Shown here: in pieces, positions 1-64,000 of the stretch
Numbering within the stretch: position 1 is the first letter of the stretch
How the letters are laid out: each line of letters begins with the position of its first letter
Assembly (NCBI GenBank): GCA_000310025.1
Contig: FN649729.1
Location: forward strand, 4,919,039 to 4,983,038
DNA: 64,000 nt
Direction: 5' to 3'
Source of the DNA: Ectocarpus siliculosus
Lineage: Eukaryota; Sar; Phaeophyceae; Ectocarpales; Ectocarpaceae
Position numbers and translations under genes: made by a program
Notes under the pieces: generated by a model
Database searches by the model: none
Told to the model about the DNA's origin: nothing
The model's input: only the letters and a program-made list of their open reading frames with translations

Positions 1-144
1 CTTGTCATGACCTCGACAAGCCACTTGTTGTTGCTCCCTTGCCTCCATATGTTCTCTTCAACAATCTCTCTAAACCCGTAGCCGCTGCTACTGCTGTACT
101 TGACATGAAAACAGGCGCTGAGCGAGAAAGACCACTTGCAACAG

Positions 145-3100
145 GAGGCCACCGCCACCGCCGCCGCTGCCGCTGCCGCTGCAACCGGTGGTGGCGACAA
201 GTCCCAGTCATCGTCGTCGTCCCCCATACCACCCGAGGGCACTATTCCGGTACCCCCGGGCGACCCCAACCCTCGCCCTCAAGAACCCCAGCAGGAGGAA
301 CAACACCAAGGCGGTCGTGCGCGTGAGGAAATGGTGAGGGGAGGGGAGGGCTTAAGATCGGAGGAGCGCGGCGGTGGCCCGCGCCGTGAGGAGCGAGAGA
401 AGGAGTTGTCGCTGCTGCGGAAGCTTGTCGAGAAGCTGCAGCGGGAGGTGGAGGGGCTCAAGTCTGACCTTGAGGTGAGGCTTGGAGGGGACCGATGTCG
501 TGGGTGTTGGTCGTACACGCTCGCAGGAGTGAGAGGTGGGGACGGCAAACGTGTGGATGTGTTTGTGTTATTTGCATCGACCGCGCTAACTGGCTGACCG
601 ATGAAAAGACATCACTCTCAGTGCGGTTGAAAACACGAAATGCTTCTAAAGGACATGATCTGGGACCCCGTGAGGAGGCGTCATGGGGGAATGTGTGTGT
701 GTGTGTGTGTTTCTGACAAGAGCAAAATACGTGCGTTTTGCAGGGGGTTCAATGCCGAGGGCGAGAGGAAGGCGTCGGAGATATCGGAGATGACTCAAAG
801 ACTGTTATTCACTATCCGACATACGTACTCTTGCTATTTTTCAATCCTGGCGTAGTTTCACTGATCAGTCGCTTAGCTCGGTCTACATTACACTAATAAT
901 AAACATACACACGTGACATGTCCTGCGGATTACTTATCTTTGTGTTGGTGCCCCCCGACCCCCCCCCCCCCCCCATTTTCCTTTTGTTCTTCAGGAGGAG
1001 TCTACCGGTCGAAGTCAAGCCCAAAACGCGAAAAATGTCTCGGCGGCCGCTCTCGGCAGGGCTAACGCAAGGATCGCCGAGCTCACGTCCAAGTCTGCTC
1101 AGCTGACCAGGTGAAGCCCCCTGCTGCCGCTTCTCAACCGGTGTTGATGCTGTTGTTCGACGGCACTCGCGTTGGGGAGTTTCGATTCTTCTTTGCTTGG
1201 ATTTGTGTTACGTGTCTCAGAAGGAATCAGTAGAGAGGACGTGTGTCTGCGTTCGTCTCACCTATGCTGGCGCCAGTCTCAGCTGCTCGGAAAGAAAGAA
1301 AGAAAGAAAGAAGCTGCAATAGCCTAAGAGGGGTTGTAGGTCTACTTCGGGATTGGCGTCGAAATGACGTTGTATATATAGCATAGGGACAAAAACCTGT
1401 ACGGTAAATAGTAAATTATCAGCATTGTCATCATCATCCCCGTCAAAGGCAAGTACTGGAGTCAAGTATCAAACACCAACGACGACGAGGACGTAACAGC
1501 AGCGCGGGTATATTCTTGAATCGATGTCTTGGGGGAGGCTGTTTCGTTGAAGCGTCGTCTGTAGGTCGTAAGCACGGACGGTGTAGCAGCTTCTGGTGCC
1601 GACCTACAAAAGTGGGTGAATTGGTGTACGAATCGCGAGAATTGCTGTGCTTACCGTGGCACCCGTTCCGCTCGACGAGATGTCTCAATGTCTCTTGATA
1701 CATCCATGGGCAGCAGTCAACTTCACAATTGAGGGTAGGTGGGAACATGTCACTGCATTCCTTTTCTTCCTATGGCCACAATCCTGCCAATCGCCCTACA
1801 ACGCGCTGACTTTCGTTCTTCTCTTCTTTATCCGTCCTCTCTCTCTGTCTGTTGGCGACCAACACTCCGAAACCAAAACCTGTCAGAGCACGCTCGGCGA
1901 TGGTGGCTCAGATCAATGCTCTTGAAGAGCAGTTGAAATCCGCCGCACTCAAACAGGCCGCCGCTGCCACCGCGGGGGGAGCCGCCGAGACTAACACGAC
2001 GGATAGCGGCTCCGTTGCCGACTTCTCAACGCCCTTGCGAGGTAAGTAGCTTCCTTGGTCTTGACAATAAGCTTTTTTATAAATATGTAAATATATGTTA
2101 GGACCAAACAAACCACACGGAGGTGGACCAAGCATCGCAAGGCAGGGGGGGGTCCGGGGGGGGGTTTACCCCCCCCCGGCACGCTTGGGTGGACCCAGCA
2201 AACCACGCGTGAGGTGAACCAAGCATCGCAACCGCCGGGGGGGGGCAGAGGAGACTCCATCTAAATAGTATCTACAGCAGTATGTAGTCTTGTACCTGGA
2301 GTAGTGCTACTGCTGTATAGAGGTGTGCGTGCATACAATAGAGTGGCTGCGGTGACATCTATCTAGCGTACAACGGGCTCCATCGCAAAGCACCTGAGGA
2401 GTTCTATCAAGTGTGTTACTGTTGGTGCTGCTGGTGCACACCTTTGTACGCACTGCAACTGTGTGTGTGAACCTCTCGCTGTGTGTACCATGGCGGCACT
2501 GCTGTGATGGTACATACAGGTACTCCATGCATATTGTATGCAGACGTAACAAGATCTTGTAGCTTGTAGCAGCAGCAGTCACACCGCACATGGGACGGAG
2601 CCCCCGGATACCCCTCAGTACAAAATCTTCAATCGTAGGGGGGGGGGGGGGGGGGGGGGGGACCCAAAACCGGGGAGGCCCGAAACCTTTTGACCTTGGG
2701 CCCCCACCCCCAAAAAACCCGGAAGGAAACCCCCCGGGTTTCCCCGGGACANNNNNNNNNNNNNNNNNNNNNNNNNNNNNNNNNNNNNNNNNNNNNNNNN
2801 NNNNNNNNNNNNNNNNNNNNNNNNNNNNNNNNNNNNNNNNNNNNNNNNNNNNNNNNNNNNNNNNNNNNNNNNNNNNNNNNNNNNNNNNNNNNNNNNNNNN
2901 NNNNNNNNNNNNNNNNNNNNNNNNNNNNNNNNNNNNNNNNNNNNNNNNNNNNNNNNNNNNNNNNNNNNNNNNNNNNNNNNNNNNNNNNNNNNNNNNNNNN
3001 NNNNNNNNNNNNNNNNNNNNNNNNNNNNNNNNNNNNNNNNNNNNNNNNNNNNNNNNNNNNNNNNNNNNNNNNNNNNNNNNNNNNNNNNNNNNNNNNNNNN

Positions 3101-5133
3101 NNNNNNNNNNNNNNNNNNNNNNNNNNNNNNNNNNNNNNNNNNNNNNNNNNNNNNNNNNNNNNNNNNNNNNNNNNNNNNNNNNNNNNNNNNNNNNNTTTAG
3201 GGTTCCCCCCAAAAAAAAAAAAAAGGGGTTCAAAAAAAAAAAAAACGGTAACCGGGTTGCGAGTTCACGAAGTGAATTGGCTTGTTTTACAACGTCGTTG
3301 CCAAGCGACGAAAACCCAAACCCCGATGGCAAACTCCGGGGGGAGGGGGGGGGGGGGGCAACACCTACGGACATATATGTCGCTTCTTTGTGACCTGGGC
3401 TGCGGGAGGTGCGTCCCCGGGAACCAAAACGCCTGTACAACATCACATCATCAGCAGCAGCAGACAACCCAACCTACATGTAGCAATACAGCGTAGCCAT
3501 CATACCCGCCAGCCTCCTGCCAGGCTGCTCTGCTGCAGGCTACTATGTACTACTGCTGTAACACAGACGGTTGCTACTGCCATGAGCTAGCACGGAACGG
3601 ATCGTCAGACACCAAGCAGTAGTGTAGGTTCGTAGCAGCTCTCTCTTGTGTGATGTTAGCTCTGTGCCTCGGTTTAGGAACCACAGAGCAGCGTGGATGT
3701 ACCCTCTCCTCGTTGCGTGTACATGGACAGGTACAACCTATTGGGCGAAGTGGCTTACGCTGTGCAGCGAGGGACGCTGTCCTCTCGTGCTGCTGACGTT
3801 GTTTCTTTTTTTTTCTTGTCCGATGAACGCGTTGGTTGGATCACAGTGAAAGGGGTCGCAGCATTAGTGGTTGAAAAATTGCAACATGTAGGGATCGATC
3901 GTGACGGATTGAGAACATCAGACGGGAACGTGATCTGAACAAGCACAGCAGTTATTGCGCAGAGAAGGTTGTTGGGCAACATAGTTTCTAACCCCGTACG
4001 CAGGCAGCGCCGCAGCTACGCTTCCCTTTCTTGCCGTTCTCTTGCCATTTCTTTCTTTCATTTCCTCCTTTGCTTGTCGCGTCCCTCTTCTTCTGTTTTT
4101 GTATACCTTTCCTTTTTGGCGTTCGTCTCTCTCGTCCTGTTCTTTCGTCCCTTTTCTTGTGTTCTTAATTCCATTTCCTATCCTTCTTTGCTTCTTTTGC
4201 CCCTCCCTCAGATTTGTCCGAGGTGCCGCCTCCAAGCCAACCGCCGATGAGCGCCGACCCTCCCATGCGGCAACGCCAGCGGCATCGCCTGAGCGGGGCA
4301 GGCCCTAGCAGCGGCAACTTGGACTTAGAAGACGGTGGTGGGTACTTTGATGAGGATGAACACAAGGTACGATTTCGCTCTTTTTCTTCGTCCATAACTT
4401 CTTGATTGTTTGAAGCGGTTTCTCTGGGATGTGGAAGGGGAGGTGGTCTGGAGAGCTGCATTTGTTTCTCGGGGTGGGGATAGTTGCAGGTCGAATGACT
4501 CACGGAGCCCCTCCCCATTGTCCGGGAAGCTAAGCCGAGAACCACACCTTGTACTGGTGCGCTTGTTTTGTGTGTACACGACGATACTAACGAAAGGACG
4601 GCAAAGAATAAATTGTTGATCACGAGCTCTTGTTTTGGCTTCTGCTGTCTGCGACTGCTTTTGCTGTGCATGGTTGACCTCAGGCACAGGCCAAGCCTGG
4701 TGACCACGTCAAGTCCCTGCTCATCTCCTGCGCTTCGAGCCCGGTCGGAGCGGCCATCTCCGAACGGCTGCCCGGGCTAGTTACCTGGTTGCACCAACAG
4801 CCCCCACAGGTGTGTCATGAACGAACGAACGAACGTACGCATGCATGCATGCATCGTAAGCAATGACAAGACGAGTTGATCATGTTGATATATTTTCAGG
4901 CAGAAATCGTCGTCGTTGTCTGTGGTTTAACTACAACATTGAGCACACCCTCGATTTTTTTTTTTCCTGTGAAGCATCCACGTTCCATCACGCGCAACCG
5001 TGATCATAAACGCCAACACACGTTGCAAATGACTGGCAGCATCGAGCATAGACGCGCAGTACACGTTGGCCGTACTTGCACACCTACCGCAAGCGCAGCT
5101 TTGGTACCACACACATATCTAAGGCACGCTTGA
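145..5133 (+). CDS. coiled-coil/low-complexity protein, 5' partial, six exons
   Basis: Exons inferred from splice sites and phase: 145-474, 995-1110, 1887-2041, 4212-4366, 4684-4809 and 4900-5133 (stop TGA). Phases agree at every junction (0, 2, 1, 0, 0), which is the main support. The first exon opens after an acceptor AG with no in-frame ATG, so the start lies upstream of the window. It encodes an Ala/Ser/Pro/Glu-rich stretch and then a charged helix (EREKELSLLRKLVEKLQREV) that looks like a coiled coil. The second and third exons also read as helices (ARIAELTSKSAQLTR, VAQINALEEQLKSAALKQ). The fourth is Pro/acid-rich; the fifth (GDHVKSLLISCASSPVGAAI) looks globular. The last exon is open but unremarkable and is the least certain. 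A possible extra exon near 744-830 was not included because its phase does not fit. I recognise no family; a scaffold or cytoskeletal adaptor is only a guess. Confidence 0.55.
574..690 (+). repeat. interspersed repeat family D, copy 1 (intronic)
   Basis: A 117-bp segment in the first intron begins GCATCGACCGCGC and ends with GGGACCCCGTGAGGAGGCGT and a CATGGGGGA tail. The same order of blocks recurs at 63373-63490, and the 5' block recurs twice at 42189-42366. It sits in GT-rich sequence about 100 bp downstream of a splice donor. No coding capacity or terminal repeats are visible. Confidence 0.7.
1290..1312 (+). repeat. AAAG tetranucleotide microsatellite
   Basis: About five to six units of GAAA/AAAG in the intron between exons at 995-1110 and 1887-2041 of the coiled-coil gene. 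Confidence 0.85.
2101..2236 (+). repeat. two-copy tandem repeat around a G/C homopolymer hairpin
   Basis: Two copies of about 40 bp (2101-2141 and 2191-2235) share AACCACRCG and ACCAAGCATCGCAA, with a period of about 93 bp. Between them a G-run and a C-run flank TTTA and could fold back on each other. Located in the third intron of the coiled-coil gene. Confidence 0.7.
2639..3358 (+). mobile_element. G/C-capped repeat element, copy A (contains gap 1)
   Basis: The right part (3240-3358) matches 41091-41208 nearly base for base, including AACGTCGTTGCCAAGCGACG and the terminal G-run. The left part (2664-2751) aligns with 40685-40790 if homopolymer over-calling is allowed (shared GACCT, CCGGG and GGGTT anchors in the same order). 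The copy is therefore in the same orientation as copy C, bounded by G-runs at both ends, with its middle lost to N. No ORF, LTR or clear target duplication is seen. It lies inside an intron. Class unknown; a non-autonomous element is the likeliest reading. Confidence 0.65.
2752..3195. other. assembly gap 1 (444 N)
   Basis: A run of N. The flanking bases are homopolymer-smeared, consistent with sequencing failure in the G-capped repeat. Confidence 0.99.
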
Positions 5134-5600
5134 TACAGCAGGACGCCACAGCAACGGTTTTTCCTTTTCGCGTACGGCACCGAACTCCGCATGACACGAA
5201 ACAAAGAACCCTACTACTGAGATAGTGCGTATCCCTACCCATCACGATGAAAAGCAGGGGGGGTTGCGGCCGCTGTCCTCAGCCGGGTTCGAGTCCTGAC
5301 ACGTTCCTTTTTTTTCCCGCATGACCAAGTGTTATGTCCCGATTGTCCAGTGGTGTCATCCATAGTCTAGTCTAGACTAGGTTCGACAGGTGTGGTTATT
5401 CACGCATACAACATCCTGACTTGGGGGAAAATCTGACAACATGACAAAAGAGCAAGGACGCGCATGGTCAAACACCCTTTCATGGTTCGGCACAGGTACA
5501 CTACAAGACAACCCGATATTCCACAAATGGCATTGACGAAGGACAACTCCCAATTTTTCCTGAAGGCGGAGAACGTGCCCTTGTTCGCGTCCGACACACA

Positions 5601-6019
5601 CCTTGCTCCTCTATTGTTCTTCCTCTGGACTCATCATTCGGATGAAGTGCGGTCAAAGTGGCTGGAACGCCACAGCTAACCCCACCGACGCCCTAGCAAT
5701 CACGTGCTCAAACAAGATGTCACCCCACATCCATGACACCTACGGCATGATCCCCACACTAGTCAATGTCATTCCTAACAACTCCGCCCAAGACTGCGGC
5801 CGCCGTCGCCCAAAGTCGTGAGCGGAGTTGTTAGGAATGGCATTGATTAATGTTGGAATCATATCGTAGGTTTTACGGATGTGGGACGGTATCTTGTTGG
5901 AGCAAGTGTTGGGGAAGGCGTCGGTGGGGATAGCCGTGGTGTTGCAGCCACTGTGACCGCACTTCATCCGAATGGTGGGTCCAGAGGAAGAAAAATAGAA
6001 AAATAGAGGAGCAGGGAAT
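5601..6019. repeat. 420-bp near-palindrome with coding-like arms
   Basis: Bases 5601 to about 5800 and the reverse complement of about 5805-6019 align over almost their whole length, roughly 80% by eye, with a short GC-rich centre (about 5795-5815). Both outer ends share TTGCTCCTCTATT-like sequence. Each arm, read outside-in, has an open frame with the same peptide pattern (TIRMKCG then PTDA, TCSNK, MIP and IPNNSA). A single transcript would fold into a long hairpin with mismatches. It could be a head-to-head duplicated gene fragment, a foldback element or a hairpin small-RNA locus. Confidence 0.8.
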
Positions 6020-7948
6020 AGTCCTACATACAAGCTCTTCGCATTTTCTATGTGTCCAACTTCCCACGTGCACCGTGGAATAATAGCATTGCTCTTTCGT
6101 ACTTGCGTTGTGTCGGGGTGTTGAATGCGGTCCTTTCATCTCCGGGTTCTTTGCTGTACTATACGCATCATGGGCCTGGGGTTTCCGTCCTTTATTGTCT
6201 CCTCTCTTTGTCCCAATGTTGTTTTATTCTCTCTTTTTTCTCTCCTAGTGAGTTGCTGCAACGACATCGTCTTCGCTTCGCAACGTTTGTTTCTCCGAAA
6301 CTGGGTTTGCCCTTGCATTGACTACAAATCTTGCTTGCGATCTAATGCACAAAAACTTGTTCACAATGACGGGTTTCTGTACTCCGATTTTTCAATTTAC
6401 TTCTTGTTCATGAAAAATTGTTTCTTATCTTACACAAAACGCATTAGGGAGAAAGAAAACTCATGCGCAACGCCGCGCGGGTATCGGCGACCCCACCGTA
6501 TCGTCTCTTCCCCATGTCTGCCTCAAAAACATCACACAAATTCTAACACCACGTAACTCTTTTAAGGAACAGCGAGGCGATTTGCCCTACCCGCAAACCC
6601 ATCATGAGTCCAAATCACCCCTGCCCCGGAATACGTATAGCACCTTTCTTGTTGACCTCCATCACCTTCTTGACCCACCGCCCAATGGGGGCGGGGGGTG
6701 GACGCTACGTTACCCTTGTTTTTTAATATAGTCGGTCGGTGGTTTCTGTCAGCAGTGTTACATTTTTGGTCCAATTGTTTTCTCCTTGCCCGTCGAGCGC
6801 GTATTTTTTTTTTACATTATTTGCGTCGTGTATTTTTGCGGCCCATTAATTGTCGAATCCAGTGTTCGTTACGCTCCGCTTTGGCGCTTCGTCCGAAGTA
6901 TTCGGATACGTCCGTGTTCTGAGTGCTCTGTTTTTGATGTTGGCGTCGATTTTTACCCCGTGTCCTCCTTCTCTTCCGTTGGATTTCGGCAGTCCTCTCT
7001 GTGTTCCCAGTTCGTGTTGCGTGTTGTTGGGTGCTTCGCGTTCCCATTTAACGTTCCGTATTGTCTGAGCTCTATTCCACGTTTGGTTTTTCTTACCGCA
7101 ACGCGTTCGTTTCACCTACAACCCACCTCAGACGTTGCGGGAGGCAGCGATAGCATGCTTATCGCCATGGAGTTGGCATTACTGTTCCGTTTCGTGCTCC
7201 TTTTTCGTTTCCTTCAATGCCCCGCGTATTGTCCTGTCTAACGTCCCGTGTTATGCGTCCCGCCAACCCGTCGTCCTCCAACCGCAGACGTTGTGGACCG
7301 CAGCGATTGCCTACCTGGCACTGGTTCACCTGCTGGCGGGGTACAAGGCAATAACCTGCTGAACTGAACCAAACTCGGCCTGACCGCAGCGGTATCCTCT
7401 CGGGGTTCGGTTGTTATTTGCCGGTACCATTGGTAGATAAAAACGCAGGTAGCGCCCTCGGTGTCGTCGGCTTGTTGCTCGATGGATCGGTGGTCTTGTG
7501 TACGGGGCAGCCACGTATCGAACCATAATTACCTCGTGGCTGGTGCTACGCTGCGTTGGCTCTGGCTTGTCCTCGATGGGGTCCCGCGTACGGCATGTAG
7601 TCCCCGGGTGCGATGAGCTGGGCTAGGACTACCACGGGAGGCTGGTCGTCGATCTGATGAACCCACTGAGTTCTCGCCTCTCTGCATCTCTCGCGTGCTG
7701 CGGCGGAGACTAGATTATCACAGCATTCGACCGCCTAAAACGTTGAGGTACTCCTGTAGCATTGATGGTAGTCTCGATTGTCTTCTGCTATTCAGGAACG
7801 AACGCAGCCGCGAGGTGAACTGGGGCAGCCTGTCGAAAAACGCCTCATTTCGTTCGCGCTCGTGGTTGCAGGAGGCCGCGCTTGTTTCGTGCAAGGCATG
7901 GCAGACACTGTGTAGCGTGCTGGTGCACCACAACCAAAGGGGCGTTCT

Positions 7949-8076
7949 ATGTCCCCCATTTTGTCACGTGTCACAGAAAACAGGGTTGGAGATTCAAAAC
8001 AGGATCTCAGATTAAAACCCTGTTTTCACGGTGTATGTCTTGGGTTAGGGCCCCCATTTTGTCACGCGTCACGTTT
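7949..8076 (+). repeat. direct repeat flanking a 12-bp stem hairpin
   Basis: CCCCCATTTTGTCACG followed by YGTCAC occurs at 7952 and again at 8050. Between them GAAAACAGGGTT (7976-7987) pairs perfectly with AACCCTGTTTTC (8016-8027) across a 28-base loop. Function unknown. Confidence 0.6.
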
Positions 8077-9570
8077 TTATGGTCGATCGCCTCTGTTTCT
8101 CGCCTCATGCGTGTGGGGGATGTGTTGTTCGAAATATATAGTTCGGAGTATACAACAAGGCCGTAGTAGTCGAGAGCATGGAACGTGTCTCGTTTTCGGT
8201 TGCGCTATAGGGTAGTAGTGCCCCTATGGCGGCGTCTTTGACGCCAAGGAGGAGTTGGTACAACGAGGCGGTGAGCGGCCCGTAGCTTGTACGTGCTCCA
8301 CAGAGAGAATTGAATAGCCTTTCGACAAGCTCAGTGTCCGGCGATGATTTTCGATCGGTGAGCAACGTTGCCATTTCGTGATTAGTCTTCCGCTTTTTCT
8401 ATGCCGACGCCCAATATCAAGAGGTATACAATACAATCCGTTTCTCTTTAGGTTGCTCGTCTGGGAATGACACTTATTTTGAAGACAACAAGTCGAGAGC
8501 GGCCTCAACTTTCTCTTTCACCTCTTGTGGATCTGTTTTTGTTCAGTGAAGCATGTCGTTGTTGTTGGTAGAGGGTGTATGGGTATACGTTTTCATGGTG
8601 AATATACCGGGGTCTTTGCAACCCATGACGGTTTTCGATACGAGACGAATCCAGCGGAGGGATGCTCGTGCGTGCGCCTGCGACATTTTGAACGTATGGG
8701 GAGCTGGGTCAAGAGTAATGCTCCGCACCCAGTTACACAACCTAACTTTGGGAGGTTAGTAGATGCTGTGTGAGAGTGGGGGCGGAAGGGCGGAGGCATT
8801 GTCCTTTGATCGTTTTCTTCTCTTCGTAATACGAACAAGCGTTTTGACCCGACTGGCGTTGTTGTTTTCTCTGTGTATGGGCTTTAGAAAGAGACTCAAA
8901 AAAGCTCCAGTTTCATCCAACAGGTGTCTCCCAACCCTCATTGGAAAGACTTCCACGCATCATACATCCCTTCGAACGGAGAAATATCTCGAATGGGTAG
9001 ACTTTCTTTGAAGATGACCGCAACCACCAGTCTCAACAAATGAGACTGGACAAAAAAAAATTCAAATCCTCAAAAGGCTGGGGCACATGTCAGGTAGGGC
9101 AACAAGAGTCAGTCGCTAGTTGCACCCCGAGAGCGGGCGACGCTGCGGCGGCGCCGGCCGAGGTTGGTTGCGGTTTCCAAGAAATTGAGCGGGACGCCGG
9201 TATCGGAACTAACGTCTCCTAAAACACCATTTATTGATAAAAGTCTTTTAAAAAGATTAAGTCTTGTCACCTTTGGTGAACAATGTGGGGGTGACATGTC
9301 GGCTTCCGATAGCAGCACGGTTTTTTGTGTGTGCTTTCACGTTTTCATCCCACCTATCCTGGCGTCAGTCGACGCCTTTCGGTGCTTATTTTTGACGTTT
9401 CAGCCGGGGTCACACAGGAGGAAGGCCATACAGGGACTGTCGAGTAAAAATGAAGAGTACCGACCTCCTCTGTCGGTTGTCATGGGTTGTTGGTGTCTTT
9501 GTCTTCATACAGAACGGGCCCGGAATTAAGAGAACATCTGTTTAAAAATAATGAGGCTCAAATGTTCGCG

Positions 9571-9988
9571 AAAAATAAGAAAAAAGGACTAAGAACCACA
9601 GCTCAATCTCGACCGCAACATAAGAAACGTCCCAATAAGAAACATGACCGTGCAATACCCCCAACACATTAGAAACAAGGGGTAGCTGGGGAGCGTGCCC
9701 AATAAGAAATACACGTCCCACTGCTGCTGCTGCGCTGCTGCCATGCTCCCACCCCCTACCTAGCATTTTTTTTGTAGGGGGGGACTGGTTGTTGTCGCGG
9801 CGCCCCTCGCGCCCCCGCGCCGCCGCGGGCTGCGCTACCCACTGCTGATGTACTGCTGTACCGCCACACTTCGCGGAGAAATAAGAAAATATGAAAATAA
9901 GAAAATAAGCAGGATGCGACAGCCCAAAGGAATAAGAAATCCGTTTTAAGAAAATGGACGACTTTGGCTGGTCCTTCGACCCAAAATA
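9571..9988 (+). repeat. cluster of AATAAGAAA-like motifs
   Basis: At least nine AATAAGAAA/AATAAGRAA-type motifs, all on the plus strand, are irregularly spaced over about 420 bp. They are separated by unrelated sequence, so this is not a simple tandem array. No gene overlaps. Confidence 0.5.
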
Positions 9989-10434
9989 AGGATTGGGGCT
10001 AGACCCGATTTTGACGTTTCTTATCGCCGGGCCCGTTCTGTATTACAATCTGTTCCGGTCTATGCTCTGGACCGGTCCAACTGACGCGGATGCATTCCAT
10101 TGTCACAGGCCACCTGCCCTCAAACAGGGCGCACACTCTTCTAGTTGTACAAAGAGAGGGTGAGTGAGGAAACACATAAAATTGTAGACGCAAGAAGAAT
10201 CAGCCTTGGCCGTGCTTACGATGTTACTCATGTGTTCTTCCCACAAATGAAATTCGAAAACCCTCCAAAGCCCCTCGCCCGCCCGTTCCCGTAGTATTCA
10301 TGGCGTTCAGCAGGGTGATCTTGCCCTGTAGACGTTGGTACGACCCGAGAGTCGATTCTTTTCGCAGCCCCCAGATGATGACGATCCTCCGGCGCCCAGG
10401 AAAAGTTCTCAGCAGCAATCCGAAGCAGTTTTGT

Positions 10435-10712
10435 TTGTGCGATCCAAACTCGGAGACTTTTCCCCCGATGGTTGATTCCGGCTTCCTGTCAAAGCGACCC
10501 GGCGATTTCATGGCGTTCAAGCGAAGCGGTGTAGGCGTCCCGGAAATACAAACGTGTTTTTCAGCTGCTATAGTCTACATACCTCGCAGCGGTTTCTGCG
10601 GTCCAAACTCATAAAAACCTACCACATGACGGTTGATTCCGGCTTTCTGTCGAAGCGACCCGACGTTGCGGCGTCCAAGCAACTGCGCTGCTGTGTAGGT
10701 GTTCCAGACAAT
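10435..10712 (+). repeat. two-copy direct repeat, period about 160 bp
   Basis: Blocks at 10435-10545 and 10597-10712 share GATCCAAACTC/GGTCCAAACTC, GGTTGATTCCGGCTT, AAGCGACCC and GTGTAGGYGT in the same order. Divergent tandem duplication; no coding interpretation is convincing. Confidence 0.65.
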
Positions 10713-11537
10713 GCGCTCCCAAGTATCCCCCAGCAGTTTTTTTTACTTGTAATGCAATGTTACAGCGGATCGCTGAATCTGTTGTCACACACAACTCTGT
10801 GGGATCGGTGTTGTTGTTGAACACATTCTGTCGCTCTGTCGCTCATCATTGACCACGCCGCGTCAAATCAATCGGCATGCATCCCAGCTGCCTTAATCGG
10901 CTCACCATGCATACCATAGAAGCAACCGAGATTCCCGAAGCTCTTTGTGCGCCCTCCGGAACCACTGCGATCCTGTAGTGTTCCTGCAGCACCCGCAGGT
11001 TCATGAGAAATGCGGAGAAAACCCAGCAAGAACAGAAATAAATGCGGAGAAACCCCGGACAAAGGGAGCGTACGCACAGCAGTCAGCCTCTCCTTTCAAC
11101 GATCTCAACAGCGGGGCGCGAGCATTCAGCCCAACATTCTGCCTGCCACCACATATGCACGAACGCTTTCAGACAGGAGAGAACACCTTGCACATGTGAG
11201 AGCAAAGAGGGCAGCAGCACCCCCCGCTGAGCGGGGGAGCTCGCAGATGGCAACAAGTCACCCGGTACGTGTTGGTGGTGTGGTTCCTCCGCACACACAC
11301 GCAACACGCAACCTTAGAGCTTTCTATATTGTCATCTTCCGTAGCACGCAACACGCAAGCCCAAGCCCAGCTCGCTTGAAGGTGCTGCAAGGAGGAGGCG
11401 GATTGGGACGAGGTCGAACAAACAACGGGGAGGAGGTACCACAGCTAGCTCTTGACTCAGGCTCTTTTGAGTCGGGGCGTTGTATACGAGCAGGGTAGTG
11501 GGTGCTGTGTCGGCTGCTAAGGATACTACAGCAGGAC

Positions 11538-11873
11538 CCGATTCGTAGGGTATCCGTCGATTGACTTTTACTAGAATCGGTATACCTTCGCACATGGCGT
11601 CAGCAGGATACTGGTTCGAATCTCCTTGGGTGCACAATTTTTCTCCTGACTTGGACATTTTCCCATGGACACAATGTGTGTCAGTAGTCCTGAGAACACC
11701 TCTTGGAATCGATCCTATAAAGAACCTTGTGACACTTCCATCGAATTACCCGTCCTGGCCACAAGAGGTTCCCAGTTGAGGGTAAATTCTGTGGGTGGAG
11801 AGTGGTAAGGAGGACCCGATTCGCAAGGTATCCGTCGATTGACTTTTACTAGAATCGGTACACCTTCGCACAG
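11538..11873 (+). repeat. 60-bp direct repeat pair, about 275 bp apart
   Basis: About 60 bp at 11538-11597 recurs at 11811-11873 with few changes; both contain GTATCCGTCGATTGACTTTT then AGAATCGGTA. The inner part has CGATT and AATCG complementarity. May mark the ends of a small element or a local duplication. Confidence 0.7.
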
Positions 11874-12643
11874 CCTCGTTCGCGTAGGACCCATTTTATT
11901 CCTTTCGTCGGTGAGTTCCGACACAAATGCGCTTTGCACCCCTGTTCTTTGGTTGAGGTATGTTGTGCATGTGGTCCTCAGGTTTTCACATCATGCCGAA
12001 AAAAAAAAAAACAGTCACGAGGCCGACTGCAATACATGTTTCTAATTACGGAGAAACGCTCTACCAGTAAAAGGTGTGTCTGGCAACAACTCCCGTCATA
12101 TCAGCCTCCTTTCTTTCTGTCTTCACAATTTGTTCAGCTCCACGTGCGTTCCGTTCGCGTCCACACGGAAGCGCTGCCGCAAGCCCATTCAACGAGAGCT
12201 GTGCTCACCCAGTTCATCAAAATCCCAGCAGCTTCGTCTATTAGCACTGTGTCAGAGTGCAGCAGGACGGCGTTCTTTGCAAGTTCGCGGAGAGCTACAT
12301 AGTATAGATAGATAGTTACGTGTTGCTGTAGCCATTCACAATTCTCCCGCAAATCTCCGTTGTCCGAAGTCAAAGTAAGATGTCTCTCTGTGTGTGTATT
12401 TATTATTATTCCTTAATGATCGCGGGCTTGCTTGGTTGGTGACTGGACTCCAGTCGCAGGTTGGCAGTTTTTTTCCGGGTTTGAAACTATGTAAGCGTCG
12501 TGGCCAAAATGAAATTTCTACAACATGTGTCCTGCCTATGGAAGGCGAGAGCCTTTTGGAACTCTTGCGGCGCAACTTTCAGATGTTCTACCACAAGAAG
12601 AGTTCCTTCTTGTCGACAATTTCAGTTTCGCTCTCTGTTGCAG

Positions 12644-12715
12644 GCCCCATCCCGCCTGAGCTGGGAAACCTCTCAGCACTGAAGCTTCTCCACCTTGGCC
12701 GAAACGAGCTTAGCG
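12644..12715 (+). CDS. LRR exon 1 of ROCO locus (intact)
   Basis: Exactly 72 nt between a good acceptor (CTCTGTTGCAG) and donor (GTGAGT). Read in phase 1 it gives PIPPELGNLSALKLLHLGRN then ELSG, a plant/SDS22-like 24-residue LRR. Nearly identical to the exon at 13333, together with its flanking intron. Confidence 0.85.
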
Positions 12716-15700
12716 GTGAGTCTCTAGGCACAAGTGTGAAAATGAATCCTGCCTATGGAGTTGGCGGAATACGTGGTCTACAAACCAGGCGGGCGAATTT
12801 TGAATAACAAATATGATCATTTTCAAGCACCCCTCACCGTAAGCTCGATGTCGTAGAGATGAAGTATCTCCAGCTTGCGTGGGGCTCCTAGCTCCTTCAG
12901 GATGTGTCGTGATCATGTTGTACAGCAGAAAGCATCACCACCAAGGTTGCACATTTCTACGACACAGTTTTCCCCCCATTTTCTAGAGCATGTGTCCCGC
13001 ACGGCCTGGGTGAGTAGGTATGTGTTCTGGAAAGCGGGGAATTGTGTGTATATTTCCCGCTGATTTCATTTTTTGCCCTTCTGCTTGCAGGTCCCCTCCC
13101 GCCGGAGCTGGGAAACCTAGCAGCACTACAGCATCTCAAACTTGCGGGCAACCAGCTGAGCGATGGGTCACGAAGTGCAAGTGGCTATTCCTCTTTTCGG
13201 CATGATTCATGCCGACACCGGATGCGAGAGCCTTCTGGAACTCTTGCGGCGCAACTTTCAGATGTTCTACAAGCCGGGAGAAACACTGCTGTTTACGTCT
13301 CGTCGACACTTCTGTTTCGCTCTCTGTTGCAGGCCCCATCTCGCTTGAGCTAGGAAACCTCTCAGCACTGAAGCTTCTTCACCTTGGCCGAAACAAGCTT
13401 AGCGGTGAGTCTTTAGGCACAAATGTGAAAATGAATCCTGCCTTGTTTGGGCGAGTAGACTGTTCATGTTATAGAAACTTAGGCGGGACAACATCTTCTC
13501 CAGATGATTCGAGTGGGCGGGACTGATCTAGAAATTTGATGATTTTTGCCACTTTCGGTGTTCCGCTGTGTTGCTTTGGGCAGGTCCAATACCAACGGAG
13601 CTCGGGGACCTCACCGACCTGAAGGTGCTTGGGCTGAGCAACAACAAACTTACAGGTAAATCGGCATGTACTGCACTTTTTTTTTTCTTTGACTCCCCTT
13701 GACGGTGTTCCTCGACTCATTTAAAAACAATATGCATGGATCCCATCCACGCATAGGCAAGAAGGCTTCTAGAACCCAGTGGAACAACTTTTCACCAACC
13801 AGGGTAAAACAGCAACAAACTGTAACAGTAGTTGACGAAGACCCCATCTTGTCTGTAAGCTGGTTTACATCCAGACCATGCACCACCAGCTTTCTGAGAG
13901 TACCGAGCGCCTCGGGAATAGGTCCTGCACAAGAAAAACATGAAGTTTTTTAGAGGGCGTTCACTGTTTGTTTTTGTGCAAGGTGTTGTGTTATTCTTGG
14001 ACTCATGTATGTATGTCCTGCCAATACATAGGCACACATGTTCTGGCAGCCCGCACAATGGTTCGTTTAACATTTCGCGCTATGCTTCTTGTGCAGGAGC
14101 GATTCCCGAAGAGCTTGTAGCTCTCAGCAAGCTTGACAAGCCTTTCCTGGCCAACAACAAGCTTCCCTTCTGGTAGGAAGCTGTTCCGCTGGGTTCTAGA
14201 AGCCTACTCGCCAATGCATTGTAGGCGGGTACATGTTCTGGAACAGGCGGGAATGTTTTTTTGTTACTCGCCGCTAATCAATTGCTCATGCGCTGCAGGC
14301 CCCATCTCGCCGGAGCTGGGAAAACTCGCTGCGCAGCAAACCCTCGCCCTTTCGCGAAACCAGCGTACCGGTGGGTCTAATGTCTTTCTCTCGATCAAGG
14401 CCAGGATGAATACCGCCGATGCGTTGGCGAGCACTCTTCTAGAACTCAACGTAGCGACTTCTACAAGCACGACCAAACGTCGAAACAGAAACGAATACAG
14501 AGCGCACACATCTTGCCAATGAGACGACTGAAAAGTGTCTCCAGCTTGATGAGAGACCACCTCGGGAATAGATCCTGCAGGTAGAACATCAAAATTTATT
14601 ACCGAAACGTTGAGGCAGATACATATTGTTGGACATGTGTCCCGCCGACCGTGTGGGTGAGTATGGGTTCTGTCTTGAGAAAGCGGGGAATAGATTTTTA
14701 CTTCCCGCTAGATCAGTGCTCGTTTGCTCTTCTGCATGCGGGTCCGATCCCGCGGAGGCTGGGAATCTCGCAGCACTGAAGCACCGATACTTGCAGTAAA
14801 ACCAGCCAATTATTACGGTAAGTTTCAGGATGAGTCCTGTCAATGATTCACGCGTGTTGCTTTCGTCGTAGCTGTCCACCGAAATCCCCAAAATACCCCC
14901 ACCGCTAATTGGTTTTGCTTGGCACGAGAAAGACGCTCCAAGCCGCAAGGTGTACGTGCTCTGTTGGATGGGGCCTGAAGGGAAAGAGTGTACACAAACA
15001 GAGAGGAATTATCAAAGTGCCCCCTGTCGTCGTCCAGAATACATATATATCTCGCCTGTTCTTATGTAGCACGTGAGCCTTCTCACTACTCACCCATGCC
15101 ATAAGTGGGTGGTTCTGGAAACGAGAGGCATTGGAGATAACATGCGACGGCGCATTGCACCTGAAAGCTGGATAGCCCAGCTTAAGGTCCTGCAGCTCTG
15201 TGAGGGCTCCTATCTCCGTGGGTATCGGCCTTGTACAAGCAAAACAACAGCAAAAAAAGATGGGAACATCGTGTATTCAAGCTTTTAGCAAATGTGACCT
15301 GTTGACAGCGTGAGTAGTGTTCATGGGTTTACTTCTGAAGTGCCTATGTACCCGGAGTATTTGATGGATTTTCTTAATGCTTGTGCAGGGAACGTCCCCG
15401 AGGAACTAGGAGCTTTGAAAAAGCTGGAAGAGCTAGCTTACCGGTTAGTACTGTGTGTGTCAAAGGTTAGTATATAGTTTTGCATTGAGTACTTCTCTAC
15501 CATGACTTTCGAGAGTGCTTGTCCGTCATGCGATACGCGCACTAGATACCAGTTTTGTGAGGGGGACTCACGGTGAGCTTGTTGAAATGCGAGCAAAGTA
15601 GTTGCAGGTTGCCGAGCTGCCCTAGAGATGCCGAAATTTACCTACAGGTCACTCAGGGAATGACGATGCTTCATATTTGAGGTTTGTCTATATTAAAATC

Positions 15701-18700
15701 CTGAATAGACTGTATGTCGTTGCTGGTGACACAGGATTTCTACTATTGGAAATCCGCCGACCACACCACGTATCGATGCAGAACTATGGCACGCGCTCGG
15801 GCAGGACGAGGCTGTTTCAATGGAAGCCCGGCCAGGTAGGATAAATGAGTCGCTTGACGATGATATTTTCAAGGTACGTAGATAATTGTCATGTGGACGG
15901 ATGTGAACTTTACGCGATGGTGCGCACCCCCTGTATCGTGTGCTTTGCATGGCAATCTTGGGAATTGGGGAGCCTGTATGTTGAGAAACGGACTGCGCCA
16001 GAGCCCCGTTGAATGACTGCACAGGGAATGAATGCTCTGTAGACAAGACCAGTGTATTTCTGCTCAGCGCGTGCAGCAGCATCCGATCTCGGGAAATATT
16101 CATTAATTAGTCTTCGGATCGCACTTTACGTGTTGCACACAGATGACCTGACCCAATCTGCCTTTGCTATCTGTTGAACAGACTGTCAAGTGGGCTGCAT
16201 TTTCCCGCGCGTGTTCGACAATCAATCTTGTCCCCCGAACTCAAGATGTCGAACGAAGTATGTCTTCCGGCCTAGTTCGGAAATATGTTGGGTTTGGCAG
16301 TCGGCGCCAAACAAGTTCGAACATATTATATAGGGCAGGCGTTACATGTCTGCAACCGGAAACGTGTAGTTGTGAGCACGGAGGGTAGGTGACCTGGTGG
16401 ATATCGAGGCGGCGAGTCTTGCGGGATGCACGCATGCACGCCCATGTTGGGCCGTTGACAGCATGGCGTTTCATGTCTCCGCCCGACCTCATGTTGTGCG
16501 TTCCATATTGACGTTTTTCTAGGTGACCTTCCGGTGCCACTAGCCTCTCTTTTGGACCGCCTTGAACGGATTGCCCGTTTGCATCTTGCCCAAAACCCGT
16601 GGGAGTACCCTCCCGAGGCAATCGTGGCGGGTGGTATACCGGCGGTGAGAAGGTACTTCGAAGCCATCTACATGGGCGGCACTACCGCTGTGACCCGACC
16701 TCTCAAGGTCGTCATCGTTGGAAAGGAGACTGTTGGAAATACCAGGTACGCGAATGCCTCTTTTAGCCTGTTCTGTGTACACAGTCTTATTGTGTTGGCC
16801 TGTGGGAGATAATTAAAATTGATTGTTTTGGCAATGTTGCGTGTGTGTACGCTCAGGTAAACCCATGTCCTTAAGGGCAACGTCCTCTAACCAATGCACC
16901 CTGCCCTCTGCGTGGGATGGCCAGATCGTATTATTGGCGGTGCCTCTGGGCAACGTAGTTGGTGCTGGAAAATACTTGCCAGGTTAATTTATGCACGAGG
17001 TGCGATCAGCACTGGGCGCCATCGGGTTCAAGATCTAGCTCTGAAAGAATGAGTCGACGTGTCCTCGAAGTGGGTCAACATTTTGTGCTGCTCTGAGACG
17101 CTGCGTGAATTTTCCTCATACATTGTAGTCAACACTAGGATTGTCTTCGGCGGCTGAGGAGAAGAGTTGAGCGACATCAGATGCTGTGCGGGTGACTCAT
17201 GCTCACATGACCTGTTTGGTGACAATTGGACTCGGGTTTTACACTCATGTACATTACCGCAGTTTGCGGCGCAGCATCAAGACCGGGAGGCCGTGCATGA
17301 CCAGAGGGGGTGGTGTAGAGAGCACTGTCCAAGTGGATGTCGAAGACCACGATGTCGATGGTCACCCGATTTGGATGTTTGATTGTGCCGGCCATGTGTG
17401 ACGCATTTTGTTGCTCGGTCTTACACGTTTGTTGTGTCGCGGTTTGAGTTGACCCGGGCAGTACGCTTACGTGGAGGGTCGGCGTTTGCCTTTACCTTTC
17501 TGTGGCAATCGCTGAGACTGGAGGTCGAGTTAGGTTCATGTTGTCGTGACTAGCTTCCAACCGTTGTTCCCAGCTTTTCGCATGGACGCCTCCTGCGATT
17601 GCTGTTGTCGTGTTTATCTATTCTAGCTTTTGTAGTGCCGTCCACGCGGGCGCACTGCCAATGATATTCTTCAGCTTACATACCGAACAGTTCTGTTTTA
17701 ACTTCTTGGGGGTGCATTTTTCTTGTTTTCCTCGTTGTTGGTCAGAAACGTGCAGCTGGCGGGAATATCGTCGATACCTAGGTACGATAGACCACCTGTG
17801 GAATATCACTGCGACGATGACTACCACCTCACAGTTTCCTGACCCCGGCCGTGTATGATGAATTTTAGTTTCGTATCCTATGATTCTGCACCCTGCAGCC
17901 AAATTCACATCACGTTGCGATTCATCTGCACCTCTCCACGTGTCTGTGATCCCCCACTTTGACCATTGGACAGGTTGTTTACTACGGATTGCTCCAGCTG
18001 TTTCTCACCCCTCGTGCTGTGTATCTGCTGGTATGGGCTGCGGCGAAAGCCTGCGAGATGAAAGGGTTGGACCTTGAAGACCTTGCGATTGCTCCCTGGC
18101 TACGATACTTGACGTTCCGCGTGCCGGACGCAAGTGTGATACTTGTGGGAAACAAGTGTGACCGCGTGGTGAGGACCAGGCGTACCGCAGTAGCGGTTGA
18201 CGTGGAACATGAGAGCCGCCAATGGCTGGAGTCCTGGATAGAGATTGCGCGCGGACATCAACCACGCGGAATTTCGTTGGAAGATGGCGTCAGTCTCGTG
18301 AGCTGTGCGCCGTCTGATCTTGGCGTCATAGCACCATCATTCGGTGGGGGATCAGGCTGGCCCTGCGACAAGAGTACGCCGGGGCTTTTCCATCGCATCA
18401 TATACAACTCTGCCGATGACATGAGGGCTGTTACCATGCGTCTTCCCGAAAGCTATCGACTCGCCCTTGAGATGCTGGAGGAGCTGGCGTCATGCAGTAG
18501 GTATGGTCATATCGATGCCACGTCCATGTCGCTATTTCGTGTGTGACATACTCTTCCCATGCAGTCCAATACATTTCTGTCACACACACGTCACTGGCGT
18601 AATCAATGTGTGTAGAGTTTGTGGTTTCCACATTGAGCGTAGCGTTGCTGTGTCCGCTCATGTTCATGCACACCTTGGCTCGACAGATGATCAAGCAATG

Positions 18701-20705
18701 CGCCACGGTTGTGTGCGCGTTATCCTTGCATGGTTCGTCGCGAATGGATGGATAAAATTTGCACCTCCTCTTGATTGCACCGCTGTTGCTCCAGGAGCAA
18801 GACCGAACAACAAACCCGCGGCATCACCAGAGCGATTTTGCAGGAAAAGTGGCAAGCTGGGGTGGCTGACCTGAACCGAGCCGGAACGCCAGTAGCGGCC
18901 CCGGACGCGGCCATGTCTGGCGCGATCTTGATCAGGTGGGTTCTGTCTCCGCTTCATTGATTTTCGGTTGGCTCTGTGGAATTTTGTCCTTCGGAACACC
19001 ACTTGTCCAATTTCGTTGGCGTTATTTTTATGAATCGATACCTGAAATTTTCGTTTCGTATGTTTGAAATCTGGGCGCAGAAAGTCACGCAAGATTAAGA
19101 TGTTTACGCTGTATAGGTTGGGACCGTCCTGTCGGACAGTAGAGTTTGTGCAGGTTGCACCTCAACTCTGCTTCCAATATATCGTCGGGCCCGGCGCTGT
19201 ATCATACAACTGCTGTGTGCAGGAAGTGGGCGGGGGGACTGGTGGAATACGGCAGCTACGTCTTCCTCGACGTCGAATGGTTTGCCACAGTTCTGGACCC
19301 TTTGTTTTGTCACAAGCGAGATTCATATGGAAACATCGACCTTGGTGGCATCAGGGTGGTGGACGTTGACAGCTTGGACCGGCTGGACGAAGAACATGTT
19401 TTGGAACCTCAACTCGCTGAAGAGCTGTGGGGCCCAGAGCTCGCACCGCATCTTCTCCTGGCTTTGAAGAGTGCAGGGCTGACGTTTCCCCTACCGAATG
19501 ACTCCAATGGGGGCTTGGTTATCCTTTTGCGCATGGACACGAAGCCGCCACCTGAGTATGGTATCAAGCTCAAGGAAGCAGAACAAGTTAACAATTTCGA
19601 CCTGAGGCTTTTTGTGGAATGCTCGTTCAGTCTAGGGTTGCATCCCGGCTTTGTCGAGCGTCTCCTGGCGCGGTGCTGTCACTTGGGCCTTCCGTACCCC
19701 TTCTGGAGATACGGGGCTCTGATAGTGGGTGACGGCGCGGAAGAAGGGCTGTTTTCGCTGAGTTTAGAGTACTCTGAGAAAGATAAGATTCTGACGGTCG
19801 AGGCGTTCGGAGGGTGTACGGAGGTCTTCGCGTGGGTGGCTCTGTCGAAAGTCCTCTCCGTCACGATCAAGATATGCTCTCGGAGTTCCCTGGTTTACCC
19901 TGCCGGACAATTTTTTTCTGCCCACTCCACAAGACCAACCGCATGAAGATCAGGACTAAAGATGTAAGCGCCCGATTTTGTTGCTCAAAATATTTTTTAT
20001 TCGTTCGATGGTCCTAGTAGTTCCACCTCAACAGAGTGACGTTCGAAGCTAGCGTCACAAATCCAGCTGACGGTTGTGCTGGCCAATCAGCACACTAGCT
20101 GCCTCCAGGTCTTATCAATAATTTGCCTTCTCCCCTTTGGTTCATTCAGATTGTAGACGAGTGTTTTTTGGCCTCACAGGCACGAGAATATCACCACACT
20201 TGCAATCTGCGCACTTACTGATTACGGCGCCCGTCCGCTCTCTCTTTTGGCAGGCACGGCCTGGATCCTGCTTGGTCGGGGAGAGTGACTTTTGTAAACT
20301 ATGTCAGGACCGTTCGGCGGCTCTAGGCCTTGTGGCGGTTGCTCTTCAGGTTGTGGAAATCTCAGACGAGAAGTTCTTCGATGCACAGCTCCGTGAGCAG
20401 TTCGCCGAGAAGGTGGCTCTCCAGGGTTGTGCGTCATGGCCTGGAAGCAACTCCGAGGTGGGGGCGCTTTTTTTTGGTACCGTGTTCAAGCGATGGTGAA
20501 GTACAACATGTAGTGCTGTTTCCCTTGTACAAAGGCCTCCGTCCAGGTCATGATGTGGCTCGACTGCATACATGCATTACAAATATCGGACTGCTCACGC
20601 CTCCGTGAATCATATTTTGCTCGTCTCAGAACCTAACTGACTGTTGTTGTGCAGGTTCCTGGCCCCGGCTCCTCTCCACATCAGTCCGAGCAGCCAAGTA
20701 CCTGA
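12644..20705 (+). CDS. LRR-ROCO GTPase locus (probably degraded, 5' end not found)
   Basis: A candidate receptor-like protein of the ROCO family: leucine-rich repeats followed by a Roc (Ras of complex proteins) GTPase domain and its COR dimerisation domain. LRR exons of 72 nt (24 codons, phase 1-1) lie at 12644-15443. Roc exons are 16523-16745, 17263-17395 and 17974-18500; COR exons are 18795-18935 and 19223-19946, with a tail at 20254-20457 and 20655-20705. Roc/COR junction phases agree throughout (2, 0, 2, 2). G3 (DCAG) and G4 (NKCD) motifs are intact. Oddities: P-loop Lys is Asn, several LRR exons are frame-shifted or lack a splice site, and a poly-T at 19913 probably breaks the COR frame. 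No N-terminal exon was found. ROCO genes with one-LRR-per-exon are known in brown algae and were proposed as variable immune receptors; that role is family knowledge, not shown here. Pseudogene or rapidly diversifying allele are both possible. Confidence 0.7.
12838..12909 (-). pseudogene. inverted LRR exon relic a
   Basis: The reverse complement reads ILKELGAPRKLEILHLYDI then ELT, followed by a donor-like GTGAGG. The acceptor AG is lost and one base is missing before the donor. It sits in the plus-strand intron after LRR exon 1. Confidence 0.7.
13091..13162 (+). pseudogene. LRR exon 2 with dead donor (AT instead of GT)
   Basis: 72 nt after a good acceptor (CTGCTTGCAG), encoding PLPPELGNLAALQHLKLAGN then QLS. 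The expected donor position reads ATGGGT, so the exon cannot end normally; read-through adds a Ser/Arg-rich run. A single G-to-A change would explain it. Confidence 0.75.
13333..13404 (+). CDS. LRR exon 3 (intact)
   Basis: 72 nt, acceptor CTGTTGCAG, donor GTGAGT, phase 1-1. Encodes PISLELGNLSALKLLHLGRN then KLSG. Differs from LRR exon 1 by three amino-acid changes (P to S, P to L, E to K) and about two silent changes. Confidence 0.85.
13584..13655 (+). CDS. LRR exon 4 (intact)
   Basis: 72 nt, acceptor GCTTTGGGCAG, donor GTAAAT, phase 1-1. Encodes PIPTELGDLTDLKVLGLSNN then KLTG, a canonical LRR with the Asn ladder position present. Confidence 0.85.
13853..13924 (-). pseudogene. inverted LRR exon relic b (good acceptor, dead donor)
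   Basis: On the minus strand TTTTTCTTGTGCAG precedes exactly 72 nt encoding PIPEALGTLRKLVVHGLDVN then QLT. The donor position reads AC instead of GT. The sequence downstream on the minus strand (13730-13790, with CTGGGTTCTAGAAGCC) matches the intron after the plus-strand exon at 14097, so exon and intron were inverted together. Confidence 0.8.
14097..14172 (+). pseudogene. LRR exon 5 with 4-nt insertion (frameshift)
   Basis: Good acceptor (CTTCTTGTGCAG) and donor-like GTAGGA, but 76 nt instead of 72. Encodes AIPEELVALSKLDKPFLANN then KLPFW; the extra four bases near 14167 put downstream exons out of frame. Confidence 0.75.
14299..14370 (+). CDS. LRR exon 6 (intact, atypical residues)
   Basis: 72 nt, acceptor CATGCGCTGCAG, donor GTGGGT, phase 1-1. 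Encodes PISPELGKLAAQQTLALSRN then QRTG. Two structural Leu positions are Gln/Arg, so the fold may be weakened. Confidence 0.8.
14511..14574 (-). pseudogene. inverted LRR exon relic c (shortened)
   Basis: Minus strand: CTACCTGCAG followed by SIPEVVSHQAGDTF; the nucleotide sequence matches the LRR consensus (ATTCCCGAGG, AAGCTGGAGACACTTT) with an internal deletion, then GTGTGC as a possible donor. Confidence 0.6.
14742..14817 (+). pseudogene. LRR exon 7 relic (acceptor lost, frameshifted)
   Basis: Clear nucleotide match to the LRR exon (GTCCGATCCCGCGGAGGCTG then CTCGCAGCACTGAAG) ending at a good donor GTAAGT. The acceptor reads GCGG instead of GCAG, and a missing base plus later insertions destroy the frame. 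Confidence 0.75.
14903..14974 (-). pseudogene. inverted LRR exon relic d (length and splice sites intact)
   Basis: Minus strand: CTTTCCCTTCAG, then exactly 72 nt, then GTGGGG. The exon is still open in phase 1 (starts PIQQ, ends QAKPISG), but the core reads out of register because of compensating indels, so the LRR pattern is lost while the module length is kept. Confidence 0.65.
15161..15230 (-). pseudogene. inverted LRR exon relic e
   Basis: Minus strand encodes PIPTEIGALTELQDLKLGY then PAF, followed by GTGCAA as donor. The acceptor GCAG has become ACAA and the module is two bases short. Confidence 0.7.
15389..15443 (+). pseudogene. LRR exon 8, internally deleted
   Basis: After CTTGTGCAG the exon begins NVPEELGALKKLEEL and then jumps to the 3' end pattern (CTTACCG, GTTAGT), consistent with loss of about 17-18 nt around the LxLxxN segment. 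Confidence 0.65.
15572..15641 (-). pseudogene. inverted LRR exon relic f
   Basis: Minus strand: CCTGTAG, then sequence reading SLGQLGNLQLLCSHFNKLT after allowing one missing base, then donor GTGAGT. 70 nt rather than 72. Confidence 0.65.
16523..18500 (+). CDS. Roc GTPase domain exons of the ROCO gene
   Basis: Three exons. 16523-16745 gives a linker (DLPVPLASLLDRLERIARLH) and the start of the GTPase, KVVIVGKETVGNT. 17263-17395 gives S-LRRSIKTGRPCMTR, switch I-like sequence (VESTVQVDVEDHDVDG) and FDCAGHV. 17974-18500 gives VVYYGLLQLFL and VILVGNKCD. The P-loop consensus GxxxxGK[ST] is met except that Lys is Asn (codon AAT); one base would restore it. DxxG and NKxD are normal. The lost Lys should impair phosphate binding, so the domain may be nucleotide-independent or dead. 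Intron 1 splits the P-loop directly after its Thr. Confidence 0.85.
18795..19946 (+). CDS. COR domain exons of the ROCO gene
   Basis: 18795-18935 (GITRAILQEKWQAGVADLNR) and 19223-19946 encode the COR (C-terminal of Roc) region: YGSYVFLDVEWFATVLDPLF, LKSAGLTFPLP and LGLPYPFWRYGALIVG are characteristic. Both junctions are phase 2. The frame ends at TGA 19944-19946 just after seven T residues at about 19913-19919. One additional T would switch to a frame that stays open to a strong donor (GTAAGC near 19965) and gives FFCPLHKTNRMKIR, so the stop looks like a frameshift or a homopolymer sequencing error. Confidence 0.8.
20254..20705 (+). CDS. C-terminal tail exons of the ROCO gene
   Basis: 20254-20457 (ARPGSCLVGESDFCKLCQDR then EKVALQG) has a good acceptor TTTTGGCAG and a donor at 20458. 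20655-20705 (VPGPGSSPHQSEQPST then TGA) follows TGTTGTGCAG. Both are phase 0. The Cys spacing CxxC with an upstream Cys could be a small metal site, which is inference. Linkage to the COR exon depends on the frameshift noted there. Confidence 0.5.
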
Positions 20706-20860
20706 ACAGAACAGTTCAAGCGGCCAAGCTCGTGCACAGACTAGGTCGAGCAGCCAAGCACCTGCACGGACCAGTTTAAGCAGCCAAGCTCCCGGACAAA
20801 CTAGTTCGAGCAGCCAAGCACCTGCACAGACCAGCGCAAGCAGCCAGGCATGTACAACTT
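20682..20860 (+). repeat. 30-bp tandem repeat, about six units
   Basis: Units contain AGCAGCCAAGC and CCTGCACAGACCAG. The 30-bp period keeps one frame open for more than 70 codons as a decapeptide repeat (SSSQAPAQT-like), but that frame is not the one delivered by the upstream exon, where TGA at 20703 stops translation. So it is either 3' UTR or an alternative frame. Confidence 0.85.
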
Positions 20861-21122
20861 TGTCACAACACTAAAATACGGTACAAGCAGTGTGTAAAAT
20901 AGTTGCGTTCGACGGCATGGAGTTGTAGAAGATGGCCGAAATTGCGTGACTTTCAATCAGTCGTTCAAGCTGCCCTGATATACCGCGGTGCTAATCCACG
21001 GCTTCCTTTATACTTCCGCTCCATCGGCAAGTATCCCGTCGATCTCGAGTGCATGACATTTTGTCTCTCGGGCTGCTCTCCTGAGTTGTGTATTGACTTT
21101 ACACATCGAAACCCCTCGAACA

Positions 21123-22213
21123 ATGGCGATAATCAACGTCCGTTATGTGTATCCCTACCTCACCGAGCAACCGCAAATCGTTGCTTCTTTCATTGTTCAG
21201 GGTTCGCGGACTCCATGGTATCAGGACGTGAAGACATTGGTAGGCGGTGCCAGTGTGGCATGCCTCACTGTCTTTGGGGTGTTCCATGCCGAGGAAGATG
21301 ACGACCCTCGTCTATGGGGAGTGTTTCTGGGCATTGGCATGTTGCTAATTGGAGTAGAGTTTGGTTTAATTGCCAGGGAGTACAAGCTTTTGTGCTTCAC
21401 GCCGAGGGCGGAGGCGGCGAGAGCTGGAAATGAACACAAGTGTGTAGACCCGGTTGCTTGTCTGAAACAGGACTACGTGAGTTGTTGGCAATGAGCTTTC
21501 GGATTTTCGCTTCGCTCAAGGCACGGGAGGAGCTCTCGCGCCGTTGTGGGAGGAATGTAGTTCTACCCAGAGCGTGCCTAGTACAATGAGAGCATGTTTG
21601 AAAGTCGGCAGCGTTTCTAAACGAAGCAGTAGTCACGAGCACGAGGAATGGTCAAGAAAACATTGTGTGATGCCGGGAGCATGTGCAAGCCAAGAGAAGA
21701 TGGGGGACATGGACACGGATGAGGGGGTGGTCGTGGTCGAGGGTGCTATATCTCGTCAGAGTTGTCGCCGCCGACACGGCGAGCAATACTACGAGTGGGC
21801 GCATTTGGTACATGTATTGTTTAAAACCAAATGTATACAATTATTCGACCCCGATTTGTTTGTCCGGATGGTCCCGTAAAGTATGTCCTGTGGCTGACCC
21901 AGATATGGGCTGTGTCGTCATTGGTAGCAAAGGGCCGTGATATCCAGGACAATATCGTCCTCACGTTTGTGGTTTTGTGTTTTTCGAGTCCGATCTACTA
22001 TATATATATTGTTGGGGTGCCAGTCTATTCCTTTGGGTGAGCATGTTTGACGTCGCACCAACCGGCTTCACGCACAGGGAGATCACACTCCTGCGGTTCT
22101 TGCCTTCAGCCTTTGTCGTGAGAGAAGGTTCGGCAGTCCAACTTGTTGTGCGTACTCACGATTCTGCGTTTTACCCTGAATTGCGAGCTTTCACCCGGTC
22201 TGACACCCAGTGA
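21123..22213 (+). CDS. small multi-pass membrane protein, three exons (hypothetical)
   Basis: Exons 21123-21476 (ATG, MAIINVRYVYPYLTEQPQ), 21903-22036 and 22078-22213 (TGA) join with matching phases (0, then 2) through a strong GTGAGT donor and acceptors CTGACCCAG and TTCACGCACAG. About 207 aa. Hydrophobic segments: LVGGASVACLTVFGVFHA, LWGVFLGIGMLLIGVEFGLI and IVLTFVVLCFSSPIYYIYIV, so at least three membrane spans. The C-terminus is soluble (LRFLPSAFVVREGSAVQLVV). No family recognised. It follows the ROCO locus by about 400 bp on the same strand. Confidence 0.45.
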
Positions 22214-22323
22214 GACCAAAACCCCACCCTGTAGAGCTAGAAGCCATTCCAATCCGAAAAGGATTGGTTTCAGCAACTGAAAAAACATACTGACATGATT
22301 TCGCGGCAACGGTGTGTTTCGAG

Positions 22324-22572
22324 GAGATTTTTGGCCTCGGCCGATTTCTCTCGGCTCGCAAAAGCTACGACCACGAAATCGCGGCGGTGCCTTGGCGCGA
22401 CCTACGCCTCGAGGACCCTGTCGGAGCAAATTCAATCGAAGCCACACCGGCGCCAAACGCAAGCATTTTGCCTCCACCATCATCCCTTCAACGTCTTTTT
22501 AGTGTTGCTGCCAAATACCCCACCAACTCAGAGGCGCATAGGCGTCTCTTGGACCACCCCTTGTTCGCATGA
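22324..22572 (+). CDS. possible extra terminal exon (hypothetical)
   Basis: Open frame after an AG at 22322-22323: EIFGLGRFLSARKSYDHEIA then AVPWRDLRLEDPVG and HRRLLDHPLFA, stop TGA 22570. Composition looks protein-like, but no upstream exon with matching phase is certain. It could belong to the membrane protein upstream or be a gene remnant. Confidence 0.25.
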   Translation, partial: EIFGLGRFLSARKSYDHEIAAVPWRDLRLEDPVGANSIEATPAPNASILPPPSSLQRLFSVAAKYPTNSEAHRRLLDHPLFA

Positions 22573-25119
22573 TTTCGACAACTTTCGTTCGTCGTAGCCA
22601 ACCATGCACACACGCACGTTCAAAGGAAAAAGTGGACCTCGGATTGGAGGCAGCCCTACATGTGCAGGGCAATTTATCTGTAGATGATGCAACGAAGACC
22701 AACATTTGTTTTTGTTCTGAGATGACGGGTGTAGCTGCTCGGACTCGTGCGTAGCTCTAAATGACGGAGCGGTTGCTCGGACCAAATTTCCTCAACCCCT
22801 TCAACCGGCTCTCCCTCGCTTGTGAGAGGATGACGCAAGAACTTGGGGGTGATTTCCCTGCCCTTGCCTTGTATGTCGGCGGCGGGCTGTCTCTTTCTAG
22901 CAGTATTTGTATTAAACTCACCCGACCTACGCCAAGATTCCCCTATGGTAATATACGTCTGGCACTCTAGGCTGTACTTGGTTCCAGCTCCAATCCAAAC
23001 CTATCCCTACCTGCATTTGCAGTACCCTCCTTCTCCGTCCCTTCCCCTCCCCGCCCTCCACCGACAAGGATGCTTGCATCTGTCGCGACGATTCAATTCC
23101 CCTTCGAGTAACTCGTGGCCTGATACAACTAAATACGTGCCTGCCTCGAGCACAATATTAGCGGCCTTCCTTTCAATCATCATGGCAGAAGCGAGCACGA
23201 CAGCTGTTGCTTAAACACCCCCCCCGTACCGTCGTGTAGGTCGTGCACGCCTCCCAACTAGAACAAGAGGTATTTCGCACCCTACTGTACCGATATAGTG
23301 CTCTCGAGAAAAATACCCAATTCCAACAGTGACGGATGCATACGTACTCTCGAGCCGTTTCCCCTATTTCCAAACTTCAACAACTGTCATTTCATATGGA
23401 TACTCAAGTCTTTTTCCTGGCTGGGTGTTCTACGGCCTCCGAACCAACAAAGAACAATTAACTCATATTGTAGGTGCCGTCCACCAACACTGTTACATAT
23501 TCGTCCTTCAGCCTTCACACACACGCCAACAGCAGCAGAAGCACATCACCAACACTACCATCCACTACAAGAACAGAGTTGCCATTCAGTAGTCATCCCG
23601 TCTGCCTTAAATACCTCACACACATCTCAGAGAACATCAACAGAACATCGACAACAATAGCAAAACCAAAGACAGTAACAGCACAACGACGCCAACAACA
23701 ACAGTGACATCAATAGCACAACGACAAGGACAACAATAGACACAACAACAACAACGCAACAACTGGCATGTCCGTACCCCCGGGGGGCTAGAATCACTCC
23801 TTGTGTGTCCAGTGCGCCATCGAGTACAGGGGTAAACACGCAAGGCGCAGCCTGCAGCGGTATGTCGAATATCCGACGGCGACCAGGTGTAAGCCCGGCC
23901 CTACGACTGTGCCGCGTCACATGCGTGCTTCACGACACCGCCGCCGAAATCAGTGATAGGCTCTCTGGGCGGTTGGAATGAAGGGGTAATCTCTACCGGT
24001 GCCTGTCAAATACACGACAAACCACAAGTTTCTATGATGTACACGTCGTAAAACGAACTGCTCGCAAGCGAAGCCGGTCAAATCGAAATCTTGATTAAAT
24101 AAATAGATCGCAAACCTTGATAGAAGTAAATAAACCGACACCTTGATTGATTGATTGTAAATAACAAGTCCTACATGTAGAAAAAATAGGGTCGCTTCAC
24201 GTTCTAAAAAAACATCCCCACCAACACTTCAGGCACATACAGCATGCCTACTGCTTGTACAGTGCAAACCGTATGGGGGCCTAGTCTTGCGGAGGACTGC
24301 CACACACAAAAAACCGTTCTTGTGCTCAATGAGCTCTATTGTGGTTAACCACGAGGAATACGATGCGCTCCAGTGTTGCCCCCTATCCCCGACACCCCCT
24401 ATCCCCGAAAACAGAGCAACCACACAATAAAGTGCTTGTACAAGAGACATTGCCGATTGCGCTCCTCTCCCCCCTTGCAAATGGTAGTTGACGTCCGTAG
24501 CAACTTGGTGAGCTGCCCCCCCCCACCGTCCCAAAAAACAACTTGTGCTTCGTGCCGCAGCTCTTCCCCCACTGAACCCCTCAAGCCAAACTCCAGAACG
24601 AGATGGTCATCTTGTTTGCAGTCCCTGGCCCTTTTAGGATGAATATGACACCGAAGCATATCCTGTACATACGCCTCCCCCCCCTGCCCCCCACATTATA
24701 ATGGATATCTTGAACTTCCTCCCCCCCCCCCCTCCCCTTGCGTTGAGTGCCCAAGGCCATGAACACCATGCACCTTAAGGCTCAGGACCAATCTGGAGCT
24801 TAACCGTGATAGAAACTCTCCCATACGCTACCGTCGGCCACTGCCATCACCGTGCCGAAGCGGCCTCTTGTCCCCCTCTTATTGTTGCCGGTGTTGTGGC
24901 GTTAGCTCTTCGACCTCTTGACCTTCGGGTGAAAACGTCAAGCATGCGCATCGGTGATACGTGTGTGTGGGTCATTGTCGCGATGCTGCATGTAAGACCG
25001 TGCGTTGAGGGATGCAGCGGCACTGGATTTTGTTGTACCCGCGGGTTGCTTGCGAAGGTGCAGGCGGGGGGGCGGGGAGTGGTTGAGAACGGTCACATCT
25101 CGATTGGGGAGCGCTAAAT
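22573..25119. other. intergenic, low-complexity patches
   Basis: No gene supported. 23640-23760 is a CAA/ACAAC-rich tract; 24.1 kb has short TTGATTGATTGATTG units; 24390-24420 repeats CCCCTATCCCCGA; C-runs occur at 24.5 and 24.7 kb. Confidence 0.5.
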
Positions 25120-27150
25120 CTAGAGGATGAGAGATGTGCAAATCCCCAAGTGTCGAAGCGGTGTGAGAGGGGGCACAGAAGAATCGCAGAAATCTGTAGA
25201 AGAAAAATCTAGGTTCCGAAGGTAGACGCAAGGCCATAACTGCAAAAATCCGCCATGACTTTGTAGGCGGCGTATCCTTAACTATGATGGGCTCTCAGCG
25301 ACACAACCTGGTTTGCTCTGGCACTATCTACACGGCTAGAGAAACTGGGAGAAAGAAAACAGCCAGGCGGCGAGCCCCTCCCAGAATACAACGTCTTACC
25401 TCCAGGGTCACCTCCGCGTCCTCGGCCCCCCTCTTCCTCTTGGCTGCGCCGGCGTCGAGAGAGGTTTTTCCTTTGCGCACCGCCCTTTCGGGCGACAAGT
25501 CGCTCATCTCGCCGTCCGTCACTCCCATGCTCGAGGTATCAGAGCCGCAGTCGCCGTCTATGGCAAACCGGGCCGGTCGCTTGCCGCTGACGGTGCCGAA
25601 GCCCTGCGGTAGAGGGAAGGAGGAAGAGCGAGGGGGGGAGATGTACGGCACAACGTCGGTGGCGTGGGTGTGTCTGAAATATACACCCTAAAATGCAAAT
25701 GGAGCGTGTTTTTAGTACATGTGAGGACGAGGGCTGCTGGTACTGCGGCAGATGCTGCTACGGGAGATGCTGCTGACTCGCGCAGATCGCAGCACTGCCC
25801 ACGCTACAAATGTCCTCCACGCAATTGGTCCAATCGCGGCAACCAAGGGATTCCTTAGCACCACGTTGACCGCAACACATGACACACCATTCATAAGGCA
25901 AACAATTCCCACGCAACCTACCCGCCATCACACACCGTATCAAAACCCACCTCCTGCCCGCTGTTCCCTTCCTCATCTTCTTCCTCCTCCTCCTCTTCCT
26001 CCACGATAGTGCCTAGCGGTCCGCCCACAACCAGACCCATCTCCTCGATACCCTGTCCTCCCGGTGTAGTTGCGCCCCCCACCCCATCGGCCCCCACCTT
26101 TCCGTCAAGGGCATCCGCGAGCGCCGGGTTACCCGCCACCGCTCCCCCATTCGCACCCACGAACTCCCGCCGCTGCCATTGCTGGATGCGCTCCGCCAGG
26201 ACGGTCTGTTCCTCCAAGAACTCTGCCTCCGTTGCCCCCGCCGCCGCCATGTCTGCCGCGAGCTTCTCGTGCGCCGCCGCCCCCGGGCCTTCCACCAGCA
26301 CGCGGAACTCCTTGAGGTCCTGGCGCACCTGCTCCCCGGCCGCAGCGAACGCCTCCTCCTGTTCGGCGAGGAACTCCTCTGTCCACGCGGACTTGGAACT
26401 CACGCCGGCAGCACACCCCTCTGGCCTCCCCTCCGTTGACATCTCGCGGGCCGTTCCCGCAGAGGTCATCGCCGGCCCCGCTCGTGCCCTAACCGCCGGC
26501 GGCGCCGCGGCCGCCGCCGGCCCCGCTCCTCCCCCGGCGTGCGACCTCAGGAACGCCTCCTCCTCGATGCGGAACTCCTCCCAGCACCTCACCACCCGGC
26601 TAGCGGGTGCTTTCCGGAGACCCCGCAAGCCCCCTGCCACCAGCCGCAGCTCCTGCTGCTCCGCGGACAGCTCCTCCTGGAACCTCGCCACGTGCGCCAC
26701 GGGCGCGTACCGCAGTACGCCCAGGTTGTGCAGCCCCGCGAAGAGCTCCTGTTGCTCGGCCAGGAGCTCGGCGTCGAGCTCGGCCTGGAGCTGGGCCTGG
26801 CATTCAGCCACGCGGGCGGCGGACTCCTGCCGAAGCTTGTCGAGGCCAAGGCAGGCGGAGAGGCCGCTCCCGTCGGTGTTCATGGCCGTGGCAACGAACA
26901 CCACGCGGTTGATCCTGTCCCATGGCCCTTGCTTCGTCGGTGCTGCTTGCTTCGTCGGTGCTGCTTGCTTCGTCGGTGCTGCTGCTGCTGCTGCTGCTGG
27001 CGGTGACGATGTTGTGCCCACGACCTCGCCCGCACCGAATGTCGGCAGAGTCTCGGGGTGTTCAGCCGTGATCTTGACGCGCTTCACGTCCTCATGATCC
27101 GGGACGCCGTCCGATCGCCCTCGCTTGAGCCCACCGCTGTTGGTCATCAT
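25120..27150 (-). CDS. acidic coiled-coil protein with NLS-like N-terminus, three exons
   Basis: Exon 1 is 27150-25951 (ATG, 400 codons), exon 2 is 25603-25400 (68 codons), exon 3 is 25239-25120 (40 codons with TAG). All junctions are phase 0; exon 2 is bounded by CTACCGCAG and GTAAGA. About 507 aa. Exon 1 begins with basic clusters (LKRGRS, VKRVKI), then a poly-Ala/APTKQ repeat, then helical Glu/Gln/Leu-rich stretches (LQAELDAELLAEQQELFAGL, EEFLAEQEEAFAAAGEQV), ending in a run of Glu/Asp. Without splicing at 25950 the frame ends after 410 aa, so exon 1 alone is the safe part. The pattern suggests a nuclear coiled-coil protein; no family recognised. Repeated 'ELxAEQQEL' units hint at internal duplication. 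Confidence 0.65.
26928..26999 (-). repeat. 18-bp tandem repeat plus CAG/CTG tract inside exon 1
   Basis: Three 18-bp units (TGCTTCGTCGGTGCTGCT on the plus strand) encode APTKQA repeats on the minus strand, followed by about seven CTG codons reading poly-Ala. Length polymorphism would change the protein in frame. Confidence 0.85.
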
Positions 27151-28773
27151 CGTTCGCTATTTGGTGCTGTTGGAACCGCTTGGTACGTCGAAAAAGCTCC
27201 TGAGCGATGTTACCGGTGCGCGGGGAAAAGGCATAGGAACTCAGTGTAGATTGAGGCACCGGGAATGAATCTGGTGTTGTGTGGGAACGTTATCAAGAGA
27301 AGAACGGTTTTTGAGAGTAGGGGCGGTAGTTGCCCTGCGTGGACGTGGTGGCAACAGCAGCAGTGGGGTGGGTGGTGTGCCGTGGCTGGTGGCTGCTGTG
27401 TGGTGAATACCCACATATGATATCTAGAAAAGAAGAAAAGCGGCCAGAAACGTGTCCGGACGTGGAGATGGACGGAGCAGGCGAACGCTCTAACACCAAG
27501 GCCGTTATGTGGTTTGGCCCACACAACCAAGATACCAAAGCAGCGTCAGCATGTCCTCCCAGCAGTAACAGCAGCAGCTCAGTGCACGGCATGGCGAGAG
27601 GGGAGCAGCCTTGATGCAATGTGGCTTGTTGCTGGTATCTGAGGCCAATCGGTAGAAAAGCGTTCTACGGCTTCGCTAAACGGTACATGTGTACATACAG
27701 CAGTGTGTTGTGTGGGTGTTTTTTGTGGTTGCCATCATGACGAAAAGGAGAAGGTGCTTCAAAAAGCTTGCACCGGTGGCCACCGCTGTTTGAGCGAAGC
27801 ACACAGCAGCTACGATGAGAGGAAGATGAAAGCAAAGTTTCAACGATGATACCGCGATCCCGGCAAGTTCTACCCTCGGAAGGGACGAGCAATGACACCC
27901 CCCGAAAGCCGAAGAAGCATCTTCCAAAGCTACTGCTGTGGGTAGTCTCCTTTGTCTGATCACTCACAGCCTCCTTCTCGAGATGGGGGTGTACGTGTTT
28001 GAAGTTTGTGTGACCATCAAGAAGACCACAAGTTGAGGTTGTTGTCGTCTTGAGCTGGGCACACTATGTCCAACAGGGACAGGACAGCACAGGCCCTCGA
28101 GGTATGGGGGGTATTGCATGACATCCCGGGTCTAGCTATTATAATAGCTTCCCCCCGACAACCCTGCTTCTTCGATGCGTTCTCCAGCAGACACACAAAC
28201 TTGATGCAACCACAAAAAAGCTGGGGTCTGTGTAATCTATCCGCGGACTCAACCCCTCCCAGCAGAACAAAGCATGGAACCCGCCACATGTCGACACGGG
28301 CTGGACCTGATTGACCCTCTGCAGCACTTTTCCCCTTCCTCCCTCTGCTACTCTCCTGCTCCCTCTATTTCCCAAGGACGGAACTCACCTTTCTCTCCCT
28401 CTTCCGCTACAATATGATGGAACTGCAAGGCTCTCTGTCCTGGCTCCCTCCAGTTTGGATCGTGCAAAAGTTGCTGCGCGGTGGTGAAACGCGAAAGTTG
28501 CAGCAGTATAATATCCAGGGTGTGCTCTCGCAGGCTCCGTGTTCCTGTTGCGTGCCTCTTGCTGCTGCTGTTGTTGCCGCTGCTGTTTGTGATCCTGTCG
28601 TGTGGCTGTGTTTGCCCAACAGAACCAGGGGTTGAACAGAGATTTATATATAGAAAGTGAGAGAGAGAGAGGACCGGGGGTTGAAAAACTAAAACTTGAA
28701 AATTGAAAATAGCCAAGAGGACAAATTAAAACCCATCTTGCGCCGTTTCACGTCCCGTGCATTGACGGTTTCA

Positions 28774-29031
28774 ATGAATGGGAAACCCGGTTCCTACAAT
28801 TGGACGAAAACGCCTCTCTCTCTTTTGAGCGAAGACCAAGGAACACTCCCAGGTTTCGACGAAAAGAACTTTGTTTGGGAGCGATATCGTCGCGAGGGCG
28901 CGAGGGCGCTAGACACACTAGGCTGGATGGCAGTTCTGCTGCCCAGACGTGATGGATACTGGCCCATCTTTGCCCGCACAGCGGTTGAGGCAAACACACA
29001 TGTCGGCACATCGGGGGCTAAGAACTGCTGA
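28774..29031 (+). CDS. small ORF, 85 aa (doubtful)
   Basis: ATG-initiated frame, MNGKPGSYNWTKTPLSLLSE then GARALDTLGWMAVLLPRRDG, stop TGA. Protein-like composition and open upstream of the ATG, but no splice partners or known domain. Confidence 0.2.
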   Translation: MNGKPGSYNWTKTPLSLLSEDQGTLPGFDEKNFVWERYRREGARALDTLGWMAVLLPRRDGYWPIFARTAVEANTHVGTSGAKNC

Positions 29032-30887
29032 AAATGACCCTTATTATATAAGACCCTGCCCGACCGACAGCAGTTGGTTGTTTCCGACGAATAGTGTGGG
29101 ATAGGTTGTGGTGCTGCTTGCTCAATAGCAAACGCCCGGTCATCGTGTCCACGACAGACTCGAACAGCTCACGGAGCCTCGCAAGCATTGCGCATCGCAA
29201 TGCATGGTGCTCCGGTCGTCAAAACCAAAGCAGCAGCAGGACAATAATCTGGTCTGTATTGTATGAGCTACACGACTCTTGGATCTTGAACGTCAAACAA
29301 ACCTGGTCTGGTGCTTGCTACTCGCGTATACGTTTATCGTGTGCGCCATCAATCAGAAGGAGCCAGTGGTGAGCCTGAATTGCAACAGTAGCGTAGCAGT
29401 CAATAATCGAATGATAAAGTCCCTTGGTGGCAAAACTTAACATATCCTTTGTGAAACGCGTCCTTCTGCTGTTAGTTGTTCACCCACCTGCCAAAAGAGG
29501 CAAAAACGAAGGAGACCCGTGATGGTCTTTGCATACACAACAGCAATTGGGCGTGTATGCATCCTTTGAGATGTAGAGGTACAGGCGGCTTCGAAATACA
29601 GGGTAGAGAGTCACACCGGACCCGCAGGAAGGATGGAGTAATTACAAAGTGGTCGCCCTCTCACCCAACCAGTCAGTCTGAACAGATAGACTATATCATA
29701 CAGAAAAATACGAGAAGAGACAACAGCAAGTAGCGCTAGTTATTAGTCCACACGATTGTCACATCACCGTCGTTGCAATGGAGTGCCTCTGTGAAAACCA
29801 TCCATCAATGCGTCTCCCAGTGGGCCTGCCATGGACGTGGGAAGTCGCGTTCCCACATTTTCCGGTGTGAACGTGGTACCTACTGCGACGCTGAGAACGC
29901 GAGATCAAACACGACGTATGTCCATGTTTGGATGGATGGGCAGAGGGTGCAAGCGAGTGACGCAAACCTCACCTGTGCTGTTGGTTCTTCCCATACTGAT
30001 CGCCACCCGTCCTTGGTGTGACGCCCCCCGTAGGCTTGAGCATGCTGTCGGTCCTAGCTGGGCGTGCGGGGTCTCTGCTTGGTTGTTGGTCTTTTAGTCC
30101 TCAAGAAATTGATCGTGCGGTGAGACTTTCACATGGTCGCGAATTTAGTCTACCGTGTAAGTCCTACATAATGCATACGAAGACACATACACTGTTTCTG
30201 CGTCTCTGCACTTCTTCATCTGGCGGAACTGCTGTGTGAGTGCACCACTAGGGTAAACTCGCAGCAAATGTACAAAGTGCGATGGGGTAGGGAGAGGGAT
30301 TGGACACCCAACAGGACACTAGTCGAAGGGGACAGGAGACCACAAGTGACCGGCACGTCACTGGACTGTCATTTTCGTGGACGACGACCGACGAACAAAA
30401 CTAAACTTCTGTTTTTTTTCTTTTTTTCTCACTCACCAGTTCTTCGATCCGCTTCTCATCGATACGCCACACATGACACATCATGACACATGACACATGA
30501 CACTCGAAGATGAACCCCTGGACCTCACCATGAGCAGATTTTGGAGACATCGGAGATGGCACGGGGGGGTGCATACCAGAGAAAAAACCTCGGACGACAC
30601 ATGAAAGAGGCCCCGGCGAATCAGCAGCATCAAGCAGAAAAATGCGGGGAGCGGGGACTAAAGTTTTGGCTAGTGTTTGGGAGAGTACATACGTTTTTTT
30701 ATTTCCTGAATATCTGACAGTCAGTCCGTCAAGATAGTGGCAGGTATCCCTGCCGAGAGGCCCCCCCTCAGAACACCTTATCTTCCGGTACACTCGTCAC
30801 TGCCACGCTTCTACACATCCAGGCTTAATTCCAGCTATCTATGTACAGAGTGCGGACCCGCAGGCAAGAAACATACCACTAATACTT

Positions 30888-31108
30888 TACCGTATATGAC
30901 ACAAGATAACACACCCCCTTGGCCGATTTTCAAAGCTCAATTTCTCACCAGCAGGAAGAGTCACAGCGCCGAAAACGGCGGCGTTGGAACGGTCTCGTCG
31001 AGAGCTGTTCGAAAACGTATTGTTTCGTTTATGCATCCTCTTCGTCGTGGAGTAATCGAGCTTTGAAAATCGGTCCAGGGGGTGTGTTATCTTGTGTCAT
31101 ATACGGTA
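30888..31108. mobile_element. TIR element (MITE-like), 221 bp
   Basis: Left end TACCGTATATGACACAAGAT and a further 35 or so bases are repeated in reverse complement at the right end (to 31108) with very few mismatches, giving TIRs of about 55 bp. The inner part is too short to code. The outermost TA on each side could be a TA target duplication, as in Tc1/mariner-type insertions; that assignment is inference. Nearly identical arms suggest a recent insertion. Confidence 0.85.
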
Positions 31109-31546
31109 TGCGAAGCAAACTCAAATAGCTGTTAACGTTCACGCCAAAAAAACAAGTCAAACACCGGCAGCAGAAGCGCGTACTTCTCTTAGCCTACGAA
31201 TGTAGCAGTTTCGTACGATGAGTGTCTTCGCTCGCCACCGCTGTAGGACCACAGCCGGACAGCTACAGGTTATTCCCTCTGGACCCTACTACCTGTCAGA
31301 ACGGAGAAACCACTACTGTAACTGAGCAGCCACGCGGAACGCAAAACCTCAACATGAATCGAGCCCCGAGGAAAACCATGCAATAACGTGTCACGCCTCC
31401 TGAAAAGTGCTGTGAATCGCTACCGGCAACGCTTTCACGAATCGCCTAAGGTTTTCGCAAGGAGTAGTCAGCACCAACTTCTCCAAGCGGAACGCCAGTG
31501 TCGAGACCATCAACATTTTGGGCCCACGGCCGTTCGATTCTTCTCG

Positions 31547-32431
31547 CCCCCCCCCCCCCCAACATTGTCTCTGGAAGTGAAAGCACCAGAAAATAAATTA
31601 AGTCATACGTAGCTGTCATCCGTACGCAAGGAAGTAAGCACAAGATGCCGAACACCCTTAACAGGATGCAGCTCACCCTTCATGCGACTCGCCAAATACC
31701 TCACGGCGCTTCGCGCTTGGTGATNNNNNNNNNNNNNNNNNNNNNNNNNNNNNNNNNNNNNNNNNNNNNNNNNNNNNNNNNNNNNNNNNNNNNNNNNNNN
31801 NNNNNNNNNNNNNNNNNNNNNNNNNNNNNNNNNNNNNNNNNNNNNNNNNNNNNNNNNNNNNNNNNNNNNNNNNNNNNNNNNNNNNNNNNNNNNNNNNNNN
31901 NNNNNNNNNNNNNNNNNNNNNNNNNNNNNNNNNNNNNNNNNNNNNNNNNNNNNNNNNNNNNNNNNNNNNNNNNNNNNNNNGGTTACGGTTTTTTTTTTTA
32001 CTTGGGTTTTTTTTTGGGGGGTAACAATAATGTTGGTGGAGTAGATAATGTTGGGGGGGGTGGAAAACCTTCATTTTGGGAAAGGGGGGAGGTTCGAAAA
32101 AGGTTGTGTTAAAATGGTAAAGTTTTTTAAAGGAAGTTTCAAAGGGTTTAAAATTTTTTTGGGAAGGAAAAGCACAAGAAAAAAAATTAATTATTAGGTG
32201 GTTTTTATCGGTAGGAAAGGAAGTAAGAAAAATATGCGGAAAACCTTTAGAGGGAGGAAGTTCACCTTTTTTGGGATTGGCAAAATACTTCAGGGGGTTT
32301 GGGGTTTGGTGATGTGAAAGCTTGTTCGGGTGAAAACCGGGGGTGTTCGTTCCGGGTTTGGTAGGGATGGGAGGTAAATGGTTTAAGGATTAGGGAATGC
32401 AGGATTAGGAGTAAACCCCCCCCCCCCCCCC
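31547..32431 (-). mobile_element. G/C-capped repeat element, copy B (contains gap 2)
   Basis: 31561-31724 matches the reverse complement of 40793-40945 closely (GAAAGCACYAGAAAATAAAT, ACGCAAGGAAGTAAGCACAA). After the gap, 31981-32415 follows the reverse complement of the whole of copy C again, but with most C bases replaced or lost and homopolymers lengthened. The two sides therefore overlap in element coordinates. C-runs bound the region on both sides. Either two copies or one copy plus a bad read. Confidence 0.7.
31725..31980. other. assembly gap 2 (256 N)
   Basis: A run of N inside element copy B. Confidence 0.99.
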
Positions 32432-33703
32432 AAAATTGTACCCGCGGTTGAAATCAAGCTGTTGAGCCACTGTCATTTGCTTGTTGTGGTTTTGCATTAG
32501 CGACGCCGCTCGCTTGTACGACGTCTCTCCCTCCCTCTCGCCCGGCCCTCGGTGTGAAAGTTCCCACTCTGAGGCATCATCTTTCTGCCTAAACTTGAAG
32601 CCTTCCACTTACCCAGATTGTTTCCGCGGTCCGGCCCAAATCGATTGTCTTTCCGCCAAATACAACAAGAGCACAAAACCATTTTGTGTTCCTTCATCCC
32701 ATATAAAACAACGAACGTGCACCTTTTCTTCCTCTCGACAACTCCGTTTGAAGTTTGAAGAACCAAGCCGTTCCATTCGCAGGCTAGGCAGCCGGCCGGA
32801 GTCTGCATGAAGACAATCTGTGTCTCGAGCAATCCGACTCACTCGACCACTTCTGACTTGTTGTTGTTGGCACCATTGCCACGACAAAGACTTGTTATTT
32901 TACGGATGTTTTGGGTCATCGCTTACACGTCTACCTCCACTAAATTGGATCCAACGGTTTGGATTACGATGACTTTCGTCTGAAGAAATATAACAGTTGT
33001 TGATTGTTGCAATGAAAAAATCTCCAAGAATGAGAGTCCCCGTTCTCAAGCCCTTCCCTCCAACGACGAAAAGGTCATGACTCCTTCAAATACGACGATG
33101 CAGGCCATACCGCTGTCTGCGAACAAGACATGAGGGCTATTGAACATGTATCATGAGGTAACATGCATATTAAGCCGGGTATGTTCATCGGTTTGGCACG
33201 AACCTAACCCTTAGAAGACTACCTCCCTTACAGCATGTTCCAGGCCACGGATCCCGATCCGGGGATCCCGCACGGATACTACGACGACAGCGACTTCAGG
33301 GGCTTGGTGAAGTATAGTCTCGCCTCCGCCACGACAAAGGTTAAAGTGCGCCTTATACAACGGGTCGTTTGTGATCCACGCCGTCGTCTTGTTGATGGCC
33401 CCTAAACATGATAGCGATGGTCTCGTTTTGTTTTATTGCCTCACCACCCCGTTGTGAAGCTGGACCACATCGATACTGACCTTGGGTTTCCAGACCGTAG
33501 TGACTACTGTCGTAGTTAGACTGGCGGGCAGGGCGATACGCAATCCTAGTTGTGATACGTATCCTGATTGTGATACGTCAGACTTTCGCACAAACAATGG
33601 TGGTACCTCCCCTCAGGTCCAAACGAGGTTTCTCTTGAACTTCATTCACTTTTTCTCTGTACAACGTAATCCTTTCTTCGTACCTGCGGCTTTCCCGGGG
33701 TTC

Positions 33704-33849
33704 CTAGGCAAGGCCAACGGCTCCACGTTTAATTTGTTTATCACCTATGAGTGGGTAGGCCGGCCCTTTTTTGCAGGTGGGACACGCGACACGTTCATAC
33801 ATACACTTGTTTGAGCAGTATTCCTCCCAGAAGCAACACGTGTGTGTCT
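33704..33849 (-). CDS. possible RING/zinc-finger-like terminal exon
   Basis: On the minus strand, after a TATATAG acceptor, the frame reads HTCCFWEEYCSNKCM then YERVACPTCKKG and ends LA-TAG. The spacing CC-x6-C-x3-C-x6-C-x2-C resembles the second half of a RING-type zinc finger. No upstream exon is identified, the acceptor is A/T-rich and weak, and the opposite strand is also open, so this may be chance. Confidence 0.25.
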
Positions 33850-33958
33850 CTATATTATATATACTGTAGTAGGATCGAGAGGGTGTGGTTGTTTTTGGAA
33901 TACTGTTGTATTCTTGTCCCTTACCTAGATCATTCAATGTAAGTATTGGATTGGGTTG

Positions 33959-33993
33959 GGTGAGGCCTCCTGCACCGACAGGAGGGCCTCGCC
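33959..33993. repeat. GC-rich hairpin, about 14-bp stem
   Basis: GGTGAGGCCTCCTG pairs with CAGGAGGGCCTCGCC across CACCGA, with one bulge and one G-U pair. It begins a 130-bp island of much higher GC than its surroundings (to about 34090). No gene assigned. Confidence 0.7.
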
Positions 33994-35494
33994 CTGAGCG
34001 CGCAGTCGCTGTGGGGCCGAGAGAGCCACCGCCAAGCAGTCGCCGAAGCCGCCGCGGCGGAACGCCGCGTGTTGCGAGGCGGCCTGTTACTTTCTCAAGT
34101 ATTTCCTGTCTCCTCGATAGCTCCGGCGTATTTCGGGAGAGAGAAAGGGGACTGAACAAGGTAGAGTCATTTTCCAACATGCTTCATGGGATATCTGACT
34201 CTTCCCGATTTCGTTCCGAAATCCGGATTCGTCTCAAATCCGAGATTACTGCAAACTGTGGAGGGTAATTTTTCAACTATGTACACAGAGTATAATCGCT
34301 ACCACTGCTACTGCTACTACTACTGTTGATCTCTACATCGTATGCATAGAAGGCTTCGTCTGTCGATGAGATCGAGATCGTTGCTACATGAACCCTTCTC
34401 ATGTTTTTGTATTGAAAAGGGTTTCACCTCTCATCCTATCTTCTTGCGTTCTCCACCCCAGATTTCTCTCCGGTGGCGTGTGTCCTTCTCTCTCCCTCGG
34501 CTGTTGGGAAGGGTGTGATTTCACAGAGGGGTTCCTCATGCCTTCGACTACATGCCCGCCCAAAACTGACCTCCACATCCATCCATCCATGTCCAGAGTA
34601 CATACCTACTGCAGGTCGCGGAAGATACCACCCCCCCTGGGACATTTTTATTTGCAAAGAGAGCTCGATTGCTCGATTTCTGCACTACGACGAAGAGGAG
34701 ATGCCAAACTCAAATGCAATATATTTTCCGCACGCTTCTAGAAGAGACGGTCCGTCGCCGCCATTTTTCGGCGCAGTAACTGTCTTTGCTGCATAGTGTA
34801 CAGTAGTCGACATCAGTCCATGGGGTGTGGTGAATCTTATGCGACCCCCTTGCTGTTCCGCGGTATGCATGCACGCAAAACGGCATTTTTATTTGCGTTC
34901 CGCTCTTCTTTGCTTCCTGCCACCGCTTGCTGCTGCTCATCCCTGAATTAAAGGCAAACGCTAATGAGACGTTGTGGGGCCATAGGATTGGAAAAGTAAA
35001 ATAGCTTCGGTCGCCTAGGCTACTAGAGCTTCCTCTCGACAAAACTGCTGTGGAAATGACACCGGCAACGACGAACGGGCGGGTAAATAATAATTCTGGA
35101 ACAACACCCCGCATGGATCTTGGCGTCGTCAGCCTTTGTAAAAGCGCCATCAAACTCAAACGAGCCGACGATGAAACTTCAACCCCACTTCTAGTCAGAC
35201 CCAAAACCACGAGACTGCTGCCGACACACCCAAAAGGCATTGGCAGAGGAACAGACGGGCGGGGCTCGAGCAACAAGCGTACACTCAGGGAACACCCTGC
35301 CAGCAAGAGGGCTGCTGCAAAGCAGCGAGACGGCCACGGCAAGGGGTGGTACGCTACGGAAAAAAGAGGAGTGTGCGTGGCAGCTCTCAAGTGAGTCATC
35401 GACACAGCAGCAGCAGCAGAGCCGTAGCTTCGCAATTGCGGAGACAAAGCCCTCGACACACAACAGGGCCAGCGGCGGCAGAGAGTCAGCCGTC

Positions 35495-36468
35495 ATGGGC
35501 GAGCCCGGGCTGGAGCGTCGTGCTGGTTGCAAGCGTGCTCGGAGAACAACGGCGGTGTCGATCGCCATGAGAGCTGTGCTGGTGCTGCTGATGGGTGCGC
35601 CTCACATCCCAACACTCGACGCTCTCAAGCTCTCGTCGATCAGCGAGGAACGTGGGCACCTGGGCGTGGGGCTACTGCGCGCTGTGGAGGTGGTGCGGGG
35701 CCGCTACGAGCGTGCCTGGACGCTCGTCTCTGCCTCCGAGCCTACCGCTGAGGACCTCGACACCGCGCTGGAGTTGCTACAGGTACATGTGTGTGTGCGT
35801 TTCTTTCTGCTGCCGGTGCTGCAACATGAAATAACCCTGGTGATGTCGTTGGGATTTTGATTTCGTACTGGTGTTTATACGGGTGCTTGGCCCACAATTT
35901 TTGCCTTTTGTTGCCCCTGCGGTCCACATGATGTCTCATCCTGGTCTAGCATGAAACATGCACGCATGCGCAGACCACGTCGGTGTGCGGGTGAGCGTCG
36001 CTGCACATCACCGCAGCGTGCTTCCAGCGACTGCTCGTGCAGGGCAGGCCGTGTTCGCGTGCGGTCTGGATGCCGAGCTTGCTGAGTAGTGCACATGTGT
36101 GCTTGTCGTCTCGCTCTCTTTCGGCAGTGCCCGTAACGGACGGACACGTGGTGGGCCACACAGGCTCGTCGCTGCTCGTGTCCATGTGGCACAGAACCCC
36201 CCCCCCCAAGAAGGAACCAACAGCATCTGACCACGCGTCCTCTCTCTCTCTCTCTCGCCCGCTTGTGCCGGCACTTTGTTCCCCGTCCTTCAGGAGAACG
36301 CCAAGCAGTGGGAGAGTCTCGAGCCCGCGGTGAAGCTCTGGACGGAGCGAGACAACGACGAGCCTCCGCGGCGCAACAGCATCAGCGGAAGCGGTTCAGC
36401 GGCAACCGTCAAGTCTTCCACACATCGCCCATCCACGACGGCTGCGACGGGCAGTAGCAGCAGCAGTG

Positions 36469-36511
<43 letters not shown>

Positions 36512-39500
36512 GGGGGGGGGGGAGAGTGCGACGGGCGCACCGGGGGCCTCAGACACGACTTCTCGCATTTACGAGGAGGCGGCAAGCCTGCTGGCTCACA
36601 ATCGTGCGGTGCTGGGACAGGCGCTAGCCCGCTCCGGCAACACGGACAGAGGGATCCAAGAGCTAGAGCTCGCGTGCCCGGAGATCTTGGAGTACCAGCA
36701 GAACGCCCAGGGCAGACGCGACAGCAAAAGTGAGAGGGGTGTCCGTCATGACGGGGGGAGGAACAGCTGTGTGTCTGCTCTGCGTCGGTGGATGTGCCCA
36801 CTTGTATGAGGATATTGTCACAGCGTCTGTGTGTAGGTTGACTCAAAACGTTCTGACAGTCACATTCGTTCATCTTCCGTTGACGCCTTGCGCGTACGTG
36901 TTGCAAAACGTTCACGTGTATTCATGTATGCTCGTGCACTGCTTCTGCGCTGGTAGCGTGGCTTCGTCCCTCGCACGCTTGAGGCAGGCGACATGACCAA
37001 TCACCCCGGCATGATTATTCCACCCATATCTCTAGTATCCGACTGACAGTTTGACAAGAGAATCCAAGTTTGCGGTTCTACTGGTTACGGTTTGATACTC
37101 GGATATTGCAGTTCCCCGCTGACACCTCCACGGTTTTGATTTGCGTCATATGCATACGCACGGACATGAAGGTCATCAGTTTTGTACCTTTGTTGTCGTT
37201 TGCTGTCAACAATCCCCGTGAGACAACAATGTTGTCCTTGTGACGCCTTCGGAAAACTCGCCATCATTTCATCGCAAATCTGTTCCATTATCCCGGACTT
37301 TTGATCTGTGGAAGAGATACAAACAATTTTGCGGTGTTTTCTCAGCACAAAATTGCTAATCTATCTTTTAAGACTCTTTTCCTAGATGGAGATGGAGGTC
37401 GTTGGGTCATATATAGAAAAAAAAAAATAAAAATAAAAATAAACTCCTCTTTTTTGTGACGTGGTAGATAAATATGCGAGTGTGAAGTATGCCGCATCTG
37501 AGGCAAAAATAAAAATAAAATGAAGAAACTCCTTTTGTTTGTGACGTGATAAATAAATATGCGAGTGTGAAGTATGCAGCATCTGAGGCTTGTGACGTGG
37601 CGAGCACATCAGTTTTCTAGTTACCACGCTCCCCCCATGTCCTCCGCCATTGTGTCGTTTTTCTCGAATATTTTCACGGTCTTGTAGAAGTATGTTCTGC
37701 TGTTTTTGTCGGAAAAAGCGAAGGGATGCCGCCGCTGTTTTGTGAACTTGGGCTGCATGTTTGGCACGTGGCAAGCTATGCGCCCGGCATGGTGTGTGCT
37801 CTCCCTACAGCAGTACCCCCCTCTTGGAATAACGTGATTTCAAATTTTTAAATAAAATATTCTCTGAAATAAAAAAATTAAAGATTCTGGTGTGCTCTGC
37901 GACCCCGACACCCCGAGAAAACTTTCGCGCCCGGAAGTGAGGGCTGTTCCAACGCGGGGTCGGGGTGTGAACTTGGGGTGCGCCATTCCGTTTAAGACCT
38001 GGCGTTATGAGCTCGGCAAATAGTGTATCTCTTGGATATCTCACGCTGAGGCAGTTTGTTTTCCCTGTTTTTATTGACCCCTTTTGGTTGAGGATGTGCG
38101 CGCAAGGTCGCGGGCGTTGCTGCATACCCCCCCCCCCCTCTTGCACTGCTACAGGTACCCGACGCGCCCCCGCCCAGTCCCCCTAAAATAATGCCTTCCA
38201 TATGCCCTCCCTAACTCAATCGGCAGGCTGGCTGCACTGCTACGCGAACCTGGCCGAGATGTACAAGACGCAGAAGCGTTTCGAAGAAGCGTCGAGCCTG
38301 CTGGCCAGGATGCCGTGGCTGCCGAGCCCTCAGGGGACAACGGCGGCGGCGGCCGGTGGCGAAAACGCCTCCTCCTCTTCGGAAACCCCTCCCGAAGACA
38401 ACGGCGTCCCGTCCGCACCCCTCGGCGACGGCCGTGGCGGTGCCGATCGCGGACCCCGGGCAGACGGTAGCGGCGACGGAGGCGTGTCTGACGGGGGCGT
38501 GGACCCTGAAACTTCCCCGCCCGGCGAAGGCGAGGGGGCGGCGGCGGCTGTAGACTCCGTAACGAATGCTACCCCGTCCTCCTCTAAGGGATCAGGCGGC
38601 CGGTCGGATGCCCCCCCTCCCCGCGGTGCCGGCGCGGCCAGGGTGGCGGGGCTCAACAAGGCGGCGGCGGCGGCGTCCGCGGCCGCTGCGGCGGAGTCAG
38701 CGGCGGCGGCGGCGGCGGCGGTCGAGACCGGGGCGGAGGCGGCGGCGCGAGCGGTGGTGGAGCGCCACGCCGAGGCCATGCGGGCCAGCATGAACGAGCT
38801 CGTCGGGGAGCTGGTGATGACCACGGCCACGAGGCCGTCGGCGACCCAGGAATGGCTGGACTCTCGCGTCGTGGCTGCGGAGGAGGTAAGTGGGGCTGAG
38901 CCTCTTGTTCATGATGCCTAGAATATGGTACTGTAGCAGTATTTTGGGCGTGAGGCGAACGCTCGGCTGAATCTCTGTTCATGATGTTGTTCAGCAGTGT
39001 TGAGTCGTGGGGGAATCGCGAGCCTCATCCATCGTTATAGAATACAGCGGTGTTTGTGCGTGAGGGAAAGCATGTCTCGTTCATCATTCGAGAATACAGC
39101 CGTGCTTAGGCGTGTGGATGAGAGAAACGCGATCAGCCGAATGTGGTCTCGTTTTTCGGACACGTCGCTAACAGACAGCCGCATCAATGGATGTTGATTT
39201 TTTATCTTGTTCTCGCGTGTTGGTCGCAATTAGTTTACGACGCGTCGATGTGCTGTGTTTTTTTTAGCCCCTAGCCAGTGTGGCCTTTCGTTTTGTGTTC
39301 AAACGCCTCCATTCGCTATGGGCACACGTGGCAGTGCAGCCTCGGCGTAGCGATGCAATCAGGTTGCTGGTGGTAAACTTCTGGTGCTGATGCGGCGGGA
39401 CATCATGCATCATTGGCATTGTCCTCGAGTGTGGACTGGTTCCCACGAACTCATTTGGCGTGCCGTTGCACTGTACCCCCCCCCCCCCCCCTCAATCGGC

Positions 39501-42185
39501 AAAGCCCCCTAAACAGTACGTACGATGGCCAAGCTTGTAGATTAACTCCGCCACCGTTCCTCTAAATCTTTATCTCTCTGTCGCCGCGACGCACCGTGCC
39601 CCGTCCGCCCCCCCGCCCCCCCACCTCTCCTTTTCTGTGTCCGAAGATTCTGGCTGCGGTTCGATCCGGTTTGCTAGCGGTAACGGTTGCAAGTTCTGAA
39701 CAAGCTGCAAGCGGAGGTGGGAACGCGGCTGCCGCTGACGCCGCCGGGGTTGACGATGTTCCTGCCATGGTCGTCGGTGCTGCCGGTCACGCGGACATCC
39801 TGCGGGAGGCCAGTCACTACCTTTCCGCCGTCAAGGTGTGCTGAGTGCTGAGTATGTTTCAGCGTGGCACTTGGATGTGTTGGGTCGGGATGGAGAATGA
39901 AGCTTTATCGGCGAGATGAGATTTACCCAAGACAAATTTCTTCTCTCTCTTTGGTCGCTGTATGTAGGGATCTCTTCGCTCCCAAACGTCTGTCTGTTGA
40001 GATAACGAATATTTCCCTCTTCACACGGGCTGCTCGGCTGCGTTGTGAACGCCGGGTGTATGCCCATGCTTCAGTTTGTCACGTTTGCTCCATATCCGTC
40101 TGGTGTTCTGCCTGTCTGCTTTCTCGTTGGTCAGGGAGTGGCGGCACAGGGATGGGCGTACGTGGACAACGAGCTGCACCGGATGGAGAGACATCCTGCG
40201 CAGCCCGTGAAGTCGGGATTCCAGTCCCGCCGCGAGGTCAGTAGCGGTAGTGGCGGTTGCGACGAGTGGAAATAGTTATGGTGTGCCTTGTTTTTTGTTG
40301 TTGTTGATCCGTCATATTTGAGCCGTTAGCCAGGAGGAAGACGATACGGAAATTGGACTGAAAAAGGGAGCCGCTATCCTGCACACAGCAGTGTCGGGAG
40401 TAGCCCCACACTAATATCACGCCGCAACTTTTCCTTTATGGGGTTGGTTTTCCGGGTAAATTGGCGTGTATTCCGTGATGGATCCCAGGTCTTCATATGG
40501 GTCCTCCTTTTCGTTTGCGTACTATCTGCGTACTTGATGAGCTTGATGTGGAAGAAAACACCTTGACAATGTCCCTTGGTGTGTTGCACGATGAACAAGA
40601 TAGACCCATGTCATCTGTTGTTCGTTGCACAGCAGCCGCCGGTCGCCAACAGGGGGTGTGAAGGGGGGGCGGGGGGCGGGCGGGGTGTACTCATAGTCGT
40701 GCATGCCGTAGTCGTTAGACCATTGACCTCGCATCCCTACAAAGCCGGGACGAAGCACGCCGGGTTCTCACCGAACCAGGCTCTCACATCACGAAGCGCG
40801 AAGCGCCGTGAGGTATTCGGCGAGTCGCATGAAGGGTGCGCTGCATCCTGCTAAGGGTGTTCCGCATCTTGTGCTTACTTCCTTGCGTACGGTTGGCGTA
40901 TGACTTAATTTATTTTCTAGTGCTTTCACTTCCAGAGACAGTTATAAGCATGTGTAACTGCCTCGAGGATGCTTGACCATTTTAACTCAACGTGGTGCGA
41001 TCATCCCCTTTGCGCGGAGTGAGGGTTCTTCACCCCGTACAACATGATCTACTCGACCACCATTATGGTTACCGCAAAAAAACAGAGGTAAAAAAAAAAA
41101 CGGTAACCTGGTTGCCGAGTTCACGAAGTGAATTGGCTTGTTTTACAACGTCGTTGCCAAGCGACGAAAACCCACCCCCGATGGCAAACACCGGAGGGGG
41201 CGGGGGGGCATCAAAGCAATACCGCGCAAGTACTGCAGGCAGTTTTGGTGTGCATCTCGGCAGACCAGGTCTCATCAAACACTATTTTCCCGCGTCCGCT
41301 TTCACATCCTCTGCTGGTGTTTTTTTTGCTGTCTTTGCGTCGGCAGGTGATCCATAGGTTCCGATACCTGCTGATGAAAGCTCGTCAGTACGCTTCGGAG
41401 AACCAGACACAGACGACCAGGGGAGGCTCCGGGTCTTCGTCCCAAGCGGGCTCGGGCTCGGGATCCCGTTGGCGCCGCAAGGATAGGCAAGTCATGTCAC
41501 GAGTCACTTGGTTCAATTTGAGTATTGTTCGTCGGCAATGTACTATGCGTGCATGTGTATCAAACCGCGAGGATTCTGGACAACACGCGTTAGTCCATGC
41601 GCCAGGTGACTTGCGCGGGGTACCGCTCCGATGCTGCGATCCGCTTGCCTTTCCCGTACCCGGCACGACTAGACTAGTAAGAACGGCTGATTATCACGCA
41701 TTCCGCCCAGCTGTAGATCTCCTGACACCTTTTGAACGAGTAAGTGTCAAGGGACTCCCTCTCGCGTTTTAAGTCGAAGACAAGCATCGCAGAGGGAAGG
41801 TGGTTAACATCATACCCCCGGTCCCCCTCCACCTGACAGGGGTCGGAAGGCGTCCGCGAGCTCCAAGGCTCCTCGCAACGGTAGCGCAGCCCGCGGCAAG
41901 CACGGGTCCGGCTCCGACTCGTCAAATGGCGAAGGCGACGACGGCGTCTTGACCCTCTTCATCGGCGCCGGTATTGCGCTCTTCGTCGCGGCGGTGTCGT
42001 CCGGGGGCCGCGGCGGGGGGCAGGGCGGACGACGCCGGGAGGTGGTGCGGCAGCGCACGGCGACGCGGGCGGCCAAGACCGTGGGCTCGTACGTGGAGCC
42101 GCCGCAGCGGACCGCGGCCGCCGCCCTCCTGCTGCACCTGTGGGGTAACCTCAAGAGGTGTGTGTGTGTTTTGTTGTCTTGTTGA
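35495..42185 (+). CDS. secreted/membrane protein with helical repeats and TM segment, seven exons
   Basis: Exons: 35495-35782, 36294-36729, 38227-38885, 39647-39835, 40135-40236, 41347-41486 and 41840-42157 or to TGA 42183-42185. Phases agree at all junctions (0, 1, 0, 0, 0, 2). About 719 aa if it stops at 42183. A second ATG at 35567 gives MRAVLVLLMGAPHIPTLDAL, a signal-peptide-like start that fits better than 35495. Then helical, TPR-like parts (YEEAASLLAHNRAVLGQALA; WLHCYANLAEMYKTQKRFEE), a poly-Gln run, a long Ala/Gly/Ser/Pro low-complexity stretch in exon 3, and a C-terminal membrane segment (VLTLFIGAGIALFVAAVSS) followed by a basic tail. One intron (41487-41839) is GC-AG. The fourth intron 40237-41346 contains element copy C. 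Function unknown; possibly an organelle or endomembrane TPR protein. It may be fused to the LARP gene downstream. Confidence 0.65.
36466..36511 (+). repeat. CAG trinucleotide tract (poly-Gln)
   Basis: About 14 CAG/CAA codons in exon 2 of the membrane-protein gene, followed by a G-run encoding poly-Gly. Confidence 0.9.
37441..37589 (+). repeat. 64-bp tandem duplication in intron
   Basis: 37441-37504 and 37526-37589 are nearly identical (AAACTCCT, GTGACGTG, ATAAATATGCGAGTGTGAAG), separated by an A/T-rich linker (AAAAATAAAAATAAAA) that also precedes the first copy. A GTGACGTGG fragment begins a third unit. Contains CRE-like TGACGTG cores, without evidence of use. Confidence 0.85.
40685..41208 (+). 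mobile_element. G/C-capped repeat element, copy C (complete, intronic)
   Basis: The best-preserved copy, about 525 bp, between a G-rich tract (40650-40685) and a terminal G-run (41195-41208). Starts GTGTACTCATAGTCGTGC. Includes a short stem (CGTCG-TTGCCAAG-CGACG) near the right end. No ORF, no LTR; terminal inverted repeats not obvious. It lies wholly inside the intron 40237-41346. Copies A and B and a fragment at 55995-56106 are relatives. Confidence 0.75.
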
Positions 42186-42188
42186 TCA

Positions 42189-42366
42189 GCATCGATCGCG
42201 CTAGATGCATAGCCAATGAAAATACGCCAGTCTCGAGTGCGGCTGAACGCACAAAATGTGTTGTAGTTTTTTTTTTGTAGTTAGCATCGACAGCGCTACC
42301 CGGCTGACCAATGAAAAACACGCCTGAAACCAGCGGGTAAGACTAAGGTCCCTGGAGGGGCCCTAA
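42189..42366 (+). repeat. interspersed repeat family D, copies 2 and 3 in tandem
   Basis: Two head-to-tail, 5'-block copies (starts GCATCGATCGCGCTA at 42189 and GCATCGACAGCGCTACCCGG at 42284) with CCAATGAAAA about 28 bases in. They directly follow the last recognisable exon of the membrane-protein gene. Confidence 0.65.
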
Positions 42367-42738
42367 ATCCTGTGTGTGTTTGTAGCGGGCTGGTCGGGTG
42401 TGTGTGTGCTTTGACCGCTCGCGTGGCTCTGCCGGAGAAGCAGAGGTTGGTTGCAGCATGTGCTGCGGGCGAGGATAGGATCGAGCGTGCACTTGCACAC
42501 CAGTTTGCGCTGTCGAGTTTGTATGTTCGCCGGAGCAGCTAGTTGGCGGTGCTCGCTGCTCTTCTTTCAACCTCCGAGTCTGGGCATGGCAACAGTCGCT
42601 GCGGTCTTCGATCAGCGTGTCCCGGCTTGTATTGGCGGAGAACGCACGGGGTGCGGACTAATGTGCTGGCCCTCTTGTATTGGCTTGTATTGGCGGAGGC
42701 TCGCGAATAACGAGCGAGGATGCATTGAAAATGTTCCA

Positions 42739-43316
42739 ATGAGTGACCCCTCCCAACCCTGCTTTCGTTGTCACACCCCTCTCTTGCTTGTCAGATCTAG
42801 TCTGATGGTCTCGTCGCACGCGACCCACACTGCTGGCCTCGCGCGGATGCTGCTCTTCTCCGCTTGGGCGTCGATGTTCCAGAGATTCAGAGCTGCCAGG
42901 GATTCCGCCAAGTCTAGAAGGGCGATCGGCGGCGGTGGCGGTAAGGCCCCGACAACGTCGTTGAAGAAGAACACCCAGCGCTCCAAGAAAAACGCCAAGA
43001 AGGCCGCTCCAGCCGCCGCCCCCCCCGCCCCCGTCCGCCTGCTAGTTCGCGGAGACACAGCGGTGGTTACCCCTCCGGCTTCACCCCCCGCCGCGGCCCA
43101 ATCCTCCTCGCAGCGGAAACATGTTGCCGCTGGTTCTTCTGCCGTCGCACCCCCGACTCAAGCGCAACCCCAAGAATCGACTGCTACAGAGGCGGCAGCG
43201 GTGGCAGTCGTGCCGAAGTCAACCAGCACGTCGACAACCCGTGTGGGCGCTGCGAGCAACACGGCTGCTGTGTCTGTATGGGAGCTGTCCGGTGCCGTCG
43301 GACCCGTTCCGGCGGT

Positions 43317-43365
<49 letters not shown>

Positions 43366-43989
43366 GTGCAAGCAGTGTCCGAGAAGACGGTGGGCGTGCC
43401 GTTCCCGGACGTGATGACAGCCGAACAAGTGCAGGCGATGGTGGAGGAGGACGAGCGAGCCTGGGAGCAGGCACGCCTGTCGGAGAAGCTCCACAGCAAG
43501 GCTGACGCAGCCGCGGCAGCCACCGCCGCCGCCACCGCTTCCGCCACGCCGCAGCATACAACAGCCACGGAAGAAGCCGAAGACTCGGAGGGCGGCGCGG
43601 GATGGTCCGAGGTCGGAGGCAGCAGCTCTCGCGGCCGGGCAACCAACGGCGGTGCCGGCGGAGGGCGCGGCAGGTTACTCTCGATCCGCAATGTCCGCGC
43701 CGCGACGCAGGCGTCCGCGGCGGCGGCGCGGAATTCCTCGCCTGGGTCAGACCCAGCGACAACGACGTCGGCGTCGAGCTCGGACTCGGGCGAAGGGTGC
43801 AGCAAGGACAAAATGAGCCACCACCGCAGTTCCACGGAGAGCAGGGGCGCAGGGAGGATGGCGGCCGGGCGGCAGGGAAGCCGCGCCACGGCCCAGCAGG
43901 GAACGTCAAGGGCTTTCGCAACGCCGCATGGAGGCCACAAGTCCACGTCGGGTAGGGGAGCGCTGGCTCAGAGCCGTGCGGGCACCGTG

Positions 43990-44025
<36 letters not shown>

Positions 44026-46528
44026 CACAGGCGTGGACCGCCGCCGTCGTCGCAGACAACAGGGGGGGCTCCTCGCAGCAAGGATTTCGACCAGGCAATC
44101 CCGCGTCCCGCTCGCGCTCCGTACGCCCCGTGGGCCAGTTCGCGCACCGCGGCGACGGCGGTGGCGACCGCCCCCCCCCCAGCGGTCGGTGCGAAGCCGA
44201 GGCACTTTCAAGCGGACGGCGCTTCGAACAGTGCCCCCGCCGATGTCAACACCTCGTCGCCCTTCCTAAGGGGTCCATCTCTGTCGGAGGCGGCGCGGCC
44301 TGAGCAGCTATCCCGTCAGCCCGAGGCTTCGGCAGCGGCAGCGGCAGGTGGCGAGGCTGGGATTGAGACGGACGGAAAGGGCGTTGAGGGGGAGTTGCCG
44401 TCGCGTGTGGTGCTCTCGGCGGCGGTGCAACCCGTGGCGTGGACCAACTCTCCGTCTCACCCGCTGGGGATGAAGCCCGAGCCTGCGCCCCTGCCTCCGG
44501 CTTCGGAGATGCCTCGCCCGCCCCCGCAACATCAACAGCATTGGCAGCGGCAACAGCAGCGCGAGCAGCAGCAGCAACAGCGGCAACAACAGCACAACCA
44601 CCACCACTTCTTCCACCAACAGGAGCCACCCCCGCTGATGCCCATGACTGCCGGCCCGGTACCGCCGCAACACCAAGACGTGAACCACCACTACCCGCCG
44701 CTGTCGCTTCCTCCCCAGCCACCGCCGCATCACCACCGCCACCCCCCCCCGCCGCCGCCGCCGCAGCAGCACGAGGTCATGATGCCTCATTACATCCCTC
44801 CGTCGGAAGAGGCGTTTCCTCCTCCGCCACCGCCGCCTCCCTCGGCGCCGCACATGCAAATTTCCGCCCCCCCTCCCGCAGGAATCTACCCGCCGTCCCA
44901 CCCGGCGGCGGCACATCTTCCGGCGCTCCCCTCGCCCGGGGTTTCCCCACGCGGCGGCGGGATCGTCACGGGGGGGGGGGACCCCCACTTCCACCACGTT
45001 CGCGACGACAGCTACGACGGCTCTCCCGGCGGTAGCAGCAGCGGCGGCGGTGGCGGCGGCGGCATTGAGTTTTCGCCCGACGCGGCGGTGCTGGCGCCCC
45101 CGCAGGCGATGATTCTCCCGCCGCCGTACGAGCAGCAGCAGCAGCAGCAGCAGGGTCGATTCTCGCCCCCCCCGCTGAAGATGCAGGTGCTGCCCGTCGA
45201 AGATGTGGTCGGCGGCGGTGGCGGCGTTGTTACTCCGATGTACGGACAGCAGCAGCAGCAGCAGCCTGGGCATGGGCCGTCATCGACGGGGTACCTCCCC
45301 CCGGCCGGCGCGAACGTCGGCGGCGGCGGAAGCGACGGCGGGGAGGCGTTTGAGGCCCTCATGGCCGCCCTGCGGTGGCAGGTGGAGTACTACTTCTCGG
45401 CGGACAACCTGGTGACGGACGCGTACCTCAGGGGCCTCATGGACCCGGAAGGCTTCGTCGCCGTGTCGAAGGTGAGAGCAACGGAACCCCCCTGCCGCTG
45501 GAAGATTAAACGTCGTTTCCAAAGGGGTCGTTGGAACATGTGAGGGTTTTTTGTGTCGTGCGTGTGCGCGCAATTTGGCGAAGAACGCACGGGGCCTGTG
45601 GTCGGAAGTCATATTTTCCTGGTGTTTCAACCCTGTCTGCCGTTATCGTGCCTCGACACGAAAAATCTTATTGTGGTGGGTTTTGGGTTGACTCGCCACT
45701 GCTCCGGACCGGACCCCTCTTGGCGCACCACGCCCTTGCACAAATCGGATGGGCTTGCCGTCGTGACGGTTGGCAACGGCAAAATTACTTGCTCGCCGTT
45801 CGCTCTTGCTCATTCTGTACGACCTGACCTGGTCTTGGCCCGACCCCCTTCCCACGCCCCCCTCCTCAGATCATCGTCTTCAACCGCGTGCGGAGCATGA
45901 CGAGTGACTACTCACTGCTAATCGAAGCGATGAGGCGCTCTAGCGAGCTCGAGATCATGGAGCAGGTGCGTCGCGGTGCACTCGCCTTCAGACGGTTGTT
46001 GTCGTGAAAAAACGGGGAAAGGATTCTCCGAGCAGACTTGTAGCCGCCGTCCCGGACACGCCGCGTAAATAACGAAAGTTTTTTTTTCAGCTAAAATACT
46101 TGTACTTACGCTGTATCTTTATTTCTTCTTGGCGGCACAGCAGTAACCATGTGTTTTGGCATCAACATCAACATGGGCCAAACCAACACGCCTCTATAAA
46201 CTCAACCGGCTTTGGGTACTGTACGCATTGGGCACCCCATCTGATGCCCCTCATGATCCCTTGACTGGTTATTCGTTTGTCGCAGGATCACACAGGGGAG
46301 ACCCGTGTCAGGACCAGACACTCGCCTCTTCATTGGACACGGGAGCAACTACCGCCCACCAAGGTGCTCTTAACGATTCCGCAAGAACATCAAGGACTAG
46401 GAGGAGTGGATGAAGAGCCCTATGATGAAGAGCCGTATGAAGAGGAGGAGGAACAGGAGCACCACATTACATTCGGAAACGTGGAGGAAGTCATCGGTCA
46501 AAAAGAACCGGCGGAGAGACAAGAGTGA
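42739..46528 (+). CDS. La-related protein (LARP), low-complexity rich
   Basis: Predicted RNA-binding protein. The last three exons, all phase 0, are 45471 and upstream, 45870-45965 and 46286-46528 (TGA). The La motif spans the first junction: WQVEYYFSADNLVTDAYLRG, LMDPEGFVAVSK, then IIVFNRVRSMTSDYSLLIEA and SSELEIMEQ, with the aromatic and basic residues expected of LARP1/4-type La modules. The large exon before it has a poly-Ala run of about 17 (43315-43365), several poly-Gln, Pro/His and Gly runs. The last exon has an acidic Tyr-rich repeat (DEEPYDEEPYEEEEE). No RRM is seen after the La motif. Start uncertain: ATG 42739 gives about 1,023 aa, but a good acceptor at about 42882 (CTTCTCC tract, TTCCAG) suggests the true exon may begin at 42883 and be joined to exons upstream. 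Confidence 0.8.
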
Positions 46529-49500
46529 GAACGATTCTTGGGCGTGTGTAATTTGTTTTGCTGAGGAGGCTGGGTATTTAGAGAAGTGTACGGCGCCTTG
46601 GAGGCCTGCCGTGACATTTGAACGCGTGCTCGGGGGGCAAGAAGGGCGCGGGCACATGGGAAGACCGTGAGTGCCTTGGCTGCTGGTTGGTGCCTCTGCC
46701 GAATTCGTTGGGCGTTCTCGAGCTACTAATGCGATGGTGCAATAGAGCGCGCTATCGTAACCCCTTTCCTTCTGCAAAAAAAAAAAAAGTTGTGGAGGCT
46801 GCGGCAAAGTTGGTGGCTCGTGAGTGTTGCGGGGTAAACTGTGCGTGTTGAAAAGAGGCAGACCTTGTGTTGGCGTGACGCATGCGATAGATCAGGAGTA
46901 TCTGCCGACTCTTCATGCGATCGTGGCGTTTTGACGAGATGGAATCTGTTTTTCAAAGATCCTTCGGAACCGAGATCTGCGCAGAAAGGCTGTTGTCTCC
47001 GGCGTGAAGGGTTCCACGCACTGCTGTCTTGTGTCCAGGGTACTTGAACGGGATGGAAGACAGCAGTACTGGCCCGCTATGAAGAAGCGCCAACTTGTGT
47101 TGCTTGCCCGTGTTTTGCTCAGCACTTTGTGGTCCGGTTGTCATTCAAACGGATCGAAGGCCCGGGTTCCTAGCTGCTTGCCAATCGTCGAGCATAGCCC
47201 GCCGAATCGGATGTAGTGTAGGATCCACCGCTCACTGTGCTGTGCTTCTTGTCCTGTTTCTTATTTTTCGGGAAAGAATTGAGCTTGTTTTTTCTCGGGC
47301 AAATGTTTTCCGTAGTGACGGGCCGGTGCTGTAAGTCCCCATTCCCGCCCGGTGTTGATATTCATGTGTTTGTTGGCGCGCCGATCGATCACAGCGCGCG
47401 GTTTCCCGGAGCAGATCTACCCGCTTTCTTTGTTGGTTGGTTTTCCAGGCCGGGAGGGATGGGAGCTCGCATTTCGAGCGACTTGCGTCCGTGTGTGCGG
47501 GCACATTTATTTGTCGCGCTGCAGGTTTCAGCAGGCTGTATGCTACAGACTTCGCGAACAGAAAGCAAATAATATTATTGCAAGAGTGAACGAAGACTTT
47601 TCACTCGAATTAGAAAAAATGTTGGTGTAATCACTCGGTCGAGAAAGAAGCCGGGGTCGTACAAGAGAAATCCTGAGGTACTTGAAGAGGCATGCAAGCA
47701 GGGCCGGCTCGCGATTCAAGCAACGAGTGAAGGTGTGTGTGGCTTGAGGGGAAAGAAGGGCAGAAAGGGGGCCGACAGGCGAAGTTTCGGCCTAGCGGTT
47801 GTGACGTAGACCTTCCTCCCGGATGTTGGTGGTGGTTCGCTGCCAAGTTTTTTTTATTGTGTGCGGTAGCGACAACATACGCGTCTTGTGTTTCCCCCGT
47901 ACATGTTACCGTAGATTAAGGTCGCGCCGCGAGTGGGTTGTGACAAAGGGTGAACGGCGAAGTGTGTCGAGTCGTTCGGAGACGGTTATTTTATGGTACG
48001 GGTATCCTAGGGTTGGTGTTGTGGCGCAGGTGGACTATAGACAGTGGAATATGTGAGGACTCTTGTTGGTGAACCGAGACAAGAAGACGCCAGCTGAGCG
48101 GATGAATGACCCTCTGCCGTTAAAATTTTGTGATGAGAGGAGTTTGGCTCAGGAGATTCGAGACGGTTTTTCTACCAATCCGCTTTTGTCGGAAGTTGCA
48201 AGCAGTTGAGGATGAGCCCCCGAAACACGTCGTGCGACGGAGTGATCGTTGGACCAGTAAAACGAGCAGAACCACTGTACGCTGTGTATTATGCGTGTAG
48301 ACGGGCCTCTAAAGATGAAAGAGAAGTGGTGCTGAAGAGATTTGAGCGGCGGGCGGGGGGGGATTGGCCTGCCGCCGTGTTTTGCGCTCTCTCTTTGTCC
48401 GTACGTGGTTTCGTCACCAGCAGTTTTGATTTTTTGTTTTTTCTGTCGCTGTGACGAAGCTGTCGCAGGCAACTCATTGTATCTCGGTTCATGTTTTCTA
48501 AGTTTCAAAATTGCTCCCCCTGATGGGAGGCTCGTCCTGTGTTTTTACGCCTTCTTTCTCCGCGTTAGACTGTCGTGCGATGGGACGGAGCGGGGACAAT
48601 CAATCGTTCCTAGTTCGGAATTTTCGCTGTATCAAGGAAAAGATGCGAGAAGGTTGAGCGATCAATACACGTGCACACCGCTCTGGTTGAATGCCGTAGA
48701 TGGAAGGCGCGCACTGCAGACGTGCGCAAGCACGTGGTGGTGGTTTAGGTTTAACTAAAGATCTGCCGTGGGTGGTTCATGTATGTCCATCGTTGATTTA
48801 TATGTTTGATATGAAAAAAGCCATTCTGTTTGGTATTAGACACAGCTTAGTGGGAGAATGAGAGAGAGGACATGAGCCGCCCTGTAGACGAGGCAAAAAG
48901 CAAATGAGATTGAAAAATGAAGTGCTAGGGCCGCTACTCGTAGTGGTGTGGAGGGCGATATGGTAGCCGTAATTGGTCACTAACGCCATTGGTCGCCTTT
49001 CACGCCGGTAGTGCTGCAAACGGGTGTTGGGTAGTGTTTTGCAAGGACGAAAAGCGTTTGGCAGTGTGCGTGTCCCGCGATTGGTGTGGCTAGGGATTCT
49101 GGGGTGACTTTGTCCTGTGGAGCGATTCACCGACGGTTTTGTTTTCCTTTATTACTTTACTAATAAAGAAAAAGGTTCCTCTACTATCTTACTCAAGGGT
49201 GTATCTCCGGATTCCCAACTGCAGGTTTTTCTCTCTGCCCTTTGCTATGCAAAGGATATTTTTGTTGACATTCCTCCTTTCCAACCTAACGGTTAGGAAC
49301 GAAGTGACCACAGGAGGCAAGGCGGTTACGGTTTCGACGACTCGCGTGCCAGTACTGACTTTTTTCTAGCTGGCGCCCGATTAACGAACTTCATCGCATG
49401 CAAACACTTCGCGCAAGTCAAAGCATATCGAGCGGCGACGCGCGCTGACCTCTACTCCAGAATTTCCCCGTCACAAGCATACAAAACAAAGATACATACA

Positions 49501-49804
49501 GTAGCCCTGATCGAAACTGCGCGAAAAATCAAAGAGCGGTGAAGTGTCGAGTCTCGACGCTCAAGAAACATGGTACAATTGTACTGTATCTCTTTCCCTT
49601 TTGTTTGTGGTGGTGAAGCTTTTCCTTGTCGATCGTGCCGTGGGCGCGGACGGAAGGTACCGGCTTGCTTCGTCTTGTCCACGAGGGACACCGTAGAGAA
49701 GGTTGACCTGTGGATGGGTGGCGAGAAAACACTGGGAAAAAAAGAAATAACAAGGTGGTGCTGCTCGAGGCAGGTCAGTCATTGCGTCTCTCGTCGCCGA
49801 CAAC

Positions 49805-50152
49805 ATGATAAAGCCACGAATGATCGGCACCCGCACCATGTGTGACGATCGATACCCCACCCTGCGCGTTGAAATGGCATCCAGCAGAATTGCAAGCATT
49901 CTTTCCAACTCAAAACAAGAGACCACAGATGCGCACGTGCAAGAGCTACCGGAGTCGCCGCCGCCGGAACGACCACGACTGATCGGATTTTCACCGCAAG
50001 CCACCGCCGAACAAACAGCAGCTTCGTGCGAGCCAAGAACCGAACACGTGCAAGTGCTACCGAGCGTCGTCGGACAGAACGATACTTCAATGACTGGTAG
50101 GATTTTCACCGCAAGCCAAAACAAGGCTTCGTGCGAGCTAGCATATCAATAG
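49805..50152 (+). CDS. small ORF with an internal imperfect repeat (doubtful)
   Basis: ATG frame of 115 aa; HVQELPESP with IGFSPQAT and AASCE is followed by a second round, HVQVLPS with GRIFTASQ and ASCE. The repeat is also visible at DNA level (GATTTTCACCGCAAGCCA twice), so it may be a duplicated non-coding segment that happens to be open. Confidence 0.2.
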   Translation: MIKPRMIGTRTMCDDRYPTLRVEMASSRIASILSNSKQETTDAHVQELPESPPPERPRLIGFSPQATAEQTAASCEPRTEHVQVLPSVVGQNDTSMTGRIFTASQNKASCELAYQ

Positions 50153-50296
50153 CGGTGTCACGGGCTCCAGCTTCTCTACCCCAGGTTTCTTGCCTACCTG
50201 CCTTGCCTTTCCCCCCCCCATTCCCCAAAGCAAAGGCAGGCGGCCAGGTAGAACCAGCTATCATCGTAACCAATTAACGCCGTGCGAGCAAGAGCA

Positions 50297-50367
50297 AGTA
50301 CACAAGTACACAAGTACACAAGTACACAAGTACACAAGTACACAAGTACACAAGTACACAAGTACAC
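50297..50367 (+). repeat. 8-bp tandem repeat (AAGTACAC)n
   Basis: About nine perfect units. The period is not a multiple of three; not in a gene. Confidence 0.95.
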
Positions 50368-53300
50368 AGAGAGCCGTCTGCCTGCCGAGAAATCCAGCTA
50401 GATCTCGACAGCTGCTGCCAAGAAACCACCAGAGGTCCCGATTTCGACATCGATCTGCACAGAAATCAGAAATCAGAAATCAGAGATCGCCCTCTGATCT
50501 CGACGTCTGCCCAGAACAAATCAGAAATCAGTCTCCTCGATCTCTCGACACCTACAGTACCTGCCGAGAACCATAAACATAAATCTCTCGACGAAACACC
50601 GTACTCCGGTCTAGAACCTAGACCCCCCCCCTCTCGCCTTTTTGGTGTTGCCTTGTCGTCCGTTCTTGGAAACAAACGTGGTATCGTGGGGGCGGGTGGG
50701 CGGAAGAAGGTCTTGACTTGCTTGGTCTTCTTACCCACGAGCTTCGGACGACAAGGTGGTACACGAACGGCACGGCGCAACCTGCCTCAATGAGGGGCAG
50801 ACACAAGAACAGTGGGAGTGAGATTTTCGGCAGCTAATCGACGGGGTGTACTCTAGGCAAATTCCTTCTTAGGCGGGTACATACTGTGGATGAAGGTGGA
50901 ACCGACCCTCGTTGATTTGCAGATGCCCAAGATCAACCTCGCGTTTCACCTGTAGACCGGGGTATACCCTGCCACGGCTACTCGTCTCTACATCTTTACC
51001 CTGTTACTCGACATGTACCCTGCCTTGACCGGAATGGGACCGTGTCGTCGGCCATTGTATTCGCAGGTATACATATTTTTCCAATCAAAAGGGACACCTT
51101 TAGAATATGCCCAATGCCCAATATCCGGCAGGGTTTCTACCCCATTCACTGCAAAGACTTCAATACACATCCTTCGACTGTGGATGCATCTCCTTGGACT
51201 GTGGTTTGCCTCGAACGGGTAGAGTCAAGTGATGTGGATGTTAACTTTCAACCACTGGAGCCAACCGCGATGCTAGACACGCTGCATGGTTGAACGCCGC
51301 ATGGTTGACGCTCCGAAAGGATCAGAAGACGCCGCATGACGCACTTCGACAGGGTAGTGGATCTGGATGGATGGATGTGTGGTCTCGTGGCGGAGAGTGG
51401 GAGAGGAGAGAGATACCCTTACACGCCCCACGCCCATGTGCATCATCACGAGACAAACGAGTTCTAGACTACTGTAGACGTGCTATGGAGAGTGCTGCAT
51501 AGACCTACATAATCGGACAGAAAGACAGCGTGGCTGACGGTGGGATGTAGCACCGCAACAACAAACCTCACGCGAGGCAGCCAAGAATTGCAAGCTGCAT
51601 GCCTACCAAGTCGTACACCAGTACATTCTGGTGTAGTTCTACAGCAGTACGACAGACCATGCAACGTCCGGCAGGATTTCACCGCAACCCCAAGCTTTTT
51701 CGTTAGAGTCACAACTCCAGCACATCAATACTGCTGTATGTAGTACATCGGAACGGGGTTCGATGACCATCTCTACCGTTGCAGCACCCCAGGTTTTGCC
51801 CGTCGCAGGCAGGCCCTGGATACGACGGTAGGCCACCTTGAAAGTGCTACACGATGTGAACAAGAACAACCAATCAACCAACAGAGGCCAGTCTCTCAAG
51901 TGGGTAGCGAGCAGAAACATCCAGTCTACAGCAGCAGTAGTACCTCTGGTACAGCAACTGCTACTGTAATAATGTGTAGTCGGACGTTGTGTAGCTGATG
52001 GTGTTGATATCTATCCACGGTGCAGCAGCTACACCACCAGCGGAGACCCATTACATGAGATAGAAACGGTGGCTATAGTGTCTTGACAACACGCAGACTA
52101 CGGCTGGTAATTCGCGGAGTGGAAACTTGCATGATGGTGGACGGACCTGAGATCATGCTACTGCTGCAATCAGGTGGTGGGAGCACTGGTGGAGCAGCAA
52201 AACAAACGGAGATTGCGGAGATTTGCATTCCTCGCACGACCCCCCCTTTGTATACGTTGTGCGATATATCTACAATCGGGGTCTCTTTGCTTCATGCAGA
52301 GCTTGTTCCATGCCGCCCATCGGGTCGCTAGCTACGAGATCGGCCCTTACCTTCTTACATCATCGTCAAGGAACAGCGTGTCAACAGGCCACCACAGCTA
52401 GAGCAGCACCCCGGCCTTCGCTTGTCTTGTCTTTGGGCAGAGGATGACCGGCATGCAAACACAGAAATGGTTAGGGAGGAAAAGATGCGGCGGAATTAAT
52501 AATTTATGAACTTTTTTCAATTTGCCGTTGTCCCTGGGTCTCGCTGGCTCCACAAATTTTGTAGCAGCTCACGTCCGAGTCCTTGGTGTGTGATCTCCTT
52601 TCTATGAGCGCGGATGGATATGCAACACATACCTCCAAGGGAGGCTGACCTACTGTACATGCCTTGTCTCTGGTTGCGCCTCGATTTGGCACAGCAGAGC
52701 AGCAGCAGTTGCGGAAAGGCCGAGGATGCTGTGAGAAGACCACAAACAACTTTCGAAAAACACGGCAATCAGCTCCGGATCTACAGCTGTATCTACTGGG
52801 CTCCTCTGTAATCTTCCTCTTTTATGCATACGATAGCGCATCTTTTGCTCACGAATCTGCCTTCCCCTCTGGTACCGTCTGTCGTCAGCTGATAGTGGCT
52901 ACGGACCTGCAGACACTAGGCGTAATCTGCTGTTAGCTTCTACATACCAGCGGGCGCTTACCAAAGGGGAGGGGCGGACAAGAGAGGGCCAGGCTGTCCT
53001 CTGTCCTCTCTGTCCTCGCCGCGCTCTCTTGCGTGTGTGTGTGGTCGTTGCAACCAGCAGGGCTTGGAATGACTTGCTTGCCTTGATTGGTCCGAGGTCG
53101 CAAAAAAGAGAGTCGGGCAGCAAAGTAGAGCGTGGGGTTCGGCTGTGAGTGTCTGCCATGTTGGAAAGAGGTGGAGAGAGACATGAGGTCCCTACAGCAG
53201 TACACACACACGGCGAAGAGCATGTTCCATATGGCATATCTGGGATGACCGGACAACATGTATGTATGTATGGGTTAAACTTGATCCAACAACAGCAGTC

Positions 53301-54615
53301 ACACAAGGCTGGAGCTAGCCGTTTGTGTTTTTTTTAGGTCAACATTCATTTGCTTCTTGGCGCACCTTCCCGTTGTATCCACAGACGGCCACTACCTTTC
53401 GGCACCGACAACACGGCTGCACGGTAGAGAGAGGCAGAATCCTTCATCGCTACGCTAATCCGATCTACTGTACCTACCGATGCAGGGCTTCGCCCGCCGC
53501 CATCGCGGTGGTTCTTTGAGAGACAGCAGTCACTGCAGTCCATGAAAGAAAGCGTCTTTTTTGGCTCTCTTTTTTTGTGGTGGTTTGAAAATGAAATCCT
53601 GATTTGAACGGACGAGTCTCTCTCGCCCTTCGCCACCTAGAACGGGAAGTAAAAATAACGCACGGAGCGGCGATCGATATGCCCCTTTCTTCTCGCAGCC
53701 GCACTCTCAACGCCCGGTCCAGAGAGGATGAGAGAGCATTCTGAGAGCTCTGAGAGATGTGGTAGGGAGAAGCAAATCAGCACATGGCTACAACGGCTGT
53801 TCTCTATGTGCCATACAACAGCATGCATGGTAATCTTTCTCGCCTGACTGCGGCAGCTAGCTTCCTTCCGCCGTTGGAAACTACAGGTGCTCCGCCGAGG
53901 CTTGCATCTTCACCCCAGCCAGGATCGGGCTCTGGAACATGAGAGAGGACGTCCGTGTGGCGCTGCGATGGTTGGGTCTTGCGTGCAGCTCGATCTTGAG
54001 GGCGCGTGGTGGAGGACTGTTTTGGTGGTCTGGGTGAGGTGTGGTTGTGGGAGAGAGGGAAAGAACGGTGAGCTTGCTTGCTGGTGGTCTGGTGGATCAT
54101 AGTTTTTTTCACCGTCCGTTCCGTGCGAGAAGACGGTAAAATAGGTGCAGCCCACACCACCAGACCACCATCGCTTTGCACGGCGGGTCCGTGTTACGAA
54201 AAACAAATCCTGCGTCATGATGGAGTGTGCATCTGTTGCTAATTCGTCACTGGTTACTAGATAGAATCGACCGGTCGGTGTGCCCCTGCATGGCTACATC
54301 TAATTTTTGTTTTCACATACTACTGCTGTACTGTAGAATGCCATTTATATATAGCAAACCTTGAATACTAAGGTATCACCTGGTTTTTACCATCGACGCC
54401 CCCACCCCGACAAATTACGTGAATAACAATGCACATAGCGGACGAATTCGGTAACAACACAATTACTTACCCATACCACTCACCGCGTGCGATACTTTCA
54501 TCACAAAATATATATGTATATGCGTACTCCGGAGTATTTTGCGAAGCCCTACCCCATCGATTGATCAAAGTCTTCCTCTTCTCGTGTATGTTGCAGCCAC
54601 ACCATGCAGACTTGT

Positions 54616-54869
54616 AGTTAGCGCCCGCACTTACTTGAAGTCTTCAGAACCTGAGGAGGAGCTAAGAAATTCAGGATTTGAATGAAAGAAAACTCAACAA
54701 CTTGACCGCAAGAACAGACAGGTACTTCCGTCGAAAAGCCTACCAGTACTTGCTCTAAAACGCATAAATATTTAAGTTAGGTCGCTGTTGCGGTACCTCA
54801 TAGAGAAGGATACTCCCATTGTTTGAAACAAGTCTCGGCGAAACAGGCTCTTGAGTGCGGGCGCTAACT
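54616..54869. mobile_element. TIR element candidate, 254 bp
   Basis: Perfect 16-bp terminal inverted repeat AGTTAGCGCCCGCACT (54616-54631) and its complement (54854-54869). The inside is A/T-richer and non-coding. No clear target duplication. Size and structure fit a MITE. Confidence 0.7.
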
Positions 54870-55994
54870 GCGTTCGTCGCGTTTCAAAAGTGACCTTACG
54901 ACCAACTCCTTTGTTCCACAAAGTTGTATGCAAATGACTCACCGTGGACCCTGCCCTTGTTGGCATACGTCGACTACTCATGGCGGAATGAGCTTGCTTG
55001 TAGTCCTGTCTTCTCTCTGCTTTTCTCTCTCGAAATGGTGTGAGGAGGTAGATCGGGCCTTGGTTTGATTGGAGCTCAAACTATTGAACACTCGGTCTCA
55101 ATGCATTCGAATAGCACAACTATCATAGCTGCTTGTGATAGGAAGGAGAGGGGGGCAGGCGTACGTGTGATGTAGTGGGCAGCCTTCTCTCTCCCAGGTG
55201 GTTTTGAGTGATGATGGATGATTGGTAAATGATTGGTAGAGGTATCAGGCCTAGACCGCCTCATTGAAGAAACGTAACTGTTGTCTCTTCGTCGAAAGGT
55301 GTGGCTTGACCACCGATGCTTCGGCACCCTTCAGGACAGACGAAGGAGGATTCGGCCGCTCTGGACCCCCGTCCATGTATGCCCCTCATTTTCATGTGAC
55401 CCTTTTTTCGAGACCTGTACGGAATTTCGCGTACTCGGATTCGGCCACGGTACACCATCATCGTACAAACGTCTATTTGAATTGATAAAGGCGATGGTAA
55501 TATCCCAAAAGAGGGTTAATAAACGAAATGGATTGAGGCCCGGGGTGGGCCGCTTTTGTATATATATGCGTTGGTTGCCCCCCCCCCGCCCTATTGTGGG
55601 CTTCGGTCCCAGAGGTCACCCCTTGTAGGATGTCCACCGCACACTGTACAATAGATGGAACGCCCTACAATGTAGAGCACAATTTTCTTAATGAAGAATT
55701 CCTTGTGTGTAGCTTTTCAACTTGAAGTACCCAATATGCAGATTTTTACTCCCCAAGTGTATCACACACGAAGCGACGTATTCGCTGTGTGCGGCGCACC
55801 TTTTCCGTACAAGCGCGGAAAGACCAAAGCCCCTTGCAGTACATGAAGTATAGTCGTCATGCCACACGTGAAACATTTGGTCAGCCGGATGCCCAAATCA
55901 ACCCCCAAATCAACCCATGGCACATGTCTCGTTTGGCACAGCAAACGCAAGAATGTTTGCCAGCTTCTGGTGTGTCCGTCTGAAACGTAGCATG

Positions 55995-56106
55995 GGCCGG
56001 CGAAATAAACGGCATGTCGCTCCGTTCCGGCATTGTAGGGATGCGAGGTCAATCGTTTACCGACTGTACGGCCGGCGTTCACATGAGTACCCCCCCCCCC
56101 TCCCTC
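55995..56106 (-). mobile_element. fragment related to the left end of the G/C-capped element
   Basis: The reverse complement reads G-run, GTACTCAT, then ATTGACCTCGCATCCCTACA and GCCGG, as at 40686-40760. Homology stops after about 95 bp. Shows that the element family is wider than the three large copies. Confidence 0.6.
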
Positions 56107-59100
56107 CCCCCCAGAACCCCCTCGACCTGCACGCTCAAATCAAGTCGTGAACCCGATTATGCAGTTAGGTTCGTTGCAAATGACTTTCTCGCTAAATGTA
56201 TGGAAGAGCACCTTCAGAGCACGAGTCAGATTCATATGCATACCCCCTCCCCCCCCCAAAAGGCGAGGGGGCTACACAACCCACAGAGTGGGCTAGGTAT
56301 GGAGGTTTTTTTTTTGGGTTTGCGATCATCGAAGAATGAGAAAGAGTAGGCTTGACGATACACGATGATTGGAGACTAGATTTTCAAGGAACGAAGCAAG
56401 ATCAGGAAAAGAGGGGGGGAGAGGGAGATCGGAAGGTTGTATTTAGCAAGTCGGACGTCGAAGGAGATAAAGATTATCGTCGGCGGGTCTTCTGCCAGTA
56501 ATTTCACTACAGGTGGAAAACAAGGGGACTACCTTCCATTCGTTCCATTAGGCTTGTAGTATCGTACATGGTTGGACTCTGGTACACTCCAGCGTGTGGT
56601 AGGCATCGCTATTAAGGAATTATCATGTGCCCTTGGTTCGTTTGGTGACGTCGTTGAGCACTCCGCAAAACACTTCGAAAGCATACCTTGACGCGTGTAC
56701 GAAATTGTTGCATTTTGTCTGTCATGTGGTAGGTCCCCGAGAGACTCCGGCTGAACATGACAGACCACATCCATCCTTGACACTTTACGATTCGAGGTGG
56801 GCCTCCGGATGATGAGCAGGCCGTTACGGATACCGGAAGACGGTGCGGCTCATTCACACGCACAAAAAATAGTACGTCTACAAACAAACGCGGACAGCTA
56901 GTAGCTACACAAAGCCCGGACAGATGTAGGTTACGGGTGGGTGCGTCCCCAACTGGGTCGGCTGAGATGTGACGGCCACCTTGCTTCAAGGGTTGATTGT
57001 GATCGTCTGTGTTCCCGGGTGTGAGGGCGTTGTTGGTTGCGTGTGACTTGGAGGGGGGATAACCTTGACTGACCCATACTCCACATGACGAGTTTTTCTC
57101 CCGGGTAAGACCTATATGCGTTTTTTTCGTGAACGCGAGAGCCCAAAACTGACTCCCTACCGGTATGCGTCATACATGCTTGTACGCATGCGAAATAAAA
57201 CAGAAGCAAGTATTTAGTGGTCGGTTTTCTCAGCCGCAGCAGAAACCCCGAGCTGCAATTGGGGAAAGCCAAGCCGCCTTGTCAAGGAGTGGGCTGGGGC
57301 CTCTGGCTGCCAGAAATTCAGACGAAATTTGTGTGCCATCCCGTCTCTCCTCGCGCATAACAATCGTAGGCTTAGGAGGTGCCTTTCCCCCCATCCTCCC
57401 CCTGCACAAGAGTGCAAGCAGCGCGTTGTCCCGAGACTCAAATCTGGTCGCTGCCGTAGTGGTGGCACCCAGCACAAATAATCTCGTGTTGTTGGAACAC
57501 AATCTCACCAACCAATCGGATTGCGCATTTTCTCCTCCATGACGGATGCCCCTCCCTCCCTGCGGTATCACTCTACAGCTGGTCAACCTGTACCCCCCAC
57601 ACACAACAAAGAACCATCCGTTCCAACGAGCAAAAGTCGGCCGTTGGTATTAGCCAGTGCAAGAGGCGTGTATGACGTTTGCCGCAGGAACACTTTCGGC
57701 TGACCCACTACTGATGATGAGGAGATGCGTCGATAGCAGCAGGCGCCTTACGGTGCCTGCCATGGTGGTAACTCCTGCCAGGCGTCGTACAAGATCTACA
57801 CTACACTTTGGACCTGACACAGCACAGTGCAACATGTTTTAAATAGTTGCGATACGGGGCAAGCACCGGCTTCAGTACTATGCCTCACCGCACTCTTGCA
57901 AAACAACAACAGCCTGAAGGGCGGGGGAGAGATGAGACACCTCCTGGCTCGGGGGTTCAGTGACTCGCATTTCACCTATACGGGGTACCCTGCTTGTTTA
58001 CAATCGCTGCTCGATTCTTGGGGTACGATTCGATCGACTTACGACTCAAGGACCTACGTATGTACCGGAGTGATAGACGCAGACCAATGACCGCACTGCG
58101 AGTTTGCATGCCAACACACACCGTCAAGCCACGAACAGAGAGTTCGGTGCGTCCAGCAGGTCTGACGAAAACGCTACATTCGACAGAAAACCCGAATACA
58201 AGTTGGTTGGATCAATTCGGCACGGGGTCTCGCGACCTATTTAGTTCTTCCCATGGTACAGAATACAGCCGCACTAGGGGTTCAGCCGGCGAGCTTGTGA
58301 GACTGTCCACAAAAAAGTAAAGCAAAGCAGGTCCAACTTCCGCCCTCCTTCAGTGAACGTGGCAAACAGAATCGACCAAACACTTACGATGCATACGTCG
58401 TTGTTACACGAAGATTTCTAGCGCCGTCTACAACAAACCTTGAGGGAGATTCCAGAAGCGCGGAGCTACCAAGGCTTCCTCGCAACCGCGCTCGACACTC
58501 AGTTTCTTTCTTGTTTTCTTTGACCTGGAACGTCTGCAAGAGGCATCCCTCGGTCCGTTGCCGCCACCCGGCGTTTCGCTGCCAAACAGAATCACCTACA
58601 TACCACCATGCTTGCTCCTCGTGCCACGCCGTGCCAAGAACCGAATGTACATCGAATACCCCGCTACTTCGTGGGTTTCTTTCTTTGGAGCGTCTTCTCT
58701 ACCATTCCGTGTTACTTCCACTCTTTCAAGAAGAGGCATTTAGTGCAGTGGCGTTGGTTAACACCATTCTAGCACCCCTCACTCGCTTGTGCTACAAAGA
58801 CAACAAACGTCCTGTCGACGACAAAGCTCTTAGGATGGTTTTCGACCGATTTCTTCCATCGTTTTTATTTTTCCCTGTTTATACAACCACGAAAATGCAT
58901 GCATATGCTGCGTTTCCACAACGCATTCCCTGGTCCTCCCAGATAAATACGACTTGCTTAGAAAACAACGAATGAAACACAGCCACTGGAAAACGAACAA
59001 AAACAACACACGAACGAGGCGACACACCACGCAACTCACTTCTCCTCAGATGGTGTCTACCCCCTACATTTCATTACCTTCGCCCGTTTCCCTTGGCATC

Positions 59101-60028
59101 TTGGCTCTATTCGGTGGTACTATTTTTGCCCAAACTCGGTACTACTACGTGGGACAAAATGAGGACCAGTTCTACGGGGGGAACGACGAATACTAGATCA
59201 TACCCCTCCCCCCCAACACCCAGCCACAGAATCCGCATCAACCAACCTGACCGTCGGGCGGTAGTTCTAGGAGGGCACGCTCACGCCCGCACCGCCACCC
59301 TCTCCCCCCCCCCCCCCCCCAGAAACAGAAACACGGAGTCCCTCGGTAAGACCACGAAAAGAGCCTAGGGAAGAATAGATCGTGTAGATATAGATACCAC
59401 CAGCCCAGACGTAGACGACAAGGGTAAAAGTGACGATTCGTAATGATATGAAAGATTCTAGCCACAGGACAAGATAACACGGTTCTACAGTAGCCACAAA
59501 TCGGAGGCTGTCAACCGTAGACCAACCGTCAGCCAAGAAACAGACGCGACCCTTCCTCCAAAACAAATTGACGCAAGTAATCGACGAATTCCCCCGAAAA
59601 AAAAAAACTATCAACAACAATTATGTTGAACGACACCGTTGCGCCTCCGTCTGATCGTGTTCGTGTTCCGCGGACGCAGCGCCCGAACCCAAAAAAATCA
59701 AAACCAAAGACGAATCACGATTCATACCGGCAGGCACTACTGTGTATCGATCTACTTTTCAGCTCCTGGGGCTGGGCTTGCTTGCTATCGCACGACGACA
59801 ATGTCGAAATAAAATGACCGTTTAACGGCGTACCGCGTGACGCCCCAGTGCCGCGTATTCGTGGGAATAGCAAAATGAATGCTCCCATTACCCTCTTCTC
59901 CCCGGAAGCCACGCAACTCGCAGCAAAACACCTATAGCGGCCACGCCCGCGTGTATCAATTTATTATTGCTACAAGCCTGGAATGGAAGCGCTGCGAAAC
60001 CGGTCATGTTCGGCGCTTCACCAGGAAA

Positions 60029-60092
60029 CCCGATCTACCACGGGGAAAAACCGATCTACCACGAGAAAAAAACGATCTGACACGGGGAAAAG
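60029..60092 (+). repeat. about 21-bp tandem repeat, three units
   Basis: CGATCTACCACGGGGAAAAA, with small changes, three times; open in one frame as PDLPRGK-like units but without gene context. Confidence 0.8.
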
Positions 60093-60306
60093 TGCTGGAA
60101 CGGAATGCATACCGCATTACTACGGCGTAACTTGACCCGCCAACACGAGTGTGAGTCAGTCTCCCTCTCAACAACCTTGGCATGCAATCGCCCTAGCGGC
60201 GCTTGCTACTACAAACAACATATTACTAGAGTGATGCCCGCCGTCTCCCAAGAACAAGACGTATCTGTACCACGACCATCAAGGACACGCTCACGAAGAA
60301 TTGAAA

Positions 60307-60340
60307 AGAATAGAATAGAATAGAATAGAATAGAATAGAA
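60307..60340 (+). repeat. (AATAG)n pentanucleotide microsatellite
   Basis: Six to seven units of TAGAA/AATAG. Confidence 0.95.
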
Positions 60341-60408
60341 CGAGATACACAAGAAAAAACGCGCGTGCGATGCAGCTTGCGCCTTCCAAATACAGCACTC
60401 GTGATGAA

Positions 60409-60618
60409 AGAGATGCCACACTCTGTGAGTCCATTTTTCAAAGCTCGATCCCTCCACGCCGGAGACGATGTACACGTGCAAATCAAACGATATGTTTCCG
60501 GAAAGCTCTCGACGAGACGGTTCAATTGCCACCACTTTCGGCACAGCCACTCTTCCCTGCTGTATACCCAGTATAGTACTCGAGCTTTGAAAATCAGTCC
60601 CAGCCATGCCACGTCTCT
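60409..60618. mobile_element. degenerate relative of the 30.9-kb TIR element
   Basis: TTTTTCAAAGCTCGA at 60434 and its complement (TCGAGCTTTGAAAA) at about 60580 match the inner ends of the TIRs at 30888-31108, and the outer 25 or so bases (AGAGATGCCAC / complement of GCCACGTCTCT side) are still partly complementary. The terminal motifs of the intact element are not conserved. Confidence 0.45.
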
Positions 60619-61116
60619 AGTTGGTGGTCGAGGATGTCTCTTACATGGAATGATTCCACACGTCTTTAATCCTTCGTGCAAATAGAAACAAAAATGGGCC
60701 CACAGGGCTCACTCCTTATATCGGTGACCAATAGTAGATGTCAAATAACGACACGAAATAGGCGGACAGCACATGTCTCCAAAACGTGAGAAACAAAACT
60801 CTCCCACGGAAAACAATGATCAATCACGGACACCTGCTGTGTTAAGACAACACCGTTATATACATACAGCGAACGACCTAGTCAAAGTCGTCCAAATAAC
60901 TAGGATACGGTGGGTTCCCCCCCCCCCCCCAACCCAAACGACACCACCAAGAACAGCAAACACCGACATACATGAGCTTGAAATCCTTTTCCATACTGCG
61001 GTGTTTACACATCGCTCCAACGCCCCTTCCCACCAAAAGACCATCGACGCACACTGGATGAACTCCAACGAAATGGCGAATGGCTTTCCTGCACCCAAGA
61101 AGCCGGAGCGCCCCAC

Positions 61117-63878
61117 CTAATAGTACAGACTCCCGCCCGTGCCCGTTGGGCAGCCGTTCTCCAGAACCCACCGCACCACCGGCGCATGCCCGCCCTTGGC
61201 CGCCCAGTTGGTGACCTTGGCGTCCCACGGGGCCCCGTTGATTCTCGCCCACTTGAGCACTTGGAGGTGCCCCCCCCTGGCGGCCGCGTTGCATGTGCCT
61301 TCGTCCCTAACGGTGACAATCGAGGCGTGATCGACAACGTTTAAGAGAAAAAAAAGACGTCAGTCAAGGACCGACTACGGCACCTGAGGTGTGTGATCAA
61401 CAACGATTAGATAGAAGAAAGTCAAGAACAGATTTGTTGTTGTTGTCTTCACAACATAAAAAACGGTTTCCGGTTCCGCTACAGATTACGGCGCAAGAAA
61501 ACAAACAAGCAATGGGCAACCAGAAAGGTCCATTTCTATTCATCGCTGGAGAACCAAACTGGTGTCGTTCGTGCATCGAAACAACCAATTCGCCGGGGGT
61601 ATCTGTTGTCATCGCCGCCCCCTCGTATCCTACGTATGGGTCTCTTTCGCAAGTGGGGAAGCGCAAGTCATCGTGACGCACAAGCACGATCGCAAAGAGC
61701 AAAAATAAGCTCATCCTCCACTATGTAGGTCAAAGATTGCCGTGGGGTTGTGCTAACGCGCGGCAACAGAAACGTAAGGTGCACCGATGTGGCCTAGGCG
61801 TTACATTGTGACACGACTTTTTGCATTGTAGGGGGGGGGGGGGGGAGGGGCGGGTGTCACAGAGCTAGCTGCCCCTCGGCAAGTATCGCGCACCGCAACG
61901 AAACCTTAACCTTTCGGGTAAAAGTACGTCGGAGGAGACGACGGAAGCCTCTGACATACACAACACAACACTTCGTCCCATTTCTGCTGGACTCCAGTTC
62001 TTCCGCATTTCCGCACAGTTTCCACCAACCGCGGTCAATTCAGCCGGGAGGAAACAGACCACGCAGGAGAGGAGTTTTTATTTCTCCGCCAGCCCTCTGC
62101 GGTTCATGCATGTGTTGGGACAGAAAACAAGAGAATCGATCCATCACACCACCATTCTACGACAGGTTGGTTCCCTGTCCGCTCGCTCGATTCTCACCAG
62201 GCGGGTGCCCCGTTGTGTCGGCACCACTGCAGGACAGCGAGGTGGCCTCCACCGGCTGCGGCGGAACACGTGTCGACGTGCCAGGGGGCTCCGTGAGCTC
62301 TGCACCATTTCAGCACGTCGAGATGCCCCCCCCGGGCCGCTTCCAGGCACGTGTTACTGTCCCACTCCGACCCGTGCTGCATGGCCCACATGATCACGTC
62401 CAGGTGTCCCCCCTTGTATGGCAGCAGGCAGATAAGACACAAGGTCGGCAACCGGATTGCTGAGACGTCGGCAGAGATAATGTTTTGGATAAAAACATTC
62501 CACGACTGCCGTGGGGCGTAGAGCAATGCCCGGTTGGCTGATGCGTGCACTATATGTAGCTCGTCGAATTCAGCGTTGGACGTAAGCTAGGTAAAGGCCA
62601 CCCCAGGTTAGACAGCTACTTTGTTCTGCTGTTGAATCAGCTCGTGGCTTGTGGGTGCGCGGCTTGTGGGAAGATAAGACTGTACCACACAGGTTTGTAA
62701 TTTTTCTTCTTGGTGCGTTGAGGTTCGCTGAAAACTTCCGAGTAAAAAAACACGTGAGCTGTGTGAGCTGTTGAGCTTGGGAAGCGTCACACCGTGGGAG
62801 CAGCTGGAAGCCAGCTGTGGGTTGGTCCTGCTCCCCACCTTTGTCCCTGAATTGATTTGATCTTTCATCGGCGACTGATGAAATTGGGCTCTCATGAGCC
62901 ACCCCACTTCGGAGGGATTGCTTGAATATTACGAACGCCCGACTCTGTTTTACCAATATGAATGGGCACTCGCTTTTCGTGGATGGATTCATTCTTGTCT
63001 GCGTGCCCCCCTGATTGGGGCTCCACTTCGTCAGGACGGAGGCAGGCAAGATCGTACGGTAGGAAAATATCAATACTACGAGCGACGACTAGACGAGGAG
63101 ACAAAAACCATACCCAACACCGCCGAAAGTTGCACAATCCAAAATATTCTACACATACATACCTTCGCTGCCTTGCTGCAAATATCGCACGACATCGGGC
63201 AGCCGTGCGCAGCCGCCCACTTCAAGATATGGAGGTGGCCCCCTTCTGCCGCCCTGCGTGGTGTGAGTTTCAAAGAATCGTGTTCGCGTCGGATGTGGGA
63301 GGGGCGAAGAACTCGAGGTGGGGACGGACAACCCCTTGCAGCCATGCGTGTGTCTGTAATATTTTAATATTAGCATCGACCGCGCCAACCGGCTGACCAA
63401 TGAAAAGACGTCAGTATCAGCGCGGCCGCAAGCAGCAAGTGTTTCTAAAGGCCACGATCTGGGACCCCGTGAGGGGGCGTCATGGGGGAGGCCAAACCGC
63501 TCTCCGGATTAAAGACAATTAACAGTGTAGCAGCAAGACTGCACGTCTCTACCAACCTTGCGCATGTTCTTGCTGGTTTCATCACCCCCCTTGCATTCAC
63601 CACTCTCTTCGCTACATTTTCCCATCCACTGTTCTTGGGCAGCTAGCTCTCGCTTCTCCTGCGGCGGTTGTTGCGCGGAAAGCCATCCGCCTCCAAACCC
63701 TCGCGTGTATTGTACGCGTGTCGTACCTGCAGGTGGTGGATTCATTCCAGGGGCAGCCGTTGGAACGCGCCCATCCCAGGACGTCCAGGTGCCCTCCCAG
63801 CGCCGCGGACGAGCAGGTCCTTGGGTCCCACGGGCATCCATGGGAACGTGCGTACCGCAAGATGGTCAGGTGGCCTCC
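61117..63878 (-). CDS. ankyrin-repeat protein, 5' partial, four exons
   Basis: Exons on the minus strand: 63878-63727, 63253-63163, 62412-62198 and 61306-61117 (TAG). Junction phases match perfectly (2, 0, 2). Together they give about 215 aa of back-to-back short ankyrin-type repeats: GGHLTILRYARSHGCPWD, GGHLDVLGWARSNGCPW, GGHLHILKWAAAHGCP, GGHLDVIMWAMQHGSEWD, GGHLDVLKWCRAHGAPW, GGHLAVLQWCRHNGAPAWD, GGHLQVLKWARINGAPWD and GGHAPVVRWVLENGCP. Repeats are about 26-27 residues, shorter than the usual 33, a form common in stramenopile and giant-virus ankyrin proteins. They serve as protein-binding surfaces. Exons 1 and 3 begin after AAG acceptors. The 5' part lies beyond 64000. Ends with a short tail (TGTGGSLYY). 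Confidence 0.85.
63373..63490 (+). repeat. interspersed repeat family D, copy 4 (in ankyrin-gene intron, antisense)
   Basis: Same 5' block (GCATCGACCGCGCCAACCGG, CCAATGAAAAGACG) and 3' block (TTTCTAAAGG, GGGACCCCGTGAGGGGGCGT) as copy 1 at 574-690, roughly 80% identical by eye. It lies in the intron between ankyrin exons 63727 and 63253, opposite to the gene's direction. Confidence 0.75.
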
Positions 63879-64000
63879 CTTTTTTCGTCAAGATGGCACA
63901 GCAACAAAGGAGAGATCGTCGTTATGGTTGGCAGCGACGAATGCAACTGGAAGCAGAACTCTCTGTATGCCCACTTGTCCGTCGGGAAGCAACAGGCGCT

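Follow-up and report, generated by a model that had tools for sequence, protein, structure and literature searches.

Orientation-free LRR exon cassettes with palindromic ends in ROCO arrays of Ectocarpus siliculosus

When LRR exons lie on both strands upstream of one ROCO gene, a member of a family of candidate immune receptors, the question arises how the reversed ones came to be there, and whether they are debris or part of the architecture of the locus. Shuffling of ROCO exons in brown algae was reportedly described by Zambounis in 2012. According to the accessible parts of PMC11378527, brown algal ROCO genes contain shuffled LRR exons of 72 nt, and loci composed of LRRs alone are considered as a possible reservoir. 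The same parts cite the diversification of receptors by recombination as a proposal that has been open since 2012, note the lack of any report of recombinant ROCO loci or of a site-specific recombinase, and favor alternative splicing.

The locus studied here is located in a window of 64 kb, meaning the whole stretch of DNA that was analyzed. It agrees with the published genes in having one LRR per 72-nt exon, matching phases, the order LRR-ROC-COR, with a putative COR part here, and shuffled exons; that brown algae possess such one-LRR-per-exon genes with shuffling, as an earlier note on this DNA had stated, is in the published record (PMC11378527, accessible parts). What these parts do not mention is free orientation of the exons, boundaries of cassettes, or a palindromic junction, and nothing on exon orientation is contained in the accessible parts of PMC5772912 and PMC4421812. 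Inverted or antisense LRR exons of brown algae did not appear in literature titles or the opening lines of abstracts, a search that does not establish priority.

LRR modules and ROC-COR body in the window

An nhmmer profile was constructed from 125 distinct exon seeds that came from loci elsewhere, with seeds from the window excluded. All window matches above 5 bits were 14 LRR modules, with scores of 4.5 and 3.0 bits for the next best matches, and the eight forward and six reverse modules that the earlier note had listed were all recovered at their positions and on their strands. Controls were one reversed copy and three block shuffles, each of 288,524 bases. Pooled, they yielded 1 match of at least 9 bits and none of at least 13 bits, compared to 384 and 366, respectively, in the unaltered sequence, of which the seed loci form a part. 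Scores above those of every control were reached by 12 of the 14 window modules, and the observation in the earlier note is confirmed. The reverse modules at 14511 (12.2 bits) and 14903 (9.5 bits) are weak, yet consistent with the spacing of the array. A module was scored as intact under a strict rule when it possessed an AG acceptor, an open frame, and a GT at 72 nt.

12644..12715, forward strand: LRR exon cassette, intact under the strict rule, 68.5 bits
12837..12908, reverse strand: LRR module, acceptor and donor lost, 38.3 bits
13091..13162, forward strand: LRR module, donor lost, 57.2 bits
13333..13404, forward strand: LRR exon cassette, intact, of the same type as that at 12644, 64.0 bits
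13584..13655, forward strand: LRR exon cassette, intact, 61.9 bits
13853..13924, reverse strand: LRR module, open frame and acceptor retained, donor lost, 40.6 bits
14097..14168, forward strand: LRR module, donor lost, 37.0 bits
14299..14370, forward strand: LRR exon cassette, intact, 50.1 bits
14503..14574, reverse strand: weak LRR module (14511), partial match at 14532-14584, 12.2 bits
14742..14813, forward strand: decayed LRR module, 25.6 bits
14903..14974, reverse strand: LRR module, the weakest of the 14, 9.5 bits
15159..15230, reverse strand: LRR module, partly open frame and shifted splice sites, 42.2 bits
15389..15460, forward strand: LRR module, 3' part lost, 23.0 bits
15571..15642, reverse strand: LRR module, 5' part lost, 15.7 bits

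The strict rule was passed by 5 of the 14 modules, including the 9.5-bit module at 14903, and 4 intact 72-nt LRR exons are present among the well-scoring modules. A 5' flank is shared by the reverse module at 12838 with each of the forward modules at 13584 and 14299, by reverse 14511 with forward 14299, and by reverse 14903 with forward 13091. The flank match between reverse 13853 and forward 14097, which the earlier note had used to conclude that whole exon-plus-intron units were inverted, was not significant and absent among the pairs with a z of at least 4. The conclusion itself can be maintained, since units occur in either orientation here and in sister arrays, and copies face both ways.

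Downstream of this array (12.6 to 15.6 kb), the forward strand carries a ROC-COR body.

16525..16746, forward strand: linker and P-loop exon (GKETVGNT) of the ROCO body, matching the sister loci L011 and L010
17264..17398, forward strand: ROC exon with DCAGH motif, open frame
17950..18546, forward strand: ROC exon and start of COR, Pfam Roc match with E 3.4e-4, relatives in Ectocarpus
19143..19946, forward strand: COR-like exon, similar to the body of locus L024 (36.8% over 228 aa), which is unannotated

The Pfam Roc match is partial and, with 21.3 bits, below the cut-off of 27 bits, and the COR-like exon at 19143..19946 gave no Pfam match. The label ROCO, already used in the earlier note, is nevertheless justified by this partial match downstream on the forward strand together with the similarity of the exons to those of sister loci. 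The best match of the window ROC exon was an Ectocarpus protein with 84% identity, and the named relatives among the 41 matches of this exon came from Ectocarpus and Sphacelaria. At positions 16710-16746, the P-loop reads GKETVGNT in the window versus GKETVGKT in L010 and L011, which probably makes the window gene a pseudogene or a form that does not bind GTP. Because most modules are without a splice site or frame and the P-loop lysine is changed to asparagine, the window locus looks like a relic, with the informative arrays being elsewhere in the genome.

The reverse modules could be debris of random rearrangements if the window contained nothing more than an old gene in decay. This agrees with the mostly broken modules and the lost P-loop lysine, but sister arrays keep the architecture intact with a strict geometry of units, which renders it very improbable. 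As a general account, decay is refuted by these intact arrays; it describes the window copy as it is today, a degenerate array from a set that extends across the genome. The earlier note had considered the locus as a stock of specificity modules whose orientation can change. The anatomy fits this proposal; the flank match cited in its favor does not hold, and the window copy is mostly decayed.

Next to the two N gaps of the window, the open frames at 2563-3473 and 31597-32389 would encode runs of G, P, K, and F, which suggests low-quality contig ends.

Arrays of exon cassettes in the genome

The genome search covered 189 Mb on 492 contigs of one assembly. The pattern CAGGNNNNATHCCNNNNGARYTNGGNNNNYT was present at 273 places, 130 on the forward and 143 on the reverse strand, and at none when read backwards. 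At a linkage of 10 kb, these places formed 72 clusters, including 52 with at least 2 matches, of which 22 were of mixed strands (159 matches, median spacing 297) and 30 of uniform strand (94 matches, median spacing 1668). The number of 22 is a lower bound because, under the strict pattern, the window and the cluster on C29 fall among the uniform ones, whereas the profile detects modules on both strands in each of them.

For 20 of the 22 mixed clusters, stretches of at most 10 kb were fetched. These 20 arrays, which were picked for mixed strands and are thus not a random sample, contain 365 modules of at least 9 bits; a total of 370 results when 5 modules from L005 and L007 are added, with L005 overlapping L028. 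Acceptor, open 72-nt frame, and donor are all present in 264 modules, 134 of them forward and 130 reverse, so that an annotation of the arrays on a single strand misses about half of the intact modules.

The distances between neighboring exons depend on their orientation, with medians of 163 (++), 161 (--), 136 (+-), and 189 (-+). Units of constant size (95 + 72 + 68 bp) that face either way would give 163, 163, 136, and 190, and medians of 163, 160.5, 135, and 190 were obtained without the window and with gaps limited to 30-400 bp. Not one of 2000 shuffles of orientation within the arrays matched the difference between the divergent and convergent gaps. This shows that the arrays are built of independent units of about 235 bp with one LRR exon each. 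The gaps in the window, 89-197 (+-), 158-182 (-+), and 130-184 (same strand), fit this family, few in number as they are. Neighboring modules, those of the window included, switch orientation in 199 of 358 cases compared to 168 expected at random.

A ROC body was detected in the fetched stretch of 7 of the 20 arrays, always on one side only, with the call for L021 depending on a match to the body of L024, and was not found in the fetched stretch (up to 10 kb) of 13. For L016, a Roc match lies past the end of the fetched stretch, at a distance of about 7 kb from the array. Near-equal numbers of intact exons on both strands would also be in agreement with two opposed genes per array, one reading the forward and the other the reverse exons, but the position of the ROC body on a single side of the fetched stretches in those 7 arrays makes this most improbable. 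Of the modules in these 7 arrays, 76 point toward the gene and 57 away from it, which is not clearly different from half (p 0.12). Intact modules accounted for 68 of the 76 and 43 of the 57 (Fisher p 0.036), a difference too small to prove the use of either set. The pN/pS ratios of about 1.2 in 499 intact exon pairs of the same type and of 1.23 in 15 pairs with both modules facing away are uninformative about selection on the reverse modules and do not show purifying selection on the exons.

Genes for TPR proteins with a similar architecture were rejected as a further example, as no interleaved strands were visible by eye in 98 TPR_12 matches, with 112 of 761 candidates scored. Runs of N are located within the cassette arrays of L009 (near 6118) and L023 (near 4390), where the assembly trouble could be due to plain repeats or to mixed arrangements.

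Cassette copies and palindromic junctions

At 90% identity, the exons sorted into 232 types, 186 of them single. The most frequent types were found on both strands and in many loci: T0 with 18 copies in 9 loci (8 forward, 10 reverse) and T1 with 14 copies in 9 loci (6 forward, 8 reverse). T2 has 13 copies in 8 loci, T4 has 11 copies in 7 loci, and T3 is skewed toward one strand (2 forward, 11 reverse). Among the 20 arrays, 146 matches of at least 150 bp and at least 95% identity were identified, with a median length of 241 bp (quartiles 213 and 272); 145 of them contain one module and one contains two. The two partners are on the same strand in 71 matches and on opposite strands in 75 (two-sided binomial p 0.80). 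L010 even possesses two near-identical pairs that face in opposite directions, with 98.95% identity over 286 bp and 98.9% over 272 bp. Past reorientation of cassettes is well supported.

The arrays L025 and L026 lie on one contig at a distance of 42 kb and have flanks and end cassettes in common, with identities of 95, 94, and 92% at the left end and, at the right end, of 90% and then, farther outward, 84%. The cassettes in between, at positions 4505-7465 of L026 and 4348-8182 of L025, differ in kind and in orientation, and what similarity they have is scattered (69-86%). The right end is also common to L020 and L026, at 90 and 88%. Turnover within the arrays has outpaced point substitution. 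A block of three types (T33, T34, T35) is present twice in L014, unlike the copying of single units elsewhere.

Homology between cassette copies breaks at the 16-bp palindrome CGCCNAYGCRTNGGCG; copies of one type are alike up to a point and then continue into unlike neighbors, as visible in the alignments of the types (for T2 in part). A core was located within 12 bp of 221 of the 346 distinct ends of the 146 matches compared to 8.7% of 2000 random array positions, and the 179 ends with an exact core gave the palindrome C-G-C-C/G-N-A-Y-G-C-R-T-N-G/C-G-C-G. In 582 pairs of the same type, 187 of the 574 left ends and 176 of the 571 right ends had a core within 6 bp, with 25 and 35 for random positions. 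The spacer from GCC to GGC was 8 bp in 61 cases versus 4 after shuffling. Counting against the junction as the site of joining are the 125 of the 346 homology ends without a core within 12 bp and some joins inside the intron, for instance, at L023 6120.

The cores in the gaps were ACGCAT (95), ACGCGT (90), ATGCAT (46), and ACTAGT (22), followed by the rarer ACGCAGT (17), ACTGCAT (14), ACTACAT (5), and ACGTAGT (4), and 95 of 324 gaps had none of these eight. It looks as if GC- and TA-type ends join exactly when alike and lose about one nucleotide when unlike. The strict junction CYYGCCNAYGCRTNGGCRNG occurs at 24 places genome-wide, its backwards pattern at none; an earlier, stricter pattern had yielded 2 places. 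Mixed clusters harbor 21 of these places, C29 harbors one, and C20 and C80 one each. All 24 adjoin LRR modules, which are on both strands on C20 and C80, 2 of the 3 modules on C20 having just 9-10 bits. The flank sequence GGYGRGTACGAAATTTC was in the fetched arrays within 166 bp of a module start at 38 of 38 places.

The window array retains the following junction sites.

13741..13762: junction palindrome remnant, 19.8 bits
14016..14037: weak junction remnant, within background, 7.4 bits
14206..14227: junction palindrome remnant, 14.2 bits
14411..14432: junction palindrome remnant, 19.6 bits

At least 10 bits are reached by 3 remnants, where the remainder of the window predicts 0.37; at least 6 bits are reached by 4, where 2.4 are predicted, which is no clear excess.

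Short pieces without an exon but with repeated flank sequence (for instance, the TACGAAATTTC and GATCTCCGTAGATC elements) are inserted at some junctions of L010, L018, L026, and L027, as if they were mini-cassettes.

In the one-strand LRR loci L031, L032, L034, and L035, 26 of 27 modules are on the main strand, the exception scoring 9 bits, and the junction is absent. L033 (on C29), also fetched as a one-strand locus, turned out to contain 15 modules on mixed strands plus the junction. There is a second kind of locus with one LRR per exon, characterized by a single strand, wider spacing, and no palindromic junction:

G000:C2:738001-746000: one-strand LRR locus L031
G000:C13:1372001-1380000: one-strand LRR locus L032
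G000:C9:919001-925000: one-strand LRR locus L035

Inverted end repeats, free orientation, and the copying of single units between loci would be explained if each cassette was a small DNA transposon or a derivative thereof, carrying an exon and inserting at its own junctions. MITEs are short units with inverted ends that occur in either orientation, and the cassettes resemble them in their terminal inverted repeats, which are inverted half-sites at both ends. They differ in carrying a spliced exon, in being restricted to receptor arrays as far as searched, and in showing no target duplication pattern. Among 97 cassettes flanked by an exact core at each end, 15 were TA on the left and GC on the right, none was TA/TA, and 82 were GC/GC, a class uninformative on target site duplication. 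Dispersed copies were not found either, as every place of the searched flank sequence was beside LRR modules, and a transposon origin of the single cassettes is rather improbable.

The same low probability applies to cassettes as donors of gene conversion, as near the lamprey VLR genes, in which case the sequence alone would be copied and orientation would be irrelevant. Cassettes facing both ways and the 13 arrays with no ROC body detected in the fetched stretch are in agreement with such donors, as are the LRR-only loci proposed as reservoir in the accessible parts of PMC11378527 and the VLR cassettes, which lie in either direction near the receptor gene as LRR modules (PMC3308329, accessible parts). 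There, no cassette is rearranged; instead, each serves as a template for copies that enter an incomplete gene. In the arrays studied here, copies end at the palindrome in the flank and not within the exons, and the flanks travel with the exon, which means that whole units move; the germline exons, with their splice sites, look complete.

Breakage and rejoining as a proposed mechanism

Both as anatomy and as an outcome of evolution, exon cassettes that have palindromic ends and no fixed orientation are well established. As to how they arose, the favored explanation, and a reasonably probable one, is that single cassettes were broken out and rejoined at the palindromic junctions in the germline, in either orientation, and that only those facing the ROC-COR body are spliced. 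The LRR exons of this ROCO subfamily are packed singly in cassettes of about 235 bp. Since the cassette ends are inverted half-sites, neighbors meet at the palindrome. Over evolutionary time, DNA may have been broken repeatedly at these junctions in the germline, breakage being deduced from its outcome, which is visible, and single cassettes may have been rejoined in their own or another array, facing either way. A 72-nt exon is neutral to the frame, so that a cassette oriented toward the ROC-COR body would add one repeat of 24 codons. In a module that points away, the splice sites are on the opposite strand; it should therefore remain in the intron, where, to judge from this orientation, it may constitute a silent and reusable module, so that one binding repeat would be hidden while the gene stays intact.

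Breakage and rejoining at the junctions is compatible with two agents. The palindromes may be fragile themselves and need no enzyme: hairpins or cruciforms would lead to breaks or template switching, that is, to errors of repair or replication, and end joining with 2-nt overlaps would assemble the pieces at random. A perfect palindrome at the joins, short GC and TA overlaps together with hybrid cores that resemble imprecise joins, and joins that lie off the core are in agreement with this possibility, but the site is conserved well beyond palindromy and the breaks are concentrated within about 3 bp of its center, and fragility by itself is somewhat improbable. Alternatively, a dedicated recombinase or domesticated transposase that is still active may recognize the palindrome and invert or move the cassettes, perhaps in somatic cells. 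A defined symmetric site, a fixed unit in free orientation, the restriction of the site to LRR arrays, and the near-identical cassettes facing in opposite directions in one array (98.95% over 286 bp) would be expected from such an enzyme. The accessible parts of PMC11378527, however, report no recombinant ROCO loci and no recombinase in brown algae, each locus is seen in one arrangement in the single assembly, and a dedicated active enzyme is unlikely.

Such a system would resemble the bacterial shufflon, in which several segments are bounded by inverted sites and occur in either orientation (PMC5430464 and PMC11852207, accessible parts). The arrays differ from it in containing spliced exons instead of alternative 3' ends, in being distributed over many loci, and in the copying between loci; no enzyme is known here, and the arrays are known from the sequence of a single assembly. 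A eukaryotic shufflon, in which an enzyme would cut CGCCNAYGCRTNGGCG and, either in the germline or in the body, turn around or relocate single LRR exons of ROCO receptors so that splicing includes or omits one binding repeat, is unlikely as well, if conceivable. If true, it would be the physical substrate for the recombination-based immunity of brown algae, which has been published as a proposal and is unproven.

The question of how the reversed exons arose is now framed by a defined unit, the exon cassette of about 235 bp, a defined site, the 16-bp palindrome, and defined loci. Should breakage and rejoining of single cassettes apply, a reversed exon that is silent within an intron would be an unusual eukaryotic way to keep and swap binding modules.
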